64,000 bases of DNA, from assembly GCF_002135375.1 (NCBI RefSeq), contig NZ_NEGH01000002.1, positions 372,001 to 436,000 on the forward strand, written 5' to 3'. The translations under genes and the position numbers were made by a program. Shown piece by piece: positions 1 through 64,000 of this stretch. The notes beneath the pieces are model-generated. The model was not told the DNA's origin. It saw nothing but the letters and a program-made list of their open reading frames with translations, and did no database searches. Within the stretch, counting starts at the first letter, position 1, and each line of letters opens with the position of its first letter. The DNA comes from Acinetobacter sp. ANC 4558. GTDB lineage: Bacteria > Pseudomonadota > Gammaproteobacteria > Pseudomonadales > Moraxellaceae.

Positions 1-243
1 GTGAATATCAGCGTTGTACTCACTGGCGGTAACATTGAGGATGTTAAAGAGCTTATTAACAATTATTTTGCTGAATTAGCACCGTCAGATCCTTATCAAT
101 ATGCGATTCTATTATCACGAATCATATCCATTGGTGGCGTAACAGATGCCACTCTCACACCTAACTTCAATATTGTTCCTGAAGTAACTTGGCAGCATTT
201 ATATTGGTTGCGTCTTGGTAGTTTGGAGATTTCTAACGCATGA
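1..243 (+). CDS. Phage baseplate J-like protein, C-terminal end (partial)
   Basis: This is the last 80 residues of a phage structural gene whose beginning lies before the window; the GTG at base 1 is simply where the window opens. The end fits the C-terminus of baseplate J/gp47 proteins, which build the wedge of contractile-tail baseplates. The assignment rests mainly on context: in Mu- and SfV-like phages the baseplate J gene is followed directly by a YmfQ/DUF2313 gene, and that is what follows here, with a stop/start overlap (TGATG-type). The family call is inference from order plus a weak sequence impression. Confidence 0.55.
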   Translation: MNISVVLTGGNIEDVKELINNYFAELAPSDPYQYAILLSRIISIGGVTDATLTPNFNIVPEVTWQHLYWLRLGSLEISNA

Positions 244-839
244 TGAATCTCCAAAAACAAACTGAAAAATATACAGGGGTACTCCTTCAATTATTACCTC
301 AAGGCTTGTATGACAATGCTTTAGGAACAAATATCGCTAAAGACATACAAGCACATGCAAAAGTATTAGCTCAAGCCGATTATGATGCTCAACAACTTTT
401 GGAAATAATTCCAAGTGTACAACCTGAACTAATCGAAGAATATGAGGTAGATTTCGGCTTACCCCTAAAATGTACTTTATCAACGACACGTCCTATTGAA
501 GAACGTATTCGTATGGTGAAGTGGGTTCAAACTAAATTACGTGGTCTGGAATATTATCGTGAACTTTTTTCATTCTATGGAATTGAGTTAGTTGACTATA
601 TCAAGCCCAAACCATTGCAATGTATTCAAAGCTGTAATGTACCAGTCAATACAGAGCTATTAAGATTCAAGATTAAGTTAATTGTCTATAACCCCGAATC
701 TATAGATACGGAATGTATTATTAATAGTTACTTTCCTGCATTTTTTGAAGTTAATGTCATTAAAGAATCCTTTACTGGATTCCTTTTAGATGGCACAACA
801 AAATTAGATGGAACAACTAAATTTGGACGGATTAAATGA
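240..839 (+). CDS. Phage tail protein, YmfQ/DUF2313 family
   Basis: This 199-residue protein resembles the YmfQ/DUF2313 family (Mu gp48-like), small baseplate proteins next to baseplate J in Mu-like and SfV-like myophages. The N-terminal part has the usual 'LLPQG' element near residue 18, followed by a helical stretch with 'LIEEYEVDFGLP' near residues 62-73, typical of the family. The C-terminus carries a short internal echo, DGTTKLDGTTKFG, near residues 184-196. The ATG overlaps the stop of the upstream gene and its own stop overlaps the next ORF start, so the tail genes look translationally coupled. Confidence 0.7.
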   Translation: MMNLQKQTEKYTGVLLQLLPQGLYDNALGTNIAKDIQAHAKVLAQADYDAQQLLEIIPSVQPELIEEYEVDFGLPLKCTLSTTRPIEERIRMVKWVQTKLRGLEYYRELFSFYGIELVDYIKPKPLQCIQSCNVPVNTELLRFKIKLIVYNPESIDTECIINSYFPAFFEVNVIKESFTGFLLDGTTKLDGTTKFGRIK

Positions 840-955
840 CACATACAATCCCACAACAACGTTGGGCTGATGTTCGTGAAATAGGGATAAAGTTTGAGAC
901 TGATGGCTCTGATGGGGATATAACAGAGCAAACAATAGATGACACAGAGGTTTAA
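836..955 (+). CDS. 39-residue phage tail-operon ORF
   Basis: A short ORF (MTHTIPQQRWADVREIG...) starts at an ATG overlapping the stop of the YmfQ-like gene (ATGA) and stops immediately before the ATG of the tail-fibre gene, so it fills the gap with no spare base. That exact tiling between two coupled genes is the evidence that it is translated. The product is acidic, with an Asp/Glu-rich C-terminal half. I do not recognise a family. It could be a small tail protein or a coupling ORF that carries ribosomes to the fibre gene. Confidence 0.5.
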   Translation: MTHTIPQQRWADVREIGIKFETDGSDGDITEQTIDDTEV

Positions 956-1744
956 ATGAAACGTATTGATACAACTAATGTTCGTGAAAACCTCTTTGGT
1001 GCAGGTAAGCATGGTTTTCATGATAATGCTGATTTACCAGGACACGATGCAACATATTTAAGCCCAGAGTGGTTTAATAACGTTCAAGAGGAATTATGCA
1101 ACCTTTTAGAATTAAATGGTATTTCACTAGATACAACCTCAAAAAGACAAATCTATGACCTCTTAACTACACAAGTTGATCTAGAAGCTCTAGCTAGTGA
1201 AATTGAAACTAATTTCATTCGTAAGAACCAAATTGTTGATGACTTAACAACAAGTGATGCAACTAAGCCAGTTTCTGCAAAACAAGCAAAATATTTACAA
1301 GATAATAAATTAAATAAAGAAGATCTAAAAGATTCAACCACTACACAAAAAGGTGTTGTTCAACTCAACAATACGTTAAACAGTAACAGTACTGCTCAAG
1401 CTCTAACTGCTATTCAAGGTAAAATTTTAAATGATCAGGCTTTTGGTATAAGGCAAACTTGGAAAGATATGTCATCAAATCGTGTATTAGGAACTACATA
1501 CACAAATACATCAGGAAAGCCGATTCAACTATATGTATCAACATTTAATACAAGATCTGGTGTATCTGCTGAGGGGTTGAATGTAACTATTGATGGTGTA
1601 GCAATGTTGTTTCAGAGCGGTGGTCTTGATGTCGATGGTGCTGTAAAAGAAGCATCTGCTAATATTGTCATACCAATCGGCTCAACATACTTAGTTACAT
1701 CTTTAACGAATGGGACTAAACGAATGTGGTGGGAGTTATCATAA
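956..1744 (+). CDS. Phage tail fibre-like protein
   Basis: This 262-residue protein has the composition of a short tail fibre. Residues 1-60 include a conserved-looking 'NVQEELCNLLELNGI' segment found near the start of many prophage fibre proteins. The middle carries the phage fibre repeat signature (TTTQKGVVQLNN followed by STAQALTA, about residues 126-152). The C-terminal about 100 residues, rich in Ser, Thr, Val and Gly, are the likely receptor-binding part. It follows the 39-residue ORF with no gap, and its stop overlaps the next ATG by one base. Host-range function is inferred from family behaviour. Confidence 0.7.
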   Translation: MKRIDTTNVRENLFGAGKHGFHDNADLPGHDATYLSPEWFNNVQEELCNLLELNGISLDTTSKRQIYDLLTTQVDLEALASEIETNFIRKNQIVDDLTTSDATKPVSAKQAKYLQDNKLNKEDLKDSTTTQKGVVQLNNTLNSNSTAQALTAIQGKILNDQAFGIRQTWKDMSSNRVLGTTYTNTSGKPIQLYVSTFNTRSGVSAEGLNVTIDGVAMLFQSGGLDVDGAVKEASANIVIPIGSTYLVTSLTNGTKRMWWELS

Positions 1745-2148
1745 TGCAAAAATATCTTAAAAAAGATTTATCAGAATCACCACGATACTTTGAAGATGAT
1801 ATTAATATCAGGGATTGGATTGATTTAAATGAATATCGTTTAATGACAGAAGATGAAATTGATCGTCATGAAAACCCTATTAAATATTGGACACAAGAAC
1901 AAATTGTAGACTATGAGCGTAGTTTTTTACCACCACTAACTAAACGCCAGTTCTCCTTATATCTTTTTGATATTGGTAAATATGATCTAGTAATGAATGC
2001 TTTAAATACCAACCCACGGTTTAAAATTGAATTCGATACAGTTTCAACTATTGAACGCAGCAGTCCAATAGTAAGTACTATGGGACAAATACTAGAGTGG
2101 GATGATCTTGTAATTGATGAAAAATGGAAACAGGCTATAGAACTTTAG
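1744..2148 (+). CDS. Last prophage tail gene, possible tail-fibre assembly protein
   Basis: This 134-residue protein starts at the ATG overlapping the stop of the fibre gene (TAATG); an upstream in-frame start at 1726 would lie inside the fibre gene and is less likely. It is acidic with many aromatic residues and has the segment 'PPLTKRQFSLYLFDIGKYD' near residues 59-77, a type of C-terminal element seen in small proteins encoded after prophage tail fibres. Position suggests a chaperone for fibre assembly, but I see no firm family motif. It is the last phage gene before the tRNA-Met region. Confidence 0.5.
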   Translation: MQKYLKKDLSESPRYFEDDINIRDWIDLNEYRLMTEDEIDRHENPIKYWTQEQIVDYERSFLPPLTKRQFSLYLFDIGKYDLVMNALNTNPRFKIEFDTVSTIERSSPIVSTMGQILEWDDLVIDEKWKQAIEL

Positions 2149-2203
2149 TGCAAAATAACTGCAAATATTTAAGTGCAAAATAAAAAACAAAACAGTGCAA
2201 AAT
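2147..2203 (+). repeat. Three direct repeats AGTGCAAAAT at the prophage end
   Basis: The 10-mer AGTGCAAAAT occurs at 2147-2156, 2172-2181 and 2194-2203, spaced 25 and 22 bases, with a degenerate copy (CTGCAAATAT) near 2159. The first copy overlaps the stop codon of the last phage gene. Spacing close to two helical turns suggests a protein-binding array, such as integrase arm sites or part of an attachment region. This is inference; no integrase is in the window. Confidence 0.45.
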
Positions 2204-2381
2204 CAGCCGAAAACTTACATACTCTTTGTCTTTTTATTTAATCTTCTTCTTTTTAATTTTATAACCCGATCTTGACTGAAGAAGAGCATTAAATATACAA
2301 ATCATCTAAGTACTAATTCACAAGCAATAAGCTAAAAAATAGCTCATCAATAAGAATCTGATTATTTTCATTTTTTAAAAA

Positions 2382-2412
2382 CAAAAAAAGACCACATTTA
2401 GGAATGTGGTCT
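2382..2412 (-). terminator. Terminator of tRNA-Met
   Basis: On the minus strand a hairpin AGACCACATT/AATGTGGTCT with a 4-base loop is followed by a run of T. It begins about 8 bases after the CCA end of the tRNA. Confidence 0.8.
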
Positions 2413-2419
2413 ATAAAAA

Positions 2420-2496
2420 TGGTGGCTATGACGAGACTTGAACTTGTGACCCCCGCATTATGAGTGCGGTGCTCTAACCAACTGAGCTACATAGCC
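2420..2496 (-). tRNA. tRNA-Met (CAT), elongator type
   Basis: A 77-nt cloverleaf reads on the minus strand with acceptor stem GGCTATG/CATAGCC, discriminator A, encoded CCA at 2420-2422, D-arm TAGCTCAG and anticodon CAT at 2460-2462. The acceptor and anticodon arm resemble gammaproteobacterial elongator tRNA-Met rather than initiator tRNA or the lysidine-modified Ile tRNA. Prophage tail genes end about 270 bases beyond its 3' side, so its 3' end is a candidate integration site. Confidence 0.93.
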
Positions 2497-2511
2497 GTAA
2501 ACTGTGCGCGC

Positions 2512-2540
2512 ATTATCTTATCTATTCAAAACAACGTCAA
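2512..2540 (-). promoter_or_regulatory. Promoter of tRNA-Met
   Basis: On the minus strand TTGACG (2535-2540) is separated by exactly 17 bases from GATAAT (2512-2517), followed by a GC-rich discriminator GCGCGC, as expected for a stringently controlled stable-RNA promoter. The predicted start lies about 10 bases before the tRNA. Confidence 0.75.
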
Positions 2541-2571
2541 GACTTAATATGCACTGTTTGTACAAAATTTA

Positions 2572-2955
2572 GTGAAGTGAACCGATAAGCCGGGTTCTGT
2601 CGTGAACGATCATTCCTCTAGGCGCACAATCACTCATGCGCTCAAGCGACCTACCCGAATCCAGTATGGGCCATACCTAAAGGATTCCTATTTGGTCTTG
2701 CTTCCAGTGGGGTTTACCATGCCATGAACTGTTACCAGTCATGCGGTGTGCTCTTACCACACCCTTTCACCCTTACCTTCTATTTCTTAAAAAGAAATAA
2801 TAATGAAGGCGGTCTACTCTCTGCTGCACTTTCCGTCGGCTTACACCGCCCAGGCGTTACCTGGCACTTTGCCCTATGAAGCCCGGACTTTCCTCCCCCA
2901 CTTCAGTCACGAAGACCTCCACAGCAGCGATCGTCTAGTTCACTCCGTGGGCGCA
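2572..2955 (-). ncRNA. rnpB: RNase P RNA, class A
   Basis: The catalytic RNA of ribonuclease P, which matures tRNA 5' ends. Read on the minus strand it has the universal P4-region sequence GAGGAAAGTCCGGGCTTCAT (about 2879-2898), the CATAGGGCAAAGTGCCAGGT segment just after it, and the 3' conserved GAACCCGGCTTATCGGTTCA (about 2578-2597). The length of about 384 nt fits a bacterial A-type RNA. The exact 5' and 3' ends are estimated from conserved terminal pairing. Confidence 0.95.
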
Positions 2956-2960
2956 TCTTA

Positions 2961-3001
2961 ACAAAAAAATAAATTAATTGCTCGTATTTTTTTGAGCAAT
3001 T
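2961..3001 (-). terminator. Terminator overlapping the 3' end of the ferredoxin gene
   Basis: On the minus strand AATTGCTC (2994-3001) pairs with GAGCAATT (2976-2983), followed by AATTTATTTTTTT. The stem includes the last codons and stop of the ferredoxin gene, so the terminator is built partly from coding sequence. It separates coaD-ferredoxin transcription from rnpB. Confidence 0.65.
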
Positions 3002-3237
3002 ATTTTTTTATACTTTTCCATTAAGTCTTCATCTGTCTCAACATGATCTGGATCGAGAGGAATACAATCTACTGGACAAAAAATTTGGCATTGAGGCTTA
3101 TCAAAATGCCCAACACATTCGGTACATAAATCTGGATGAATCTCATAAATTAATTCACCCATAAATATTGCTTCGTTTGGACAAACAGGTTCACAAACAT
3201 CACAATTAATACATTCATCAGTAATATATAACGACAC
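2974..3237 (-). CDS. YfhL-like 2[4Fe-4S] ferredoxin
   Basis: This 87-residue low-potential ferredoxin is a cytoplasmic electron carrier. It has one classical cluster motif, CINCDVCEPVCP near residues 9-20, and a second, atypically spaced set, CTECVGHFDKPQCQIFCP, near residues 38-55; the insertion in the second motif is typical of the YfhL/Allochromatium ferredoxin type. I chose the GTG at 3237 because it gives the conserved N-terminus (SLYITDEC) and lies only two bases after the coaD stop, with AAGG about 9 bases upstream; longer upstream starts run inside coaD. The coaD-ferredoxin pair is also common in Pseudomonas relatives. The electron partner cannot be read here. Confidence 0.9.
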   Translation of the reverse strand: MSLYITDECINCDVCEPVCPNEAIFMGELIYEIHPDLCTECVGHFDKPQCQIFCPVDCIPLDPDHVETDEDLMEKYKKIIAQKNTSN

Positions 3238-3238
3238 G

Positions 3239-3745
<507 letters not shown>

Positions 3746-3916
3746 TTAATTGTATCAACCTACATTTTAGCAAAAAGTTGTTTTTTTAGTGACTAATAGT
3801 CGCAAATTTATCTGAAATTTCTGTAAATATCTTAAATATTCACGACATAACATTTATCAATTGTCTTTAAACCTCTATTTGAGGCACAATATGCCTAAGT
3901 TTGGAAGTATTTAATT

Positions 3917-4393
3917 ATGGCGAAGGCAATAGTAGTTAAAAAAAATACCAGTGGTACGATTGCGCAAAATAAACGCGCTCGACACGATTATTTTATTGAA
4001 GAAAAGTTTGAAGCTGGTCTTTCTCTACAAGGCTGGGAAGTTAAATCTTTACGTGCAGGTCGTATGACACTCACTGAAAGTTACATTACTTTCAAAAACG
4101 GTGAAGCATTCTTATTTGGTGCTCAGGTTCAGCCCTTACTTAGCGTATCTACGCATGTTGTGCCTGAAGCAAGACGTACACGTAAGTTACTCCTCAGTCG
4201 TCGAGAAATTGAAAAACTATTGGGTGCTGTGAATCAAAAAGGTTATTCATGTGTCCCCTTAGCGTGTTACTGGAAAGGTCCTTTAGCAAAACTAGAGATC
4301 GCATTAGTTAAAGGTAAACAGTTGCATGATAAACGTGCAACTGAAAAAGATCGCGATTGGCAACGTGATAAAGCTCGTATTTTTCATAAATAA
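3917..4393 (+). CDS. smpB: SsrA-binding protein SmpB
   Basis: A small basic RNA-binding protein that delivers tmRNA to stalled ribosomes for trans-translation. The 158 residues include the N-terminal [17 protein letters not shown] element, the [12 protein letters not shown] core near residues 38-49, and the basic tail [17 protein letters not shown] that mimics codon:anticodon pairing. It is preceded by a GGAAG ribosome-binding site and followed directly by a strong terminator, so it is probably monocistronic. The tmRNA gene itself is not in the window. Confidence 0.97.
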
Positions 4394-4402
4394 ATTTAAA
4401 TT

Positions 4403-4430
4403 AAAAACCTCCCGTAATTGGGAGGTTTTT
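4403..4430 (+). terminator. Terminator after smpB
   Basis: AAAAACCTCCC and GGGAGGTTTTT form an 11-bp stem with a 6-base loop. The flanking A and T runs would allow function on both strands. Confidence 0.85.
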
Positions 4431-4563
4431 AATTTAAACAGAAAATTATTCACAGAAAGCGTAAATGATCAATTTTATCTCAGCTTATTTACGCAAACCG
4501 CATTAAAATATCCATTGCCGAAACACGCTCGCCACATGTTAAGTTACGTACATTAAACTTAGC

Positions 4564-5307
4564 TTACTGACTTAAAAAAACAAATGTTGCCATTCTTCCT
4601 GTTTGTGCATGACGCCGATATGAAAAATATTCATCATTTTGCAGGAATGTACATTGATCTCCGCCTAAAATATTGTCTATTCCATGCAATTTTAAAATAA
4701 GGCGTGCAATAGCATATAAATCTGCATAGAACTTTCCTGATTTTTCACCTGCTTTAAATGCCGTTTCAAGTTCTGGATATTTACAACAGAATGTGTCTTT
4801 CACTTCTGCACCTATTTCAAAACATGGCTGACTAATTGCAGCACCTAACCATGCCCACATCGGTTTTGTTTTCATTTCTATAATCGTATTTTCTACAATT
4901 CCATGCGCTAAACCACGCCAACCTGCATGAAGATTTGCAACTTCTGTTCCCTCAGCATTGCCCAATACGATAGGTAAGCAATCAGCAGTCATCATCATCA
5001 AGGCATGACCTTTTTTCTGAGTAACTAAACCATCCCCTTCTTGTGCATGAAAATTCATTTGATCATTCACTGTCAGACAGATTGTGCTATGGGTTTGTGT
5101 CATCCACGTCATCTGTTTTACACCCAATGACCGAAAATCTTCGAGCAGTCGAATACGATGATGCTGGACGCGAATTGGATCATCATTCACATGCAATGCC
5201 AAATTAAATCCAGTTAATTCGGCTGTTGGTGAAGGTTCAACCTGTTCATGAAAAACTTTTGTTTGTCCAACATAAATACCTTCAGGTAAACCTTCAACAA
5301 ATTGCAT
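4564..5307 (-). CDS. pgeF: Multicopper polyphenol oxidase / purine nucleoside phosphorylase family (YfiH)
   Basis: A YfiH/LACC1-family protein of 247 residues. The family was long called polyphenol oxidase; members act as purine nucleoside phosphorylase/adenosine deaminase, and YfiH also edits mis-made peptidoglycan precursors. Zinc-site motifs are visible: TADCLPI and NLHAGWRG in the middle and SYRRHAQTGR near the C-terminus. I chose the ATG at 5307 rather than the upstream TTG because GAGA lies 7-8 bases upstream and the TTG has no ribosome-binding site. It follows rluD by about 14 bases, a conserved rluD-yfiH pairing in gammaproteobacteria. Confidence 0.9.
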   Translation of the reverse strand: MQFVEGLPEGIYVGQTKVFHEQVEPSPTAELTGFNLALHVNDDPIRVQHHRIRLLEDFRSLGVKQMTWMTQTHSTICLTVNDQMNFHAQEGDGLVTQKKGHALMMMTADCLPIVLGNAEGTEVANLHAGWRGLAHGIVENTIIEMKTKPMWAWLGAAISQPCFEIGAEVKDTFCCKYPELETAFKAGEKSGKFYADLYAIARLILKLHGIDNILGGDQCTFLQNDEYFSYRRHAQTGRMATFVFLSQ

Positions 5308-5321
5308 ATTTAATCTCAAAA

Positions 5322-6374
5322 TTAATAAGCTGCATTTTCACTACGTAACACATTGACCAATTCAGAGAAATCTTCTGGCCATGGTGCTTCAAACATCATC
5401 TCTTTTCCAGTTTTAGGATGCTGTAAGCCAAGTTGAACAGCATGTAAAGCTTGACGTCTGAAGCCACGTAATGTTTCATTTAATAATTCGCTTGCACCAG
5501 CAGGTACACGCACGCGTGGCATATAAACTGGATCACCCACCAAGGCATAACCAATATAACTAAAATGTACACGAATTTGATGCGTACGACCTGTTTCTAA
5601 ACGTGCTTGAACACGTGTGAAATGCTGAAAACGCTCTTTTACATTATAGTGAGTCACAGCATCTTTGCCGCCAGGTAATACCGTCATTTTAACTCGGTCT
5701 ACTGGATGACGCTTAATTGGTTCATCAATGGTGCCGCCTGCAATAATATTGCCATAAACCACCGCATCATAGACACGATATACCGACTTCTCTTCGAGTT
5801 GTTTGCTCAGTGCAAATTGAGCTTCTAAGTTTTTTGCAACAACTAAAAGCCCACTGGTATCTTTATCTATACGATGTACTAAACCAGCACGTGCCAATTC
5901 AACAGATTTTGGATAATGGAATAGCAAGGCATTAACCAATGTTCCCGATGAATTTCCTGCACCAGGGTGAACAACCATTCCAACTGGCTTATTAATGATG
6001 ATAATATCATCATCTTCGTAAACAATATTTAATGGAATGTTTTCGGGTTGACTGGTCGTTTGTGCTTCCAACTCCACATCTAATGTGAGAAGTTCAGTAC
6101 CTTCGCACTTATACTTCGGTTTAACAATTTGGTCATCAACACGTAAATGTCCATCTTTTAACCATTGCTTAAGCTTTTCACGAGAATAGTCATTCCAAAC
6201 CAAGGCTGCGACTTGGTCGATACGTTGTCCTAAAAATGTATCATTTAACTGAAATTGCAACGACAAACGTGTTGCAGTAGAGTCCAAAGTATGGTTATCT
6301 GCTTCCTCGGAATCTTCCAGTAAGTGAAAGTCAGTTTTAGGGATATTTGAATCAGAAGATTGTGCTTGGGTCAT
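5322..6374 (-). CDS. rluD: 23S rRNA pseudouridine synthase RluD
   Basis: Converts uridines 1911, 1915 and 1917 in helix 69 of 23S rRNA to pseudouridine. The 350 residues contain an N-terminal S4 RNA-binding domain (about residues 48-105) and a catalytic domain with HRIDKDTSG at 167-175, Asp170 being the catalytic residue, and RTHQIRVH further on. The first about 35 residues form an acidic extension beyond the usual start; with no internal methionine before the S4 domain I keep the ATG at 6374. It is divergent from bamD, an arrangement shared by many gammaproteobacteria. Confidence 0.95.
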   Translation of the reverse strand: MTQAQSSDSNIPKTDFHLLEDSEEADNHTLDSTATRLSLQFQLNDTFLGQRIDQVAALVWNDYSREKLKQWLKDGHLRVDDQIVKPKYKCEGTELLTLDVELEAQTTSQPENIPLNIVYEDDDIIIINKPVGMVVHPGAGNSSGTLVNALLFHYPKSVELARAGLVHRIDKDTSGLLVVAKNLEAQFALSKQLEEKSVYRVYDAVVYGNIIAGGTIDEPIKRHPVDRVKMTVLPGGKDAVTHYNVKERFQHFTRVQARLETGRTHQIRVHFSYIGYALVGDPVYMPRVRVPAGASELLNETLRGFRRQALHAVQLGLQHPKTGKEMMFEAPWPEDFSELVNVLRSENAAY

Positions 6375-6445
6375 TTGATCATTCAGACAAAAGTGGTTTA
6401 ATAGCGCAATTGTAGCTCATTGCCCGCAATAACAGAGGAATTTTT

Positions 6446-7411
6446 ATGTCGCTACCACGTTATAAAATTACAGTACTTGCTCTAGCGATTGGTTTAGCAA
6501 CAACATTCGTTGGTTGTAGTAGTAATCCAAAAAAAGAAGTGGTCGATAAAGGTCCGCAATCTAGTGAAGAAGTGTATATTCAAAAAGCAGAAAAAGCACT
6601 AGCTGATGGACATTATATAGATGCAGCAAAAAACTTAGAAGCAATTGAAACATATTTCCCAACTGGCGAGTATGCTCAACAAGCTCAGTTAGAACTCATG
6701 TACGCCAAATTTCAACAAAAAGAATATGAAAGTGTTATCACGCTTGCTGATCGCTTTATTCGACTCAATCCACAAGCTGCAAATGTCGATTATGCATACT
6801 ATATTCGTGGTGTTGCCAATATGGAGCAAAATTACGATGGTTTAATGCGTTATACATCATTAAAGCAATCACATCGTGATGTAAGCTACCTAAAAGTTGC
6901 GTATCAAAATTTTGTTGACTTTGTGCGTCGCTATCCCTCGAGTACTTATGCTGTAGATGCTGCACAGCGTATGCAATACATCAATACTGAACTTGCTGAA
7001 GCTGAAATAAATGTCGCACGTTTTAATGTAAAGCGTAAAGCATGGGTTGCAGCTATTGAGCGTGCGCAATGGGTCATCGAACACCATCCAAATGCAATAC
7101 AAACGCCAGAAGCATTAGCCATTATCGCTTATAGCTATGACAAGCTTGGGGATAAAGCAACAGCTCAACAATATATTGATGTCCTTAAGCTCAACTATCC
7201 AAATTTAGTGAAAGCTGACGGCTCTGTAAATTTACGTGCTGCTCAAAAAGAAGCGAGTTGGGTAAACAGAGCAACTTTAGGTTTATTTGGTCGTGATGAT
7301 ACAGCCAAGCAGAAGAATAGTATTGCAGCACCTGAAAGTATTCAAAAGCGTAGTTTGTCAAATCGCTTGAGTTTCGGCTTACTCGATAAACCTGAAAAAG
7401 AAGAAAAATAA
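6446..7411 (+). CDS. bamD: Outer membrane assembly lipoprotein BamD
   Basis: An essential lipoprotein of the BAM complex that inserts beta-barrel proteins into the outer membrane. A signal peptide of about 23 residues ends in the lipobox FVGC, giving lipidated Cys24. The rest is a series of TPR-like repeats (YIDAAKNLEAIETYFPTGEY and later VNYAYYIRG-type helices). At 321 residues it is longer than E. coli BamD (about 245), with a C-terminal extension after residue about 265 that is Ser/Lys-rich and lacks repeats. AGAGGA precedes the start. Confidence 0.95.
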   Translation: MSLPRYKITVLALAIGLATTFVGCSSNPKKEVVDKGPQSSEEVYIQKAEKALADGHYIDAAKNLEAIETYFPTGEYAQQAQLELMYAKFQQKEYESVITLADRFIRLNPQAANVDYAYYIRGVANMEQNYDGLMRYTSLKQSHRDVSYLKVAYQNFVDFVRRYPSSTYAVDAAQRMQYINTELAEAEINVARFNVKRKAWVAAIERAQWVIEHHPNAIQTPEALAIIAYSYDKLGDKATAQQYIDVLKLNYPNLVKADGSVNLRAAQKEASWVNRATLGLFGRDDTAKQKNSIAAPESIQKRSLSNRLSFGLLDKPEKEEK

Positions 7412-7421
7412 GAGCAATCTG

Positions 7422-7465
7422 TATTCTACGCATCCACCTATCACGTAGAATATTCGCATTTTTTG
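7422..7465 (+). terminator. Terminator after bamD
   Basis: TATTCTACG (7422-7430) pairs with CGTAGAATA (7444-7452), then CATTTTTT. A second perfect palindrome, AAAGGGCAAG/CTTGCCCTTT, follows at 7466-7493 without a T run. Confidence 0.7.
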
Positions 7466-7633
7466 AAAGGGCAAGTTATCATACTTGCCCTTTATACATG
7501 CTTAGACGTTTAATCTCTTGGCGCAAACTTCAGATGAATTGCTCGATAAACTGTGTTGATATTAAAAACACAAAGCAATTATGATGATATTTCTGATAAA
7601 TTTACATTCAAAGCAGACTAGAAATTAAGCACT

Positions 7634-9526
7634 ATGGCGATTCCTCAGCATACAATAGATCAAATTTTAGATCGCACAGATATTGTCGATTTAATTGGTC
7701 AACGTGTGAAGTTAAAAAAGTCAGGCCGTACTTATTCAGGCTGCTGCCCTTTTCATCAAGAAAAATCTCCTTCTTTTCATGTCTACCGCGATAAACAGTA
7801 TTATCATTGTTTTGGCTGTCAAGCCAATGGAAATGCAATTCGTTTTCTAATGGACATCGATAGTCGAAATTTTGTCGATGTAATGAAAGATTTAGCGAGC
7901 CAAACAGGCATTGAATTACCTAAAGATAATCAAAATACCAAAAAATTAGTTTATAAACGAGAAGCGAAAAAAACTACCCCAACGGTAAGTGATGTATCAA
8001 CACCTTCATCTGAAACGGTTATCCCACCCCAAACTTCTCAACATTTTGATCCTTTTGAGGAGTTTCAAAATCAAGATGATCCATTTTTAAATTTTGAATC
8101 TTCTGCTTTTTTGACTGAAGATGTAGTTCAAGATGGAAATTTATTCGACTTATTGGAAAGTATTGCACAATTTTACGAACAGCAATTACCCAAAAGTCAA
8201 ACGGCTCAAAAGTACTTTAAGCAACGCGGCTTAACAGATCAAACACTACAATTTTGGCGACTAGGTTATGCACCTGATGATTGGCAGCATTTAGAAAAAG
8301 CCTTTCCTCAAGATATTGAAGGATTAAAACTCCTCGGTCTTATTCGTACAAGTGATAGTGGGCGCGATTTTGATTTACTCAGAGATCGAGTCATTTTTCC
8401 CATTCGAGACAATAAAGGAAGAGTGGTTGGTTTTGGTGGTCGTGCCTTAAATGATGACATCAAACCCAAATATATCAACTCTCCAGATTCTGAAATTTTC
8501 CATAAAAACCAATTACTTTACGGTTTATACGAAGGTCGTAAACAAAAAGCTCAAGATTGGCTCATGGTGGAAGGTTATATGGATGTCATTGCTTTACAGC
8601 AATATGGCATATATGGGGCTGTTGCAACATTAGGAACTGCAAGTAACACTGAACATTTAAATATTTTATTTAAACAAAATCATCGAATTACCATTGCATT
8701 TGATGGAGATATGGCTGGTCAAAAAGCAGCGCGGCGCACATTAGAAATCGCACTCCCCCTGCTCAATGATGGTCGGGAACTTAAATTCTTTGTATTACCG
8801 AATCATCATGACCCTGACTCGTTAATTCGCAGAGAAGGTGTTGAAAATTTTCAAAAACTGCTCAAAGATGCACCATTACTTTCTGATTTTATTTTTGCGT
8901 ATATTAGTCAAAATCATAATATTGCAACGCCTGAAGGTAAAAGTCAGGTCATGGCTGAATTACGCCAACTGACAGAGTTATTACCCAAAGTCGGCTCTTA
9001 TCGATATCTATTACAGCAGTTCTTTAAAGAAAAACTTGGCTTCAATCGTAAGTGGCAGCCTCATGCCAATAATGATGCGTCATTAAGCTTTAGTACTAAA
9101 ATTGATGCTGAAGAGTATGCCATTGCCATTTTGATTCACCATCCTTATTTGTATATACACTTTGAGCCACTACGCGCTCTAATTCCACAAGATCTGCTAC
9201 TTTTTAAAATTTTAAATACATTTAATCATATTTTTGAAAATTTACCCGATGATCCTGAACAAGCAAAATACTATGTACTTGGCGCTTGTGCATCATATCA
9301 CTACGATCTACATCGGATTTTATTACAATCGAATGTGAGTGATTACACGACATCCCCAGAAAAAGTTGAAAAATTAGCTCAAGACTTTTCAATTAAACTT
9401 CAATATGATTTTTTAACCCTAAAAATGCGTTCTAAAAAGTTTACTAGCATTGCTGAAATGACGAACTTAAAACATCAACTCTATGAAATGGATAAAAAAC
9501 GTTCTTTAACATTAATTGAAGAGTAA
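7634..9526 (+). CDS. dnaG: DNA primase
   Basis: Synthesises RNA primers at the replication fork. The 630 residues begin with a CHC2 zinc-binding domain (C38, H41, C59, C62). The catalytic core with its TOPRIM motifs follows: VEGYMDV near residue 312 and FDGDMAGQKA near residue 355. The C-terminal about 150 residues would be the DnaB-binding domain. Compared with E. coli DnaG (581 residues) there is an extra low-complexity, Asp/Phe/Pro-rich linker at about residues 98-165 between the zinc domain and the core. No rpsU or rpoD neighbour is seen, so the classic macromolecular-synthesis operon is not preserved here. Confidence 0.96.
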   Translation: MAIPQHTIDQILDRTDIVDLIGQRVKLKKSGRTYSGCCPFHQEKSPSFHVYRDKQYYHCFGCQANGNAIRFLMDIDSRNFVDVMKDLASQTGIELPKDNQNTKKLVYKREAKKTTPTVSDVSTPSSETVIPPQTSQHFDPFEEFQNQDDPFLNFESSAFLTEDVVQDGNLFDLLESIAQFYEQQLPKSQTAQKYFKQRGLTDQTLQFWRLGYAPDDWQHLEKAFPQDIEGLKLLGLIRTSDSGRDFDLLRDRVIFPIRDNKGRVVGFGGRALNDDIKPKYINSPDSEIFHKNQLLYGLYEGRKQKAQDWLMVEGYMDVIALQQYGIYGAVATLGTASNTEHLNILFKQNHRITIAFDGDMAGQKAARRTLEIALPLLNDGRELKFFVLPNHHDPDSLIRREGVENFQKLLKDAPLLSDFIFAYISQNHNIATPEGKSQVMAELRQLTELLPKVGSYRYLLQQFFKEKLGFNRKWQPHANNDASLSFSTKIDAEEYAIAILIHHPYLYIHFEPLRALIPQDLLLFKILNTFNHIFENLPDDPEQAKYYVLGACASYHYDLHRILLQSNVSDYTTSPEKVEKLAQDFSIKLQYDFLTLKMRSKKFTSIAEMTNLKHQLYEMDKKRSLTLIEE

Positions 9527-9577
9527 CTATATTTTTATTTTAATATTTTCCGTAATGAACAGTTAAATAAAATTCAT

Positions 9578-10861
9578 TTAAGGTTTTAATTTACGCGTAT
9601 GTTGAGCAACATCTTCTAATTCAATTTGTATCATTTCTAAATAAGTTGGATCTTCCACTTTTGCAGCCTGTCTTAATAAAATAGAGGTTGGATGAAGAAG
9701 CTTTTGAGTAAGACGATGTGCAAACGTTTTTAAAATATCCTCTGCATTTTCACCACTTTCAAGTTGACTTAATGCCAATTGTAATTCATCTTGCGCCAAG
9801 CTTTCCCCATGTGCTCGATAAGCTTGTATGGTATGCCCTGCACCTTTTACTCGTTGCTGAGTCATTAACTCGGTTGCTAATTGGTTCACCATGATTTCAG
9901 CTTCAACAGCGGCTTGTCGTCGCTGAGATAAATTCTCTTCAATCACAGATTGTAAGTCATCAACACCGTAAAGATAAACACCGTCTAAGGACTCTACTTT
10001 AGGATCAATATCACGAGGTACAGCCAAATCAACCAATAACATTTGTTGATAGCGTCGTTTTTTTAATGCGGCTTTAACATCATTAAAATGAATGACCTGA
10101 TACAAACTTCCCGTACAACTTGAAATCACATCAGCACGATATAAGTTTGCAGCCAATTGATCAAAATCAATAATTTCCACATCAACACGATGAGCAATTT
10201 CTTGTGCTAAGTTTTCAGCACGCGCCCGAGTTCTATTACAAATTAAAACTTTTCCCACACCCATTTCGGCTAAGTGTTTAGCCACCAAGCTATTCATTTC
10301 ACCTGCAGCAACAATTAAAATCGTTAATGTTTCAGGTTTGCTAAACACCTGTAGTGCGAGCTGTGCAACCGCATACCCCATTGAAACTGCATGACTTCCT
10401 ACTGCTGTTTCCGAACGCACACGTTTTGCAGCATAAAAAGCATATTCAAATATTTTGTTTAATTCAGACGAAACAGTATGTGCGTCTTTGGCTAAAAATA
10501 ATGCTGTTTTCACCTGCCCCAAAATTTGAGGTTCGCCCAACATTAATGAATCTAAGCCACTTGCAACACGCATTAAGTGTGTTATCGCTTGTGCATTTTC
10601 ATAACGATAAACATGATTCGATAACTGTTTTACATCAAGACCATTTACATGAGCAAGCCAATGCAGCACGATATCTACATTTTCAGACATCGCATAAACT
10701 TCAGTACGGTTACACGTAGATACAACCACCAGATCATTTAAACCCTGATGATGGCTTTGTTGTTGAAGCAACTCACTTAACTTTTCAGCGTTAAATGCAA
10801 TTTGCTCTCGCAACTCTACTGAGGCTGTTTGATGGTTGACACCCAATGCAAAGAAAGACAT
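9578..10861 (-). CDS. hemA: Glutamyl-tRNA reductase
   Basis: Reduces glutamyl-tRNA(Glu) to glutamate-1-semialdehyde, the first committed step of the C5 tetrapyrrole pathway. The 427 residues contain the catalytic Cys50 in [10 protein letters not shown], the [14 protein letters not shown] segment near residue 105, an NADPH-binding Rossmann fold ([15 protein letters not shown], about 188-202) and a C-terminal dimerisation helix region. It is divergent from the TPR-lolB-ispE genes; the hemA-lolB-ispE-prs order is conserved in gammaproteobacteria. Confidence 0.97.
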
Positions 10862-10886
10862 ATCAGATCATCATTTAGTTAAATTT

Positions 10887-12662
10887 ATGTTATTGTGCAT
10901 TATCGGTGTCATAAAAAGCATTACTTGGATAAAGAAAAAATTGCGTCAAACGATTAGCCGACTAACAATTAGTTCGACAATTAGACTCTATTCTACCACA
11001 TTCTTACTTGTTGGTAGCATCTCATCTAGCGCTCATATTCTAGCAGCTGGATTAAACACTTATACACAAAATAATGTGAATAATAAAGCGATAGAACTCA
11101 GTATGATTGCTGAATTTGCTCTTGCATACAGAGAACCAGAATTAGCACTTAAAAATTACACCACGCTTGCGACCCAAAGCAACTCCACAATGGTTAAACA
11201 ACGTGCATTAAACATTGCTATTGAGCTTGAAAATATACAATCTGCGTTAAATATTGTCACCAATTGGGTTCAACAAGAACCTAAAGATGTTCCTGCTTTA
11301 TTTTATTTATCACATATTGCCTTAAAAGCACATGAATACGAGCTTGCTGCTGAAACATTAGATAAAATCTTAAATTTTGACCCTAATGCAGATTTAGAAA
11401 AAATATTAGCAGGTATTTCCCCAGAAACAGCAGAAGATCGAAGCTATTTAATCAATGCTCTACGTACCAGCAAAGAACAAAATAATCCTTCTATCTTAGT
11501 GCTTGTTGCAGGTTTAGAGGCACAAAACAATCAATTAAAACAAGCACTTTCAACCATTAGCTCCGCTCTAAAAATCAGACCAAGAGCAACCAGTTACATC
11601 TTAATGAAGGCTAATTTACTGAATGCGTTAGGTGATACCAAGGAAACACTTAAATGGTACGAAAAAGCCAGTAAAAAAAATAAAGACAATGTTGAAATAC
11701 GTTTGTCTGAAGCTAAGTTTTTAATTAAACAAAATCAATCTGAAGCAGCACTTCAAAGATTAGAAAAAATAATAGACAAATGGCCAAAAAATGAAGAAGC
11801 ATTGTTTATTGCAGGCTTGACCAGTATTGACTTAAAGCAATATGAAAAAGCAGAAAAATATTTAGTTGAACTCAGAAGCTCAGCTCAATATCAGAATGAA
11901 GCTTATTATTATTTGGCTGTCAATGCAGAACGAAAAGAACACTATGAAACAGCAAAAGCTTATTATCGTTTGGTCGATGGCAGCCTCTATGCCGTATCAC
12001 GTAAAAATATGATTGCTATTTTTAATAAACAAAATCAACTTCATGATGCTTTACGCTTTTTAACTCAAGAGCGTGTGAATTACCCGCAATATGCAAGTTT
12101 TCTATACCAAATACAAGCCAATATACTGATTCAAATGAATAATAAACGTGCAGCAATTCGTTTACTTGATGAGGCGATTCAAAATTTACCAGATGACCCT
12201 GAGTTAATTTATACCGAAGTCCTCTTGCTTGATGCGCATATTGATAAAGATAAGCTCAATGATCGTCTTACGACTTTACTTGAAATTGAGCCCAATAATC
12301 CAGCTTATCTCAATGCCTATGCTTATACTTTGGCTTTACAAAACCGAAATCTAAAAGATGCAAGGAAAGCTGTAGAATTAGCGTTAGAACTGGCACCTGA
12401 CCAAGCCTCAATTTTAGATACACTTGGCTTTATTACCTATTTACAAAATGATTTTGAAGCATCCACGCAGGCTTTAGAAAAGGCATATGCGCAAAGCAAT
12501 AGTGTTAAAATTGGGGTTCGTTACGCACGTTCCTTATACATGTTAGGCGATATTGAAAAATTCAATCAAGTATTGCTACAACTTAAAACTAGTTTCCCAA
12601 ATGACCCTCAACTCGATTCTTTAAACTCACTCTTACTGAATAAACAATTGAAAAAGAGTTAA
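10887..12662 (+). CDS. TPR-repeat protein, exported
   Basis: A long tetratricopeptide-repeat protein, about 591 residues from this start, with at least eight helical repeat units (for example LALKNYTTLATQ, NEEALFIAGLTSIDLKQYEKAEK and DARKAVELALELAPDQASI). An N-terminal hydrophobic stretch ending near SSSAHILAAG looks like a signal peptide, so it probably acts in the periplasm or on the outer membrane. The start is uncertain: the reading frame opens at 10836 inside hemA; I use the ATG at 10887, but a TTG at 10941 behind AAAGAAAAAA would give a better-placed signal peptide. It ends 7 bases before lolB. Partner and function are not evident. Confidence 0.8.
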   Translation: MLLCIIGVIKSITWIKKKLRQTISRLTISSTIRLYSTTFLLVGSISSSAHILAAGLNTYTQNNVNNKAIELSMIAEFALAYREPELALKNYTTLATQSNSTMVKQRALNIAIELENIQSALNIVTNWVQQEPKDVPALFYLSHIALKAHEYELAAETLDKILNFDPNADLEKILAGISPETAEDRSYLINALRTSKEQNNPSILVLVAGLEAQNNQLKQALSTISSALKIRPRATSYILMKANLLNALGDTKETLKWYEKASKKNKDNVEIRLSEAKFLIKQNQSEAALQRLEKIIDKWPKNEEALFIAGLTSIDLKQYEKAEKYLVELRSSAQYQNEAYYYLAVNAERKEHYETAKAYYRLVDGSLYAVSRKNMIAIFNKQNQLHDALRFLTQERVNYPQYASFLYQIQANILIQMNNKRAAIRLLDEAIQNLPDDPELIYTEVLLLDAHIDKDKLNDRLTTLLEIEPNNPAYLNAYAYTLALQNRNLKDARKAVELALELAPDQASILDTLGFITYLQNDFEASTQALEKAYAQSNSVKIGVRYARSLYMLGDIEKFNQVLLQLKTSFPNDPQLDSLNSLLLNKQLKKS

Positions 12663-12669
12663 ATAACTT

Positions 12670-13272
12670 ATGCATTTCTACCCTAAACAAAGTCTCATCG
12701 TACTCTGTTCTAGCATGATGATTTTAACAGGTTGTCAGTCTTTACCTATATCGCAAAAATTGCCTCCCCTAGTAGAACAAAATATAAAAAATACAACAAC
12801 TTCAAGTACAAACCAGTTTAATCTACAAGGTAAAATTGGCATAAAAACACCACAGCAATCTGGCAGTGCTTTTTTTACCTGGGTACAACAGCAAGATCAA
12901 TTTGATATTGAATTAAGCGGAATTTTAGGCATCGGTAAAACACAAATTACGGGTGAACTTGGTAAGGTAGAATTAAATAGCTCCCGTACAGGTTTAATCA
13001 GTGCAGAAACGCCTGAAGAGCTTCTTGAAATTGCCACAGGCTGGCAAGCACCAATTACTTACATTATTGACTGGGTTCAAGCAAGACCAGCAACGTCTCA
13101 AGCTGAGATATCAACAGATAGCTCAATGCGCCCCACGCAATTTATTGAAGAGGGCTGGGTGGTCGATCTAAGTTATAAAGATCAAACAAATCTCCCGAAT
13201 CGTCTTGTGTTAAAACAAACACTTGAATCAGGAAAAGAAAATCGTATTACTATGGTCATTCAAAATCGTTAA
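12670..13272 (+). CDS. lolB: Outer membrane lipoprotein receptor LolB
   Basis: Accepts lipoproteins from periplasmic LolA and inserts them into the inner leaflet of the outer membrane. It is itself a lipoprotein: the signal sequence ends in MILTGC, lipidated at Cys22. The mature part shows the family segment FNLQGKIGIKTPQQSGSAFFTW and the following beta strands. Length (200 residues) is normal. It lies between the TPR gene and ispE, the usual place for lolB, and is likely cotranscribed with both. Confidence 0.92.
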   Translation: MHFYPKQSLIVLCSSMMILTGCQSLPISQKLPPLVEQNIKNTTTSSTNQFNLQGKIGIKTPQQSGSAFFTWVQQQDQFDIELSGILGIGKTQITGELGKVELNSSRTGLISAETPEELLEIATGWQAPITYIIDWVQARPATSQAEISTDSSMRPTQFIEEGWVVDLSYKDQTNLPNRLVLKQTLESGKENRITMVIQNR

Positions 13273-13293
13273 TTCATCAAATGGTTCAAATCT

Positions 13294-14121
13294 ATGATTC
13301 GTGTTCCTTCGCCAGCTAAACTCAACTTGTTTTTGCATATTACAGGCCGTCGTGAAGATGGATATCATGAATTACAAAGTATTTTTCAGCTTATCGATTT
13401 ATATGATTGGATGCAATTTGAACAAACAGATTCAAATGAAATTCAAATTAACGGCTTAAACCAAATCGATTTACAACACAATCTTATTTTTCGTGCAGCC
13501 GAACTCATTAAACCATTTGCAAAAAGTCCAACAGGAATAACGATCAATATTGAAAAAAATATTCCAATGGGAGCAGGTTTAGGTGGAGGTTCATCGAATG
13601 CAGCGACCACACTGATTGTGCTCAATCAATTATGGCAATGTCACTTAAATAGTCGCCAACTTGCACATTTAGGGATCAAGCTTGGTGCCGATGTTCCCAT
13701 TTTCATTTATGGAAAAAATGCTTGGGCTGAGGGTATTGGTGAACGTCTAACATTCATAGACTTAGATCAAAAACAATTCATTGTGCTAAAACCTGATTGT
13801 TTTATCAGCACTCAACGCCTTTTTTCACAAAAAACATTGACAAGAGACACGAAGCCTACTAAATTTTGCGCCTATCAGTTAACGCCATCTAATTTTAGAA
13901 ATAACTTTGAGCCTTTAGCAAGAAGTCTTTATTCTGAAGTTGATGAAGCGATGCAATATTTAGATCAGTTCGGTAATGCAAAGCTTACAGGTACAGGTGC
14001 TTGTGTTTTTATTGATGTAAATGAAAAAATGAATATTTGTGATATTCTACGAAATGCACCATGTAAAGCTTATATGGTTAACAGTTTGAAAGAATCACCA
14101 TTACTTCATTTTAAAATTTAA
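13294..14121 (+). CDS. ispE: 4-diphosphocytidyl-2-C-methyl-D-erythritol kinase
   Basis: A GHMP kinase of the non-mevalonate isoprenoid pathway; it phosphorylates the 2-hydroxyl of CDP-methylerythritol with ATP. The 275 residues show Lys9 in PSPAKLNLFL, the GHMP ATP-binding loop PMGAGLGGGSSNAA (91-104), GADVPIF near residue 131 and the C-terminal TGTGACVF motif. It starts 21 bases after lolB and stops one base before the first tRNA-Gln, so the tRNAs may be processed from the same transcript. Confidence 0.96.
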   Translation: MIRVPSPAKLNLFLHITGRREDGYHELQSIFQLIDLYDWMQFEQTDSNEIQINGLNQIDLQHNLIFRAAELIKPFAKSPTGITINIEKNIPMGAGLGGGSSNAATTLIVLNQLWQCHLNSRQLAHLGIKLGADVPIFIYGKNAWAEGIGERLTFIDLDQKQFIVLKPDCFISTQRLFSQKTLTRDTKPTKFCAYQLTPSNFRNNFEPLARSLYSEVDEAMQYLDQFGNAKLTGTGACVFIDVNEKMNICDILRNAPCKAYMVNSLKESPLLHFKI

Positions 14122-14122
14122 T

Positions 14123-14197
14123 AGGGGTATCGCCAAGTGGTAAGGCACCGGGTTTTGATCTCGGCATCCGTTGGTTCGAATCCAGCTACCCCTGCCA
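14123..14197 (+). tRNA. tRNA-Gln (TTG), copy 1
   Basis: A 75-nt cloverleaf with acceptor stem AGGGGTA/TACCCCT, discriminator G, encoded CCA and anticodon TTG at 14155-14157. It begins one base after the ispE stop codon. Confidence 0.95.
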
Positions 14198-14221
14198 TTT
14201 TCACCTGTAGATGTATGTATT

Positions 14222-14296
14222 AGGGGTATCGCCAAGTGGTAAGGCACCGGGTTTTGATCTCGGCATCCGTTGGTTCGAATCCAGCTACCCCTGCCA
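14222..14296 (+). tRNA. tRNA-Gln (TTG), copy 2
   Basis: Identical in sequence to copy 1, including acceptor stem AGGGGTA/TACCCCT and encoded CCA, and separated from it by 24 bases. Confidence 0.95.
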
Positions 14297-14312
14297 TCTT
14301 ACATCATCCAAT

Positions 14313-14387
14313 AGGGGCGTCGCCAAGTGGTAAGGCACCGGGTTTTGATCTCGGCATCCGTTGGTTCGAATCCAGCCGCCCCTGCCA
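14313..14387 (+). tRNA. tRNA-Gln (TTG), copy 3
   Basis: Same body as copies 1 and 2, but the acceptor stem is AGGGGCG/CGCCCCT: two base pairs changed on both strands, keeping pairing. CCA is encoded. Confidence 0.95.
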
Positions 14388-14439
14388 TTTACTAAGTACA
14401 AGACAGAGCATTTGTTTACTAACTTCATGTTAATTCAAC

Positions 14440-14468
14440 TTGACAGAAAGGCGTAAAAATATTAAAGT
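14440..14468 (+). promoter_or_regulatory. Promoter for tRNA-Gln copy 4 and prs
   Basis: TTGACA (14440-14445), a 17-base spacer and TAAAGT (14463-14468) form a good sigma70 promoter. Predicted initiation is a few bases before the tRNA at 14480, and the only gap to prs is 37 bases, so prs is probably expressed from here as well. Confidence 0.7.
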
Positions 14469-14479
14469 TCTGCCGCATT

Positions 14480-14554
14480 AGGGGCGTCGCCAAGTGGTAA
14501 GGCACCGGGTTTTGATCTCGGCATCCGTTGGTTCGAATCCAGCCGCCCCTGCCA
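14480..14554 (+). tRNA. tRNA-Gln (TTG), copy 4
   Basis: Identical to copy 3 (acceptor AGGGGCG/CGCCCCT, encoded CCA). It is set apart from copies 1-3 by 92 bases holding its own promoter and lies immediately upstream of prs. Confidence 0.95.
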
Positions 14555-14591
14555 TTTATTTCCATACATTATCAACCGCCAAGGGTGCTTC

Positions 14592-15545
14592 ATGCCCAAT
14601 CTTGTCGTTTTTAGTGGAACCGCGCATCCACAATTCGCCCAAAAAGTCGTAAGCCACTTGCATATCCCTCTGGGAGCTGCTGCTGTAGGTAAATTTTCTG
14701 ATGGTGAAATCACTGCAGAAATTACTGAAAATGTGCGTGGTAAAGACGTGTTTCTCGTACAACCTACTTGTGCCCCAACGAATGATAACCTAATGGAAAT
14801 CTTAGTGATGGCTGACGCATTGCGTCGCGCAAGTGCAGGTCGTATTACTGCCGTGATTCCTTACTTTGGTTACGCTCGTCAAGACCGTCGCCCTCGTTCA
14901 ACTCGTGTACCAATCACAGCAAAAGTTGTTGCAGATATGCTCACAACTGTTGGGATTGATCGTGTTGTAATGATCGACTTACATGCTGACCAAATTCAAG
15001 GTTTCTTCGATATCCCTGTAGACAACATTTATGGTACGCCAGTATTACTTGCTGATTTGCGTCAACAGTCTTATGACAACTTAATGGTTGTTTCTCCAGA
15101 CGTTGGTGGTGTTGTCCGTGCTCGTGCTGTTGCAAAACAAATGGGTGATATCGATCTTGCGATTATTGATAAGCGTCGTCAAAAAGCAAATGAATCACAA
15201 GTGATGCATTTGATTGGTGATGTTAAAGATCGCGACTGTGTCATTGTCGATGACATGGTTGATACCGCAGGTACCTTATGCAAAGCAGCTGATGCATTGA
15301 AAACTTTCGGTGCTCGTAAAGTAGTTGCTTATGCAACTCACCCTGTTCTTTCAGGTAAAGCACTTGAAAATCTTCAAAATTCAGTCATTGATGAATTAGT
15401 CGTAACAGATACAATTCCATTGTCTGATGAAGCATTAAAACTGGGTAAAATTCGTCAAGTTTCAGTTGCAAGCATGGTTGCTGAAACAATTCGTCGAATT
15501 AACAATGAAGAATCTATTAGCGCGATGTTTGATTCTTATCTATAA
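14592..15545 (+). CDS. prs: Ribose-phosphate pyrophosphokinase
   Basis: Makes PRPP from ribose 5-phosphate and ATP, feeding purine, pyrimidine, histidine, tryptophan and NAD synthesis. The 317 residues are the normal length. Motifs seen are [10 protein letters not shown] near residue 35, [16 protein letters not shown] near 97-112, the divalent-cation site [11 protein letters not shown] near 131-141, and the PRPP loop [13 protein letters not shown] near 217-229. AAGGG precedes the ATG. A terminator follows before rplY. Confidence 0.97.
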
Positions 15546-15564
15546 TTGATCGCTAAATTTCAAG

Positions 15565-15588
15565 ACCCTGCCCCTAGGCGGGGTTTTC
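15565..15588 (+). terminator. Terminator after prs
   Basis: CCCTGCC pairs with GGCGGGG (one G-T pair) around a CCTA loop, followed by TTTTCT. Confidence 0.7.
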
Positions 15589-15642
15589 TATCACTGAACT
15601 GGTCGCAAGTTCAGTCTATCTAACTTAAATAGGATGTCTATC

Positions 15643-15939
15643 ATGGCAAACTTCGTATTAAATGCAGTAGCTCGTGAAGAAGCAATTCAAGGGAAAGGTT
15701 CGAGCCGCCGCCTTCGTCTTCAAGCTAAAGTTCCAGCAATCATCTATGGCGGTGAAGCTGCTCCTGTTGCTGTAACACTTGAACTTCGTGAGCTTGTTAA
15801 AGCTTTAGAAAACAATGCTTTCTTTGAAGAAGTAATTGAAGTTAAAATTGGTGATAAAGTAGAAAGCGTTAAAATCCAAGCTTTACAACGTCACCCAGCA
15901 AAAAATACACCAATGCACGCTGACTTTAAACGCGCTTAA
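15643..15939 (+). CDS. rplY: 50S ribosomal protein L25
   Basis: The 5S-rRNA-binding ribosomal protein L25, here the short single-domain form (98 residues) without the CTC C-terminal extension. Recognisable segments are GKGSSRRLRLQAKVPAIIYGG near residues 17-37 and VKIQALQRHPAKNTPMHADF near the end. I chose the ATG at 15643 because AGGA sits 8 bases upstream; an in-frame ATG at 15634 overlaps that ribosome-binding site. The prs-rplY-pth order is conserved in the class. Confidence 0.95.
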   Translation: MANFVLNAVAREEAIQGKGSSRRLRLQAKVPAIIYGGEAAPVAVTLELRELVKALENNAFFEEVIEVKIGDKVESVKIQALQRHPAKNTPMHADFKRA

Positions 15940-15959
15940 GTGTTAAATGGTGTAAATTA

Positions 15960-16541
15960 GTGTCAAAAATTTCACTGATTATTGGTTTGGGCAACCCTGG
16001 TAAAGAGTATGCTCAAACCCGCCATAATGCAGGTTTTTGGTTCGTTGAACGCCTTGCAGAACAATATGGCATTTCTCTCAAAACTGATCCTAAATTCAAT
16101 GGAATTAGTGGTCGTGGCAACATAGAAGGGCAAGATATTCGCCTTCTCTTACCAACAACATTTATGAATCTTTCTGGTAAGAGTGTTGTACCTTTCGCCA
16201 AATTTTATAATATTCCTCCTGAAGCAATGCTGATTGCGCATGATGAACTAGATATGAACCCTGGTATTATTCGCCTTAAAACAGGCGGTGGTCATGGTGG
16301 TCATAATGGTTTACGTGACATTGTTCCTCATACTGGTCCTAATTTTCATCGTTTACGCATTGGAATTGGTCACCCTGGTTCAAAAGAACGCGTATCAGGC
16401 CATGTATTGAGTAAAGCTTCAAATCAAGAACAGAACCTAATGGATGATGCACTTCATCACGCATTAACTCAGGTCAAACTTTTGGTTGAAGGCAATACGC
16501 AACAGGCAATGAATCAGATCAATGCATATAAGCCCAACTAA
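15960..16541 (+). CDS. pth: Peptidyl-tRNA hydrolase
   Basis: Releases peptides from peptidyl-tRNAs that have dropped off ribosomes, recycling tRNA. The 193 residues start at a GTG and contain GLGNPGKEYAQTRHNAGFW (9-27, catalytic His22), MNLSGKSV near residue 68, AHDELDM near residue 95 and GGGHGGHNGLRD near residue 109. It begins 20 bases after rplY. Confidence 0.96.
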   Translation: MSKISLIIGLGNPGKEYAQTRHNAGFWFVERLAEQYGISLKTDPKFNGISGRGNIEGQDIRLLLPTTFMNLSGKSVVPFAKFYNIPPEAMLIAHDELDMNPGIIRLKTGGGHGGHNGLRDIVPHTGPNFHRLRIGIGHPGSKERVSGHVLSKASNQEQNLMDDALHHALTQVKLLVEGNTQQAMNQINAYKPN

Positions 16542-16678
16542 AAACCTACTGGTTAAGTGATTCTGCTTGCAATCTTGTATATTACAGATCAAAATGCAAC
16601 GCTTTTTGAAATATGTTCAAAGATGCAATTGATTTAACACAAGATAAAAATCTTAAGTCAACTAAAGGGACGCAATTC

Positions 16679-17059
16679 ATGCTATCTCGTTTACTCAAAG
16701 CAAAAATTCATCGTTGTGTTGTTACACAAGCAGAACTTCATTATGAAGGCTCATGTGCAATTGATGGTGTATTACTAGATTTAGCTGGTATCCGTGAATA
16801 CGAAGAAATTCACATGTGGAATGTGACGAATGGTAAACGTTTCACAACGTATGCAATACGCGGTGAAGAAAATTCGGGCATTATTTCTGTCAATGGCGGA
16901 GCTGCTCTTCAAGCAGATGTTGGTGATTTGATGATTATTGCAACGTTTGGTGATTTTACCGAAGCAGAAGCAGATGCGCACCAACCACGTTTAGTTTATG
17001 CAAATCCAGATAATACAGTAAATCACACGGCAAATTGTATTCCTGTACAAGTTGCTTAA
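16679..17059 (+). CDS. panD: Aspartate 1-decarboxylase precursor
   Basis: Decarboxylates L-aspartate to beta-alanine for pantothenate and CoA synthesis. It is a pyruvoyl enzyme that cleaves itself at Gly24-Ser25, seen in HYEGSCAID. The ATG at 16679 (behind AAAGGGA) gives the normal 126-residue protein; the frame is open upstream to 16613 but those residues are not family-like. It stands apart from panB/panC and after pth. A terminator follows at once. Confidence 0.95.
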
Positions 17060-17067
17060 GCATTAAA

Positions 17068-17093
17068 AAAAACTCGCTTAAAGCGAGTTTTTT
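17068..17093 (+). terminator. Bidirectional terminator between panD and Nudix gene
   Basis: AAACTCGCTT and AAGCGAGTTT form a near loop-less palindromic hairpin flanked by A and T runs. It sits between the convergent ends of panD and the Nudix gene. Confidence 0.85.
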
Positions 17094-17100
17094 AACTCTA

Positions 17101-17508
17101 TTAAAAACTTCTACTGAACACTTGTCCTTGATAGTTTAAACAATCTTCTACACGAATTCGTTGCACTGCTGTTAATTCACTTAAATTAAACCATTTAAAT
17201 GCTGAATGTTCTGCACTTAACTGAAAAACTTCTGACTCATCTTTTATTGAGCATCTAAAAATAAAAGCATGTGATGTAACTGCTGCATGAAAATAAACTC
17301 CTGATAGATACTCAACTTGAATATGACAGTTTAACTCCTCAAAACACTCTCTAATTAACGCTTGATGAATTGTTTCCCCCATATCCAGTGCACCACCAGG
17401 TAAACCCCAAACACATTCAGCATAATTGGCTTTTAATAATAAGACTTGATTTTGCACATTCGTAATAACCGCATGTGAACTTAAACGATATAAATCATGA
17501 AATGCCAT
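17101..17508 (-). CDS. Nudix hydrolase
   Basis: A 135-residue Nudix-fold hydrolase. The Nudix box reads from Gly39: G-ALDMG-E45-TIHQALI-R53-E54-CF-E57-E58, matching GX5EX7REUXEE; the last box glycine is replaced by Asn60. Such enzymes cleave nucleoside diphosphate derivatives; the substrate cannot be told from sequence. The stop lies just beyond the panD terminator. Confidence 0.85.
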   Translation of the reverse strand: MAFHDLYRLSSHAVITNVQNQVLLLKANYAECVWGLPGGALDMGETIHQALIRECFEELNCHIQVEYLSGVYFHAAVTSHAFIFRCSIKDESEVFQLSAEHSAFKWFNLSELTAVQRIRVEDCLNYQGQVFSRSF

Positions 17509-17568
17509 TTCACTTTAACTCAAAGAGAAAAGTCTTATTAAAATTCAATGTCTCATTGAAATCAAAAA

Positions 17569-17991
17569 TTAATATGACTTTTCTAAGTTTTGTGGAACAG
17601 AAATATGCTGATGTGCTATTTTCCATTTTCCATGATTTTTTTGAAAACATAATGTTGTTCTACACCAAGGTAAATTTAAGAGCTTATCTGACTCAGCATG
17701 ATCAACTTTTGCATAGCAATGCATAAAGGCTAAATCAGATTCTACAAAAATTTTAATTTCTTTTCGGTATACACGCACATTATTCGCAAAATATGGCTTA
17801 TATTCCTGCCATAAATTCTTAAACTCACTAACCCCTTCAATTTGTGAACTTACATCAAATACTTGCATATTTCGTTCACATAGATCTGAAATTGCATATA
17901 TATCTAACTTCGCAATTGCATCATCCCATTGCTTTATTTTGAATAAAACTTCCTGTGCTAGATGCTCATCACCAATAAATACGACAGACAT
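17569..17991 (-). CDS. SnoaL/DUF4440-like (NTF2-fold) protein
   Basis: A 140-residue cytoplasmic protein with the pattern of NTF2-like SnoaL/YybH proteins: an N-terminal helix ending in DAIAKLDIYAISDLC, FKNLWQEYKPYF, and C-terminal beta strands ending in GKWKIAHQHIS. These are often ligand-binding or orphan enzymes. AAGGAAAGGGCT precedes the start. The DNA is AT-rich, like the neighbouring small genes. Function unknown. Confidence 0.7.
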   Translation of the reverse strand: MSVVFIGDEHLAQEVLFKIKQWDDAIAKLDIYAISDLCERNMQVFDVSSQIEGVSEFKNLWQEYKPYFANNVRVYRKEIKIFVESDLAFMHCYAKVDHAESDKLLNLPWCRTTLCFQKNHGKWKIAHQHISVPQNLEKSY

Positions 17992-18127
17992 AGCCCTTTC
18001 CTTGAAATGATTGACCTACTTTATACACTTATCACTAAACTTCATTTATAATTATACATATTAATATACACTATTTTAATAAAAATGATAAATAAATCAC
18101 ACTTTTATTATAAAATATCATTTATCT

Positions 18128-18706
18128 TCATAACTGTATGTCAATTATTTTCCATTTTAGCCACTGTGGTTCCAGCAAGACGTTAATTGAATGTGTTTGA
18201 TTGACGTCAATCATCACGGCAAATTGATTCCAAGAAAAAAAATTCCCATGTACGGTATTCTCTTTATTTACCTCAGTACTGGTTACTTTCTGAGATGAAG
18301 TATTTGTACGACTTTGCTTCTCTAAAGAGAATAAACCAATATCTTTTTGATACTTATTCACTAAATCTGATTGATATAATGCTTTTCCTTGTAAGAGCAA
18401 ACCAATTGTGGCTGGCGTAACAACCGTTTCAATTAATTGTGCTGAAATAACTTTATTTAATTTTTTTCCTAAAATTTCCGAATGATGATTTAAGTTATTC
18501 AAGCCCATATCTTGAGCAAATTTTTTCTCAAGTTGGATTTTTAAGCTTTTTTGAACACGAGGGAAATCTATATATCTTGCAATTTTTTGCTCATCATTTT
18601 GTTCAATGGCTTGTTTAATTTGATAAATAGACCAATAAGCAGAGCCAACCCAACAAAGGGCAAAAACAACACTACATAAAAGTATAACCGTTATAAATTT
18701 TTTCAT
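18128..18706 (-). CDS. DUF2939 family membrane-anchored protein
   Basis: A 192-residue protein with one N-terminal transmembrane helix or uncleaved signal (residues 4-24) followed by the DUF2939-type sequence YWSIYQIKQAIEQNDEQKIARYIDFPRVQKSLK. The remainder is presumably periplasmic. The family is common in Acinetobacter and Pseudomonas, with no assigned function that I know of. Confidence 0.75.
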   Translation of the reverse strand: MKKFITVILLCSVVFALCWVGSAYWSIYQIKQAIEQNDEQKIARYIDFPRVQKSLKIQLEKKFAQDMGLNNLNHHSEILGKKLNKVISAQLIETVVTPATIGLLLQGKALYQSDLVNKYQKDIGLFSLEKQSRTNTSSQKVTSTEVNKENTVHGNFFSWNQFAVMIDVNQTHSINVLLEPQWLKWKIIDIQL

Positions 18707-19004
18707 AAATTACATCTAAAAATATTAAAATCAAGAATACAGCGAATGCTATAAAATCGTTCTACAAGCATTCTATGAAAAATAAATTCTTTTGATGGTT
18801 AAATCTTGTATCAGAATGAAAGATTAACTTATTTGATAACTTATTTTATTTTAATGATCTTCGCTTAAATTCAAGCTTCTATATGATTTCACAAAAGTTT
18901 TAAAAATTGTTTATTCTATGTTTTTAAAATTCTAAAAATTTTAATTTGTACATTCGCTTCAATTTTAATCACTTCAACTCAAGCTTTAATCTATTTCAAA
19001 AATG
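18707..19004. other. Intergenic, no gene seen
   Basis: About 300 very AT-rich bases between the DUF2939 gene and the yjdM terminator. They hold the DUF2939 promoter region; I see no ORF with a ribosome-binding site and no stable hairpin. Confidence 0.6.
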
Positions 19005-19027
19005 TCGTATAGCATTTTACTATACGA
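19005..19027 (-). terminator. Terminator after yjdM
   Basis: TCGTATAG and CTATACGA form an 8-bp stem; on the minus strand it is followed by CATTTTTG, 10 bases beyond the yjdM stop. Confidence 0.65.
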
Positions 19028-19036
19028 CTTTGAATA

Positions 19037-19381
19037 TTATGCTTTTTTAACATATTCCGATTTTAATTTCATTGCACCAAAACCATCAATTTTACAATCA
19101 ATATCATGTCCATCCGCAGCATCAAACAATAAACGAATATTTTTAACTTTCGTTCCCACTTTAACTACAGATGATGAACCTTTAATTTTAAGATCTTTAA
19201 TTACGGTGACTGTATCACCATCCGTTAAAACATTACCATGTGCATCTTTAATGATTTCATTTACTTCTTGCTCTAAAATCTCTCCCTCTTTCCATTCATA
19301 TGAACATTCAGGGCAAATTAATAATGCTCCATCTTCGTAAGTATATTCTGATTGGCATTTTGGACAATGTGGTAAAGACAT
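19037..19381 (-). CDS. yjdM: Zinc-ribbon protein YjdM (PhnA family)
   Basis: A 114-residue protein with an N-terminal zinc ribbon (C6, C9 in [10 protein letters not shown] and C23, C26 in [10 protein letters not shown]) followed by the PhnA/YjdM domain ([23 protein letters not shown]). The name 'alkylphosphonate utilization protein' used for the family is historical; the function is not settled. GAGG lies 5 bases before the ATG. Confidence 0.92.
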
Positions 19382-19449
19382 AAAAACCTCAAAAAAGGCA
19401 AATAATAGAAAATAAAGATTGAACTATAACATGATTTGGATATCCTATA

Positions 19450-19477
19450 AAAAAACCATATTTTAAATATGGTTTTT
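19450..19477 (-). terminator. Terminator after rraB
   Basis: AAAAACCATA and TATGGTTTTT form a stem around TTTTAAA, flanked by A/T runs; it lies about 50 bases beyond the rraB stop on the minus strand. Confidence 0.7.
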
Positions 19478-19524
19478 AGTATTAAACATCATAAAGTCTG
19501 TTTGATCGTTTCTTTTATTTTAAA

Positions 19525-19899
19525 TTAAATAGGTTGTTCATTTTCATCTAAATCATCATCATAAACATAGGCCATACATCCCCAACCGTCATACTCTCCT
19601 TGGAATTGAGTCGCGATTTTCGTAAACCAATCTTCTAAATCAACAATATCTTCATATTCTGGTTCCATATAGACATAAATGGTAATGAACCACTCATTGG
19701 TATCTTCATCTTGAAATAACGTAATTTTTTGTTCTTCACGTAATAAAAATAAAGCACATGTTTCAGCATTTTCTTGATTTTGAAATGCAATCGAATATTC
19801 AATTTCATGTGCTTCGGTTAAATCATCGCCATCTTCATACATTTGCCAAAGTACATTACCATTGTCATCATCTGGAAATTGTTCATAATCACGTGTCAT
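19525..19899 (-). CDS. rraB: RraB-like regulator of ribonuclease E
   Basis: A very acidic protein of 124 residues matching the RraB family, whose E. coli member binds the degradosome part of RNase E and dampens mRNA decay. Family-like segments are FPDDDNGNVLWQM near the start, EIEYSIAF and the C-terminal YDGWGCMAY. Two ATGs are adjacent; I prefer the second (19899) because AAGGA is then 6-7 bases away, but 19902 is possible. It is encoded singly between terminators. Confidence 0.85.
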   Translation of the reverse strand: MTRDYEQFPDDDNGNVLWQMYEDGDDLTEAHEIEYSIAFQNQENAETCALFLLREEQKITLFQDEDTNEWFITIYVYMEPEYEDIVDLEDWFTKIATQFQGEYDGWGCMAYVYDDDLDENEQPI

Positions 19900-20061
19900 C
19901 ATTTTTCCTTGTTTTTGGTTCCATATTGCTTTAAGAATAAACTAGCTTAAAATTATGTCAATTTAACGATAATCTCTCCAGAGATCAATACAGATTAGTA
20001 AATCTCACTATCCATATGTTTTTATTTAAAATAATTTAAATCTTTCATCATAATTTATATT

Positions 20062-20727
20062 TTAAAATGGTACTTGAATATTAATTTCAACTGGTAATCC
20101 ACTTAAAGGCTGAGTGAATGCTAAATAATTAGCATGAAGCGCCATTCTATTTAATCGACTCTGCTTTGGGTCTGGATGATAAAGTTTATCCCCTGTAATT
20201 GGATGACCAATATGCATCATATGCACACGAAGTTGATGTGATCGTCCAGTTATTGGAGTTAATAAAACACGTGTAATCGCTTCAATGTGATTATATTCTA
20301 AAGCTCGATACAAAGTTTTTGCAGGTTTTCCTAATTCATAATGCACGATTTGCCTTGGTCTATTTTCCCAATCTGTAATTAAAGGTACTTCTACACTTCC
20401 CTCATTTTCAAGTTGCCCTTGTACCAATGCCGTATAATTTTTGCTTACAGTCCGTGCTTGAAACATTTTACTAACTGCAACCTCTGCATCTCGATGTTTT
20501 GCAAACATCAAAATGCCTGAAGTTGCCATATCTAAACGATGAGTGATTTTTGCCAACGGATATTTTTCTAATACTCTTAAATAGGCACTATCATGATGTT
20601 CTGGTAAACGTCCTGGTACTGACAATAATCCTGCTGGTTTTTCAATGACAACCAAGTCTTCATCCTCATAGATAATTACTAAAGGTTCTTGAGGTGGCAT
20701 ATACACAAAATGATCATCTAATGACAT
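20062..20727 (-). CDS. rluA: RluA-family pseudouridine synthase
   Basis: A 221-residue pseudouridine synthase without an S4 domain, like E. coli RluA, which modifies 23S rRNA U746 and tRNA U32. The catalytic motif HRLDMATSGILMFAK (Asp near residue 66) is of the RluA type rather than RluC/D (KDTSG), and GRSHQLRVH is present near residue 163. The exact targets are inferred from family. It ends about 160 bases from rraB and has a long upstream region containing a possible RNA. Confidence 0.9.
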   Translation of the reverse strand: MSLDDHFVYMPPQEPLVIIYEDEDLVVIEKPAGLLSVPGRLPEHHDSAYLRVLEKYPLAKITHRLDMATSGILMFAKHRDAEVAVSKMFQARTVSKNYTALVQGQLENEGSVEVPLITDWENRPRQIVHYELGKPAKTLYRALEYNHIEAITRVLLTPITGRSHQLRVHMMHIGHPITGDKLYHPDPKQSRLNRMALHANYLAFTQPLSGLPVEINIQVPF

Positions 20728-20934
20728 GAAAAAAACAGCATAAAATAGAAAGATGGCAAAGTATCAAGAGCATGAATGCCTGTCAAATGAAGAAGTAAAA
20801 AACATGGTTTTAGAGGAAATATAAATTGATATTTTAAAAGTAGATATGTTGTTATAAGTAGTTAATTTTTAAAGGTGTTGGGAAAAACGTTAAATTTGTT
20901 TACTTCAACTATCATCACTTTGTAAGTTATGATC

Positions 20935-21110
20935 CTATTGCCTATAAACTTCTGGTTTATAGCGTTCTAAGCCGAATCGAGACCTTTTGGGTAAGTACTG
21001 CTCTCGCGTTTTGCGCCGCTCACAGCATGCTACTCTTTTCGATTCCCGTCACACCCTTGAGATATATAATAACGAGAGTCGATTGGAATTAATTACCGAA
21101 GATTTAGATT
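20935..21110 (+). ncRNA. Possible structured RNA upstream of rluA
   Basis: The 580-base gap between rluA and the zinc-ribbon gene contains about 150 bases that are clearly less AT-rich than the rest and rich in pairing. CTATAAAC/GTTTATAG makes an 8-bp hairpin at about 20943-20963, GAATCGA (20974-20980) can pair with TCGATTC (21039-21045), with further short stems inside, and a T-rich tract follows from about 21108. A weak promoter (TATGAT at 20928-20933) lies just upstream. No ORF is evident. It does not show the diagnostic motifs of tmRNA, 4.5S RNA or, as far as I can tell, 6S RNA. Strand and ends are uncertain. Confidence 0.4.
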
Positions 21111-21231
21111 TTTTTGTTTTTTTTAATATTTTTTTCCCAAAAAAATAAATATTGAAGAATTATTTTTCATATTCAAAAGATATTTAATAATATTTTAGAT
21201 ATTATCGCTCATTTAAAGAAATTTTATTCAA

Positions 21232-21267
21232 AAAAAATTAAAAGCCCTATGGGATACATAGGGCTTT
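21232..21267 (-). terminator. Terminator after the zinc-ribbon gene
   Basis: AAAGCCCTAT and ATAGGGCTTT form a 10-bp stem; on the minus strand it is followed by TAATTTTTTTTG. A smaller hairpin, CAGAAATCCTG, lies between it and the gene. Confidence 0.8.
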
Positions 21268-21307
21268 AATTGAAAAACAGGATTTCTGTTTTTTTTATTC
21301 GTGTTAT

Positions 21308-21451
21308 TTAAGCAACCATATTTTTATATTGAGTGCATAAACATTTGGTACACGGCGGTAAGCGGTCTGTACCAATTTCTAGGTAGACACGATGTCCACA
21401 TTTCACACAAAAATAAAAGCCTGTTCCGGGTCTTTCGCCAGCAGTTACCAT
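21308..21451 (-). CDS. Small zinc-ribbon protein, 47 residues
   Basis: A short minus-strand gene encoding MVTAGERPGTGFYFCVKCGH and onward, with two metal-binding pairs, C15-x2-C18 and C34-x2-C37 (plus C39), and the conserved-looking TAGERPG start and RLPPCTKC segment of small bacterial zinc-ribbon/rubredoxin-like proteins. GGAG lies 7 bases before the ATG and a strong terminator follows, so it is a genuine monocistronic gene although very short. Its cellular role is unknown to me. Confidence 0.85.
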   Translation of the reverse strand: MVTAGERPGTGFYFCVKCGHRVYLEIGTDRLPPCTKCLCTQYKNMVA

Positions 21452-21670
21452 CTTTTTTCTCCATGTGGTTTAGAAATGGTAGAGCTAGTATATATAATTT
21501 ATGATGAATGTCTATTGATCATTTCGACAAATGATAATGAAATTTCGGCTAAGTACTATTTCGTAGAGAAATTAATCTATCAGAAAGCTTTTTAGATATA
21601 AACTAAATAAAAAACCAAATACTACTCCTCTCATGTCCCCCATATTAAAAAAAACATATAAACCACTACA
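21452..21670. other. Intergenic, no gene seen
   Basis: AT-rich sequence between the zinc-ribbon gene and the acnD terminator. It holds the zinc-ribbon promoter region; plus-strand open frames here overlap the zinc-ribbon gene and lack ribosome-binding sites. Confidence 0.5.
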
Positions 21671-21705
21671 AAAAAAATAAAGCCATATTCAAAAGATATG
21701 ACTTT
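21671..21705 (-). terminator. Terminator after acnD
   Basis: On the minus strand AAAGTCATAT pairs with ATATGGCTTT (one mismatch) and is followed by ATTTTTTTT, 30 bases past the acnD stop. Confidence 0.7.
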
Positions 21706-21734
21706 ATGCGTGTTATCAATAATACTATTTATAA

Positions 21735-24341
21735 TTAATCAATACTTCCTTCTAAAAAATCTTGCGCGAAGCGTTGCAATACTCCACCTGCTTCATATAC
21801 ATGTACTTCTTCTTCCGTATCCAGACGACAAGTCACAGGAACTTCAATGATTTGGCTTTTCCCATCTTCCGTTGAACGCTCTATCACCAATGTTAAATCT
21901 GAACGTGGTGCAATATTTCCAATGACACTATAAAGCTCTGTACCATCTAATTTTAATGTTTTACGATCTGTACCTATTTTAAACTCTAGTGGCAATACAC
22001 CCATTCCAACAAGATTCGTACGATGAATACGCTCAAACCCTTCTGCCACAATAACTTCTACCCCAGCTAAACGCACTCCTTTAGCTGCCCAATCTCGACT
22101 TGAACCTTGACCATAATCTTTCCCTGCAATAATAATTAATGGCTGTTTGCGATTCATATAAATTTCAATCGCTTCCCACATTCGCATGACTTCACCTTCA
22201 GGCTCTACACGTGCTTTAGAACCTTGTTTTATGGTGCCATCCGAACGAACCACCATTTCGTTATAAAGTTTTGGATTGGCTAAAGTTGCGCGTTGTGCAG
22301 TTAAATGATCACCCCGATGTGTTGCATATGAGTTGAAATCTTCCTCAGGAACTCCCATTTTCGCCAAATACTCTCCCGAAGCACTATCCAATACAATTGC
22401 ATTTGATGGCGATAAATGGTCAGTGGTAATATTATCGCCCAAAATAGCCAATGGCCGCATATTGGCTAAGGTACGTGGTGCAGCCAAAGCGCCCTCCCAA
22501 TAAGGAGGACGGCGAATATATGTACTTTGAGGTCGCCAGTCATATAGTGGGCTTGCTGCTTTTTTATTTTGCCCTAAATCAAACATTGGAATATAGACTT
22601 TACGAAATTGCTCAGGTTTTACTGAGGTCTTAACCAGAGCATCAATCTCTTCATCAGATGGCCAAATATCTTTTAAATAAATAGGCTGACCATTTTGATC
22701 TGTGCCCAATATATCATTTTCAATATCAAAACGAATTGTCCCCGCAATCGCATAAGCAACAACCAATGGTGGAGAAGCTAAAAATGCTTGCTTGGCATAA
22801 GGGTGAATTCGACCATCAAAATTACGGTTACCAGAAAGTACGGCTGTTGTATATAAATCACGATCGATAATTTCTTGCTGAATTTGTGAATCAAGTGCAC
22901 CAGACATCCCATTACATGTGGTACATGCATAGGCCACAATGCCAAACCCAAGGCGTTCTAAATCTTTTAATACTCCTGCCTCTTCTAAATACAGAGCAGC
23001 AGCTTTAGAACCAGGTGCAAATGAAGACTTGACCCAAGGTTTACGTATCAGTCCAAGTGCATTCGCTTTACGTGCCAATAAACCAGCCGCAACTGTATTT
23101 CTTGGATTAGAAGTATTCGTACAAGACGTAATAGCCGCAATAATAATTGCGCCATCAGGCATTAAACCATCTGTTCGATTTTCTACAATTCCTGCGATGC
23201 CGTTTGCTTTTAAATCTGTAGTAGATACACGTGCATGTGGATTCGAGGGACCTGCAATATTACGAGTTACAGTTGATAAATCAAAACGTAATATTCGTGG
23301 ATATTTTGCTTGAGTCATCTGACTTGCCCAAAGCCCAATTGTTTTCGCGTAAGTTTCAACTAATTTTACTTGTTCAGCATCACGCCCTGTTAGCGTCAAA
23401 TAATCGAGCGTATTCTGATCGATATAGAACATAGCTGCAGTTGCACCATATTCTGGGGTCATATTCGAAATTGTAGCGCGATCACCCACAGACATACTTT
23501 CAGCACCTTCGCCAAAAAATTCTAAATATGCCCCGACCACACGTGCTTTACGTAAAAATTCAGTCAATGCTAAAACGATATCCGTTGCAGTAATTCCTGC
23601 TTGTCTTTGACCAATTAATTCGACGCCTATCATATCTGGTAAACGCATCCAAGATGCACGTCCAAGCATCACATTTTCTGCTTCCAGTCCACCAACACCA
23701 ATGGAAATAACACCAAGTGCATCCGTATGCGGCGTATGCGAATCAGTCCCTACACATGTATCCGGAAAGGCAATACCATCGCGACTTTGTATCACAGGAG
23801 ACATTTTTTCTAAATTTATTTGATGCATAATCCCATTTCCAGCAGGAATCACATCTACATTTTCAACTGCTGTTTTGGTCCATTCAATAAAATGAAATCG
23901 ATCTTCATTACGACGATCTTCAACAGCACGATTTTTTTCAAAAGCCTCGGGATCAAACCCACCATACTCAACAGCTAAAGAGTGATCTACAATTAACTGG
24001 GTAGGCACCACTGGATTGACCTTCGCTGGATCTCCACCTTGATCGGCAATCGCATCACGTAAACCTGCTAAATCGACCAAAGCAGTTTGACCTAAAATAT
24101 CATGGCATACCACACGAGCGGGATACCATGGAAAATCATGATCCTGCTTTTGATAAATCAATTCTTTTAATGATTGCTCTAAAATTTGAGAGTTACAGCG
24201 ACGTACTAATTGCTCAGCAAGAACCTTTGACGTGTAGGGAAGTTTCTCATATGCGCCTGGTTGAATATCTTCAATGGCTTGATGGACATCAAAATATTCT
24301 AACTGGGTTCCTTGCAGTGGTTTACGGTAATTGTTATTCAT
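21735..24341 (-). CDS. acnD: Fe/S-dependent 2-methylisocitrate dehydratase AcnD
   Basis: An aconitase-superfamily enzyme of 868 residues. The N-terminus (RKPLQGTQLEYFDVHQAIE... QPGAYEKLPYTSKVLAE) and overall length fit AcnD, which dehydrates 2-methylcitrate in the methylcitrate cycle of propionate breakdown, rather than AcnA (about 890-920 residues). The [4Fe-4S] ligands are seen in SCTNTSNPRNT (near residue 407) and ACTTCNG (near 472 and 475). The swivel domain includes YGQGSSRDWAAKG. Unusually, no prpB, prpC or prpF is adjacent; it stands alone between a zinc-ribbon gene and ygfZ. It may therefore serve as a general aconitase; activity cannot be decided by sequence. Confidence 0.85.
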   Translation of the reverse strand: MNNNYRKPLQGTQLEYFDVHQAIEDIQPGAYEKLPYTSKVLAEQLVRRCNSQILEQSLKELIYQKQDHDFPWYPARVVCHDILGQTALVDLAGLRDAIADQGGDPAKVNPVVPTQLIVDHSLAVEYGGFDPEAFEKNRAVEDRRNEDRFHFIEWTKTAVENVDVIPAGNGIMHQINLEKMSPVIQSRDGIAFPDTCVGTDSHTPHTDALGVISIGVGGLEAENVMLGRASWMRLPDMIGVELIGQRQAGITATDIVLALTEFLRKARVVGAYLEFFGEGAESMSVGDRATISNMTPEYGATAAMFYIDQNTLDYLTLTGRDAEQVKLVETYAKTIGLWASQMTQAKYPRILRFDLSTVTRNIAGPSNPHARVSTTDLKANGIAGIVENRTDGLMPDGAIIIAAITSCTNTSNPRNTVAAGLLARKANALGLIRKPWVKSSFAPGSKAAALYLEEAGVLKDLERLGFGIVAYACTTCNGMSGALDSQIQQEIIDRDLYTTAVLSGNRNFDGRIHPYAKQAFLASPPLVVAYAIAGTIRFDIENDILGTDQNGQPIYLKDIWPSDEEIDALVKTSVKPEQFRKVYIPMFDLGQNKKAASPLYDWRPQSTYIRRPPYWEGALAAPRTLANMRPLAILGDNITTDHLSPSNAIVLDSASGEYLAKMGVPEEDFNSYATHRGDHLTAQRATLANPKLYNEMVVRSDGTIKQGSKARVEPEGEVMRMWEAIEIYMNRKQPLIIIAGKDYGQGSSRDWAAKGVRLAGVEVIVAEGFERIHRTNLVGMGVLPLEFKIGTDRKTLKLDGTELYSVIGNIAPRSDLTLVIERSTEDGKSQIIEVPVTCRLDTEEEVHVYEAGGVLQRFAQDFLEGSID

Positions 24342-24589
24342 AGCTTTCCTGCCCTCTATTCATCAAAGTTTGATGTTCACTATTTTTGTGACTCAAGCAG
24401 AATACTACACTGCTCAAACAACATTTCCCAAATTATATATATTTCAAATAGTTATTATATTTTTTCATTACTTTGAAGCTTTATATGTCCTAAATAATAA
24501 AAAAATCATTGAAAAACTGTATTTTTTTTTAAAATAGCGGAAAATAGATTCCATTCTTTAGTATTAGATATCGTGATAGAGATTAAAAA

Positions 24590-25315
24590 ATGAGCGCACT
24601 CACATTTTCTTCGTTTACTCTGCAAGGTGTAGATGCACAAAAATTTCTTCAAGGACAAGTAACCCTCAATGTGGAACAACTTGCTGAAAATGAAACACGT
24701 TATACTGGTATTTGCAATTTAAAAGGTCGTTTACAATTTGGATTTTGGTTAAAAAAAATCAATGCTGAACACTTTGAAATTATTTCAGTCTCAGACTTAG
24801 CTGAAGAACTCGCTAAACATATTAAAAAGTTTGGCGCATTTTCCAAAATGAAACTTGAAGAATCTGGATTCGTCTATCCTGTCATTCAAGGTTTACACAC
24901 CGAATTCTCAGCAACCCAAACTGATATTCAACATTGGCAATTACAAGCGATTGAATCTGGTCAAGCATGGATTAGTGCAGTTACTTCTCAAGAGTTTCAG
25001 CCTCAAGAATTACGTTTGCACCAACGAGAAGGTGTACATTATGACAAAGGCTGTTATTTAGGACAGGAAATTGTTGCTCGACTTTGGTTTAAGGCGAAAC
25101 CAAAACACTGGCTACACCTGATACAAGCACAAGGTGATGCTCCAACACCTGCAACAAAGTTAAGTAATGACGTTGAAATTGTAAATAGCATTTCAATTGA
25201 TCATGGATATAAAGCACTCGTTATTGCAAAACCTGCTGCGCTTGAAGCACTTGATTTACAAATTTTAGATTTACCTGAAGCCTTAAATGGTGATGTTGCA
25301 AGACCACAAACTTAA
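24590..25315 (+). CDS. ygfZ: Folate-binding protein YgfZ
   Basis: A tetrahydrofolate-dependent protein that helps make or repair Fe-S clusters, as in MiaB. The family motif KGCYLGQE lies at residues 153-160 with the key Cys155. At 241 residues it is shorter than E. coli YgfZ (326), lacking much of the C-terminal domain, as is usual in Acinetobacter and relatives. It is divergent from the Fe-S enzyme AcnD. Confidence 0.9.
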   Translation: MSALTFSSFTLQGVDAQKFLQGQVTLNVEQLAENETRYTGICNLKGRLQFGFWLKKINAEHFEIISVSDLAEELAKHIKKFGAFSKMKLEESGFVYPVIQGLHTEFSATQTDIQHWQLQAIESGQAWISAVTSQEFQPQELRLHQREGVHYDKGCYLGQEIVARLWFKAKPKHWLHLIQAQGDAPTPATKLSNDVEIVNSISIDHGYKALVIAKPAALEALDLQILDLPEALNGDVARPQT

Positions 25316-25332
25316 ATTAATCACAATCAATG

Positions 25333-25371
25333 AAGCAATAATGATTTTTGAGATATCATTATTGCTTTTTT
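25333..25371 (+). terminator. Terminator after ygfZ
   Basis: AAGCAATAATGAT pairs perfectly with ATCATTATTGCTT (13 bp), followed by TTTTTA. Confidence 0.85.
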
Positions 25372-25411
25372 ATTTCACCACCATTTTCGCACATCAATCA
25401 GTATAATTTCA

Positions 25412-26338
25412 CTACGCCCACCATAAGGTAATCAATCCACTAGCTACAATGAAACCTAAAATTGTACTCATCAATAAGGGCGTTAATGCTTTTTCATTTA
25501 AACCATACAACTGCCCCAACATTGCAAAAATCGTTGGCATTGGTAAGGCTGCAATTAATGTCCCTGCATATACCATTTCCAAGCTGACATCGGTAAGATA
25601 ATAAAGCCCTAAAAATACCAAAAGTGGCATCATAATATTGTTTGAAAAAACAATGTAACAGCTCTGTAAGTTCACATATTTCAAAGACAATCCTACAATT
25701 CCACCACCAATAGAAAAAAGTGCCAAGGGGGATGCCGTTTTACCCAGTAAAGTTAAAACTTCATCTAAATAATGTGGAATGTGTATTTTAAAAATGGCAC
25801 ATAATATTCCAAGTACAACACCCATAAATAAAGGATTTTTGAGCAGCGTTAAAAATGTATTTTTGACAATTGCAATAAAATTAGTCTTTTCTTTAGTACC
25901 TGCCTCCGCCAATATCAAGACCAAAGGAATGAGCAAAACACTCTCGATAATGACAATTAGCGAAGTATACATCATCGCTTTTTGTCCCATCAATAGTGTT
26001 AAAACAGCAGTTCCTAACAACCCCGTATTAGACATAGAAGCGCCTAATGATAGTACAGAGGTTTCGGAAATATTATGTTTGAAGTGCTTAAAAATGATTA
26101 GAAATGCAGCTGCATACAAACTAAATGTCACAGTTGCATAGACCAAGAAATATTCAGGAAACCATATCTCTGCTAAATCTTTTGAGGCCAAAGATTGTAA
26201 AAATAATGCAGGTAAAGCAATTTTAAGAACAAATGCACCGATTGTTCCCACTTGAAATTGGTTCAGTAAAGATAACTTTACCGATAAATATCCCAATAAC
26301 AGTAAGAGAAAAATAGGAATAACGACAGCCAATACCAT
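25412..26338 (-). CDS. AEC-family (auxin efflux carrier-like) transporter
   Basis: A 308-residue inner-membrane protein with about ten hydrophobic segments, starting MVLAVVIPIFLLLLLGYL as in AEC transporters (YfdV type). Members export or import small organic acids such as malate or malonate; no substrate can be read here. It is encoded downstream of the Old Yellow Enzyme gene on the same strand with a 67-base gap containing an inverted repeat. Confidence 0.88.
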   Translation of the reverse strand: MVLAVVIPIFLLLLLGYLSVKLSLLNQFQVGTIGAFVLKIALPALFLQSLASKDLAEIWFPEYFLVYATVTFSLYAAAFLIIFKHFKHNISETSVLSLGASMSNTGLLGTAVLTLLMGQKAMMYTSLIVIIESVLLIPLVLILAEAGTKEKTNFIAIVKNTFLTLLKNPLFMGVVLGILCAIFKIHIPHYLDEVLTLLGKTASPLALFSIGGGIVGLSLKYVNLQSCYIVFSNNIMMPLLVFLGLYYLTDVSLEMVYAGTLIAALPMPTIFAMLGQLYGLNEKALTPLLMSTILGFIVASGLITLWWA

Positions 26339-26363
26339 TAAAATGGAATCCTTAAAAGAAGCT

Positions 26364-26393
26364 AAGTATTAATCTACGTTTAACTTAATACTT
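26364..26393. repeat. Inverted repeat between OYE and AEC genes
   Basis: AAGTATTAA (26364-26372) and TTAATACTT (26385-26393) form a perfect 9-bp inverted repeat with a 12-base gap, in front of the AEC gene. No T run follows on either strand, so it may be an operator rather than a terminator. Confidence 0.4.
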
Positions 26394-26405
26394 GACTAAA
26401 AAAGC

Positions 26406-27515
26406 TTAAAATGCAGTAAATAAATCTTTAACCCCATGTGGCTGACTTCTCAAATACTGAGGGGCAATCTGAATTTTTTCACCTAATGCTGCTGCTGCAT
26501 GCCATGGCCAATTTGGATCATATAAAATTGCACGTGCCAGTCCAATAGCATCTGCCTGTTCATTCTGTAAAATCTCTTCAGCTTGTATCGCGTCAGTAAT
26601 TAAACCAACAGCAATAACAGGAATTTGCACATGTTGTTTTATGGCTTGAGCAAAAGGAACTTGATAACTACTTTGTATCTTAATTTTTTGCGCTATATGT
26701 AAGCCTGCACTGGATACATGAATATAAACAGCACCTAATTGTTCAAGTTGTTCAGCCAATTTAATAGAGGATTGCACATCCCAACCTCCTTGTTCATCCA
26801 TCCAATCTGTTGCCGAAATTCGAACACCAATCGGGAAGTTTTGAGGAACTGCGTTTTGAATTGCCTTAAATACTTCTAATGTTAAATGTAATCGATTTTC
26901 AAGGCTTCCTCCATATTCATCATCTCGCTGATTTGATAAAGGCGATAAAAACTGATGAAGCAAATAACCATGTGCTGCATGTATTTCAATTAAGTCAAAA
27001 CCTGCATCTACAGCACGTTTTGCTGCTGTTGCAAAATCAGCAATCACTTTTTGAATATCTGTATTATCTAAGGCTAGTGGCGTAACATCTTCTGAACGAA
27101 ATGGAAGATCACTTGCAGATACTGTTTGCCAACCTTTTGTATCTGTCTGTGGAATTTGTTGCCCACTCTCCCATGGCTTACTGACCGATGCTTTTCTTCC
27201 TGCATGAGCAAGTTGTACCGCTATTGGCATTGGTGAAATAGATTTTACTTTTGTGATGATTGCTTTAATTTTATTCGCCTGAAAATCATTCCAAAGTCCT
27301 AAATCTGCATAACTGATACGACCTTCAGGTTGTACTGCCGTGGCTTCAATAATATACAACCCTGCCCCAGACAAAGCATATTTCGACCATTGTTGTTCAT
27401 GCCAAAAGGTTGGTTCGCCTTGTTCTGTTGCAGAATATTGACACATGGGTGCAATAATAATTTTATTGGCCAATTGAAGCTGTCCAAATTGAATCGGTTG
27501 AAAAAGTAATGCCAC
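26406..27515 (-). CDS. NADH:flavin oxidoreductase, Old Yellow Enzyme family (YqjM-like)
   Basis: An FMN-dependent ene-reductase of 369 residues. The N-terminal PIQFGQLQLANKIIIAPMCQYSA carries the Cys (near residue 25) that tunes FMN in the YqjM/XenA subclass. HAGRK (near residue 107) and EIHAAHGYLLHQFLSPLSNQRDDEYGGS (substrate His pair and phosphate region) are complete. It starts at GTG with AAGGA 8 bases upstream. It reduces activated alkenes with NADPH; the physiological substrate is unknown. Confidence 0.92.
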   Translation of the reverse strand: MALLFQPIQFGQLQLANKIIIAPMCQYSATEQGEPTFWHEQQWSKYALSGAGLYIIEATAVQPEGRISYADLGLWNDFQANKIKAIITKVKSISPMPIAVQLAHAGRKASVSKPWESGQQIPQTDTKGWQTVSASDLPFRSEDVTPLALDNTDIQKVIADFATAAKRAVDAGFDLIEIHAAHGYLLHQFLSPLSNQRDDEYGGSLENRLHLTLEVFKAIQNAVPQNFPIGVRISATDWMDEQGGWDVQSSIKLAEQLEQLGAVYIHVSSAGLHIAQKIKIQSSYQVPFAQAIKQHVQIPVIAVGLITDAIQAEEILQNEQADAIGLARAILYDPNWPWHAAAALGEKIQIAPQYLRSQPHGVKDLFTAF

Positions 27516-27854
27516 AGAATTTTCCTTATTAAAAATTTCCTATTGTTATAAAGTCACTTAATGGTTTTATTTAAGTCACTTCATACATAGATGATATGTG
27601 ATATATTTACCATAAAGAAGTTTACTTTTCTTATTAATTATACAGATAAGTAAATAGACTACATTAAAAGCATGAAATAAATACCCACTCTTTAATATCC
27701 CAATCACCATGTCGCAAATTAAATAATTGACTTATCTGCCTGTATTTTATCTTCAACTCATCATTGCTTAAAAATGTATAGGTTAATCTCTTGTATTTAT
27801 AATGTAATAACCCGATATTATGGCTAATACTGACGATATGCCTATTTATTCATT
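27516..27854. other. Intergenic between divergent OYE and mutM
   Basis: About 340 AT-rich bases carrying both divergent promoters. A perfect TATAAT (27798-27803) is a candidate minus-10 for mutM, without a good minus-35. I see no gene. Confidence 0.5.
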
Positions 27855-28694
27855 ATGCCCGAGTTACCAGAAGTTGAAACCACCAAAACCAGTTTACTTC
27901 CTCTTTTAAATGAAAAAGTACGCAATGTAATTGTCCACCAACCCAGTTTACGCTGGCCTATTCCAGATAATATTCAAAAACTGGTTGGACAAAAACTTCT
28001 TCAGCTTTCCAGACGATCAAAATATATTTTGGCTGAGTTTGAACAAGATACAATGCTCTGGCACTTAGGTATGTCTGGTAGTTTTAGAATTTGTGAGTCT
28101 ACTGAGGCAGTACGTAAACACGATCATCTTATTATTCAATTTGCAGATATTGAACTACGCTATCATGATCCACGTCGTTTTGGCTGTATTCTTTGGTTAG
28201 ATGATCAATCTCAAACAAAATTAATTAATACCTTAGGGCCTGAGCCTTTAAGCCCAGAATTTAATACCGAATATTTAGCAAAGAAATTAAAAAATAAAAA
28301 TACTGCTATTAAAGTGGCAATCATGGACAATCATCTTGTCGTCGGTGTTGGAAATATTTATGCAACAGAAAGTTTATTTAATCTAGGGATTCATCCTGCT
28401 CTTCCTGCATCGTTATTAACATATCAACAAATTGAAAAATTAGTGATAGAAATAAAACGAATTTTAAAGCAAGCCATAGATTTAGGGGGTTCAACACTGC
28501 GAGATTTTAGCAATGCCATCGGTGAGAATGGTTATTTCCAACAAACCTTATTGGCTTATGGTCGTGTGGGTGAAATGTGTGTGAACTGTGAAACAACTTT
28601 AGAAAATATTAAACTGGGACAACGTGCTAGTGTCTTTTGCCCTGAATGTCAAAAAATACCAAAGAAACCTGCACTTCTACGAGGTAAAAAATGA
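27855..28694 (+). CDS. mutM: Formamidopyrimidine-DNA glycosylase (Fpg)
   Basis: Excises 8-oxoguanine and formamidopyrimidines and nicks the abasic site. The 279 residues begin PELPEVET with catalytic Pro2 and Glu3, contain LGMSGSFR (near residue 75), the H2TH segment NIYATESLFNLGIHP (near 170), and end in a zinc finger C-x2-C ... C-x2-C (CVNCETTLENIKLG to FCPECQ). Its stop overlaps the ppiC start (ATGA). Confidence 0.96.
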   Translation: MPELPEVETTKTSLLPLLNEKVRNVIVHQPSLRWPIPDNIQKLVGQKLLQLSRRSKYILAEFEQDTMLWHLGMSGSFRICESTEAVRKHDHLIIQFADIELRYHDPRRFGCILWLDDQSQTKLINTLGPEPLSPEFNTEYLAKKLKNKNTAIKVAIMDNHLVVGVGNIYATESLFNLGIHPALPASLLTYQQIEKLVIEIKRILKQAIDLGGSTLRDFSNAIGENGYFQQTLLAYGRVGEMCVNCETTLENIKLGQRASVFCPECQKIPKKPALLRGKK

Positions 28695-28975
28695 AAACTG
28701 CTATTGTTCGCCATATATTGGTGAAAGATAAAGATTTCGCAGCCCAGCTCAAAAAGAAAATTAAAGATGGTGCCGATTTTTCACAAATTGCCAAACAACA
28801 CTCAACCTGTCCTTCCGCTAAAAAAGGAGGAGAATTGGGTGAAGTCAAAAAAGGGCAACTTGTTGCACCTATTGATAAAGCTGTATTTTCTTTAGCTGAA
28901 CGTGAATTACATGGCCCCATTAAGAGTCAATTTGGTTGGCATTTATTAGAAATTAAATTTCGTATGGATTTTTAA
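28691..28975 (+). CDS. ppiC: Parvulin-type peptidyl-prolyl isomerase
   Basis: A 94-residue single-domain parvulin of the E. coli PpiC type, catalysing prolyl cis-trans isomerisation in the cytoplasm. Recognisable elements are VRHILVKDK, DFSQIAKQHSTCPSAKKGGELG and GPIKSQFGWHLLEI. The ATG overlaps the mutM stop by four bases, so expression is coupled. Confidence 0.94.
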   Translation: MKTAIVRHILVKDKDFAAQLKKKIKDGADFSQIAKQHSTCPSAKKGGELGEVKKGQLVAPIDKAVFSLAERELHGPIKSQFGWHLLEIKFRMDF

Positions 28976-29073
28976 AACCTATACACAATCTATGTTTACC
29001 TTTAAGGGAAACACTTAAAGATTAATCATCTAAAGTAATGTTATCTTGATTTTGTTAACGATATATTTCTCAT

Positions 29074-29097
29074 AAAAACGGTGCTAATGCACCGTTT
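29074..29097 (-). terminator. Terminator after mscL
   Basis: AAACGGTGC and GCACCGTTT make a 9-bp stem with a TAAT/ATTA loop; on the minus strand TTT follows, 12 bases past the mscL stop. Confidence 0.75.
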
Positions 29098-29108
29098 AAT
29101 TTTTTCAC

Positions 29109-29549
29109 TTATGAGCGTTTTTTCAATTCATCACGAATTTCACGTAATAACTCAATGTCTTCTGGTGTTGGTGTAGCTACTGGTTCTACAGACTCTTCCA
29201 CTTTTTCACGACGTAATTTATTCATAAATTTCACAAGGCAGAATACAACCCAAGCCAGTAAAATAAAATTAATTAAAATTGTAATAAAATTACCATATGC
29301 GAAGATATTTAAACCTGCTTCTTTCGCAGCGACCAAATTCGTAATATTATTTGGATTATCACCTAATACCCAGAACCAGTTTGAAAAATCAACTTGCCCC
29401 CCTAAAATCCAAGAAACAAATGGCATAATTAAATCTGCAACTACAGAATCTATAATTTTTCCAAATGCTCCCCCAATAATAACCCCTACAGCTAAATCCA
29501 TGACGTTGCCTTTAACGGCAAATTCTTTAAATTCTTGAACGATACTCAT
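29109..29549 (-). CDS. mscL: Large-conductance mechanosensitive channel
   Basis: A homopentameric inner-membrane pore that opens under membrane tension to protect against hypo-osmotic shock. The 146 residues have the N-terminal helix [26 protein letters not shown], a loop, the second transmembrane helix ([20 protein letters not shown]) and a cytoplasmic C-terminal helix. The ATG at 29549 has GGAG 6 bases upstream; the frame is open further upstream but without family sequence. Confidence 0.96.
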
Positions 29550-29674
29550 GTTTTCTCCAGTATTAACTATGGAATAGATCACTATCTATTTCACATTTTT
29601 ATTCATAGTTTCAATCATATGAATCTACTTGGTTTAATTCATTAACTAAATACATTTCAAATAATTAATACAAA

Positions 29675-29700
29675 AAAACGCCAACCTATTGTTGACGTTT
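29675..29700 (-). terminator. Terminator after typA
   Basis: AAACGTCAAC and GTTGGCGTTT (one G-T pair) form a stem on the minus strand followed by TTTTTG. Confidence 0.8.
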
Positions 29701-29721
29701 TTTATTGTTTAATTATGCAAT

Positions 29722-31557
29722 TTATTTGCTACGATTACGCTTACGTTCGTTTTCAGTTAACCAACGCTTACGAATACGAATTGATTTAGGCGTTACTTCA
29801 ACTAATTCATCATCTTCAATAAATTCAAGTGCTTGTTCAAGCGTAAATTCAACAGCTGGTGTTAAAGTTAATGCTTCATCTGTACCAGATGCACGTACGT
29901 TTGTTAATTGTTTTGCTTTAGTCGGGTTAACAACCATATCGTCTGAACGAGAGTTCATACCAACGATCATACCTTCATAAACTTCTAACTGTGGTTTAGC
30001 AAACAAACGACCACGATCTTGTAATGTGAATAACGCATAACCAAGACATACGCCTTGAACCATAGAAATCAACACACCATTTTGACGTTTCGCAACAGTA
30101 CCTTGTTTAGCAGTACCGTAATGCGCAAAACTTGAAGTCATGATGCCTGTACCAGAAGTCATTGTCATGAATTCTGAACGGAAACCAATCAAACCACGTG
30201 AAGGAACAGTTGCTTCAATACGGATACGACCTTTACCGTCAACTTCCATATTGGTCATTTCACCTTTACGATGACCCATTTGTTCCATTACAGAACCTTG
30301 ATGCTGTTCTTCAACATCAAAAGTTACATTCTCGTAAGGTTCTTGTAATTCACCGTCAATTTCTTTCATGATCACTTGCGGACGAGATACACCCATCTCG
30401 AAGCCTTCACGACGCATTGTTTCAATTAGAACTGAAAGATGAAGCTCACCACGGCCAGAAACTTTAAAACGATCTGGACTGTCAGTATCTTCAACACGTA
30501 GTGCAACGTTATGAATTAATTCACGATCAAGACGCTCACGAATGTTACGTGAAGTCACAAATTTACCTTCTTTACCAGCAAACGGTGAATTATTGACCTG
30601 GAAAGTCATCGATACTGTAGGTTCATCTACAGACAATGGTGGTAAAGCTTCGACTGCTTTTGGATCACAAATCGTGTCAGAGATGTTTAATGCATCAATA
30701 CCTGTGATACAAACGATATCACCAGCACTTGCTTCATCTACATCAACACGCTCTAAACCGTGATAACCCATAATTTTTAAGATACGACCGTTGCGTGTCT
30801 TACCTTCTTTATCAATAACAGTCACTTGAGTGTTTAATTTCACTGAACCGCGTTGAATACGACCAACACCGATAACACCAACAAAACTATTATAGTCAAG
30901 TGAAGATACTTGCATTTGGAATGGGCCATCTACATCAACAGCTGGTGGTTCAACAATGTCTACAATTGTTTGGAACAATGGAGTCATGTCTTCAGCAAGC
31001 TCTTCTGGAGAAGGACCAGCAACACCACGAAGACCTGATGCATATACAACTGGGAAATCTAACTGTTCATCACTACCACCAAGATTATCAAACAAATCAA
31101 AAACTTGATCAATAACCCAATCTGGACGTGCGCTTGGTTTGTCTACTTTATTAATAATAACAATTGGTTTCAAACCACGTGCGAACGCTTTTTGCGTCAC
31201 GAAACGAGTCTGTGGCATTGGACCTTCTTGTGAGTCTACAAGAAGAAGTACACAGTCAACCATAGACATAACACGTTCAACTTCACCACCGAAGTCCGCG
31301 TGTCCTGGGGTGTCCACAATGTTAATACGGTATTCTGTATCGGTACGTTTATCTAACCATTTAATTGCTGTGTTCTTAGCAAGAATAGTAATACCACGTT
31401 CTGACTCTAGCGCGTTAGAATCCATGACACGCTCAATCTCGCCCGCTCGGTCACCGAGAGCACCTGATTGTTGTAAAAGTTTATCTACAAGAGTAGTTTT
31501 CCCGTGGTCAACGTGCGCAATAATTGCAATGTTACGGAGAGTTTTAATATCTGACAT
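29722..31557 (-). CDS. typA: Ribosome-binding GTPase TypA/BipA
   Basis: A translational GTPase of 611 residues that helps late 50S assembly and stress or low-temperature growth. The G1 loop AHVDHGKTTLVDKLL is at residues 14-28, G3 DTPGHADFGGEVER near 81, and NKVDKPSARPDW (G4) near 136; EF-G-like domains and the TypA-specific C-terminal domain follow. Codon use is more conserved and less AT-biased than the neighbours, as expected for a well-expressed gene. Confidence 0.97.
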   Translation of the reverse strand: MSDIKTLRNIAIIAHVDHGKTTLVDKLLQQSGALGDRAGEIERVMDSNALESERGITILAKNTAIKWLDKRTDTEYRINIVDTPGHADFGGEVERVMSMVDCVLLLVDSQEGPMPQTRFVTQKAFARGLKPIVIINKVDKPSARPDWVIDQVFDLFDNLGGSDEQLDFPVVYASGLRGVAGPSPEELAEDMTPLFQTIVDIVEPPAVDVDGPFQMQVSSLDYNSFVGVIGVGRIQRGSVKLNTQVTVIDKEGKTRNGRILKIMGYHGLERVDVDEASAGDIVCITGIDALNISDTICDPKAVEALPPLSVDEPTVSMTFQVNNSPFAGKEGKFVTSRNIRERLDRELIHNVALRVEDTDSPDRFKVSGRGELHLSVLIETMRREGFEMGVSRPQVIMKEIDGELQEPYENVTFDVEEQHQGSVMEQMGHRKGEMTNMEVDGKGRIRIEATVPSRGLIGFRSEFMTMTSGTGIMTSSFAHYGTAKQGTVAKRQNGVLISMVQGVCLGYALFTLQDRGRLFAKPQLEVYEGMIVGMNSRSDDMVVNPTKAKQLTNVRASGTDEALTLTPAVEFTLEQALEFIEDDELVEVTPKSIRIRKRWLTENERKRNRSK

Positions 31558-31729
31558 GTAAATTCAATACGCTTTAAATTTGAGGCAAGATTATATAGAA
31601 AAATATGAACTTTTTATAGTGGCTATTTATTGACAACATCATTTTTTTATTTAAGTTGTGCTCTTTTCATTTTATAAATCATCTAATCAGATTAGAATAC
31701 AGCCATCTAGCCTCAATTTTCTGTAACTC

Positions 31730-33100
31730 ATGTCAGATTTAAATCAATCTCCCAATCCAAAAGACCAACTTGATCTTGTCTATGGATTAAATGATCGTCC
31801 ATCACCATTTATTGCATTTTTAGCCGCATTTCAACATCTTCTGGCCATTATTGTACCGATTGTAACGCCCGGCTTACTCATTTGCTTAGCATTAGGCGTT
31901 TCAAAAGAAGATACCAATATGATTTTGTCTATGTCATTGGTGATTTCAGGCATTGCGACTTTCTTACAATGTAAAAAAGTGGGTCCATTTGGTGCAGGTT
32001 TATTAATTGTTCAAGGAACAAGCTTTAACTTTATTGGTCCAATTATTGGAATTGGGTCTGCAATGGTCGCTGCGGGAACCCCTGTTGAATCTGTCATGGC
32101 TGCAATTTTTGGTGTTGTCATTGCCGGTTCTTTCATTGAAATGGGTGTTTCACAAATCTTACCGTGGATTAAAAAGCTCATTACACCTTTAGTCACAGGG
32201 ATTGTCGTACTGTTAATCGGTCTTACTCTGATTAAAGAGGGCTTAATCAGTATGGGTGGTGGTTATCAAGCAATGAGCAATAATACCTTTGCAACGGCAG
32301 ATAATCTCATCATGTCGTGTACAGTATTGGCGCTCATTATTTTACTTAACCGTATCCGTATTACTTGGGTAAAAAGCTCTGCCATTTTAATTGCACTTGT
32401 TGCAGGCTATATTCTAGCAGGCTTTATGGGACATTTAGATTTCTCTGGCCTACAAGACTCCCCTCTTGTTCAAATTCCTATGCCTATGCATTTTGGTTTA
32501 GACTTCTCATGGAGTCTATTTATTCCTATGGCATTTATTTATTTAGTCACCTCTTTAGAGGCGATTGGAGATATTACAGCAACATCGAAACTGTCGAATC
32601 AACCTGTAGATGGGGCTAGTTGGATGCAAAGAATCAAAGGAGGGGTACTCGTCAATGGTGCCAATTCTTTCCTTGCAGGAATATTCAATACTTTTCCAAG
32701 TTCAGTCTTTGCCCAAAATAATGGTGTCATTCAATTGACAGGCGTAGCCAGTCGTTATGTTGGTATTTGGATTGCAGCTTTACTTATTATTTTAGGTTTA
32801 CTGCCTGCTGTTGCTGGCATTATTCAAGCGGTTCCTCAAGCCGTTCTGGGTGGTGCAGTTATGGTGATGTTTGGTGCAGTTGCAGCATCAGGCATTAACA
32901 TTTTATCTGGTATTCAACTTGATCGCCGCGCATTATTAATTATTGCTATTTCATTGGCACTCGGTCTTGGGGTTGCACAAGTTCCACAAATTCTAGAGCA
33001 TCTACCTGAATTATTTAGAAATATTTTTAGCTCAGGGGTCGCAACTGGCGGTATTACAGCGTTAATTCTAAATATCGTTCTTCCTGAAACAAAGAAGTAA
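31730..33100 (+). CDS. NCS2-family xanthine/purine permease
   Basis: A nucleobase:cation symporter-2 protein of 456 residues with about 12-14 membrane segments. The signature QNNGVIQLTGVASRYVG near residue 330 matches XanQ/XanP-type xanthine:H+ symporters, and the conserved AFQHLLAI (with the His of helix 1) is present near residue 34. Xanthine is the likely substrate, uric acid or other purines are possible. No purine catabolic genes lie alongside. Confidence 0.9.
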   Translation: MSDLNQSPNPKDQLDLVYGLNDRPSPFIAFLAAFQHLLAIIVPIVTPGLLICLALGVSKEDTNMILSMSLVISGIATFLQCKKVGPFGAGLLIVQGTSFNFIGPIIGIGSAMVAAGTPVESVMAAIFGVVIAGSFIEMGVSQILPWIKKLITPLVTGIVVLLIGLTLIKEGLISMGGGYQAMSNNTFATADNLIMSCTVLALIILLNRIRITWVKSSAILIALVAGYILAGFMGHLDFSGLQDSPLVQIPMPMHFGLDFSWSLFIPMAFIYLVTSLEAIGDITATSKLSNQPVDGASWMQRIKGGVLVNGANSFLAGIFNTFPSSVFAQNNGVIQLTGVASRYVGIWIAALLIILGLLPAVAGIIQAVPQAVLGGAVMVMFGAVAASGINILSGIQLDRRALLIIAISLALGLGVAQVPQILEHLPELFRNIFSSGVATGGITALILNIVLPETKK

Positions 33101-33115
33101 TTTCATTTATAATAG

Positions 33116-33149
33116 AACACTGTCTAATTTTCCTTAGACAGTGTTTTTT
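33116..33149 (+). terminator. Terminator after the NCS2 permease
   Basis: AACACTGTCTAA and TTAGACAGTGTT form a 12-bp stem followed by TTTT. Confidence 0.85.
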
Positions 33150-33163
33150 CATGTGAGTTCAAT

Positions 33164-34177
33164 ATGGATCCAAGAAGTGAAGTCGTCATTCGACAAAAAG
33201 ATCATCTTCAAGGTCGAGTATTATTTATTAATGCCCCAAATGATCAATTACTTAATCATTTAGATTCTGACATACAAAGTTACATTTGGACTTGGAATTA
33301 TGCAGATTATCTTTCGTTTGAAAAAAATAGTTTTAATAGACATTTTGGTATTGAATTACCTGAAGAAATTTTTGATCAAGTTATTGTCTTTATTCCAAAA
33401 TCAAAAGAGCTTTTAAATTACATACTCGATCAAATTTCAAGTAATTTCCCATTAAATACACAAGTATTTCTTGTCGGTGAAAAAAAAGGGGGCATAGAAC
33501 GTGCTGCTAAACAATTACAAGCATTTGGAAAATGTATTAAGCTAGATAGTGCTCGTCATTGTCAACTTTGGCAGATGAGCTTAGGGATAATAAAAGAAAA
33601 AACTTCTTTAGAAAAATGGACTAAAAACTATGAAATACAAATAAATAATCAAATAATTAAAATTATTGCCTTACCTGGAGTATTTAGCCAAGCAAAACTT
33701 GATGTTGGCACTGCTGTTCTTTTACCATACTTAGATCAAGTAAAATCGGGTAAAATTGCTGACTTTGGTTGTGGATCAGGAGTTATTGCTTGTTACTTAG
33801 CAAATCTCAATAAACAAAATTATGTTTATGCTTTAGATGTTGATGCGTTTGCACTACGTTCTACACAGTTAACTTTTGAACATAATAGCATTGACTCTGC
33901 TCAGTTTACGATTCTTCCGGTTGCAAATTTTAGTGATGCGCCTACTGAACTTGATGCCATCGTGAGCAATCCTCCTTTTCATCAAGGAATTCATACTCAT
34001 TACGATGTAAGCGAAAATCTTTGTAAAAAATCAAAGCAACATCTTAAATCGAATGGTGAATTATGGGTTGTGGCAAATCGCTTCCTCAACTACCCCATTT
34101 TAATTGAACAAAATTTTGGTCAATGCAAAGTTTTAGCTGATCAAAATGGTTTTAAGGTGCTTTATGCCTGTGTTTAA
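33164..34177 (+). CDS. rsmC: 16S rRNA m2G1207 methyltransferase RsmC
   Basis: Methylates N2 of G1207 in 16S rRNA using SAM. The 337 residues have a degenerate N-terminal methyltransferase-like domain and an active C-terminal one with SAM motif [14 protein letters not shown] (near residues 199-212) and the amino-methylating tetrad SNPPF (near 268-272), followed by [10 protein letters not shown]. The N-terminal half is divergent, so the precise guanine target is inferred from overall architecture. Confidence 0.9.
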
Positions 34178-34198
34178 TCATATAAAAAAGGAAACACC

Positions 34199-35659
34199 AT
34201 GAGCGAAACTCAATCTGCTCACTTAAAGCGAAAGCTTAGCGCACGTCATTTGAATATGATCGCCATTGGTGGTTCCATTGGTACTGGTCTTTTTCTTGCA
34301 TCTGGCGCAACCATTGCCAATGCAGGTCCTGGCGGTGCATTACTGGCTTATTGCCTTATTGGCGTCATGATCTATTTCTTAATGACAAGTTTAGGCGAAT
34401 TAGCGACTCACAATCCAACTTCTGGTGCTTTCTTCACATATGGAACTAAGTATGTTGAAGGTGGGTTTGGCTTCGCGCTGGGTTGGAACTATTGGTACAA
34501 CTGGGCAATTACTGTTGCCTTTGAACTTGTTGCAGTCCAATTTATCATGAAATTCTGGTTTCCTGATATTCCAGGTTTTTATTGGAGCGCTATTTTCCTC
34601 ATTATTATTTTTGGGATTAATGCACTGACCGTTAAAGGCTTTGGAGAAAGTGAGTTTATTTTCTCTTTAGTTAAAGTTTTAGCCATTATTGTCTTTATCA
34701 TTATTGGTATCGCCACCATTGTAAAAATGATGCTCACTCCAAATGTTGCAGCATTTGGAAATTGGACGATAGGTGAAGCTCCTTTTGTTGGTGGCTTATC
34801 TGCTCTTATTGGTGTTGCAATGATTGCAGGATTCTCGTTTCAAGGAACTGAAATGGTCGGTGTTGCGGCAGGAGAATCAAAAGATCCTAAGAAAACAATT
34901 CCTGTTGCAATTAAACAAATATTCTGGCGTATCTTATTATTCTATATCGTATGTATTTTTATTATTGGGACATTAATTTCCTATAATGATCCATTATTAT
35001 TACAAGCAGCTGAAACAGAAAATATTACCTTATCCCCTTTTACATTATTGTATGAAAAAGCAGGTTTTGCTTTTGCAGCCAGTATTATGAATGCTGTCAT
35101 TTTAACCGCTATTCTTTCTGCGGGTAACTCTGGGATGTATTCATCTACGCGTATGCTCTTTGATATGGCACGTAAAGGAAGTGCACCTAAAATTTTCGGG
35201 CGATTAGATACACGTGGTGTACCAATGAATGCACTGTATGCGACCACAGTGATTGCTGCTCTTTGTTTTTTAACTACATTTTTTGGTGAAAAAGATGTAT
35301 TTAATTGGCTTTTGAATATGTCAGGCATGTGTGGTTTTATTGTTTGGCTAGGTATTGCTATTTCCCATTATCGTTTTCGCAAAGGCTATTTAGCACAAGG
35401 CTATAAACTCAATGACCTCGCATATCGTGCCAAGTTTTTCCCATTTGCACCTTGGTTTGCTTTCATTCTGTGTAGTATTGTCGTTTTAGGTCAAGACTAT
35501 AAATCTATCTTAGATGGAAATTGGCTCTCTGTACTTTCAACATATATTGGTATTTTCTTATTTTTAGCAATTTGGCTTGGATATAAATGGAAATTCAAAA
35601 CAAAGCTCATTTCATATCAAAAAATGGATGTTAAACCGATGGATCTTAACCAAGATTAA
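34199..35659 (+). CDS. Amino acid permease, LysP-like
   Basis: An APC-superfamily transporter of 486 residues with 12 predicted membrane helices. The start KRKLSARHLNMIAIGGSIGTGLFLASG and the helix-6 GFSFQGTEMVGVAAGESKDPKKTIP are typical of the amino acid transporter family and closest in feel to the lysine permease LysP. AAGGA lies 6 bases before the ATG. The substrate is inferred. It begins 21 bases after rsmC. Confidence 0.88.
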   Translation: MSETQSAHLKRKLSARHLNMIAIGGSIGTGLFLASGATIANAGPGGALLAYCLIGVMIYFLMTSLGELATHNPTSGAFFTYGTKYVEGGFGFALGWNYWYNWAITVAFELVAVQFIMKFWFPDIPGFYWSAIFLIIIFGINALTVKGFGESEFIFSLVKVLAIIVFIIIGIATIVKMMLTPNVAAFGNWTIGEAPFVGGLSALIGVAMIAGFSFQGTEMVGVAAGESKDPKKTIPVAIKQIFWRILLFYIVCIFIIGTLISYNDPLLLQAAETENITLSPFTLLYEKAGFAFAASIMNAVILTAILSAGNSGMYSSTRMLFDMARKGSAPKIFGRLDTRGVPMNALYATTVIAALCFLTTFFGEKDVFNWLLNMSGMCGFIVWLGIAISHYRFRKGYLAQGYKLNDLAYRAKFFPFAPWFAFILCSIVVLGQDYKSILDGNWLSVLSTYIGIFLFLAIWLGYKWKFKTKLISYQKMDVKPMDLNQD

Positions 35660-35683
35660 TCACTTTCTCATGTTTATTTTATA

Positions 35684-35710
35684 AAAAGCAGCCTAAGGGC
35701 TGCTTTTATT
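35684..35710 (+). terminator. Terminator after the amino acid permease
   Basis: AAAAGCAGCC and GGCTGCTTTT form a 10-bp stem with a TAAG loop, followed by A/T-rich sequence; it could serve the convergent lipoprotein gene as well. Confidence 0.8.
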
Positions 35711-35725
35711 ATTTCTATATCGAAA

Positions 35726-36196
35726 TTATTTAACATAGACTGTCGCAGTCACTCGCCGATTATTTGCCCGCCCTTCTGCTGTCTTATTATCATACAGAGG
35801 ATTACTCGCCCCCAAACCAATGGTCATAATTTGATCTGGATTCACATGATATTCCTTAATTAGTTTATCTTTAACCGCATTCGCACGCTCTAAGGAAATC
35901 CTTTTATTTATACCAGCTAAGCCAACATTATCGGTATGGCCTTCTAATCCAATTAGTAAGTTAGGTTGAATTTCTAACATATGGGCTGCGGTTTTTAAAT
36001 ATAAATTATATTTTGTCTCAATTTCACTTGAACCTGTATCAAAGTAAATTGATACACCATTTTGTAAGTCTGAAATTGCTTTTGAAGTTTCTTGGTTAAT
36101 GATCTGCTCTTTCGTTGCTGTAGTAAGAGAAGGACGTGTAGTACACCCGACCAATAAAAATGCCAACATACTCGCTAAACTTATTATTTTAATCAT
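35726..36196 (-). CDS. OmpA-family lipoprotein
   Basis: A 156-residue lipoprotein: the signal sequence MIKIISLASMLAFLLVGC ends in a lipobox with Cys18. The remainder is an OmpA C-terminal peptidoglycan-binding domain, with GLEGHTDNVG near residue 83 and the Asp/Arg pair in ERANAVKDKL, ending NNRRVTATVYVK. It would tether the outer membrane to peptidoglycan like Pal, but is encoded outside a tol-pal cluster and next to ompA, whose C-terminal domain it resembles. Confidence 0.88.
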   Translation of the reverse strand: MIKIISLASMLAFLLVGCTTRPSLTTATKEQIINQETSKAISDLQNGVSIYFDTGSSEIETKYNLYLKTAAHMLEIQPNLLIGLEGHTDNVGLAGINKRISLERANAVKDKLIKEYHVNPDQIMTIGLGASNPLYDNKTAEGRANNRRVTATVYVK

Positions 36197-36253
36197 TTAT
36201 TTCTCTTTCGTATAATAATTTAATGCGAATCATATCACAAATTTTAAAAATAA

Positions 36254-36276
36254 AAAAACGACCCCTTAGGATCGTT
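36254..36276 (-). terminator. Terminator after ompA
   Basis: On the minus strand AACGATCC pairs with GGGTCGTT around TAAG, followed by TTTTTATTTTT, 20 bases past the ompA stop. Confidence 0.8.
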
Positions 36277-36294
36277 TTTTATAAAATTATAAAA

Positions 36295-37338
36295 TTACTC
36301 AGCTACAACACGGCTACCAGTAATTGTCGCGAATACACGACGGTTCATAGCACGGCCTTCAGCTGTATTATTGTCTGCAATTGGTTGGAACCAAGCAAAA
36401 CCTTTCGTTGTTAAACGAGAAGGATTAATGTTGTATTCATTTACAAGTGCAGTTTTAACAGAGTTAGCACGAGCTAAAGATAAACGCTCATTCAATGCTA
36501 ATGGACCTGTATTATCTGTGTAACCATCAATACGTGCAGTTGCATTCGGGAATTCAACTAATGCTTCAGCAACTTTAGCAATTTCTGGTTGATATTGCGG
36601 TTTGATGTTTGATTTGTTCGTATCGAAGAATACGCGAAGTTCCATTTGAAGATCTTCAACTTCTGCTGGAACAACTACTACAGGCTCAACCACTACAGGC
36701 TCAACGATTACAGGCTCAACAATTACAACTGGTGCAGCTGGCTTTAAGTGACCACCAAGAACTACGTTAAGACCAGCTAAAGCTGTGTAATCCCAGTTTT
36801 TTACTGCTTCGTTATATGATGCACGAGCTTCAGTACGTAAAGATAAAGCATCATTTAAACGCCAGAAAGCACCAAGACCCGCGTTCGCGATTGTACCTTC
36901 AGATGAACCATAAGCTCCATCTTGTCCTTTAACTTTAGAATGTCCAGCACCTAACAATACATAAGGCTTAATTTTGCTGTCATAGTTTTTAGTGATTAAG
37001 TCAGATGTAACATAGAAGTTACCCGCAATGTTGCTTTGCTTATACTTACCAACTTTATCAAAATCACGAGTAGTCGCTGATTTTTCTTCTAAATCACCTT
37101 TAATTTGGCTATATTCAGCTTCAAAACCTAACCATGGAGTCAATTCAACACCAAGTGCAGCACCTACAAACACATCGCCTTTAAGTTTTAAATCAGCACC
37201 TTCGCGCTTATTATTAAAGTCTTTTAAAGAGTCTTGAAAAGTATAACCAAGTAATAGTGGAGTTACAGTTACACCTGCATTTGCAGCAGCTAAAGGTGCA
37301 GCTACGAGCATTGCTAAAGCAATACGACTCATTTTCAT
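36295..37338 (-). CDS. ompA: Outer membrane protein OmpA (OmpA38 type)
   Basis: The major slow porin and structural outer-membrane protein of Acinetobacter. From the ATG at 37338 (GGAGG 8 bases upstream) it is 347 residues: signal peptide [21 protein letters not shown], an N-terminal eight-stranded barrel ([15 protein letters not shown] to [10 protein letters not shown]), a linker of repeated VEPVV units, and a C-terminal peptidoglycan-binding domain with [10 protein letters not shown] and [12 protein letters not shown] containing the Asp and Arg that bind diaminopimelate. The usual IDGHTDN reads IDGYTDN here. It has its own promoter and terminator. Confidence 0.96.
36679..36735 (-). repeat. 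15-nt tandem repeat in the OmpA linker
   Basis: The plus-strand 12-mer TACAGGCTCAAC recurs at 36679, 36694 and 36709 with a period of 15, and a decayed fourth unit begins at 36724. It encodes the pentapeptide VEP-V-V/I of the linker. Period 15 keeps the frame, so unit gain or loss would only change linker length. Confidence 0.8.
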
Positions 37339-37441
37339 GGATTTATCCTCCAGAGATAACATTATTGTTCAAGTCCAAGCCTAAATAAAATCTATCCAGA
37401 GATAGGCTTTTACCCCAGTTCATTAAAACTAGTCACTGTGA

Positions 37442-37470
37442 ATGATACAAACACTTTCACAGTTTTCCAA
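37442..37470 (-). promoter_or_regulatory. Promoter of ompA
   Basis: On the minus strand TTGGAA (37465-37470), a 17-base spacer and TATCAT (37442-37447) make a sigma70-type promoter about 100 bases before the start codon, implying a long 5' untranslated leader. Confidence 0.6.
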
Positions 37471-37664
37471 GTGCTTGATAATTTTAATCATGCAAATTAT
37501 TGACAAAATTACTTACAATTTCCGTTGTAATTGAGTAAATAATGCTAATTTTTTTACAGCGAATAGCTTATCCTTTTTGATGGCTTAATTCTAACATTTT
37601 TTACACACTATTAAGCAAAAATATTTATAAAATCACTCTAACAATTATTTAAAAAAATAAAATT
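37471..37664. other. Intergenic between ompA promoter and fimT-like gene
   Basis: AT-rich, with no ORF or stable hairpin that I can support. The pseudopilin gene that follows shows no good ribosome-binding site or promoter. Confidence 0.4.
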
Positions 37665-38186
37665 ATGCATTACAAAAAAAATTTTGGCTTCAGTTTAGTT
37701 GAAGTTTTGTTCATATTAACAATATTCTCTATAATTGCTAGTATTTCTATACCTTATTTTAGTAATTTTTTTGCACGCCAAGAAACAAAAAAAACATTAC
37801 AAATACTTAATAGCTTTCTAAAATCTGCAAAAAATGAAGCTGTAGTACGACATACAAATATTGTTATTTGTTCATCCACCAATGGAAATCAATGTGAAAG
37901 TAATCAATGGGGTAACTACCTCTTACTCTTTGTCGATTTAAATGCCAATCGTAAAATCGACGCGAATGATTTAATACTTTATTCTGAACAACTTAATTTA
38001 AAATATGGTCAATTAACTTGGAAAGGTGCACTTAACTCTCCTAGTATCGTCTTTAATAAAGAGCTTGGTCTACCCATTGGATATAATGGTAGTTTTTATT
38101 ATTGCAATACAACAACATTGACTTCTCATAAAGTCATTTTAAGCAAAATGGGACATATACGATCAGAAACCACACCATTCTGTTAG
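37665..38186 (+). CDS. FimT/GspH-type pseudopilin
   Basis: A 173-residue minor pilin-like protein. The class III signal is clear: after a short basic leader, prepilin peptidase would cut before Phe8 in KKNFG-FSLVEVLFILTIFSIIASISIPYF, leaving the hydrophobic N-terminal helix with Glu5 of the mature protein. The following GspH/FimT region has four cysteines (ICSSTNGNQCES, YYCNT and the terminal Cys). FimT proteins take part in type IV pilus priming and DNA uptake. No other pilin genes are nearby and no ribosome-binding site stands out. Confidence 0.85.
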   Translation: MHYKKNFGFSLVEVLFILTIFSIIASISIPYFSNFFARQETKKTLQILNSFLKSAKNEAVVRHTNIVICSSTNGNQCESNQWGNYLLLFVDLNANRKIDANDLILYSEQLNLKYGQLTWKGALNSPSIVFNKELGLPIGYNGSFYYCNTTTLTSHKVILSKMGHIRSETTPFC

Positions 38187-38292
38187 AACCCAACAGTCTA
38201 AAATTCAAAAGCATTTGAACTGTATTCCTTATCATTTTTTCATATACTATTTTAAGGTACAAATCAAAATAGCAATAAATTGGAGATAACAA

Positions 38293-39468
38293 ATGACTGA
38301 TATTGTGATTGTTAGTGGTGCTCGAACAGCAATGGGTGGTTTTCAAGGAAGTCTAACAAATGCCACAGCCCCAGATTTAGGTGCAATAACAATTAAAGAA
38401 GCAATTACTCGATCAGGTCTTCAACCATCAGATATTGAAGAAGTTATAATGGGCTGTGTTTTGCCTGCTGGTTTAAAACAAGGACCTGCACGTCAGGCTA
38501 TGCGTAAAGCAGGTCTACCAGATTCAACTGGAGCCGTCACTATTAATAAACTATGTGGCTCTGGCATGAAAGCAGTAATGCAAGCTGCTGATACGATAAA
38601 AGCTGGTTCAGCTGAAGTCATTGTTGCTGGTGGAATGGAGTCTATGTCTAATGCTCCTTATTTACTTCCCCAAGCACGTGCTGGCTATCGTATGGGTCAT
38701 CGTGAAGTCAAAGACCATATGTTTTTTGATGGTCTTGAAGATGCTGAAACTGGTCGCTTAATGGGCTCATTTGCACAAGATATGGCGAATCATAAAGGTT
38801 ATACACGTGAGCAAATGGATAATTTTGCTATTCAATCATTAAAACGTGCCCAAACTGCAATTACTGAAGGTTATTTTGCTGAAGAAATTGTTCCAGTTAC
38901 AATCTCAACGCGTAAAGGTGATCTTGTCATCGACAAAGATGAACAACCCTTTAATGCAAATATTGATAAAATTCCTCATTTACGCCCAGCTTTTGCCAAA
39001 GATGGTACGATTACTGCCGCAAATGCTAGTTCTATTTCTGATGGTGCTTCTGCACTTGTCATTTCATCAGCAACTCATGCAACAGAAAAAGGTTTAAGCC
39101 CTTTAGCTAAAATTATAGCTTATGCATCAAATTCTCAACATCCGTCTGAGTTTACCATTGCACCTGTTGGCGCGATTCAAAAAGTTTTAAACAAAAGTGG
39201 CTGGAATATTCAAGATGTAGACTTATGGGAAATCAATGAAGCATTTGCCATGGTCACCATGTGTCCAATTGATGAGTTTAAACTTGATCCAGAAAAAGTA
39301 AATATTCATGGTGGTGCATGTGCACTTGGACATCCTGTTGGCTCTACAGGATCACGTATTATTTTGACACTGATTCATGCTTTAAAACGTACAGGAGGAA
39401 AAAAAGGAATTGCCTCTTTATGTATAGGTGGTGGAGAAGCAACTGCAATCGCGATTGAAATTTTATAA
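38293..39468 (+). CDS. Thiolase (acetyl-CoA acetyltransferase type)
   Basis: A 391-residue thiolase that either condenses two acetyl-CoA or cleaves 3-ketoacyl-CoA. The nucleophilic Cys is in INKLCGSGMKA near residue 87; EINEAFAM near 316, HGGACALGHPVGSTG (His near 347) and CIGGGEATA near the end complete the active site. The last motif has Glu-Ala in place of the common Met-Gly/Gln-Gly. GGAG lies 7 bases before the ATG. Whether it works in ketone-body, PHB or branched-chain metabolism cannot be decided; no partner genes adjoin. Confidence 0.9.
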   Translation: MTDIVIVSGARTAMGGFQGSLTNATAPDLGAITIKEAITRSGLQPSDIEEVIMGCVLPAGLKQGPARQAMRKAGLPDSTGAVTINKLCGSGMKAVMQAADTIKAGSAEVIVAGGMESMSNAPYLLPQARAGYRMGHREVKDHMFFDGLEDAETGRLMGSFAQDMANHKGYTREQMDNFAIQSLKRAQTAITEGYFAEEIVPVTISTRKGDLVIDKDEQPFNANIDKIPHLRPAFAKDGTITAANASSISDGASALVISSATHATEKGLSPLAKIIAYASNSQHPSEFTIAPVGAIQKVLNKSGWNIQDVDLWEINEAFAMVTMCPIDEFKLDPEKVNIHGGACALGHPVGSTGSRIILTLIHALKRTGGKKGIASLCIGGGEATAIAIEIL

Positions 39469-39476
39469 AAGAATTT

Positions 39477-39515
39477 AATTTTGAACTCTCTATTTGTTTA
39501 GTAGAGTTCAAAATT
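39477..39515 (+). terminator. Hairpin after the thiolase gene
   Basis: AATTTTGAACTCT pairs perfectly with AGAGTTCAAAATT (13 bp, 13-base loop) just after the stop. The T run after it is missing, so termination would be weak or the hairpin protects the 3' end. Confidence 0.45.
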
Positions 39516-39654
39516 TACGTTGGAGCTTATGCATCGTGAGTAAAGCAAAAAAATATAAATAAACTTTCCTGTTTTCCGACTTAAAATTTATAAAATAAAC
39601 TGCTAAATTAAAACTTGATTACTTTTTATTATAAATAAATGCAGAAGGATACTC

Positions 39655-40098
39655 ATGCAACTTAATCATTACTTAAATTTTAGAGGACAGGCTTATGCTG
39701 CCTTCTCTTTTTATCAAACAGTTTTTGGTGGTGAGTTTAGCTTTATAAAATATTATTACGAACTTAGCGATATTCAAGTCCCAGAAGAAGAAAAAGACTA
39801 TCTTATTCATATCTCGCTTCCAATCAATACATATACAACTCTCATGGCTTCAGATATTACTAAAACTTTCTGTAACACCCAGACACCATTCATTATTGGC
39901 TCAAATCATTATATTTCTATCAATTTAGAGGCACATGAAGAAACCGAAGCGCATCGCTTATTTAATGAGTTGTCAGTCAATGGTCAAATAGAAAGTTCAC
40001 TTCAAAAAACTTTTTGGGGTGCACTCTATGGCGCTTTTACCGATCAATTTGGTATTAAATGGATGATTAATTGCCAATTAGAAGCTCCTACTTCTTAA
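39655..40098 (+). CDS. VOC-family protein, PhnB/YjdN-like
   Basis: A 147-residue vicinal-oxygen-chelate fold protein of the PhnB/YjdN group. The start LNHYLNFRGQAYAAFSFYQTVFGGEF is typical of the family, and GALYGAFTDQFGIKWMINC is its usual C-terminal strand. Most members have no known substrate. AAGGA lies 7 bases before the ATG, and a strong bidirectional terminator follows. Confidence 0.85.
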   Translation: MQLNHYLNFRGQAYAAFSFYQTVFGGEFSFIKYYYELSDIQVPEEEKDYLIHISLPINTYTTLMASDITKTFCNTQTPFIIGSNHYISINLEAHEETEAHRLFNELSVNGQIESSLQKTFWGALYGAFTDQFGIKWMINCQLEAPTS

Positions 40099-40105
40099 AT
40101 TTAAC

Positions 40106-40143
40106 AATATAAAAAAGCCTCCTTTAGGAGGCTTTTTTATATT
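40106..40143 (+). terminator. Bidirectional terminator between VOC gene and DUF934 gene
   Basis: AATATAAAAAAGCCTCC and GGAGGCTTTTTTATATT form a 17-bp palindromic stem with a TTTA loop, between convergent genes. Confidence 0.9.
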
Positions 40144-40157
40144 GTTAATATTCTCTA

Positions 40158-40643
40158 TTACGCACCTGTTTGATAATGTGCTTTAGGTACAGCAGTCGAA
40201 GCTTGATATGGATGAGTAAAATCGCTCAATCCTGCTGCAGCTTCAGTAATATCTTTACCTTCTTTAATGACAAAACTATCAAAACCTGAACGTTTCATAT
40301 AGTTTAAAACATCTTTAAAAACATCACCTGTTGCACGAAGCTCCCCAGCGTAACCTTGTCTGCGCAATAATGCAGCAAAAGAATACCCTCGCCCATCATT
40401 AAATCCAGCAAATTCAATAAAAATAGTATCGAATTGCTCAAGTGGAAACTCGTGTGTCTCTGGCGAAGCATCAACTGTTAGAAATAATGCTTTTTTACCA
40501 ATAACATGGGGCAACTGCTCCAACTGATCCACAGTTAAAACAACATCACTCTGTGGCAAAATACCATCTTCACCAATCAGTTGATAAGTATTATCTAAAA
40601 CAGTGCCATCTTTAAAAAGCACTTGTAATGCGGGATTAAGCAT
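40158..40643 (-). CDS. DUF934 protein linked to sulfite reductase
   Basis: A 161-residue DUF934 protein (FIEFAGFNDGRGYSFAALLRR near residue 84 is the family core). The ATG at 40643 lies inside the last codons of the sulfite reductase gene, with AGGA 9 bases upstream, so the two are translationally coupled. In many proteobacteria this family is encoded after cysI and before cysH and is thought to assist sulfite reduction, possibly with electron transfer; its role is not proven. Here cysH is not adjacent. Confidence 0.88.
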   Translation of the reverse strand: MLNPALQVLFKDGTVLDNTYQLIGEDGILPQSDVVLTVDQLEQLPHVIGKKALFLTVDASPETHEFPLEQFDTIFIEFAGFNDGRGYSFAALLRRQGYAGELRATGDVFKDVLNYMKRSGFDSFVIKEGKDITEAAAGLSDFTHPYQASTAVPKAHYQTGA

Positions 40644-42279
40644 AAGCACGTTCCTTAAATGGTTGAATACCAACACGACGATAAGTATCAATAAACTCTT
40701 CACCCTCAGAACGAAGATCAAGATAAGTATTTAAAATCTCTTCTACAATGTCTGGAACAATTTCAGCTGCAAATGATGGTCCTAAAATATCGCCAATAGA
40801 GGCATCATGATCAGCATTTCCACCTAAGGTAATTTGATAAAATTCTGCGCCTTTTTTATCAACGCCTAAAATACCAATATTACCAACATGATGATGTCCG
40901 CAAGCATTCATACAACCCGAGATATTTAAATCCAGTTTACCCAAGTTATAAATGGTATCAAGATCATCAAAACGACGTGAAATTGCTTCAGAGATAGGAA
41001 TTGATTTAGCATTTGCCAGTGAACAAAAATCCCCGCCCGGACAGCAGATAATATCGGTAATAAAACCAATATGTGCACGTGCAAGATTATTTTTTTCTAA
41101 AATTGTCCACAACTCAAATAAATCTTTTTGCGGGACATCGACAAGTGAAATATTTTGCTCATGTGTCGTACGAAGTTCACCAAAAGTATACTGATCTGCT
41201 AAATCAGCAATTAAATTCATTTCGTCAGAAGACATATCCCCTGGTGCGACACCTGTTCTTTTAAGTGAAATTGTAACAATACGATACCCTTTCACTTTAT
41301 GTGCATTCGTATTGATATTAAACCATTGCTTGAACTTTGGATATTCTGAAAATTGTGCAGTAAAATCTTCGTTTGAATAATTTTGATAATCAAATGGTGT
41401 AAATTCTTCATCCAATTTTTTCAAAATTTCAGGTTGGATTTTTAAACTTTGAATTGTGTGTGCAAATTCTGCTTCTACTTTTTCTGCAAAAACTGCAGGT
41501 GTCAAAGCTTTCACTAAAATTTTGATACGTGCTTTATATTTGTTGTCACGGCGACCATGTAAATTATAAACGCGAAGAACAGCCTCTAGGTAAGCGATTA
41601 AATCTTCACGTGGTAAAAATTCACGAATAAAACTACCTATGACTGGAGTACGACCTAAGCCACCACCCACTTTAATTTTATAACCAATTTCACCTGCTTC
41701 ATTTTTGACAATATACACACCAATATCGTGAAAAGAAGTTGCCGCACGATCTGTTTCTTCAAGTGCTGAAACAGCAATTTTAAATTTACGTGGTAAAAAA
41801 GCAAATTCTGGATGAAATGTTGACCATTGACGGATCAACTCACATGTTGGACGTGGATCTGCGATTTCACCTGCCACAACACCAGCATATTGATCTGTAG
41901 TAGTATTACGAATACAGTTACCAGATGTTTGGATAGCATGCATTTGAACAGTTGCCAATTCTGCCAACATATCTGGAACATTTTCTAATGCAGGCCAGTT
42001 AAACTGAATATTTTGACGAGTTGAAACATGGGCATAACCACGATCATACGCAGTCGCTAATTCAGCAACTTTACGTAATTGCTTAGAATTCATTAATCCA
42101 TAAGGCACTGCAATACGCAGCATAGGTGCATATCTTTGAACATATAGACCATTTTGCAGACGAAGTGGACGGTATTCGTCTTCAGTCAATTTTCCGGCTA
42201 AATAACGTTCCGTTTGATCACGGAATTGTGCAACACGTTCATTAATCAGTTGCTGATCGAAATCAGTATATAAATACAT
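40636..42279 (-). CDS. cysI: Sulfite reductase, siroheme/[4Fe-4S] subunit
   Basis: Reduces sulfite to sulfide for cysteine synthesis. The 547 residues contain duplicated ferredoxin-like domains and the siroheme-[4Fe-4S] ligands: CCPGGDFC near residue 413 and SGCMNACGHHHVGN near 455. The single-subunit form with a DUF934 partner, common in Acinetobacter and Pseudomonas, probably takes electrons from ferredoxin or a separate reductase rather than CysJ. A nitrite reductase is the alternative, but the DUF934 neighbour favours sulfite. Confidence 0.9.
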   Translation of the reverse strand: MYLYTDFDQQLINERVAQFRDQTERYLAGKLTEDEYRPLRLQNGLYVQRYAPMLRIAVPYGLMNSKQLRKVAELATAYDRGYAHVSTRQNIQFNWPALENVPDMLAELATVQMHAIQTSGNCIRNTTTDQYAGVVAGEIADPRPTCELIRQWSTFHPEFAFLPRKFKIAVSALEETDRAATSFHDIGVYIVKNEAGEIGYKIKVGGGLGRTPVIGSFIREFLPREDLIAYLEAVLRVYNLHGRRDNKYKARIKILVKALTPAVFAEKVEAEFAHTIQSLKIQPEILKKLDEEFTPFDYQNYSNEDFTAQFSEYPKFKQWFNINTNAHKVKGYRIVTISLKRTGVAPGDMSSDEMNLIADLADQYTFGELRTTHEQNISLVDVPQKDLFELWTILEKNNLARAHIGFITDIICCPGGDFCSLANAKSIPISEAISRRFDDLDTIYNLGKLDLNISGCMNACGHHHVGNIGILGVDKKGAEFYQITLGGNADHDASIGDILGPSFAAEIVPDIVEEILNTYLDLRSEGEEFIDTYRRVGIQPFKERAYA

Positions 42280-42300
42280 GGCGTACAGCTAGTAGTTTCT

Positions 42301-42306
42301 ATTATA
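42301..42306 (-). promoter_or_regulatory. Candidate minus-10 box of cysI
   Basis: A perfect TATAAT on the minus strand lies about 25 bases before the start codon, with no recognisable minus-35. That pattern suits a promoter needing an activator such as CysB, but no binding site was identified. Confidence 0.45.
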
Positions 42307-43087
42307 TCAACGCAAGAATAGCGAGAATTGCACTATCTATAAAACACATTTTTTACATATTTTATAGCGATTTTATTGATAAGCCAACTTCCCCCCCTTT
42401 AAAACTAAAGCTTTCAAACGATTTTGATTCATTTTTTCTGAATTAATATATTTTATTCAATTGTTATCATAATTATTCATAAGAACTATTCTTATTTAAA
42501 CTAGTACCTACTTCAATTTATAATTCATTTTAAATACGTTATGTTTATTCATTGTATTATTTTAGGTTTCAACGTCTTTATACAGCTACATTGTCAATTT
42601 AATATAGATGCTCATACATAAATAAGTTTTATTCATTCACATTGGCATTTTAAATGTGTCTCCCTCTTCTCATTTTTTATTTTCTGGGTTCTCATGATAT
42701 TAAATCATCTATTTTTACTGAGAGATATTTCTTAGATTACAACATTTACACATCTGCATGATTTAATATATACACCTTCACCATTTCTACTTTTCAGTAA
42801 ATATCCAATATGGAATCTATAAATATAATAGTAAAAACTATTATTTTCAATAAGATATAAATATAAAAACTCTTAAAAATCAGCATCTTTAGTTTACAAT
42901 TCAACCAATATAATCATTAAAATTATCATCACAATGTAATCTTAAGCCATTTACCTTGATCGTTTCGGCAATTTACCATGTACTAAATTGGTAAAATTAC
43001 TCATGTAAATCGCCAAAATAATATTTTTTAAGTCATTTGGGTCAAAAATACGTGAATATAAACTTTAAAGAGACTGAAGGGTTAATC
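42307..43087. other. Long intergenic region, no gene seen
   Basis: About 780 bases of very AT-rich sequence between divergent cysI and the AraC-type regulator. No ORF with a ribosome-binding site is visible on either strand. Near its end AATTTACC and GGTAAAATT form an imperfect inverted repeat (about 42969-43000), a possible operator of the regulator. Confidence 0.5.
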
Positions 43088-44098
43088 GTGAGTAGAGATA
43101 CTATTAGCATCCATTTCGTCAATGCCGCTCTTACTGGCGTAAAACGTCTTGGTATGGATGTCGAAACACTCTTGTCTCATGTTGGCATTGAAGCTGAATT
43201 ACTGCGTCAGCCAAAGGCACGTATTTCACCAGAACAATATACACGTTTTATCAAAATGCTATGGATGGTCACTCAAGATGAGCATGTTGGCTTTGATACT
43301 CAACCACGAAGATTAGGTACATTTGCCATTATGTGTCAATTGATTGTTCATGCAAAAACCCTAGGTGATGCACTTGAACTTTCAACTCAATTTTATAAAT
43401 TATTTGGTGATGAATGGTGCGTGACCATAGAGCGTGATAAACATGAAGCGCGCCTTGTTCCATTAGTACCGCAAGCAATGGACCCTGATCATTATATTAC
43501 TGAAAGTATCTTAATGATTTGGCATGGATTAGCATCATGGTTAATCGATCGCAGATTACCGCTAGAACGTGTACATTTTGGCTATGAACGACCAAGTCAC
43601 GCAGATGAATATGATGCTCTCTTCTTTGCTCCCGTCATGCAATTTGATGCGCCAAGAACAGAAATTACATTTGCAGCAGACTATCTAGATCTACCCATTC
43701 GACAAACTGAAGAAACACTTGAGGAGTTTTTAAAGACTGCACCAGCACAATTATTGGTTAAATTTAAAAATACTAATTCATTAACATCACGTATTCGGGA
43801 CGTATTAAAAAGCCAAATTGGTGAAGAAATGCCAACGCTTAATGATGTCGCATCAATGCTCTATTTATCGCCACAGACTTTACGTCGTCGTTTAGCTGCT
43901 GAAGGTAAAAGCTATCAAGGCGTGAAAGATGCATTGCGTCGAGATGCCGCCATTCATTTACTCCTTAATCCACAGCTAACGCTTGAAGATGTGGCGCAAC
44001 AAGTTGGATTTAGTGAAACCAGTACATTCCACCGTGCATTTAAAAAATGGACAGGTGTTACGCCAGGTTTATACCGACAATTACATGGTTATCACTAA
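43088..44098 (+). CDS. AraC-family transcriptional regulator (OruR-like)
   Basis: A 336-residue regulator with an N-terminal 'arabinose-binding-like' domain (ISIHFVNAALTGVKRLGMDVETLL to about residue 210) and a C-terminal AraC DNA-binding domain with two helix-turn-helix units (LNDVASMLYLSPQTLRRRLAAEG and LEDVAQQVGFSETSTFHRAFKKWTGVTPGLYR). I chose the GTG at 43088 with AAGGG 6 bases upstream; upstream frame starts are unsupported. The domain type resembles OruR/ArgR-type regulators of catabolism. The target is unknown; the adjoining intergenic region could be self-regulated. Confidence 0.85.
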   Translation: MSRDTISIHFVNAALTGVKRLGMDVETLLSHVGIEAELLRQPKARISPEQYTRFIKMLWMVTQDEHVGFDTQPRRLGTFAIMCQLIVHAKTLGDALELSTQFYKLFGDEWCVTIERDKHEARLVPLVPQAMDPDHYITESILMIWHGLASWLIDRRLPLERVHFGYERPSHADEYDALFFAPVMQFDAPRTEITFAADYLDLPIRQTEETLEEFLKTAPAQLLVKFKNTNSLTSRIRDVLKSQIGEEMPTLNDVASMLYLSPQTLRRRLAAEGKSYQGVKDALRRDAAIHLLLNPQLTLEDVAQQVGFSETSTFHRAFKKWTGVTPGLYRQLHGYH

Positions 44099-44114
44099 TA
44101 CAATCACCTATAAA

Positions 44115-44142
44115 AAAACCCCATGAATCAGGATGGGGTTTC
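44115..44142 (+). terminator. Terminator after the AraC-type gene
   Basis: AAACCCCAT and ATGGGGTTT form a 9-bp stem with a short loop, followed by CTATTTTT. Confidence 0.8.
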
Positions 44143-44318
44143 TATTTTTAAATATTAAAAATTCGTCTTTCTTATTTTTTGCTTACTAGAAGCGTCAAAT
44201 TAAAATTTAACAATATTTTAATTTTCTTATTTTCTGAATTCACTTTTTTTCACGCTATTTCATATTTTTTATGATATAACACTCATCAGTTTAAATGTTT
44301 TATCAAGATTGGTGCGTT

Positions 44319-44642
44319 ATGACTATTGATCATTCTTCTCCAGAACAATCTCCTTGGGGATGGAAAGCTCTCATAATTTCAAGCATTTTGGGTGCACTTT
44401 TTTTAGGATTCTTCTATTTAGCTGTGACCAATGATGCAGACTATATGCCTAGTCAAAAGAATAAAGAAAATACGCAACAACATGCATTCAAAACTGCACC
44501 TGCAATGTCTCAAGAATCTTTAGAAAAAGCACAAGAAGATAAAGCTAAACGTGAGGCAATTTCTGTCCAAAATGCTACTGAAACCTCTCAGACAGAACAT
44601 ACAAATTCAAATGATACTCAAACGACTCAGCATGGTCATTAG
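44319..44642 (+). CDS. Small membrane protein of unknown function
   Basis: A 107-residue protein with one transmembrane helix (WKALIISSILGALFLGFFYLAV, residues 15-36) and a long hydrophilic, Gln/Thr/Lys-rich tail ending in several His residues. The tail looks unstructured and may be periplasmic or cytoplasmic. I prefer the ATG at 44319; the frame begins at 44295. A strong terminator follows, so it is expressed alone. Not recognised. Confidence 0.65.
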   Translation: MTIDHSSPEQSPWGWKALIISSILGALFLGFFYLAVTNDADYMPSQKNKENTQQHAFKTAPAMSQESLEKAQEDKAKREAISVQNATETSQTEHTNSNDTQTTQHGH

Positions 44643-44656
44643 TAGATAAATCATAA

Positions 44657-44685
44657 AAGCCCTTTTCGTTAAGGGCTTTTATTGA
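44657..44685 (+). terminator. Terminator after the small membrane protein gene
   Basis: AAAAGCCCTT and AAGGGCTTTT form a 10-bp stem with a TTCGTT loop. Confidence 0.85.
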
Positions 44686-44892
44686 TTATATAAAAATAAA
44701 CAATTGATATTAGATTTTATTTTTCAGATAATTAATTACATAAATTGTATCTTTATTTTACATAGGTAAAATAAAACCTAAGAAATTTGATATCTTATAA
44801 TCCATTTTCACGCCAACTCAATTGGTCGCATATTAACTCACCTATGCCCTATATTTTATGGACACATAAACATTAAAAAATTAGGAAAAAAT

Positions 44893-46251
44893 ATGAGTAC
44901 TCCTAAAACAACAGTACATTATGTTGAAGATAAAATTAACAGTTGGCAAACACGCTCCCCATTCATTATTCTTTTTCTTGCAAGTTTAGTTGGCGTTGCA
45001 ACAGGTCTGATTGGTTCTTTATTTCAAATCGGAATAGCTCATATTATTTCTTGGCGAATGGGAATTGCAGATTCAGAGTTTTCAAATATTTATATCAAAT
45101 GTTTGGTCATTTTTCTCATTACTGCTGCAATGGGTGCTTTTTCATATTATCTCGTAAAAAAATATGCACCTGAATCTGGTGGCTCAGGTATCCCAGAAGT
45201 TGAGGGTGCCCTTTTAGATCTCAGACCAGTAAGGTGGAAGAGAGTTTTGCCTGTAAAATTTTTTGGTGGGCTGACTGCTTTAGGAAGTGGGATGGTATTA
45301 GGCCGCGAAGGTCCTACTGTACAAATGGGATCTAGTCTTGGGAAAATGCTTGCAGATACGACTAAAATAAAAAATAAAGAATCTCAACATACATTGATTG
45401 CGACAGGAGCTGGAGCAGGTATTACGACTGCATTTAATGCTCCTTTAGGCGGTATTCTATTTGTTATTGAAGAAATGCGTGGAGAGTTCTCTTATACGAA
45501 GTCATCTATAAAGGCTGTCTTTGTTGGTTGCATTTCTGCATGTATTGTTTATCAACTGATTATCGGTTCATCTCCGATTTTAAATATTGGTACATATATT
45601 TCAGTACCTCTTAATTCAATTTGGATATATATTTTTCTCGGAATATTTGTCGGAGTGATCGGGGCTTTATCTAATTTTCTAATTTTATCTACTCGAAAGT
45701 TTTTAGATCTGTTTTATCAGAAAAAAGAGTATTTTTTTGTCCTTACTGGTGCATTACTTGCTGGTTTCTTTGGCTTACTTACGATATTTCTCCCTGATAT
45801 CACTGGTGGTGGTTTTTTAATTATTCCGAATGTCATTGATGAATTATATAGTTTTTATCCATTGCTCATTCTATTCTCTCTTCGCTTGATTGCAACCGTA
45901 ATCTGTTTTGGGTCGGGTGCACCCGGAGGTATTTTTTCACCCACAATTGCTTTGGGTGCAATTTTAGGTGTTTTATTTGGAATTTGTGCGAGAACTATTT
46001 TCCCTGAATATGATATTCACTTAGGTACCTGTGCCATTTTAGGCATGGCAGGCTTATTTGCAGCCAGTATCAGAGCGCCTCTCACAGGAATTGTGATTGT
46101 CATTGAAATGACCAGTAGCTATATATTAATTCTTCCATTAATTTTAACCTGTGTAACAGCTACATTTATTGCTCAAACCTTAGGTTCAACATCCTTATAT
46201 TCAGAGATTCTTAATAACACACTAGATAAGCTAGGCATTCAACGTAAATAA
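44893..46251 (+). CDS. clcA: ClC-type H+/Cl- antiporter
   Basis: A 452-residue inner-membrane ClC protein. The selectivity motifs are all present: GSGIPEVEGAL (near residue 97), GREGPTVQMG with the gating Glu (near 138), and GGIFSPTIALGA (near 346). The gating and a proton-path Glu (near 195) suggest a proton-coupled exchanger of the E. coli ClcA type, which works in acid stress. AGGA precedes the ATG. No regulatory CBS domain is fused. Confidence 0.93.
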   Translation: MSTPKTTVHYVEDKINSWQTRSPFIILFLASLVGVATGLIGSLFQIGIAHIISWRMGIADSEFSNIYIKCLVIFLITAAMGAFSYYLVKKYAPESGGSGIPEVEGALLDLRPVRWKRVLPVKFFGGLTALGSGMVLGREGPTVQMGSSLGKMLADTTKIKNKESQHTLIATGAGAGITTAFNAPLGGILFVIEEMRGEFSYTKSSIKAVFVGCISACIVYQLIIGSSPILNIGTYISVPLNSIWIYIFLGIFVGVIGALSNFLILSTRKFLDLFYQKKEYFFVLTGALLAGFFGLLTIFLPDITGGGFLIIPNVIDELYSFYPLLILFSLRLIATVICFGSGAPGGIFSPTIALGAILGVLFGICARTIFPEYDIHLGTCAILGMAGLFAASIRAPLTGIVIVIEMTSSYILILPLILTCVTATFIAQTLGSTSLYSEILNNTLDKLGIQRK

Positions 46252-46308
46252 TGACTGTTATTGATCATAAAATATTTCGACCATTCATAAAATAATATGC
46301 AATGGTCA

Positions 46309-46335
46309 AAAAAAGCTCCACAATGTGGAGCTTTT
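46309..46335 (+). terminator. Bidirectional terminator between clcA and the protease gene
   Basis: AAAAAGCTCCACA and TGTGGAGCTTTTT form a palindromic stem between convergent genes. Confidence 0.88.
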
Positions 46336-46345
46336 TCAAAAATAA

Positions 46346-47533
46346 TTAGCGTTTTGGTAAAGGTATAAATTGTTTATTTGTATCATTGGTCACTTTTTTG
46401 AGCTCACCAATAACAACTTCTCTAATCGCTTCTTGATTTCCACGTTTTACCAAAATTGATGCTTTACTATTCGGTGCTTGCTGCGCAATATAATTTCTTA
46501 AATGAGAGGGTGACGTAATCACTTCTTCATTTACTTTTAAAATAATATCACCCTTTTCTAGACCACCTAAATCCGCAGGTCCTTGTGACTGTACCTCAGC
46601 AACTTCAACGCCAATTTGTTTTGGTGTTAATAAATTTTCATTTTTGATTGCCTGTAAGCCAATTCCTAGCCAACCACGAACGACACGACCATCTTTTAAA
46701 ATAGAATTTAATACCTGTTGGCAAACCTTTGCAGAAATCGCAAAACCGATACCCATTGAACCACCAGATTGAGAAAATATTGCCGTATTTACACCAATCA
46801 AATTACCTGAAACATCAATTAATGCCCCACCAGAATTACCTGGATTAATGGCTGCATCTGTTTGAATAAAATCTTCATAAGTGCTAATGCTTAAATCAGA
46901 ACGTCCAGTTGCTGAAATAATACCTTGCGTCACCGTTTGTCCAACACCAAATGGATTACCAATAGCAAGTACAACATCACCGACTTCATTTCCACTCAAT
47001 TTGAATGGTAATACAGGTAATTTATCTAAATTGATTTTAATAACAGCTAAATCTGTATCTGGATCTGTACCCACCACTTGTGCTTCTGCCGTACGTCCAT
47101 CATTTAATGCTACAATAATTTTATCAGCTTGGGCAATCACATGATTATTCGTTAATATATAACCATCTGGTCTTACAATTACACCTGAACCTAAACTATT
47201 TTGATCTGGTCCATGCTGAAATTGTTCTGGTAGTTGATCACCAAAAAACTGTCTAAATGCTGGATCATTTAATAATGGATGTTGAACATTTTGAATACTT
47301 TGCGTGGTATAAATATTAACCACTGCTGGAGCTGCAACTTTAACAGCAGCATGATAAGAAACGACCCCACCCGTACGAGTTGTATCTATAAGTGGTTCAA
47401 CTTTTTCAGCTGGTAACTTTACTCCATCAGGTGAAATTGGAGCTTTAGGTTTGGTCATTTGTTGCCATCCCATAAATCCAACAATCACAATAATAAGTAG
47501 TATCCAAGGCAACCAGGTAAAGGTCCTTCGCAC
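46346..47533 (-). CDS. HtrA-family serine protease, DegS/AlgW-like
   Basis: A 395-residue periplasmic protease anchored by an N-terminal transmembrane helix (WLPWILLIIVIVGFMGW). The trypsin-like triad is visible: His in TNNHVIA, Asp in DPDTDLAVIKI and Ser in NPGNSGGALID. One PDZ domain follows (LLTPKQIGVEVAEVQSQGPADLGGLEKGDIILKV). One anchor and one PDZ match DegS/AlgW, which start envelope-stress signalling by cutting RseA/MucA; DegP-like proteases have two PDZ domains. It starts with GTG behind AGAGG. No anti-sigma gene adjoins. Confidence 0.92.
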   Translation of the reverse strand: MRRTFTWLPWILLIIVIVGFMGWQQMTKPKAPISPDGVKLPAEKVEPLIDTTRTGGVVSYHAAVKVAAPAVVNIYTTQSIQNVQHPLLNDPAFRQFFGDQLPEQFQHGPDQNSLGSGVIVRPDGYILTNNHVIAQADKIIVALNDGRTAEAQVVGTDPDTDLAVIKINLDKLPVLPFKLSGNEVGDVVLAIGNPFGVGQTVTQGIISATGRSDLSISTYEDFIQTDAAINPGNSGGALIDVSGNLIGVNTAIFSQSGGSMGIGFAISAKVCQQVLNSILKDGRVVRGWLGIGLQAIKNENLLTPKQIGVEVAEVQSQGPADLGGLEKGDIILKVNEEVITSPSHLRNYIAQQAPNSKASILVKRGNQEAIREVVIGELKKVTNDTNKQFIPLPKR

Positions 47534-47700
47534 GATTTATACCTCTATAAAAAGATTTTAATTCGTTGATGAGTAAATGATTTATTCGCTATTTTAAATG
47601 GAAAATCAAAGTTAATCACAAAAAAAACAAAAATATTTGTCTTTCTTTAGTTACAATTCAAATATGTTTTATATATTTTCATTTAATTTCGAGGAACGCT

Positions 47701-48459
47701 ATGGCCAATCTCAATGACATTATTTTATGGTGCAATCAAACCTTGAAATCTCATGAATTTAAAGATTATGCACCAAATGGTTTACAAATTGAAGGTCAAC
47801 ACAACGTCGATAAAATTTTATGTGCAGTGACTGCATCTCAAGATGCAATTGATGCAGCAATTGAACAAGGTGCTGATCTACTCTTGGTACATCATGGTTA
47901 TTTTTGGAAAGGTGAAGCTTATCCAATTACGGGGATGCGTGGTAAACGCATTAAAACCCTCATTCAACATAATATCTCTTTGGTTGGGTATCACCTTCCT
48001 TTAGATTCACATCCAAGTTTGGGTAATAATGCTGCTATTGCAGACTTACTTCAATTAGAAAATATAGAAGCATTAGATCCAACCGAAAAGCACCCAATTG
48101 GAAATATTGGATATTTATCTGAAAGTTTGTCACCTGAAGAATTCAAACGCTTGTTAACCCAACGTTTAGGTTTCAATACAATACATTTAGCTGCTGAAAA
48201 AAAACAAATTCATAAAGTCGGTTACTGCACAGGCGCCGCTCAAGACTTTATTCTTAAAGCGGCTGAACAAAATTGCGACGCTTATATTTCTGGTGAGGTT
48301 AGCGAGCGCACTTTTTACGAAGCAAAAGAGCTGAATATTCATTATTATGCATGTGGTCATCATGCAACTGAAAAATATGGCGTACAACGCTTAGCTAAAG
48401 CAATTTCGGAACAATTTGGTATTGAATACAGTTATTTTGAGTTAAATAATCCAATTTAA
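47701..48459 (+). CDS. Nif3-like dinuclear metal-centre protein (YbgI family)
   Basis: A 252-residue member of the Nif3/YbgI family, which forms toroidal hexamers with a two-metal site; annotated by some as GTP cyclohydrolase 1 type 2, though the activity is uncertain. Metal ligands are seen in LLVHHGYFWKG (near residue 61), GYHLPLDSHP (near 97), and HHATEKYGV (near 219). GAGGAA precedes the ATG. It is separated from sodB by about 150 bases. Confidence 0.92.
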   Translation: MANLNDIILWCNQTLKSHEFKDYAPNGLQIEGQHNVDKILCAVTASQDAIDAAIEQGADLLLVHHGYFWKGEAYPITGMRGKRIKTLIQHNISLVGYHLPLDSHPSLGNNAAIADLLQLENIEALDPTEKHPIGNIGYLSESLSPEEFKRLLTQRLGFNTIHLAAEKKQIHKVGYCTGAAQDFILKAAEQNCDAYISGEVSERTFYEAKELNIHYYACGHHATEKYGVQRLAKAISEQFGIEYSYFELNNPI

Positions 48460-48613
48460 ATTGAAGTTTCAATATTTTTTGTTTGCTTTATCTGTATAAA
48501 TTCGAGCTTTATTCTGTAATGTTATTTACAACTAATATCCAAATTAACGCGAGAATCTATTACAATAGAGCCACTTAATGTTATAACCCAGCACAATGCA
48601 AGGAATTGAAATC

Positions 48614-49240
48614 ATGACAACGATTACATTACCAGCTTTACCGTACGGCTACGAAGATCTTGCGCCACATATCAGTAAAGAAACTTTAGAGTTTCATCAT
48701 GACAAACATCATAATACTTATGTTGTTAACTTGAATAACCTGATTAAAGGTACAGAGCTTGAAGGTAAAACTTTAGAAGAAATTATCACGACAACTGCTG
48801 GTGATACTGCTAAAGCTGGCGTATTCAATAATGCTGCTCAAGTTTGGAATCACACTTTCTATTGGAACTGTTTAGCGAAAAATGGTGGTGGTAAGGCAAC
48901 TGGTGCTTTAGCTGCTAAAATTGATGAAGCTTTTGGTTCTTATGAAAAATTTGCTGAAGAGTTTGCTGCTGCTGCGACAACTCAATTCGGTTCAGGTTGG
49001 GCATGGTTAGTTGCTGATCAAGTAAATGGCAATCTTTCTATTGTTAAGACATCAAACGCTGATACACCACTTGCACATGGTCAAGTTGCTGTATTAACAA
49101 TTGATGTATGGGAACACGCTTACTATATCGACTTCCGTAATGCTCGCCCTAAATATATTTCTACGTTCTTAGAAAGCTTAGTAAATTGGGACTATGCAAA
49201 TGCAAAATATGCAGGTCTTGAAGCAGGTGTTGAAAAGTAA
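48614..49240 (+). CDS. sodB: Iron superoxide dismutase
   Basis: Removes cytoplasmic superoxide. The 208-residue protein has the four metal ligands in LEFHHDKHH (near residue 28), QVWNHTFYW (near 78), and [10 protein letters not shown] (near 164-168), and the FeSOD-type [13 protein letters not shown] segment. The start is ATG at 48614 with AAGGA 9 bases upstream; the frame is open to 48596. A terminator follows. Confidence 0.96.
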
Positions 49241-49258
49241 TTCGTTATTTTTCTAAAA

Positions 49259-49285
49259 GAATCACCCGATAAGGGTGATTTTTTA
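49259..49285 (+). terminator. Terminator after sodB
   Basis: AATCACCC and GGGTGATT form an 8-bp stem followed by TTTTTATT. Confidence 0.85.
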
Positions 49286-49530
49286 TTAACTCAAATATTG
49301 TGCGTCTTTGCAGAAAAGTTCACCATAAATACGCTGTGTAATTTTTACCTTTAGCGATAAAAAAATAAAACCGTATGTTCGATAAAAATTTATATTTTTT
49401 TTCATTCTAATTTTATTTGTTATATTTCAATTTTTCAGTTATCCAAAATTTAAAATTCAAACAATATATAAACATTTTTTAAATATTGCCTAATAAAAAA
49501 ACATTTAGTTATCTTTTCCTTCAAATAGAC
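49286..49530. other. Intergenic, no gene seen
   Basis: About 245 AT-rich bases between sodB and the tRNA-Asn promoter; no ORF with a ribosome-binding site and no strong structure. Confidence 0.5.
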
Positions 49531-49559
49531 TTGACCACTTGCACTTTCACCCCTAGAAT
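49531..49559 (+). promoter_or_regulatory. Promoter of the tRNA-Asn pair
   Basis: TTGACC (49531-49536), a 17-base spacer and TAGAAT (49554-49559), followed by a GC-containing discriminator (GCGC). Initiation is predicted a few bases before the first tRNA. Confidence 0.75.
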
Positions 49560-49570
49560 GCGCATCAGAT

Positions 49571-49646
49571 TCTCCAATAGCTCAGTCGGTAGAGCGACGG
49601 ACTGTTAATCCGCAGGTCCCTGGTTCGAGCCCAGGTTGGAGAGCCA
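49571..49646 (+). tRNA. tRNA-Asn (GTT), copy 1
   Basis: A 76-nt cloverleaf with acceptor stem TCTCCAA/TTGGAGA, discriminator G, encoded CCA and anticodon GTT at 49604-49606. Confidence 0.95.
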
Positions 49647-49647
49647 T

Positions 49648-49723
49648 TCTTCCATAGCTCAGTCGGTAGAGCGACGGACTGTTAATCCGCAGGTCCCTGG
49701 TTCGAGCCCAGGTGGAAGAGCCA
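49648..49723 (+). tRNA. tRNA-Asn (GTT), copy 2
   Basis: Same body as copy 1, but with acceptor stem TCTTCCA/TGGAAGA; anticodon GTT at 49681-49683; CCA encoded. Only one base separates the two tRNAs, so they must be cut from one precursor. Confidence 0.95.
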
Positions 49724-49730
49724 AATTTTT

Positions 49731-49762
49731 AAAAAACCCACGCATCATGTCGTGGGTTTTTT
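49731..49762 (+). terminator. Terminator after the tRNA-Asn pair
   Basis: AAAACCCACG and CGTGGGTTTT form a 10-bp stem, followed by TTATT. Confidence 0.85.
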
Positions 49763-50047
49763 ATTAGATAAATATAATATTTCGAACAGTTAAGCGCTAT
49801 TTAAGAATATTTTTTAAATTTAACCAGATCTTTACTTCGTTATCATAATTTTATAAATCACAAAGATTATTTCCAATATATCAGTCTTAATGCTGCATTT
49901 AATGGAATAAACAACGATATTTACTTTACTTTACCCACCCAACTGCGTAAGAATTTAAGCCTTGAGATCATACCTTTTCGTCAAGATTATAGATTTTGCA
50001 CGTTTAATTTTACCGATCAGCCTTAGATCAGTTTTTTGGAGTTTTGA
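49763..50047. other. Upstream region of rubA
   Basis: About 285 AT-rich bases with no gene. It must hold the rubA promoter; I cannot pick one with confidence. CTTTACTTTAC repeats near 49922 are short and probably chance. Confidence 0.4.
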
Positions 50048-50212
50048 ATGAAAAAATATCAATGCATCGTTTGTGGATGGATTTATGATGAGGCTGAAGG
50101 TTGGCCACAAGATGGTATTGTGGCTGGTACAAAGTGGGAAGATATTCCAGATGATTGGACTTGTCCAGATTGTGGTGTGACTAAAATAGATTTTGAAATG
50201 ATTGAAATCTAA
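50048..50212 (+). CDS. rubA: Rubredoxin
   Basis: A 54-residue single-iron electron carrier. The iron is held by two CxxC pairs, CIVCG (residues 6-9) and CPDCG (residues 39-42), with the conserved aromatic core (W/Y at 11, 13, 30, 37). GGAG lies 6 bases before the ATG. In Acinetobacter ADP1 rubA is required for alkane hydroxylation with AlkM, and the same order rubA-rubB-estB-oxyR is found there. A hairpin between rubA and rubB may lower downstream expression. Confidence 0.96.
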
Positions 50213-50220
50213 TGAATTTT

Positions 50221-50245
50221 AAAAGACCATTTTAATGGTCTTTTT
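50221..50245 (+). terminator. Hairpin between rubA and rubB
   Basis: AAAAGACCAT and ATGGTCTTTT form a 10-bp stem followed by T and A/T-rich sequence, inside the known rubAB operon; it may attenuate or be processed. Confidence 0.65.
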
Positions 50246-50281
50246 ATATATGTGACACAAAATCATTATGGAGAAATGAAT

Positions 50282-51460
50282 ATGCACCCTATCGTCATTA
50301 TTGGTTCAGGAATGGCAGGCTATACGCTTGCGCGTGAATTTCGAAAATTAAATACGGAATCTGAACTTGTTATGATTAGTGCAGATGATGCGATCAACTA
50401 TGCAAAACCAACACTTTCAAATGCATTAGTTGGAAAAAAATCACCTGAGCAAATCGCTTTAGGGGATGCTGAAAAAATGAGTGCTCAACTCAATATTCGC
50501 ATTGTAAAAAATACTTGGGTAAAATCTATTGATTCACATACTCAAACGCTTACCCTTGAAAACAATCATGATCAATCTACCCAACAATATTCCAAACTTA
50601 TTTTAGCGATAGGCGCTCAACCAATTCGTTTGGCGATTTCTGGCACAGGTAGTGATGATATTCATGTGATCAATCATATTGATGACTATCAAGCATTTCG
50701 AAAACAACTCGAACAAAAACAAAATAAACGTGTTGTAATTCTAGGTGCAGGACTAATTGGGTGCGAGTTTGCCAATGATTTACAAAGTACCCAACATCAA
50801 GTCACGGTAGTTGATTTAGCAGAACAACCACTTGGGCGACTATTACCAAAGCATGTTGCAGAGAAATTTAAAAGTAATTTAAGCAATGCTGGAATTCACT
50901 TTGTATTAGGTACAACAGTAGAGAAAGTTTCAAAAACTGATACGAATGCTTACATTATTTCATTGACGAATGGTCAGTCTTTAGAAGCAGATGTGGTTTT
51001 ATCTGCAATTGGTTTACAACCGAATACATCTTTAGCACAGCATACGGGTATTCAGACCAATCGCGGTATTATCAGTAATGGTTTATTAGAAACTAACATT
51101 CATCATATCTATGCGATTGGAGATTGTGCCGAAGTTAATGGCACACTTCTTCCTTATGTTATGCCCATCATGCAGCAAGCACGTGCACTTGCAAAAACAT
51201 TAAATCATGAGATTACTCACGTGCATTACCCAGCCATGCCTGTCGCAGTAAAAACCCCCTCTTCACCATTAACTGTTTTACCTGTTCCCAATGGCATTGA
51301 AGTAACTTGGCAAACAGAAGATTTAGAAGATGGTCTAATTGCAAAAGCATTCGATCGTGATAATATTCTACGTGGCTTTGTTCTACTCGGTGTTACTGCA
51401 GGAAAACAAAGACTTACTTTAACAAAACAAGTTCCAGACTTGATTCCAATAAATAATTAA
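50282..51460 (+). CDS. rubB: Rubredoxin-NAD(+) reductase
   Basis: An FAD-dependent reductase of 392 residues that passes electrons from NADH to rubredoxin. Motifs: N-terminal FAD-binding IVIIGSGMAGYTLAREFRK, a second NAD-binding Rossmann VVILGAGLIGCEFANDL near residue 150, and the FAD site YAIGDCAEV near 280. The ATG at 50282 has GGAG 8 bases upstream; upstream frame starts are less well placed. It follows rubA and precedes estB. Confidence 0.95.
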   Translation: MHPIVIIGSGMAGYTLAREFRKLNTESELVMISADDAINYAKPTLSNALVGKKSPEQIALGDAEKMSAQLNIRIVKNTWVKSIDSHTQTLTLENNHDQSTQQYSKLILAIGAQPIRLAISGTGSDDIHVINHIDDYQAFRKQLEQKQNKRVVILGAGLIGCEFANDLQSTQHQVTVVDLAEQPLGRLLPKHVAEKFKSNLSNAGIHFVLGTTVEKVSKTDTNAYIISLTNGQSLEADVVLSAIGLQPNTSLAQHTGIQTNRGIISNGLLETNIHHIYAIGDCAEVNGTLLPYVMPIMQQARALAKTLNHEITHVHYPAMPVAVKTPSSPLTVLPVPNGIEVTWQTEDLEDGLIAKAFDRDNILRGFVLLGVTAGKQRLTLTKQVPDLIPINN

Positions 51461-51472
51461 GGTTTTAATAGA

Positions 51473-51501
51473 AAGGACGTTTTTAGCGTCCTTCTTTTTA
51501 G
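51473..51501 (+). terminator. Hairpin between rubB and estB
   Basis: AAGGACG and CGTCCTT form a 7-bp stem followed by CTTTTTA, 12 bases past the rubB stop. It may partly separate the two genes. Confidence 0.6.
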
Positions 51502-51510
51502 AGACATCAG

Positions 51511-52449
51511 ATGAATAGTGCCTTAAAATTTCAGGATTCACCTTATACTACCTTTATGCAAGAAACGAAAATTACTTTAAGTAATGGTCTTGAATTGCAT
51601 GTTGAAATTGGCGGAAAAAGTACAGATCCAACCATATTATTAATTATGGGTTTAGGTGCTCAAGTTCTTTATTGGCCAGATTTTTTTTGTAAATCTCTGA
51701 TTGATCAAGGTTTCCAAGTCATTCGTTTTGATAATCGAGATATTGGTTTATCCAGTAAGATTCATCATGCAGGTCCACGATTAAATACCTTTAAAATGAT
51801 GGGTCGTTTTAGTCTTGGGCTCAAAAATCAAGGTGCTCCATATACACTATATGATATGGCTGAGGACTGTGCTTTACTGATTGATCAACTTCAACTTGGT
51901 AAAGTTCATGTTATTGGTGCTTCTATGGGTGGAATGATTGCACAAATTTTAGCGGCAGAATATCCTGAAAAAGTTCAACGTTTAATTTTATTATTCACGA
52001 GCAATATTCAGCCGTTTTTACCTATTCCTCGACCTAAACAATTATTTAGTCTGATTGGCAAGCCTAAATCTAATGATGAAAATGCGATTATCAATCATAC
52101 TTTAAAAGTTTTTCAAATAATTGGCTCACCAGGCTTAGTCAATCCAATAGAAACTTTACAAGTCGCAAAAAAATTATATCAACGAAGTTATTATCCAATG
52201 GGTATACTTCAACAATTTTTAGCAATATTATGTACAGGTTCTCTGCTACAATTAGATAAGCGAATTAAACAACCGACTCTCGTTGTTCATGGCGCATGCG
52301 ATCGTTTATTACCACCTGGACATGGTAAAGCGATTGCAAAAGCAATCCCAGGTGCTAAGTTTGAATTAATTGAAGGAATGGGGCATGATATCCCTCCGCA
52401 TTTTATTCCATATCTTAGCGGACTATTTGCACATCATTTTAAATCGTAA
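51511..52449 (+). CDS. estB: Alpha/beta-fold hydrolase, EstB-like
   Basis: A 312-residue cytoplasmic alpha/beta hydrolase. The nucleophile elbow GASMGG carries Ser (near residue 141), the acid is likely in VHGACDRLLPPGHG (near 262), and the His is in GMGHDIPPHF (near 292). By synteny it is the esterase gene estB of the ADP1 rubA-rubB-estB-oxyR operon. The natural ester is not known. It is followed 13 bases later by oxyR. Confidence 0.87.
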   Translation: MNSALKFQDSPYTTFMQETKITLSNGLELHVEIGGKSTDPTILLIMGLGAQVLYWPDFFCKSLIDQGFQVIRFDNRDIGLSSKIHHAGPRLNTFKMMGRFSLGLKNQGAPYTLYDMAEDCALLIDQLQLGKVHVIGASMGGMIAQILAAEYPEKVQRLILLFTSNIQPFLPIPRPKQLFSLIGKPKSNDENAIINHTLKVFQIIGSPGLVNPIETLQVAKKLYQRSYYPMGILQQFLAILCTGSLLQLDKRIKQPTLVVHGACDRLLPPGHGKAIAKAIPGAKFELIEGMGHDIPPHFIPYLSGLFAHHFKS

Positions 52450-52462
52450 ATATTAGGACACT

Positions 52463-53365
52463 ATGGCTGCACTACCATCCCTAAGACAGCTGTCATATTT
52501 AGTAACACTGTCTGAAACGCTGCATTTCACCGAAGCAGCTCGCCGATCTTTTGTCACTCAGTCAACTTTGTCTGGTGGTATTATGGAGTTAGAGCGACTT
52601 TTGGGTGGCGTACTCGTTGAACGTGATCGCCAAAACGTACGTTTAACTCCTCTAGGAGAACAAGTTGTTGCTCGAGCCCGTGTTCTTTTAGCGGATGCCC
52701 AAGATTTGATGCGCCTAAGCCGTGAAATGAGTGAACCACTCACTGGTGATTTACATCTCGGTATTATTCCAACCATTGCGCCCTTTATTTTGGCTCAATT
52801 ATTAAACGAAGTACATAAACAATTACCAAAAATTCAATTACATTTACATGAAGCTCAGAGCGAAAGGATTGTAGAAAGACTTGAACATGGTAATTTAGAT
52901 ATGGTTGTGCTGGCATTACCATTTGATACCCGTGGTTTAAAAGTTGCTGAAATCAAAAAAGAGAATTTATTCTTGGTATGTCATAAATCTGACCATGTTT
53001 CCATGAATGCAAACTCTTTAGATCAACTCGATCTTTCACATTTGATGTTGCTCGAAGAAGGTCATTGTTTACGTGATCATACTTTAAGTGCATGTCCTAT
53101 TGGTGAACGTAAAAATGATCATCGTTTAAAAGCAAGCTCATTACCTACGTTAGTTGAAATGGTTTCTGCAAATCTTGGTTTTACGTTATTACCAGAAATT
53201 GCGTTACATACCAATATGATAAAAGCCAATCCAGATTTAGTCATAAAATCGATTAACTCAGCACCAAGTCGTACGCTTGCTTTAGTTACCCGTAAAAGCA
53301 CGCCACTTCATAGCGAATTTGATGTTCTTTTACAAATTTTGCAAAAAATTACGCAAGATTTATAA
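52463..53365 (+). CDS. oxyR: LysR-type peroxide sensor OxyR
   Basis: A redox-sensing LysR regulator (300 residues) that switches on peroxide defence genes. The N-terminal helix-turn-helix covers residues 1-60 (LSYLVTLSETLHFTEAARRSFVTQSTLS). The sensing cysteines Cys202 and Cys211, in GHCLRDHTLSACPIGE, have the same 9-residue spacing as E. coli Cys199/Cys208. It begins 13 bases after estB. Likely autoregulation and targets such as katG/ahpCF lie outside the window. Confidence 0.95.
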   Translation: MAALPSLRQLSYLVTLSETLHFTEAARRSFVTQSTLSGGIMELERLLGGVLVERDRQNVRLTPLGEQVVARARVLLADAQDLMRLSREMSEPLTGDLHLGIIPTIAPFILAQLLNEVHKQLPKIQLHLHEAQSERIVERLEHGNLDMVVLALPFDTRGLKVAEIKKENLFLVCHKSDHVSMNANSLDQLDLSHLMLLEEGHCLRDHTLSACPIGERKNDHRLKASSLPTLVEMVSANLGFTLLPEIALHTNMIKANPDLVIKSINSAPSRTLALVTRKSTPLHSEFDVLLQILQKITQDL

Positions 53366-53375
53366 ATACAAAACG

Positions 53376-53405
53376 AAAAAAGGAGTCAATATTGACTCCT
53401 TTTTT
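53376..53405 (+). terminator. Bidirectional terminator between oxyR and ppk
   Basis: AAAAAAGGAGTCAAT and ATTGACTCCTTTTTT form a 15-bp perfect palindrome between convergent genes. Confidence 0.9.
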
Positions 53406-53417
53406 ATTGTTTCATTT

Positions 53418-55499
53418 TTAAAGAATTGTATCTAATAAAACGCGTTGTGCATTATGTGGTTTTTGACCCTCTGCCACTTCAGCTCGAATCCAGCTGCCAT
53501 CACTTTGCAATAACCATGCTTGCTGATTATCTTCTAAATAGTTAATTAGTCCTTGTTGATAAATCCGTTTTTTCAATGCAACATCTTGAATTGGAAAACA
53601 TGATTCAACGCGATTAAATAAATTACGATCCATCCAATCTGCACTAGAACAATACACGCGAGCATCGCCATTATTGCTAAAATAGTAAACACGAGTATGT
53701 TCTAAAAATCTGCCCACAATTGATCTTACGCGAATATTTTCAGATAAACCTGGTAAACCTGGGCGTAAGCAACAAATAGATCGAATAATTAAATCAATTT
53801 GCACGCCTGCTTGAGATGCTTCATAAAGTTTATTAATTAATTGCACTTCAGTTAATGCATTCACTTTCACAATAATTCGAGCTAACTTACCTGCTTTCGC
53901 ATTGGCAATTTCATCATCAATAAAGTTAATTAGCTGTGCATGAAGGGTAAATGGAGCATGAAGAAGCTTTTTGAGCTTCGCCATTTTCCCCATTCCTGTT
54001 AATTCTTGAAAAATACGATGAACATCTTCACATAATTCTTTTTCAGTTGTCAGCAAACCATAATCTGTATAAATACGAGCATTACCAGCATGGTAATTCC
54101 CTGTGCCTAAATGGACGTAGCGAACCAACTTATTATTTTCACGACGCACTACCAAAATCATTTTGGCATGGGTTTTATACCCCACAATGCCATAAACAAC
54201 AACAGCACCTGCTTCTTGCAATACATTTGCAACTTCAATATTGGATTCTTCATCAAAACGTGCACGAAGTTCAATCACAGCAGTCACTTCTTTCCCATTT
54301 CTGGCAGCTTCCGCTAAAACTTGTACAATTTCTGAATCTGGTCCACTACGATATAACGTTTGCTTGATCGCTAGTACTTGGGGATCACGTGCGGCTTCAC
54401 GTAATAAATTAATAACTGGAGCAAAAGATTCAAAGGGATGGTGTAATAAAATATCTTGCTTCTTCATCGCACTAAAAATATTTTCAGATTTTTTAAGTAC
54501 TTTCGGAATCACAGGAATATGTGCATCATAACGTAAATGAGGACGTTTAAAGTTAGACAGTAACCGAGCAAGATTTACAGGGCCATTAACTTTATAAAGC
54601 TGTTCTTCATCTAAATCAAACTCATCCAGTAAGTAACGATAAATATGTTGCGGACAATTTTCTGTTACCTCTAAACGTACAGCTCGACCAAAACGACGAG
54701 AACTCAGTTCACCTTTTAATGCTTTCGCTAAATCCTCAACATCTTCATTTAGCGCTAAATCAGCATTTCGTGTAACACGAAATTGATAACAGCCTGTTGC
54801 GGTCATACCTGGAAACAAGTCAGATACATGTTCATGAATAATCGCAGACAGCATAACATGATGCTCTTTACCATCGGTAAGCTCATCAGGTAAACGGACT
54901 ACACGTGGTAAAGAACGCGGTGCTGGCACTACCGCTAAATCGATTTGACGCCCAAAAGCATCTTTCCCTTCCAACGTCACAATAAAGTTTAAGCTTTTAT
55001 TCACTAAGCGAGGAAATGGATGTGCTGGATCTAAACTAATAGGTGTGAGTACAGGTGCAACTTGTTCCTGAAAATATTTCTTAACCCATGCAGACTGTGC
55101 AGGTGTTAGTTCACCTCTGCGAAGAAAGCAGATATCTTCTTCGCGTAATTTTGGCAAAATTTCTTCATTTAAAATACGGTATTGTCTTTCAATTGCAATA
55201 TGCGCAGTTTCCGAGATTTTTTCTAAAATTTGTTTTGGTGTTAAACCATCTGGGCTACGACTTTCATTCCCCAACCCCAGTTGCTCCATAACCCCAGCAA
55301 CACGAATTTCAAAAAATTCATCTAAATTTCTAGAAAATATAAGTAAAAAATTCATCCGTTCAAGTACTGGATGTAAAGAATCTACAGCTTGTTCTAATAC
55401 ACGTAAGTGAAAATCTAATATAGATAACTCACGATTAATATAGCGATCGTTATAGGTGTATTCCGCTTGCAATGGAATTGTGCTAACTGCATTATTCAT
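53418..55499 (-). CDS. ppk: Polyphosphate kinase 1
   Basis: Polymerises the terminal phosphate of ATP into polyphosphate, at the inner membrane. The 693 residues have the PPK1 layout: N domain [20 protein letters not shown], head domain, and two catalytic C domains with the phosphorylated His in [13 protein letters not shown] and [19 protein letters not shown], and [11 protein letters not shown]. In Acinetobacter ADP1 ppk is induced by phosphate starvation, and I found no clear Pho box in the 70 bases upstream. The gene is convergent with oxyR and follows mtgA on the same strand. Confidence 0.96.
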
Positions 55500-55566
55500 A
55501 ATTCACCTAGATATTAAAAATATTCGTTATATACCTAAGTATGCTTCAATTTAATGAAAAATTCAT

Positions 55567-55595
55567 AAAAAAAGCCCAATTTTTTGGGCTTTTTC
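55567..55595 (-). terminator. Terminator after mtgA
   Basis: AAAAAGCCCA and TGGGCTTTTT form a stem around ATTTT, 15 bases after the mtgA stop on the minus strand; it separates mtgA from ppk. Confidence 0.8.
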
Positions 55596-55609
55596 AATCT
55601 TTTATTTGA

Positions 55610-56287
55610 TTATTCAGGAATACGGCTATAACGCATATATTTTTGTACAATCCGTTTTTTATATGCCAGTTTACGATCATTTCTATTCTTTTGATAATAC
55701 TTAGGATTCGTTAAAATAGCGGCGAGGAATGAGGCTTGTTCTTTACTTAAACTTTTAGCAGATTTTCCAAAATAATACTGAGCCGCAGCTTCAACACCAT
55801 ATATATGATCACCAAACTCGACCGAATTTAAATACACCTCTAAAATACGCTGTTTTGACCACATCTTTTCCATCATCCAAGTGGCAATTGCTTCTTCACC
55901 TTTTCGAATGAATGATCTTTTATTATATAAGAATAAATTTTTTGCCAATTGTTGAGAAATCGTTGAACCACCAGCAACAACGCGACCTTTATCTTTATTT
56001 CGTTCTAAAGCAAACTGTACACCAGCCCAATCAAAACCATGATGTTGCAAAAACTTACCATCTTCAGCGGCAATTACTGCTCTTTTTAAATTGTCACTAA
56101 TTTGGTCATAATTCCGCCATTCATGCTGAATAGGTTGTGATCGATCTGAAAAATATGCAATCCGCATAAACATCGTCGTATCTACCGGATGTGTCCGCCA
56201 CCATGCTAAACTTGCAAAAATCCAAACTTGTACCAAAAGGAATAATCCCACCAGTATCATTAAGACGCGAACAATAAAAGCCTTCAT
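55610..56287 (-). CDS. mtgA: Monofunctional biosynthetic peptidoglycan transglycosylase
   Basis: Polymerises lipid II into glycan strands in the periplasm. The 225 residues have one N-terminal membrane anchor ([23 protein letters not shown]) and a GT51 domain: [18 protein letters not shown] with the catalytic Glu (near residue 74), [16 protein letters not shown] (near 106) and [15 protein letters not shown] with the second Glu (near 153). Length is normal. The ppk-mtgA neighbourhood is the same as in ADP1. Confidence 0.96.
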
Positions 56288-56397
56288 ATGGGAGACTGAC
56301 CCCTAATTAATCTTTGCTTGACCATGTTAAAATTTACCGAGCAAGAAAAAAAGTCTTTCCTGTCATTTTTAAACGTAAATATCAATTAAGAAGTATT

Positions 56398-57207
56398 ATG
56401 ACAACTCCAACGCCTACTTTTGTAAAATCTAAATTTGATCTGCATTTATGGTGGGTAACTGCGCTGCTCATTACCATTAATGTAGGATTGTTTGTTTGGC
56501 AAGTATTGCATGGCATGAATATTAATGCACCACATACTTCTGACGCAATACATTGGGGCGCAGATTTTGCCCCTCTCACCTTTTTAGCTGAGCCAGAACG
56601 TCTATTGACCAGTATGTTTTTTCATTTTGGCTTAGTACATCTTATGTTGAATATGTGGGCGCTGTATATTTTTGGTAGTGTTACTGAACAACTTTATGGT
56701 CGTGTTTATTTTCTAGGGTTATATATTTTAGCGGGTTTAATGGGAAGTTTACTCAGTGGATATATAGCCATTCAAGACAGTTATGAAATTCTTCAACGTG
56801 GTCAAGTCGAACAAAATCTTTTGCCAAGTGTAGGGGCGGGCGCATCTGGCGCAGTTATGGGTTTAGGTGCGTCATTAACTATTTTAGCAATTCTTCCACA
56901 ACTACCACAGCAACGCTTCTATTTAGATCGTAAAACGCTCATTATTGTCATGGTACTCAACCTTGCGATAGGTTTTACCATTAGTGGTATTAATAATGCC
57001 GCTCATGTGGGCGGCATAATCATGGGTGTTATTCTAACCCTCATTTGGTACATAGGTGAGAAGTTGAAGCTATCACCTGTATTTAAAACAATTGGAATAC
57101 TGACAGGAGCGATACTTTGCTATTTCTTCTATCAATATTGCCAATCGCTCATTGTGAATATTCAACCTTTCTGGCAAGAACTGATTCAATGGATGATTAA
57201 AGAATAA
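56398..57207 (+). CDS. Rhomboid-family intramembrane serine protease
   Basis: A six-helix membrane protease of 269 residues. Catalytic Ser lies in the GAGASGAVMGLGA motif (near residue 158) and His in INNAAHVGGIIMG (near 205), with FHFGLVHLMLNMWAL carrying the HxxxN element of loop 1 (near 80). Substrates in Acinetobacter are not known to me. The start is the ATG at 56398; the frame is open to 56314 but those residues are basic and unlike the family. Weak ribosome-binding site. Confidence 0.9.
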   Translation: MTTPTPTFVKSKFDLHLWWVTALLITINVGLFVWQVLHGMNINAPHTSDAIHWGADFAPLTFLAEPERLLTSMFFHFGLVHLMLNMWALYIFGSVTEQLYGRVYFLGLYILAGLMGSLLSGYIAIQDSYEILQRGQVEQNLLPSVGAGASGAVMGLGASLTILAILPQLPQQRFYLDRKTLIIVMVLNLAIGFTISGINNAAHVGGIIMGVILTLIWYIGEKLKLSPVFKTIGILTGAILCYFFYQYCQSLIVNIQPFWQELIQWMIKE

Positions 57208-57236
57208 AATTCAACCAATCAATAGCTCATAATGAA

Positions 57237-59720
57237 TCAAGATTGATTCATCTCTCTTAAGCTTTTTAGTGGTGGAATATGACTTAAATATCCTAATCGA
57301 TAACGACCAATGAGCATACATAAAAGCGTCATACAAATTGGTAAAATAAACCAGATTTCCCCGTGTAATTGAATAGGTAAATCCATTCTATAACTTGCAA
57401 TTGCACTCACAACTTCAGCAAAAACACATGAAACAATCCCTGCTATAAGTCCCATTAAACCAATCTCGAAGGTCATCATATTTTTGAGTTGACGTTTTGA
57501 ACCACCAAAGGAGCGTAATAAAGCCACTTCTCTTTTTCGTTCATCCATCAATATATTTAAACATGCAATAAGCACTAAAACTCCAGAAATGCTCACCAAT
57601 ACTGCCAATAGACTGATAATTTTGACTAAAACGCTTACTAAACTTTTTATTTCATCTAGAATAAGGCTAACATCAATAAATACAGTATTAGAAAACTGTT
57701 GAATAATAGGAATGAGCTGATTTTTATCAGACTCTGGAACATAAAAGCTGCCTAAATAACTACCTGCATTTTCATCCATTGTCATCGGTGAGAAAATGAA
57801 AAAGAAATTGGGACTAAAGCTTTCCCATTCAACTGTTCTCAAGTTTATAACCTTTGCATTGAGTATCCCTTCAGGCAAACTAAAGCTCAACTGATCTCCT
57901 ATTTTGATTCCTAACTCTTCTGCAGTTTTAGCCTCGACTGACACCTCTCCCAATCCTTGAAAATTTGATCTGCCCTCTACAATTTGATTGTTTTCAGGAT
58001 ATTCATTGGCTTGGGTTAAATTAAGTTCACGACGCAGTGAATTATTTTGTTTAATCAATTCATCAGAAAAAGGTTGATCATTCTTTGCAATTAAACGCCC
58101 TTTAACATTTGGATATAAAGGTGTACTTTTCCACTTCTGCGCTACAATTTTTTCTTGAAATTCAGGCATATCAAAAGATGGTAGTCCATACACAAATTGG
58201 TTTGGCGTTCCTTCAGGAAGTTGTTGCTGCCAACGTTCCATTAAATCTGTTCGTAAAACCATTAATACGGTAATAAGGCTTAATCCCAGTGCTAAAGCTG
58301 TAATCTGAAAAGCGGTTTGATAAGGCACGCGAACATAAGTCGAAAGTTGTGATTTTCCTGCCCGAATTAATTTTAAGATGAACCAAATCACAATATATAA
58401 AGCAGCACACAATACAATAATTGAGCCAATAACCAATATACTTAAAACTAAATTTTCAGTTAAAACAACACTGAATATAATCAGACTTATGGTACCTGTC
58501 AGCAGCATCCATAACCATGAACTCGCTGATTTATCTTGCTGACGAATCACACGAATCGGTGCAGTATTCAACAACTGTAATAAACTTGGTAAAACAAATC
58601 CGAGTAACACAATTGTGCTGGTCAGTAATGCAATTGGTAATGGCCCTAACAATAAAGCCGCTGCGGAAAACTGCAATTGTAAATGGGGTATAAGTTGCAG
58701 CATTAACTGCAATAAGGCATAACCTAATCCAATACCAACAACAGATCCAATGAACATAGCGATAATTAACACTAGACCCAATAACGCCAAATATGCAGTT
58801 AAAATTTGCGATTTTCTAGCACCAGTACAACGTAATAATGCAATATGATCTTGATTTTGTTGTACATATCTTTGTGCTGTTAATGCAATTGCAATTCCAC
58901 ACAGTAAAATCGTTAAAATATTAGCAAGCTGTAAGAATGTATCTAAATTCTCAATTGGCTTCATCAATCGAGTGTTACCCTGATTCGCATTTCTAATTTT
59001 TAAACTACTTTGCTCTTCAATTTCGTGCCCATCTACTTGTGCAATATGTGGATGTTGTTTGAGATAAGTTCTAAAATTTCGTTCAAAAGATTGCAGCTGA
59101 TCAGATTCACCAGACAATAGTAGTCGATATTCAATACGGCTTCCAATTTGAATAGCATTCGTGATTCCAATATCAGCTTGAGAAATAATAACTGTAGGAG
59201 AAAATGCTGAAAAACCTAGTTCTTGGTTAGAATCTTGTTCAATCACTGCTGCAACTTTAAATTGACCATCTGCAATATGAAGAACATCGCCAATCTTGAC
59301 TTTTAATAAATCCATTGCACGCTGACTCAGCCACACATCACCCTGTTTGACTGAATTTTGCTGTGGGCTTACTTTAATTTGACCACGTAAAGGAAATGCT
59401 TGATCTACAGCCTTAACATTGACCATCACAAACTCATCATCTGTGTGTGCCATTGAGCCAAAAACTGTGACTTTAGATTGCTTTAATGATGCTTCATCTG
59501 CCTTTTTTTTCCACAATGAATCGATTGGTTGATTATCATTAATGACTAAATCTGCGGCTAGCATTTCGGCAGCTTGTAATGCTACAGCATGTTTAATTTG
59601 CTCATTACTAAACTTCAATGCCGTTGTCGCACTAATGGCTAGCGTTAACGCAATAATAAGTAAATAAACACCTGTTGTTCTAAAGCTTTGCGTAAAAATC
59701 GGACGAAATAAATGATTCAT
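57237..59720 (-). CDS. ybbP: ABC transporter permease, FtsX-like (YbbP)
   Basis: An 827-residue membrane protein of the FtsX/LolC/MacB-type permease family, with an N-terminal helix (TTGVYLLIIALTLAISATTAL), a large periplasmic domain (about residues 45-250), central helices, a second periplasmic domain (about 490-680), and a C-terminal helix bundle that includes the DERKREVALLRSFGGSKRQL loop. The duplicated FtsX layout matches YbbP. AGGAGG sits 5 bases before the ATG, and the upstream ATPase ends one base away, so the two form a unit. The cargo is unknown; such systems handle lipids or envelope signals. Confidence 0.9.
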   Translation of the reverse strand: MNHLFRPIFTQSFRTTGVYLLIIALTLAISATTALKFSNEQIKHAVALQAAEMLAADLVINDNQPIDSLWKKKADEASLKQSKVTVFGSMAHTDDEFVMVNVKAVDQAFPLRGQIKVSPQQNSVKQGDVWLSQRAMDLLKVKIGDVLHIADGQFKVAAVIEQDSNQELGFSAFSPTVIISQADIGITNAIQIGSRIEYRLLLSGESDQLQSFERNFRTYLKQHPHIAQVDGHEIEEQSSLKIRNANQGNTRLMKPIENLDTFLQLANILTILLCGIAIALTAQRYVQQNQDHIALLRCTGARKSQILTAYLALLGLVLIIAMFIGSVVGIGLGYALLQLMLQLIPHLQLQFSAAALLLGPLPIALLTSTIVLLGFVLPSLLQLLNTAPIRVIRQQDKSASSWLWMLLTGTISLIIFSVVLTENLVLSILVIGSIIVLCAALYIVIWFILKLIRAGKSQLSTYVRVPYQTAFQITALALGLSLITVLMVLRTDLMERWQQQLPEGTPNQFVYGLPSFDMPEFQEKIVAQKWKSTPLYPNVKGRLIAKNDQPFSDELIKQNNSLRRELNLTQANEYPENNQIVEGRSNFQGLGEVSVEAKTAEELGIKIGDQLSFSLPEGILNAKVINLRTVEWESFSPNFFFIFSPMTMDENAGSYLGSFYVPESDKNQLIPIIQQFSNTVFIDVSLILDEIKSLVSVLVKIISLLAVLVSISGVLVLIACLNILMDERKREVALLRSFGGSKRQLKNMMTFEIGLMGLIAGIVSCVFAEVVSAIASYRMDLPIQLHGEIWFILPICMTLLCMLIGRYRLGYLSHIPPLKSLREMNQS

Positions 59721-59721
59721 T

Positions 59722-60447
59722 TCATCCTCCTTGCTGATGTTCAATCAATTGCCCATCAAGCAACTCGAAATGTCGCTGACAATGCTTTGCCAACTGTTGA
59801 TCATGGGTAACTAAAATCAGTGTAGTACCTAATTCGCGATTTAGCTGAAAAAGTAATTGTTCAATTTCTTTCGCTGTTTCACCATCTAAGTTTCCTGTTG
59901 GTTCATCAGCAAAGATAATTTTAGGCTGACTGATTAATGCACGTGCAATTGCAACACGTTGTTGTTCTCCACCAGATAAAACCTTAGGTGTTTGTTGAAC
60001 TTGTCTTTCAAGTCCAACCTTTTTTAATAATTCAATCGCGGTTTGTTCAGCTTGCTTATAATTAAATTTTGCCTCTAAACGCAAAGGAAGCATGACATTT
60101 TCTAATGCACTTAAATGCGGTAACAATTGAAAAGACTGAAAAACAAATCCAATATGCTTCAATCGTATGAGTGCTCGTTGCTCTTCATCTAAATGCTGAA
60201 CGTCTTCGCCACAAACCGTTAATTGTCCACTGCTCGCTTGATCTAGCGTTGCTAAAATCCCCAATAAAGTCGATTTTCCTGAGCCAGATCTACCTGTAAT
60301 TGCAACTTGATCGCCAGCATAAATTTCAAGACTCAAATTTTTAAAAATAACCAACTCTTTATTGGCCAGTGGAATCTTTTGTGTCAAATGCTGGGCAGAT
60401 ATAATTGCTTGTGGCATGATTAAGTCGTCATTATTAAATGTGGTCAT
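59722..60447 (-). CDS. ybbA: ABC transporter ATP-binding protein (YbbA)
   Basis: A 241-residue ATPase of the LolD/MacB subclass. Walker A is GRSGSGKSTLL (near residue 45), the signature LSGGEQQRVAIARALI (near 146), Walker B IIFADEPTGNLDG (near 166) and the switch His in LVTHDQ (near 205). I chose the ATG at 60447 with AAGG 6 bases upstream. It is coupled to the permease ybbP and divergent from tesA, whose start lies 10 bases away, as in E. coli. Confidence 0.94.
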   Translation of the reverse strand: MTTFNNDDLIMPQAIISAQHLTQKIPLANKELVIFKNLSLEIYAGDQVAITGRSGSGKSTLLGILATLDQASSGQLTVCGEDVQHLDEEQRALIRLKHIGFVFQSFQLLPHLSALENVMLPLRLEAKFNYKQAEQTAIELLKKVGLERQVQQTPKVLSGGEQQRVAIARALISQPKIIFADEPTGNLDGETAKEIEQLLFQLNRELGTTLILVTHDQQLAKHCQRHFELLDGQLIEHQQGG

Positions 60448-60456
60448 AGCATCCTT

Positions 60457-61086
60457 ATGCAAAAAAGCAATCTCTTAAAATCTAAATTCGTGTGTTGTCT
60501 TTTATTCTGCATCGGCTTATTTCCAATGCTAGTGTCTGCCAAAACCATTATGATTCTAGGCGATAGTTTAAGCGCAGGTTACGGAATTCAAAAACAACAA
60601 GGTTGGGTTCATTTATTACAAAACAGATTAGACCAACAGTATCCCAAACAGCATAAAGTGGTCAATGCAAGTGTCAGTGGCGAAACTACCAGTGGTGCTG
60701 TTGCACGCTTACCTAGGCTTTTACAAACACATAAGCCAGATGTTGTCGTGATTGAATTAGGCGGTAATGATGGGCTTCGTGGTCAGCCACCTCAAATGAT
60801 TCAGAAGAATTTAGCCCAATTAGTCCAACAAAGTCAAAACAGTAAAGCTACTGTCATACTTTTTGGCATGAAAACTCCACCAAACCTAGGCACAGCCTAC
60901 AGTAAAGCATTTGAAAATACCTATAAAACAGTGAGCCAACAATATAAAATCAAGTTACAACCTTTCTTTTTAGAGGGTGTTGCAGGACATAAAAATTTGA
61001 TACAAGCTGATCAAATTCACCCGAATGCAGAAGCACAACCTATTCTTCTAAAAAATGCTTATCCTTATATCAAAGAAGCACTGTAA
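60457..61086 (+). CDS. tesA: Thioesterase I / arylesterase TesA
   Basis: A periplasmic SGNH hydrolase (209 residues) that cleaves acyl-CoA and various esters. A signal peptide ending near LVSA (residue 28) precedes the mature protein. The SGNH blocks are ILGDSLSAGYG with Ser37, the Gly in VNASVSGETT, GGND and DQIHPNAEAQ with the catalytic Asp/His. Its start is 10 bases from the divergent ybbA start and no Shine-Dalgarno is evident, so translation may be weak. A shared terminator follows. Confidence 0.93.
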   Translation: MQKSNLLKSKFVCCLLFCIGLFPMLVSAKTIMILGDSLSAGYGIQKQQGWVHLLQNRLDQQYPKQHKVVNASVSGETTSGAVARLPRLLQTHKPDVVVIELGGNDGLRGQPPQMIQKNLAQLVQQSQNSKATVILFGMKTPPNLGTAYSKAFENTYKTVSQQYKIKLQPFFLEGVAGHKNLIQADQIHPNAEAQPILLKNAYPYIKEAL

Positions 61087-61106
61087 TTTTTTGTAATTCG
61101 TAAAAT

Positions 61107-61131
61107 AAAAAGCCAGCAATTGCTGGCTTTT
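61107..61131 (+). terminator. Bidirectional terminator between tesA and carbonic anhydrase
   Basis: AAAAGCCAGCAA and TTGCTGGCTTTT form a 12-bp palindrome between convergent genes. Confidence 0.9.
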
Positions 61132-61146
61132 AAATCATGATGTCTT

Positions 61147-61761
61147 TTAAAAGTCGTAAATCAGTACTTCACCTGTTTCTAATGAATATTCAGCACCAAC
61201 AACTTGTAATCGTCCTTTTGCAATCAAGCTTTCTAAAACAGCTGATCCATGACGTAATTGATTGACTGATGCAAAAACATTGGATCGTACGGCATGTTTA
61301 GATAATTTTTCTAGATCATCTTTCAGTTCTGTTTGCATTAAAATTTCAACAGATGGGCGCACACGATTAACGATGGACATCAAGTTTGCAGAAGATGGCT
61401 GACTTGGGTTCATTAAAGCATTAATCGTTGAGTGAATTGCACCACAATGCGTATGACCAAGCACCACAACAATAGGGCAATTAAAACTTTCGGCAGCAAA
61501 TTCAACACTACCAACTTGAGATGGCGCCACAATATTACCTGCAACACGAATCACAAATAAATCCCCCAACCCTTGGTCAAATACCATTTCAGCAGGTACT
61601 CGTGAATCAGAACAACCTAATACAATTGCAAATGGCTCTTGATTTTCTGCCATTTCCGCACGCTGAGCATGTGTTAAAAGCTTAGGATGATTGGTATCTC
61701 CATTAACAAAACGTTGATTTCCCTTCTTTAAACGTTCTAAAGCTTCTTCTGCTGTAAGCAT
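61147..61761 (-). CDS. Beta-class carbonic anhydrase
   Basis: Interconverts CO2 and bicarbonate. From the ATG at 61761 (AAGG 9 bases upstream) it is 204 residues; the open frame extends to 61824 without family sequence. Zinc ligands are Cys50 (GCSDSRVP, with the Asp52/Arg54 dyad), His103 and Cys106 (LGHTHCGAI). A bicarbonate-dependent allosteric type cannot be distinguished by sequence. Confidence 0.94.
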   Translation of the reverse strand: MLTAEEALERLKKGNQRFVNGDTNHPKLLTHAQRAEMAENQEPFAIVLGCSDSRVPAEMVFDQGLGDLFVIRVAGNIVAPSQVGSVEFAAESFNCPIVVVLGHTHCGAIHSTINALMNPSQPSSANLMSIVNRVRPSVEILMQTELKDDLEKLSKHAVRSNVFASVNQLRHGSAVLESLIAKGRLQVVGAEYSLETGEVLIYDF

Positions 61762-62061
61762 TTTATTCACCTTAATTGGAAGTTGAAATATTTTAATCCT
61801 TGTCTTGCAGAATGTCACTTGCAAATAAATAAGTGATTGATTATTTTCTTTAAATGAAAAGTATTATAATACTTTATGTTTTTGTGCTTAATATCACGCT
61901 TTATATTCATGTATTTATACGTAATATGAAAAGATTTAGTGACATTATAAATAAAATATTTAGAATGTAATCAATAACATTTAATTCATTATTTAACGAT
62001 TTTCGCTTATAAAAATAAACTAATGAATTCTGTAATTTATAACTGTTAAGGAAAATGAAAT
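61762..62061. other. Intergenic between divergent carbonic anhydrase and hydrolase
   Basis: About 300 AT-rich bases carrying the two divergent promoters. I see no gene or stable hairpin. Confidence 0.4.
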
Positions 62062-63096
62062 ATGGATCAATTATTACAACGTCTTAGTGTTTTTGGCAAA
62101 ACATTATGCCTTGGATTGGTCTTGAGTATTTCTACCCCCCTTCTTGCAATACCCAGTATAATTCCTACGAATAATAGTTTTTCAGCTTTGCAAAATTTTT
62201 TAGAACTCGAACGTCAAAATGCTGGGTTAAAAAGTAAAGCACTGACCATTGGTAATGTCACTTGGAAATATAGTGAAGGCGGCTCCTCCCAAAAACCATC
62301 GGTACTCTTAATTCATGGTTTAGCTGGAAACCGTGATAATTGGAATAAAGTAGCGCAATATCTCACTCCTTATTACCATGTCATTATCCCAGATTTACCG
62401 ACCAATGAAGATATTCAAATTCCTAAAAAACTTGATATGTCTGTGCCAAGTGTCTCATCAGAACTCAGACAATTTGTTGAAGCTATTCATATAGAAAATA
62501 ATTTAAATATTGCAGGTCACTCATTGGGAGGGTCTATTGCGACTTATTATGCCTCACAATATCCTTTTGATACTCAAAGCTTATTTTTATTAAGTAGTGC
62601 GGGTATTTATAAAGAAGCAAAAACTAGCTATGCATTAAATCCATCCACACTTAAAAATTTAGTGATTACTAAACCAGGTGACTTAGATCATGTATTATCC
62701 AAATTAATGCAATCCCCTCCTCGTGTGTCTGCAGATATTAAATCGGCTCAAGAAAAGCTCCTTATTTCACAAGCTTTACAAACCACACAATTGATTGATC
62801 AAATTATTAAACTGAATCAAATTTATACACCTGAAACTTTTGCTCGTTTAACACGTTCAGTTGAAGCACCCACATTAATTTTATGGGGAAAACAAGATCA
62901 AATTATTAACTATGAGGTTGCAAATGAACTACAACATTTATTTAAACGCGCTGAAACACCGATTATTTTAAATAATGTGGGACATATGCCAATTTTGGAA
63001 GCAGAAAATTTAGTCGCTCAATCTTATTTACCTTTTCTTTCAAAGACACAGAACCTAAAAAACCCACTTGCTGATAAACTAATTCCTTTAAACTAA
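62062..63096 (+). CDS. Secreted alpha/beta hydrolase (lipase-like)
   Basis: A 344-residue alpha/beta hydrolase with an N-terminal signal-type stretch (SVFGKTLCLGLVLSISTPLLAI, likely cut near residue 31). The oxyanion HG motif is LLIHGLAGNRDNW (near residue 92), the nucleophile is in AGHSLGGSIA (near 154), and the acid and His are in LWGKQDQII (near 273) and VGHMPILE (near 308). The substrate may be a lipid or ester. AAGGAAAATG precedes the ATG. It is followed 14 bases later by an unidentified gene, so the two may be cotranscribed. Confidence 0.85.
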   Translation: MDQLLQRLSVFGKTLCLGLVLSISTPLLAIPSIIPTNNSFSALQNFLELERQNAGLKSKALTIGNVTWKYSEGGSSQKPSVLLIHGLAGNRDNWNKVAQYLTPYYHVIIPDLPTNEDIQIPKKLDMSVPSVSSELRQFVEAIHIENNLNIAGHSLGGSIATYYASQYPFDTQSLFLLSSAGIYKEAKTSYALNPSTLKNLVITKPGDLDHVLSKLMQSPPRVSADIKSAQEKLLISQALQTTQLIDQIIKLNQIYTPETFARLTRSVEAPTLILWGKQDQIINYEVANELQHLFKRAETPIILNNVGHMPILEAENLVAQSYLPFLSKTQNLKNPLADKLIPLN

Positions 63097-63110
63097 TTCT
63101 TGAATATCAT

Positions 63111-64000
63111 ATGCAGAAAATAGATCAGATTGAACAACTCATAGAAGCTCATCTTCATTTTTTAGATCAAGAATTCTCTCACCCACAAACAATAAAAAAT
63201 GAGTTTATTCATTTTTATCAGTGGTTTCAAAATAAAACATTACAAGATATTTGGACATTTGAGCAAATCAATCAACTCATTCAGCAGCAAGTTTTATCTA
63301 CACCTGCCAGTGATTTTCTCATTGAACAAATTTCTGAACAGCTACATTTTGCGTTAGTTCATGACCTTAATGACACCACAAAAATAGCAGATATTATTCC
63401 TGTCTTAACCATTGATAAAATTGCACAATATGTTGCAAGTAAAAGTGGGCATCGACAACGTTTAATCAGAACAATAGTGAATAATCCTGCTTTTTCAGCA
63501 ATGATTACTCAGTTAATTCAACATTCCATTCAGGATTATTTAGACAATTCCGTCATGGTTAAACACGTTCCAGGTGTTTCAAAATTCATGAAAATGGGGA
63601 AGTCAGTGCTTGAATCTGTGGCTGATTCCAATTTAGAAAATACCATTCAAAATTATCTTCAAAAAAATATTCTAAAACTCAGTCAAATGAGTGAACATGT
63701 TTTAAATCAAAATTTTAATGAGCAAAAGCTTTATCAATTTCAAGCAACCCTTTGGCATAAAATTAAAGACCTTCCACTTTCTGTATTAAAAAATTATATT
63801 GAAGTTCAAGATCTTCCCCAAACCGTAAATTTAGCAAATGAAATTTGGGAACATGTGAAACAATCTGAATATACACAAAAGCAAGTCCATGATGGTGTCT
63901 ATACATGGTATATACGAAACCAAGAACGAACTTTTAGCCAACTATTTCGTGATTTAAACATCAACGAGGCTTTAATTGAAAATGAACTTCAAAACTTGCT
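63111..64000 (+). CDS. Unidentified protein, cut by the window end
   Basis: An open frame from ATG 63111 (start MQKIDQIEQLIEAHLHFLDQ) runs without a stop to the end of the window, 296 codons so far. It is largely helical, rich in Gln, Leu and Ile, with a more conserved-looking segment AQYVASKSGHRQRLIRTIVNN near residues 105-125 and no transmembrane helix or catalytic motif that I recognise. Its start is 14 bases from the hydrolase stop. Not assigned to a family. Confidence 0.75.
   Translation, partial: MQKIDQIEQLIEAHLHFLDQEFSHPQTIKNEFIHFYQWFQNKTLQDIWTFEQINQLIQQQVLSTPASDFLIEQISEQLHFALVHDLNDTTKIADIIPVLTIDKIAQYVASKSGHRQRLIRTIVNNPAFSAMITQLIQHSIQDYLDNSVMVKHVPGVSKFMKMGKSVLESVADSNLENTIQNYLQKNILKLSQMSEHVLNQNFNEQKLYQFQATLWHKIKDLPLSVLKNYIEVQDLPQTVNLANEIWEHVKQSEYTQKQVHDGVYTWYIRNQERTFSQLFRDLNINEALIENELQNL

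Follow-up and report, generated by a model that had tools for sequence, protein, structure and literature searches.

Between rluA and a gene for a short zinc-ribbon protein, the DNA analysed here (a stretch of 64,000 nucleotides from Acinetobacter sp. ANC 4558, hereafter the window) has a gap that is A+T-rich apart from one block peaking at 53% G+C, which raises the question of what this block is, from which strand it is read and whether it serves the genes beside it. A preliminary description, made from the sequence alone, had taken it for a possible unannotated structured RNA at 20935-21110, on the plus strand, with a weak promoter in front and a T tract behind. The compositional contrast is real: the 60-base segments 20960-21019 and 20990-21049 have 53% G+C, and the gap elsewhere 10-35%. 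The reported absence of an ORF also held, each of the six frames being stopped in at least 80 of 85 related copies, and so did the lack of tRNA, tmRNA and SRP RNA motifs, since no Rfam 15 family, 6S RNA (RF00013) included, reached its gathering cut-off on the element. Decayed coding DNA is ruled out by covariation and by stop codons, which most copies have in all frames. As detailed below, covariation and genus-wide presence give strong support to a structured RNA, while its strand has to be reversed and its interval, which was too short, redrawn to about 20869-21061 for the RNA, with a promoter-like block reaching to about 21101.

When 20890-21130 was used as a DNA query, 54 of 96 genomes gave a match: 54 of 60 from the genus (the window's own included) and none of 36 others. 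Of 348 family genomes searched with a covariance model (R1), 167 matched, all of them among the 175 from Acinetobacter and none among the 173 from 15 other genera; a second model (R2) gave two weak matches among the eight genus genomes missed by R1, bringing the total to 169 of 175 and leaving six with no match to either model. Among 293 genomes drawn from the order, in a search with stricter filters that may lose weak matches, the model matched just the window's own genome and a second one from the genus, and E. coli had no match. Species with matches include A. pittii, A. nosocomialis, A. calcoaceticus, A. baylyi, A. soli and A. baumannii. As far as these searches reach, the RNA is specific to Acinetobacter. 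The window's own genome has one copy, and two or three were present in all 22 genomes chosen for a copy-number check; tandem copies are mostly 0.5-1.7 kb apart, and a diverged second locus precedes a gene of the Lrp/AsnC family. The counts over 85 copies given here come from 70 chosen sources, with a 79-base fragment of L074 removed and second-locus copies deliberately sought, and are therefore not population frequencies.

Carriage by phages or plasmids was considered and rejected. A 24-base pattern had no match in viral contigs; two 128-kb contigs filed as 'phage' do match, and the one inspected (CAKLQF020000013) has rluA and other bacterial genes. Three matching records filed as plasmids (NZ_CP077849, NZ_CP104448 and NZ_CP064203) are A. 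baumannii sequences of 3.7-4.1 Mb that nevertheless carry rnpB and 6S RNA. All of these look like chromosomal sequence.

For consensus folding, an alignment of 45 distinct copies was made in each orientation. RNAalifold gave the minus strand -18.32 kcal/mol with 38 pairs, of which 19 had two-sided changes in at least one copy, versus -3.6 kcal/mol with 18 pairs, six changed on both sides, for the plus strand. Near-identical copies had been removed, as had one 127-base copy before the sequence-only alignment A1; seed A3 kept 41 of 45, those of L063, L064 and L050 and one from L040 being dropped. A hand-refined structure of 50 pairs, scored on 41 copies aligned by sequence only, had 97.3% standard cells and two-sided changes in 24 pairs, where shuffles gave 6.7 and slid controls 10 at most; refinement on the same 41 copies favours the structure in this score. 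When 86 copies (84 distinct rows), diverged ones outside the seed among them, were aligned to the model, in an alignment that leans towards the structure, 96.4% of pair cells were standard, 41 of the 50 pairs had two-sided changes (21.3 in shuffles, no more than 22 in slid controls), and such changes occupied 415 cells (92.7 in shuffles, no more than 85 when slid). Compensatory changes in homologous Acinetobacter gaps, which the preliminary description had named as a check, thus go beyond both kinds of control. At paired positions G-U cells far outnumber A-C cells (514 versus 22), and the RNA is therefore the minus strand.

With its correct ends, the window copy folded to -48.9 kcal/mol (z -2.90), none of 200 shuffles being as low, and this single-sequence fold contains P1, P2, P3, P3b, P4, P4b, P6 and P7, P5 being absent. 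Of two diverged copies folded alone, L155 had a z of -2.04 and L149 was weakly more stable than its shuffles (z -1.39, 19/200). Mutual information in A1 was noisy, with 4 of the top 25 column pairs in the structure and two further top pairs that would lengthen P6 and P7; in alignment A4, which was fitted to the structure, the top 14 column pairs all fall within it. Altogether, the element is almost certainly a conserved structured RNA.

In its overall architecture, P1 joins both ends of the RNA and encloses two branched domains, P3 and P5 (Table 1). The 8-bp hairpin noted at the outset, CTATAAAC (20942-20949) with GTTTATAG (20955-20962), is present and corresponds to arm P6 in the structure derived by comparison. 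GAATCGA (20974-20980) and TCGATTC (21039-21045) are also there, and their region does pair, as P3, but not in the register first proposed: the one chosen from the alignment has CGAA/UUCG and GAG/CUC, read on the minus strand. The second TCGATT, at 21079, for which a competing pairing had been considered conceivable, lies outside the RNA and within its predicted promoter region, and no sign of such a pairing was noticed.

Table 1. Position of the RNA, its helices and adjacent features in the window.
Feature	Position	Strand	Basis or remark
Structured RNA (extent of model match)	20869..21061	minus	model R1 204.5 bits, covariation, single-sequence fold z -2.90
Closing stem P1, 5' strand	21051..21058	minus	pairs with 20871-20878; 7 pairs in comparison, 8 in window-copy fold
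Closing stem P1, 3' strand	20871..20878	minus	comparison and window-copy fold
Stem P2, 5' strand	21045..21046	minus	pairs with 20881-20882; 98.8% of cells paired, 84 rows
Domain P3	20973..21041	minus	21033-21041 with 20973-20981; comparison and single-sequence fold
P4 arm within domain P3	21023-21027 with 20996-21000	minus	comparison and single-sequence fold
P4b within domain P3	21006-21016	minus	comparison and single-sequence fold
P3b within domain P3	20982-20992	minus	comparison and single-sequence fold
Domain P5, containing P6 and P7	20902..20972	minus	20964-20972 with 20902-20909; comparison only
Hairpin P6, CTATAAAC/GTTTATAG	20942..20962	minus	98.0% of cells paired; 6/8 pairs changed on both sides
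Hairpin P7, window loop UACAA	20911..20933	minus	8/8 pairs changed on both sides
-10-like hexamer TATTAT	21066..21071	minus	by eye from upstream alignments
Conserved upstream box GGTAATTAATTCC	21085..21101	minus	upstream alignments; TTAGGGAAAwAATyCC-like elsewhere
rluA	20062..20727	minus	ORF; Pfam PseudoU_synth_2; 142 bases downstream of RNA
Zinc-ribbon gene, 47 residues, upstream of RNA	21308..21451	minus	ORF; Pfam DUF1451 27.5 bits, cut-off 26.1
Intrinsic-terminator-like site between zinc-ribbon gene and RNA	21241..21267	minus	pattern scan

The four hairpin loops of the window copy (CAAAA, CAAAA, CAGAA and UACAA) all have the form YANAA. Across the 85 copies this form occurs on P3b in 83, P6 in 70, P7 in 55 and P4b in 50, and it is borne by all four hairpins in 29 copies, three in 32, two in 22 and one in 2. 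The P4 arm can be exchanged: in 26 of the 85 copies, all diverged (L161-L164, L148-L159, L166 and L167 among them), its place is taken by another hairpin with GGGAGA, so that the loops are not all common to every copy. This motif is reminiscent of CsrA-type sites. An extra GGAAC...GUUCC hairpin beside P1 is complete in L063 and L064, and its 3' half is found in four copies.

Upstream alignments, read by eye, revealed a box of the type listed in Table 1, followed after about nine bases by a TAnnnT hexamer, which in the window ends seven bases ahead of the foot of P1. Simple scoring, whose per-position profile drew on 23 copies only, located the box in 60 of 85 copies at 36-38 bases upstream of the model start and left 25 unplaced. 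The RNA would thus have a promoter of its own, and the layout of this block suggests a transcription start at 21057/21058, the foot of P1. No TTGACA-like hexamer stands at the usual distance from the -10-like hexamer, and an activator or another sigma factor is therefore possible. On the upstream side, the terminator-like site found by pattern scan separates the RNA from the zinc-ribbon gene. The 3' end would have to arise by processing or by a type of termination not recognisable here, and the exact limits of a transcript are predictions. Farther downstream, perfect tandem repeats of 7-8 bases, in 5 to 15 units, occur within 400 bases of the RNA in L065, L058, L167 and L136, sometimes beginning a few bases past it. 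Upstream of an RNA copy in L067 (1851-1923) there is a near-threshold match to RF02064 STnc370 (51.5 bits, cut-off 54), perhaps a mere terminator hairpin. Elsewhere in the window, four tRNA genes with near-equal scores stand in tandem at 14123-14551.

How the RNA acts was judged mainly from the genes around its copies. As a cis-acting leader, riboswitch- or attenuator-like, it would control the window's rluA, for which the preliminary description had mentioned a minus-strand leader as an alternative, a DUF2867 gene in the A. baumannii group and the Lrp/AsnC-family gene at the second locus. In 80 of 85 copies the next ORF of at least 80 residues runs in the direction of the RNA; at the Lrp-type locus 16 of 19 copies have a spacing of 51-98 bases to the gene (a start-codon pattern gives 54-112 bases for 17 copies), and in L041 the RNA is 44 bases ahead of the DUF2867 gene; and the pattern scan of 20700-21500 found no terminator-like site between RNA and rluA. 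However, upstream genes are likewise mostly on the same strand (72/85), so that gene direction alone proves little, and five copies are followed by a gene on the opposite strand, which Pfam supports in three. The downstream genes are, moreover, mutually unrelated (Lrp 19, RluA 10, a 148-residue family without name or Pfam match 9, DUF6868 7, DUF1003 6, DUF2867 1, SIMPL 1, other 32), spacing outside the Lrp-type locus is scattered, mostly over 90-370 bases, tandem copies in L037 and L158 have no gene of at least 80 residues in between, and no common switch from one fold to another was noticed when the spacers were viewed by eye. Only at the Lrp-type locus, which was deliberately sought out and accounts for 19 of the 85 copies, is the gene link consistent, and genome G106 has three copies of which none is immediately upstream of the Lrp-type gene. 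Given the short Lrp-type spacing and the absence of a terminator-like site, a leader is a possible, if rather unlikely, explanation. We favour instead a stand-alone structured RNA gene on the minus strand, which probably acts in trans, because copies precede unrelated genes, occur in tandem and sometimes have no same-strand gene next to them; the opposite-strand next genes and the G106 copies away from the Lrp-type gene argue for the same. At the rluA locus of relatives (L033-L040), RNA copies alternate with DUF1003, DUF6868-SIMPL and 148-residue-family modules in an order that varies by species, as if gene modules had been shuffled between them.

Two other explanations deny that a minus-strand RNA is involved. 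Were the palindromes a DNA-level element unused as RNA, for example a recombination or duplication hot spot, the tandem copies and varying gene orders near rluA would be accounted for; but DNA pairing would not prefer G-T over A-C by strand, so that the G-U excess counts against it, as do the covariation of several helices and the fixed distance of the promoter-like block in most copies, and we consider it very improbable. A plus-strand RNA, possibly 6S, as the preliminary description had it, draws on complementary segments that look the same on both strands, and is hardly conceivable given the consensus folding and the pairing bias described above. The plus strand of 20935-21130 had a fold z of -0.08, with 91 of 200 shuffles folding equally well, and scans of 20700-21500 detected neither the plus-strand promoter that had been placed ahead of the block nor a stem preceding the T tract behind it. 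The genuine 6S RNA of this genome, the RF00013 match, lies on another contig (G000:C1:410614-410800, 108.7 bits).

The stand-alone RNA may work by binding a protein through its repeated YANAA loops, in a scaffold- or sponge-like manner with repeated sites. We offer this as a guess, with a smaller chance of being right than wrong, because the same pentaloop recurs on several hairpins in most copies. Our confidence accordingly declines from a discrete transcript to action in trans and from there to protein binding. As to RluA, its substrate consensus is a 7-base loop, UUXXAAA, in the accessible text of PMC7822408. The P7 loop fits it in 54 of 85 copies, more often in high-scoring (40/54) than in diverged ones (14/31; Fisher p 0.01, uncorrected for relatedness), although a general YANAA loop with an added U-A pair would give such a fit as well. 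It is conceivable, but improbable, that this genus-wide RNA, whose P7 hairpin would have the loop form reported for RluA recognition and whose main locus adjoins rluA, mimics tRNA anticodon arms and is modified by RluA or titrates it; if so, an RNA-modifying enzyme would be coupled to a decoy encoded beside its own gene.

RNAs whose fold is preserved throughout a genus usually serve something basic, and this one, present in 169 of 175 Acinetobacter genomes and with matches named A. baumannii, A. pittii and A. baylyi, the last a laboratory species, has no family in Rfam 15. Its function can be tested directly with the covariance model, the predicted start and the paralogs at defined places; left without annotation, mutant and transcript data for this gap risk being taken for rluA biology.

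In Rfam 15 scans of five related loci with E up to 1, no family reached its cut-off on the RNA copies, and on the window's element itself, with E up to 10, there was one sub-threshold overlap, with AdoCbl-II on the plus strand (15.6 bits, cut-off 36.5, E 2.7). Other small RNAs of Acinetobacter that likewise lack annotation are AbsR11/25/28, AbcR200 and art1-art78 (PMC5320573, in its accessible part). The AbsR probes and AbcR200 primers have at most 8 consecutive bases in common with two copies of the A. baumannii group. In two A. baumannii records, the element is 771 and 785 kb from rnpB and on the same strand, with absR28 farther along and order and orientation kept; in a third, rearranged record it is inverted and 977 kb from rnpB. 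Carried over to AB5075, using what we take to be the length of its chromosome, the element would be at ~3.88-3.89 Mb on '<', which is only an estimate because of the rearranged third record. The accessible part of Table 1 in PMC5320573 has no '<' RNA at that estimated position, the nearest entry being art77, 16-30 kb off and on '>'; by this estimate, which falls short of proof, no listed art RNA coincides with the element. The available text of seven further papers (PMC11472050, PMC12802169, PMC3976366, PMC5538643, PMC5094136, PMC2864571 and PMC11869524) mentions no rluA-linked RNA, and in that of three structured-RNA discovery papers (2019, PMC6429828; 2021, PMC8632094; 2024, PMC11109978) the word 'Acinetobacter' has 0 occurrences. 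Going by Rfam 15 and the literature searched, the RNA has not been described so far.

The element is a new family of structured RNA, probably of the known stand-alone kind, with an architecture that could be assigned to no Rfam family. It is like 6S RNA (RF00013) in its similar length and in having its ends joined by a stem, and 6S RNA, being a stand-alone RNA of the titrating kind, offers a possible parallel; 6S RNA is, however, one long hairpin with a central bulge, whereas the Acinetobacter element is branched. Its repeated hairpin loops resemble those of protein-titrating sponge RNAs of the CsrB/RsmZ type. The loops of the latter carry GGA, in contrast to YANAA here: the several GGA loop motifs of a CsrA/RsmA sponge are absent from the window-copy loops, and GGGAGA occurs only in the exchanged P4 arm of the 26 diverged copies. 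With orphan structured RNAs from comparative genomics, the element shares its recognition by covariation and its conserved core with an exchangeable arm, differing from them in that it is found here in a single genus.
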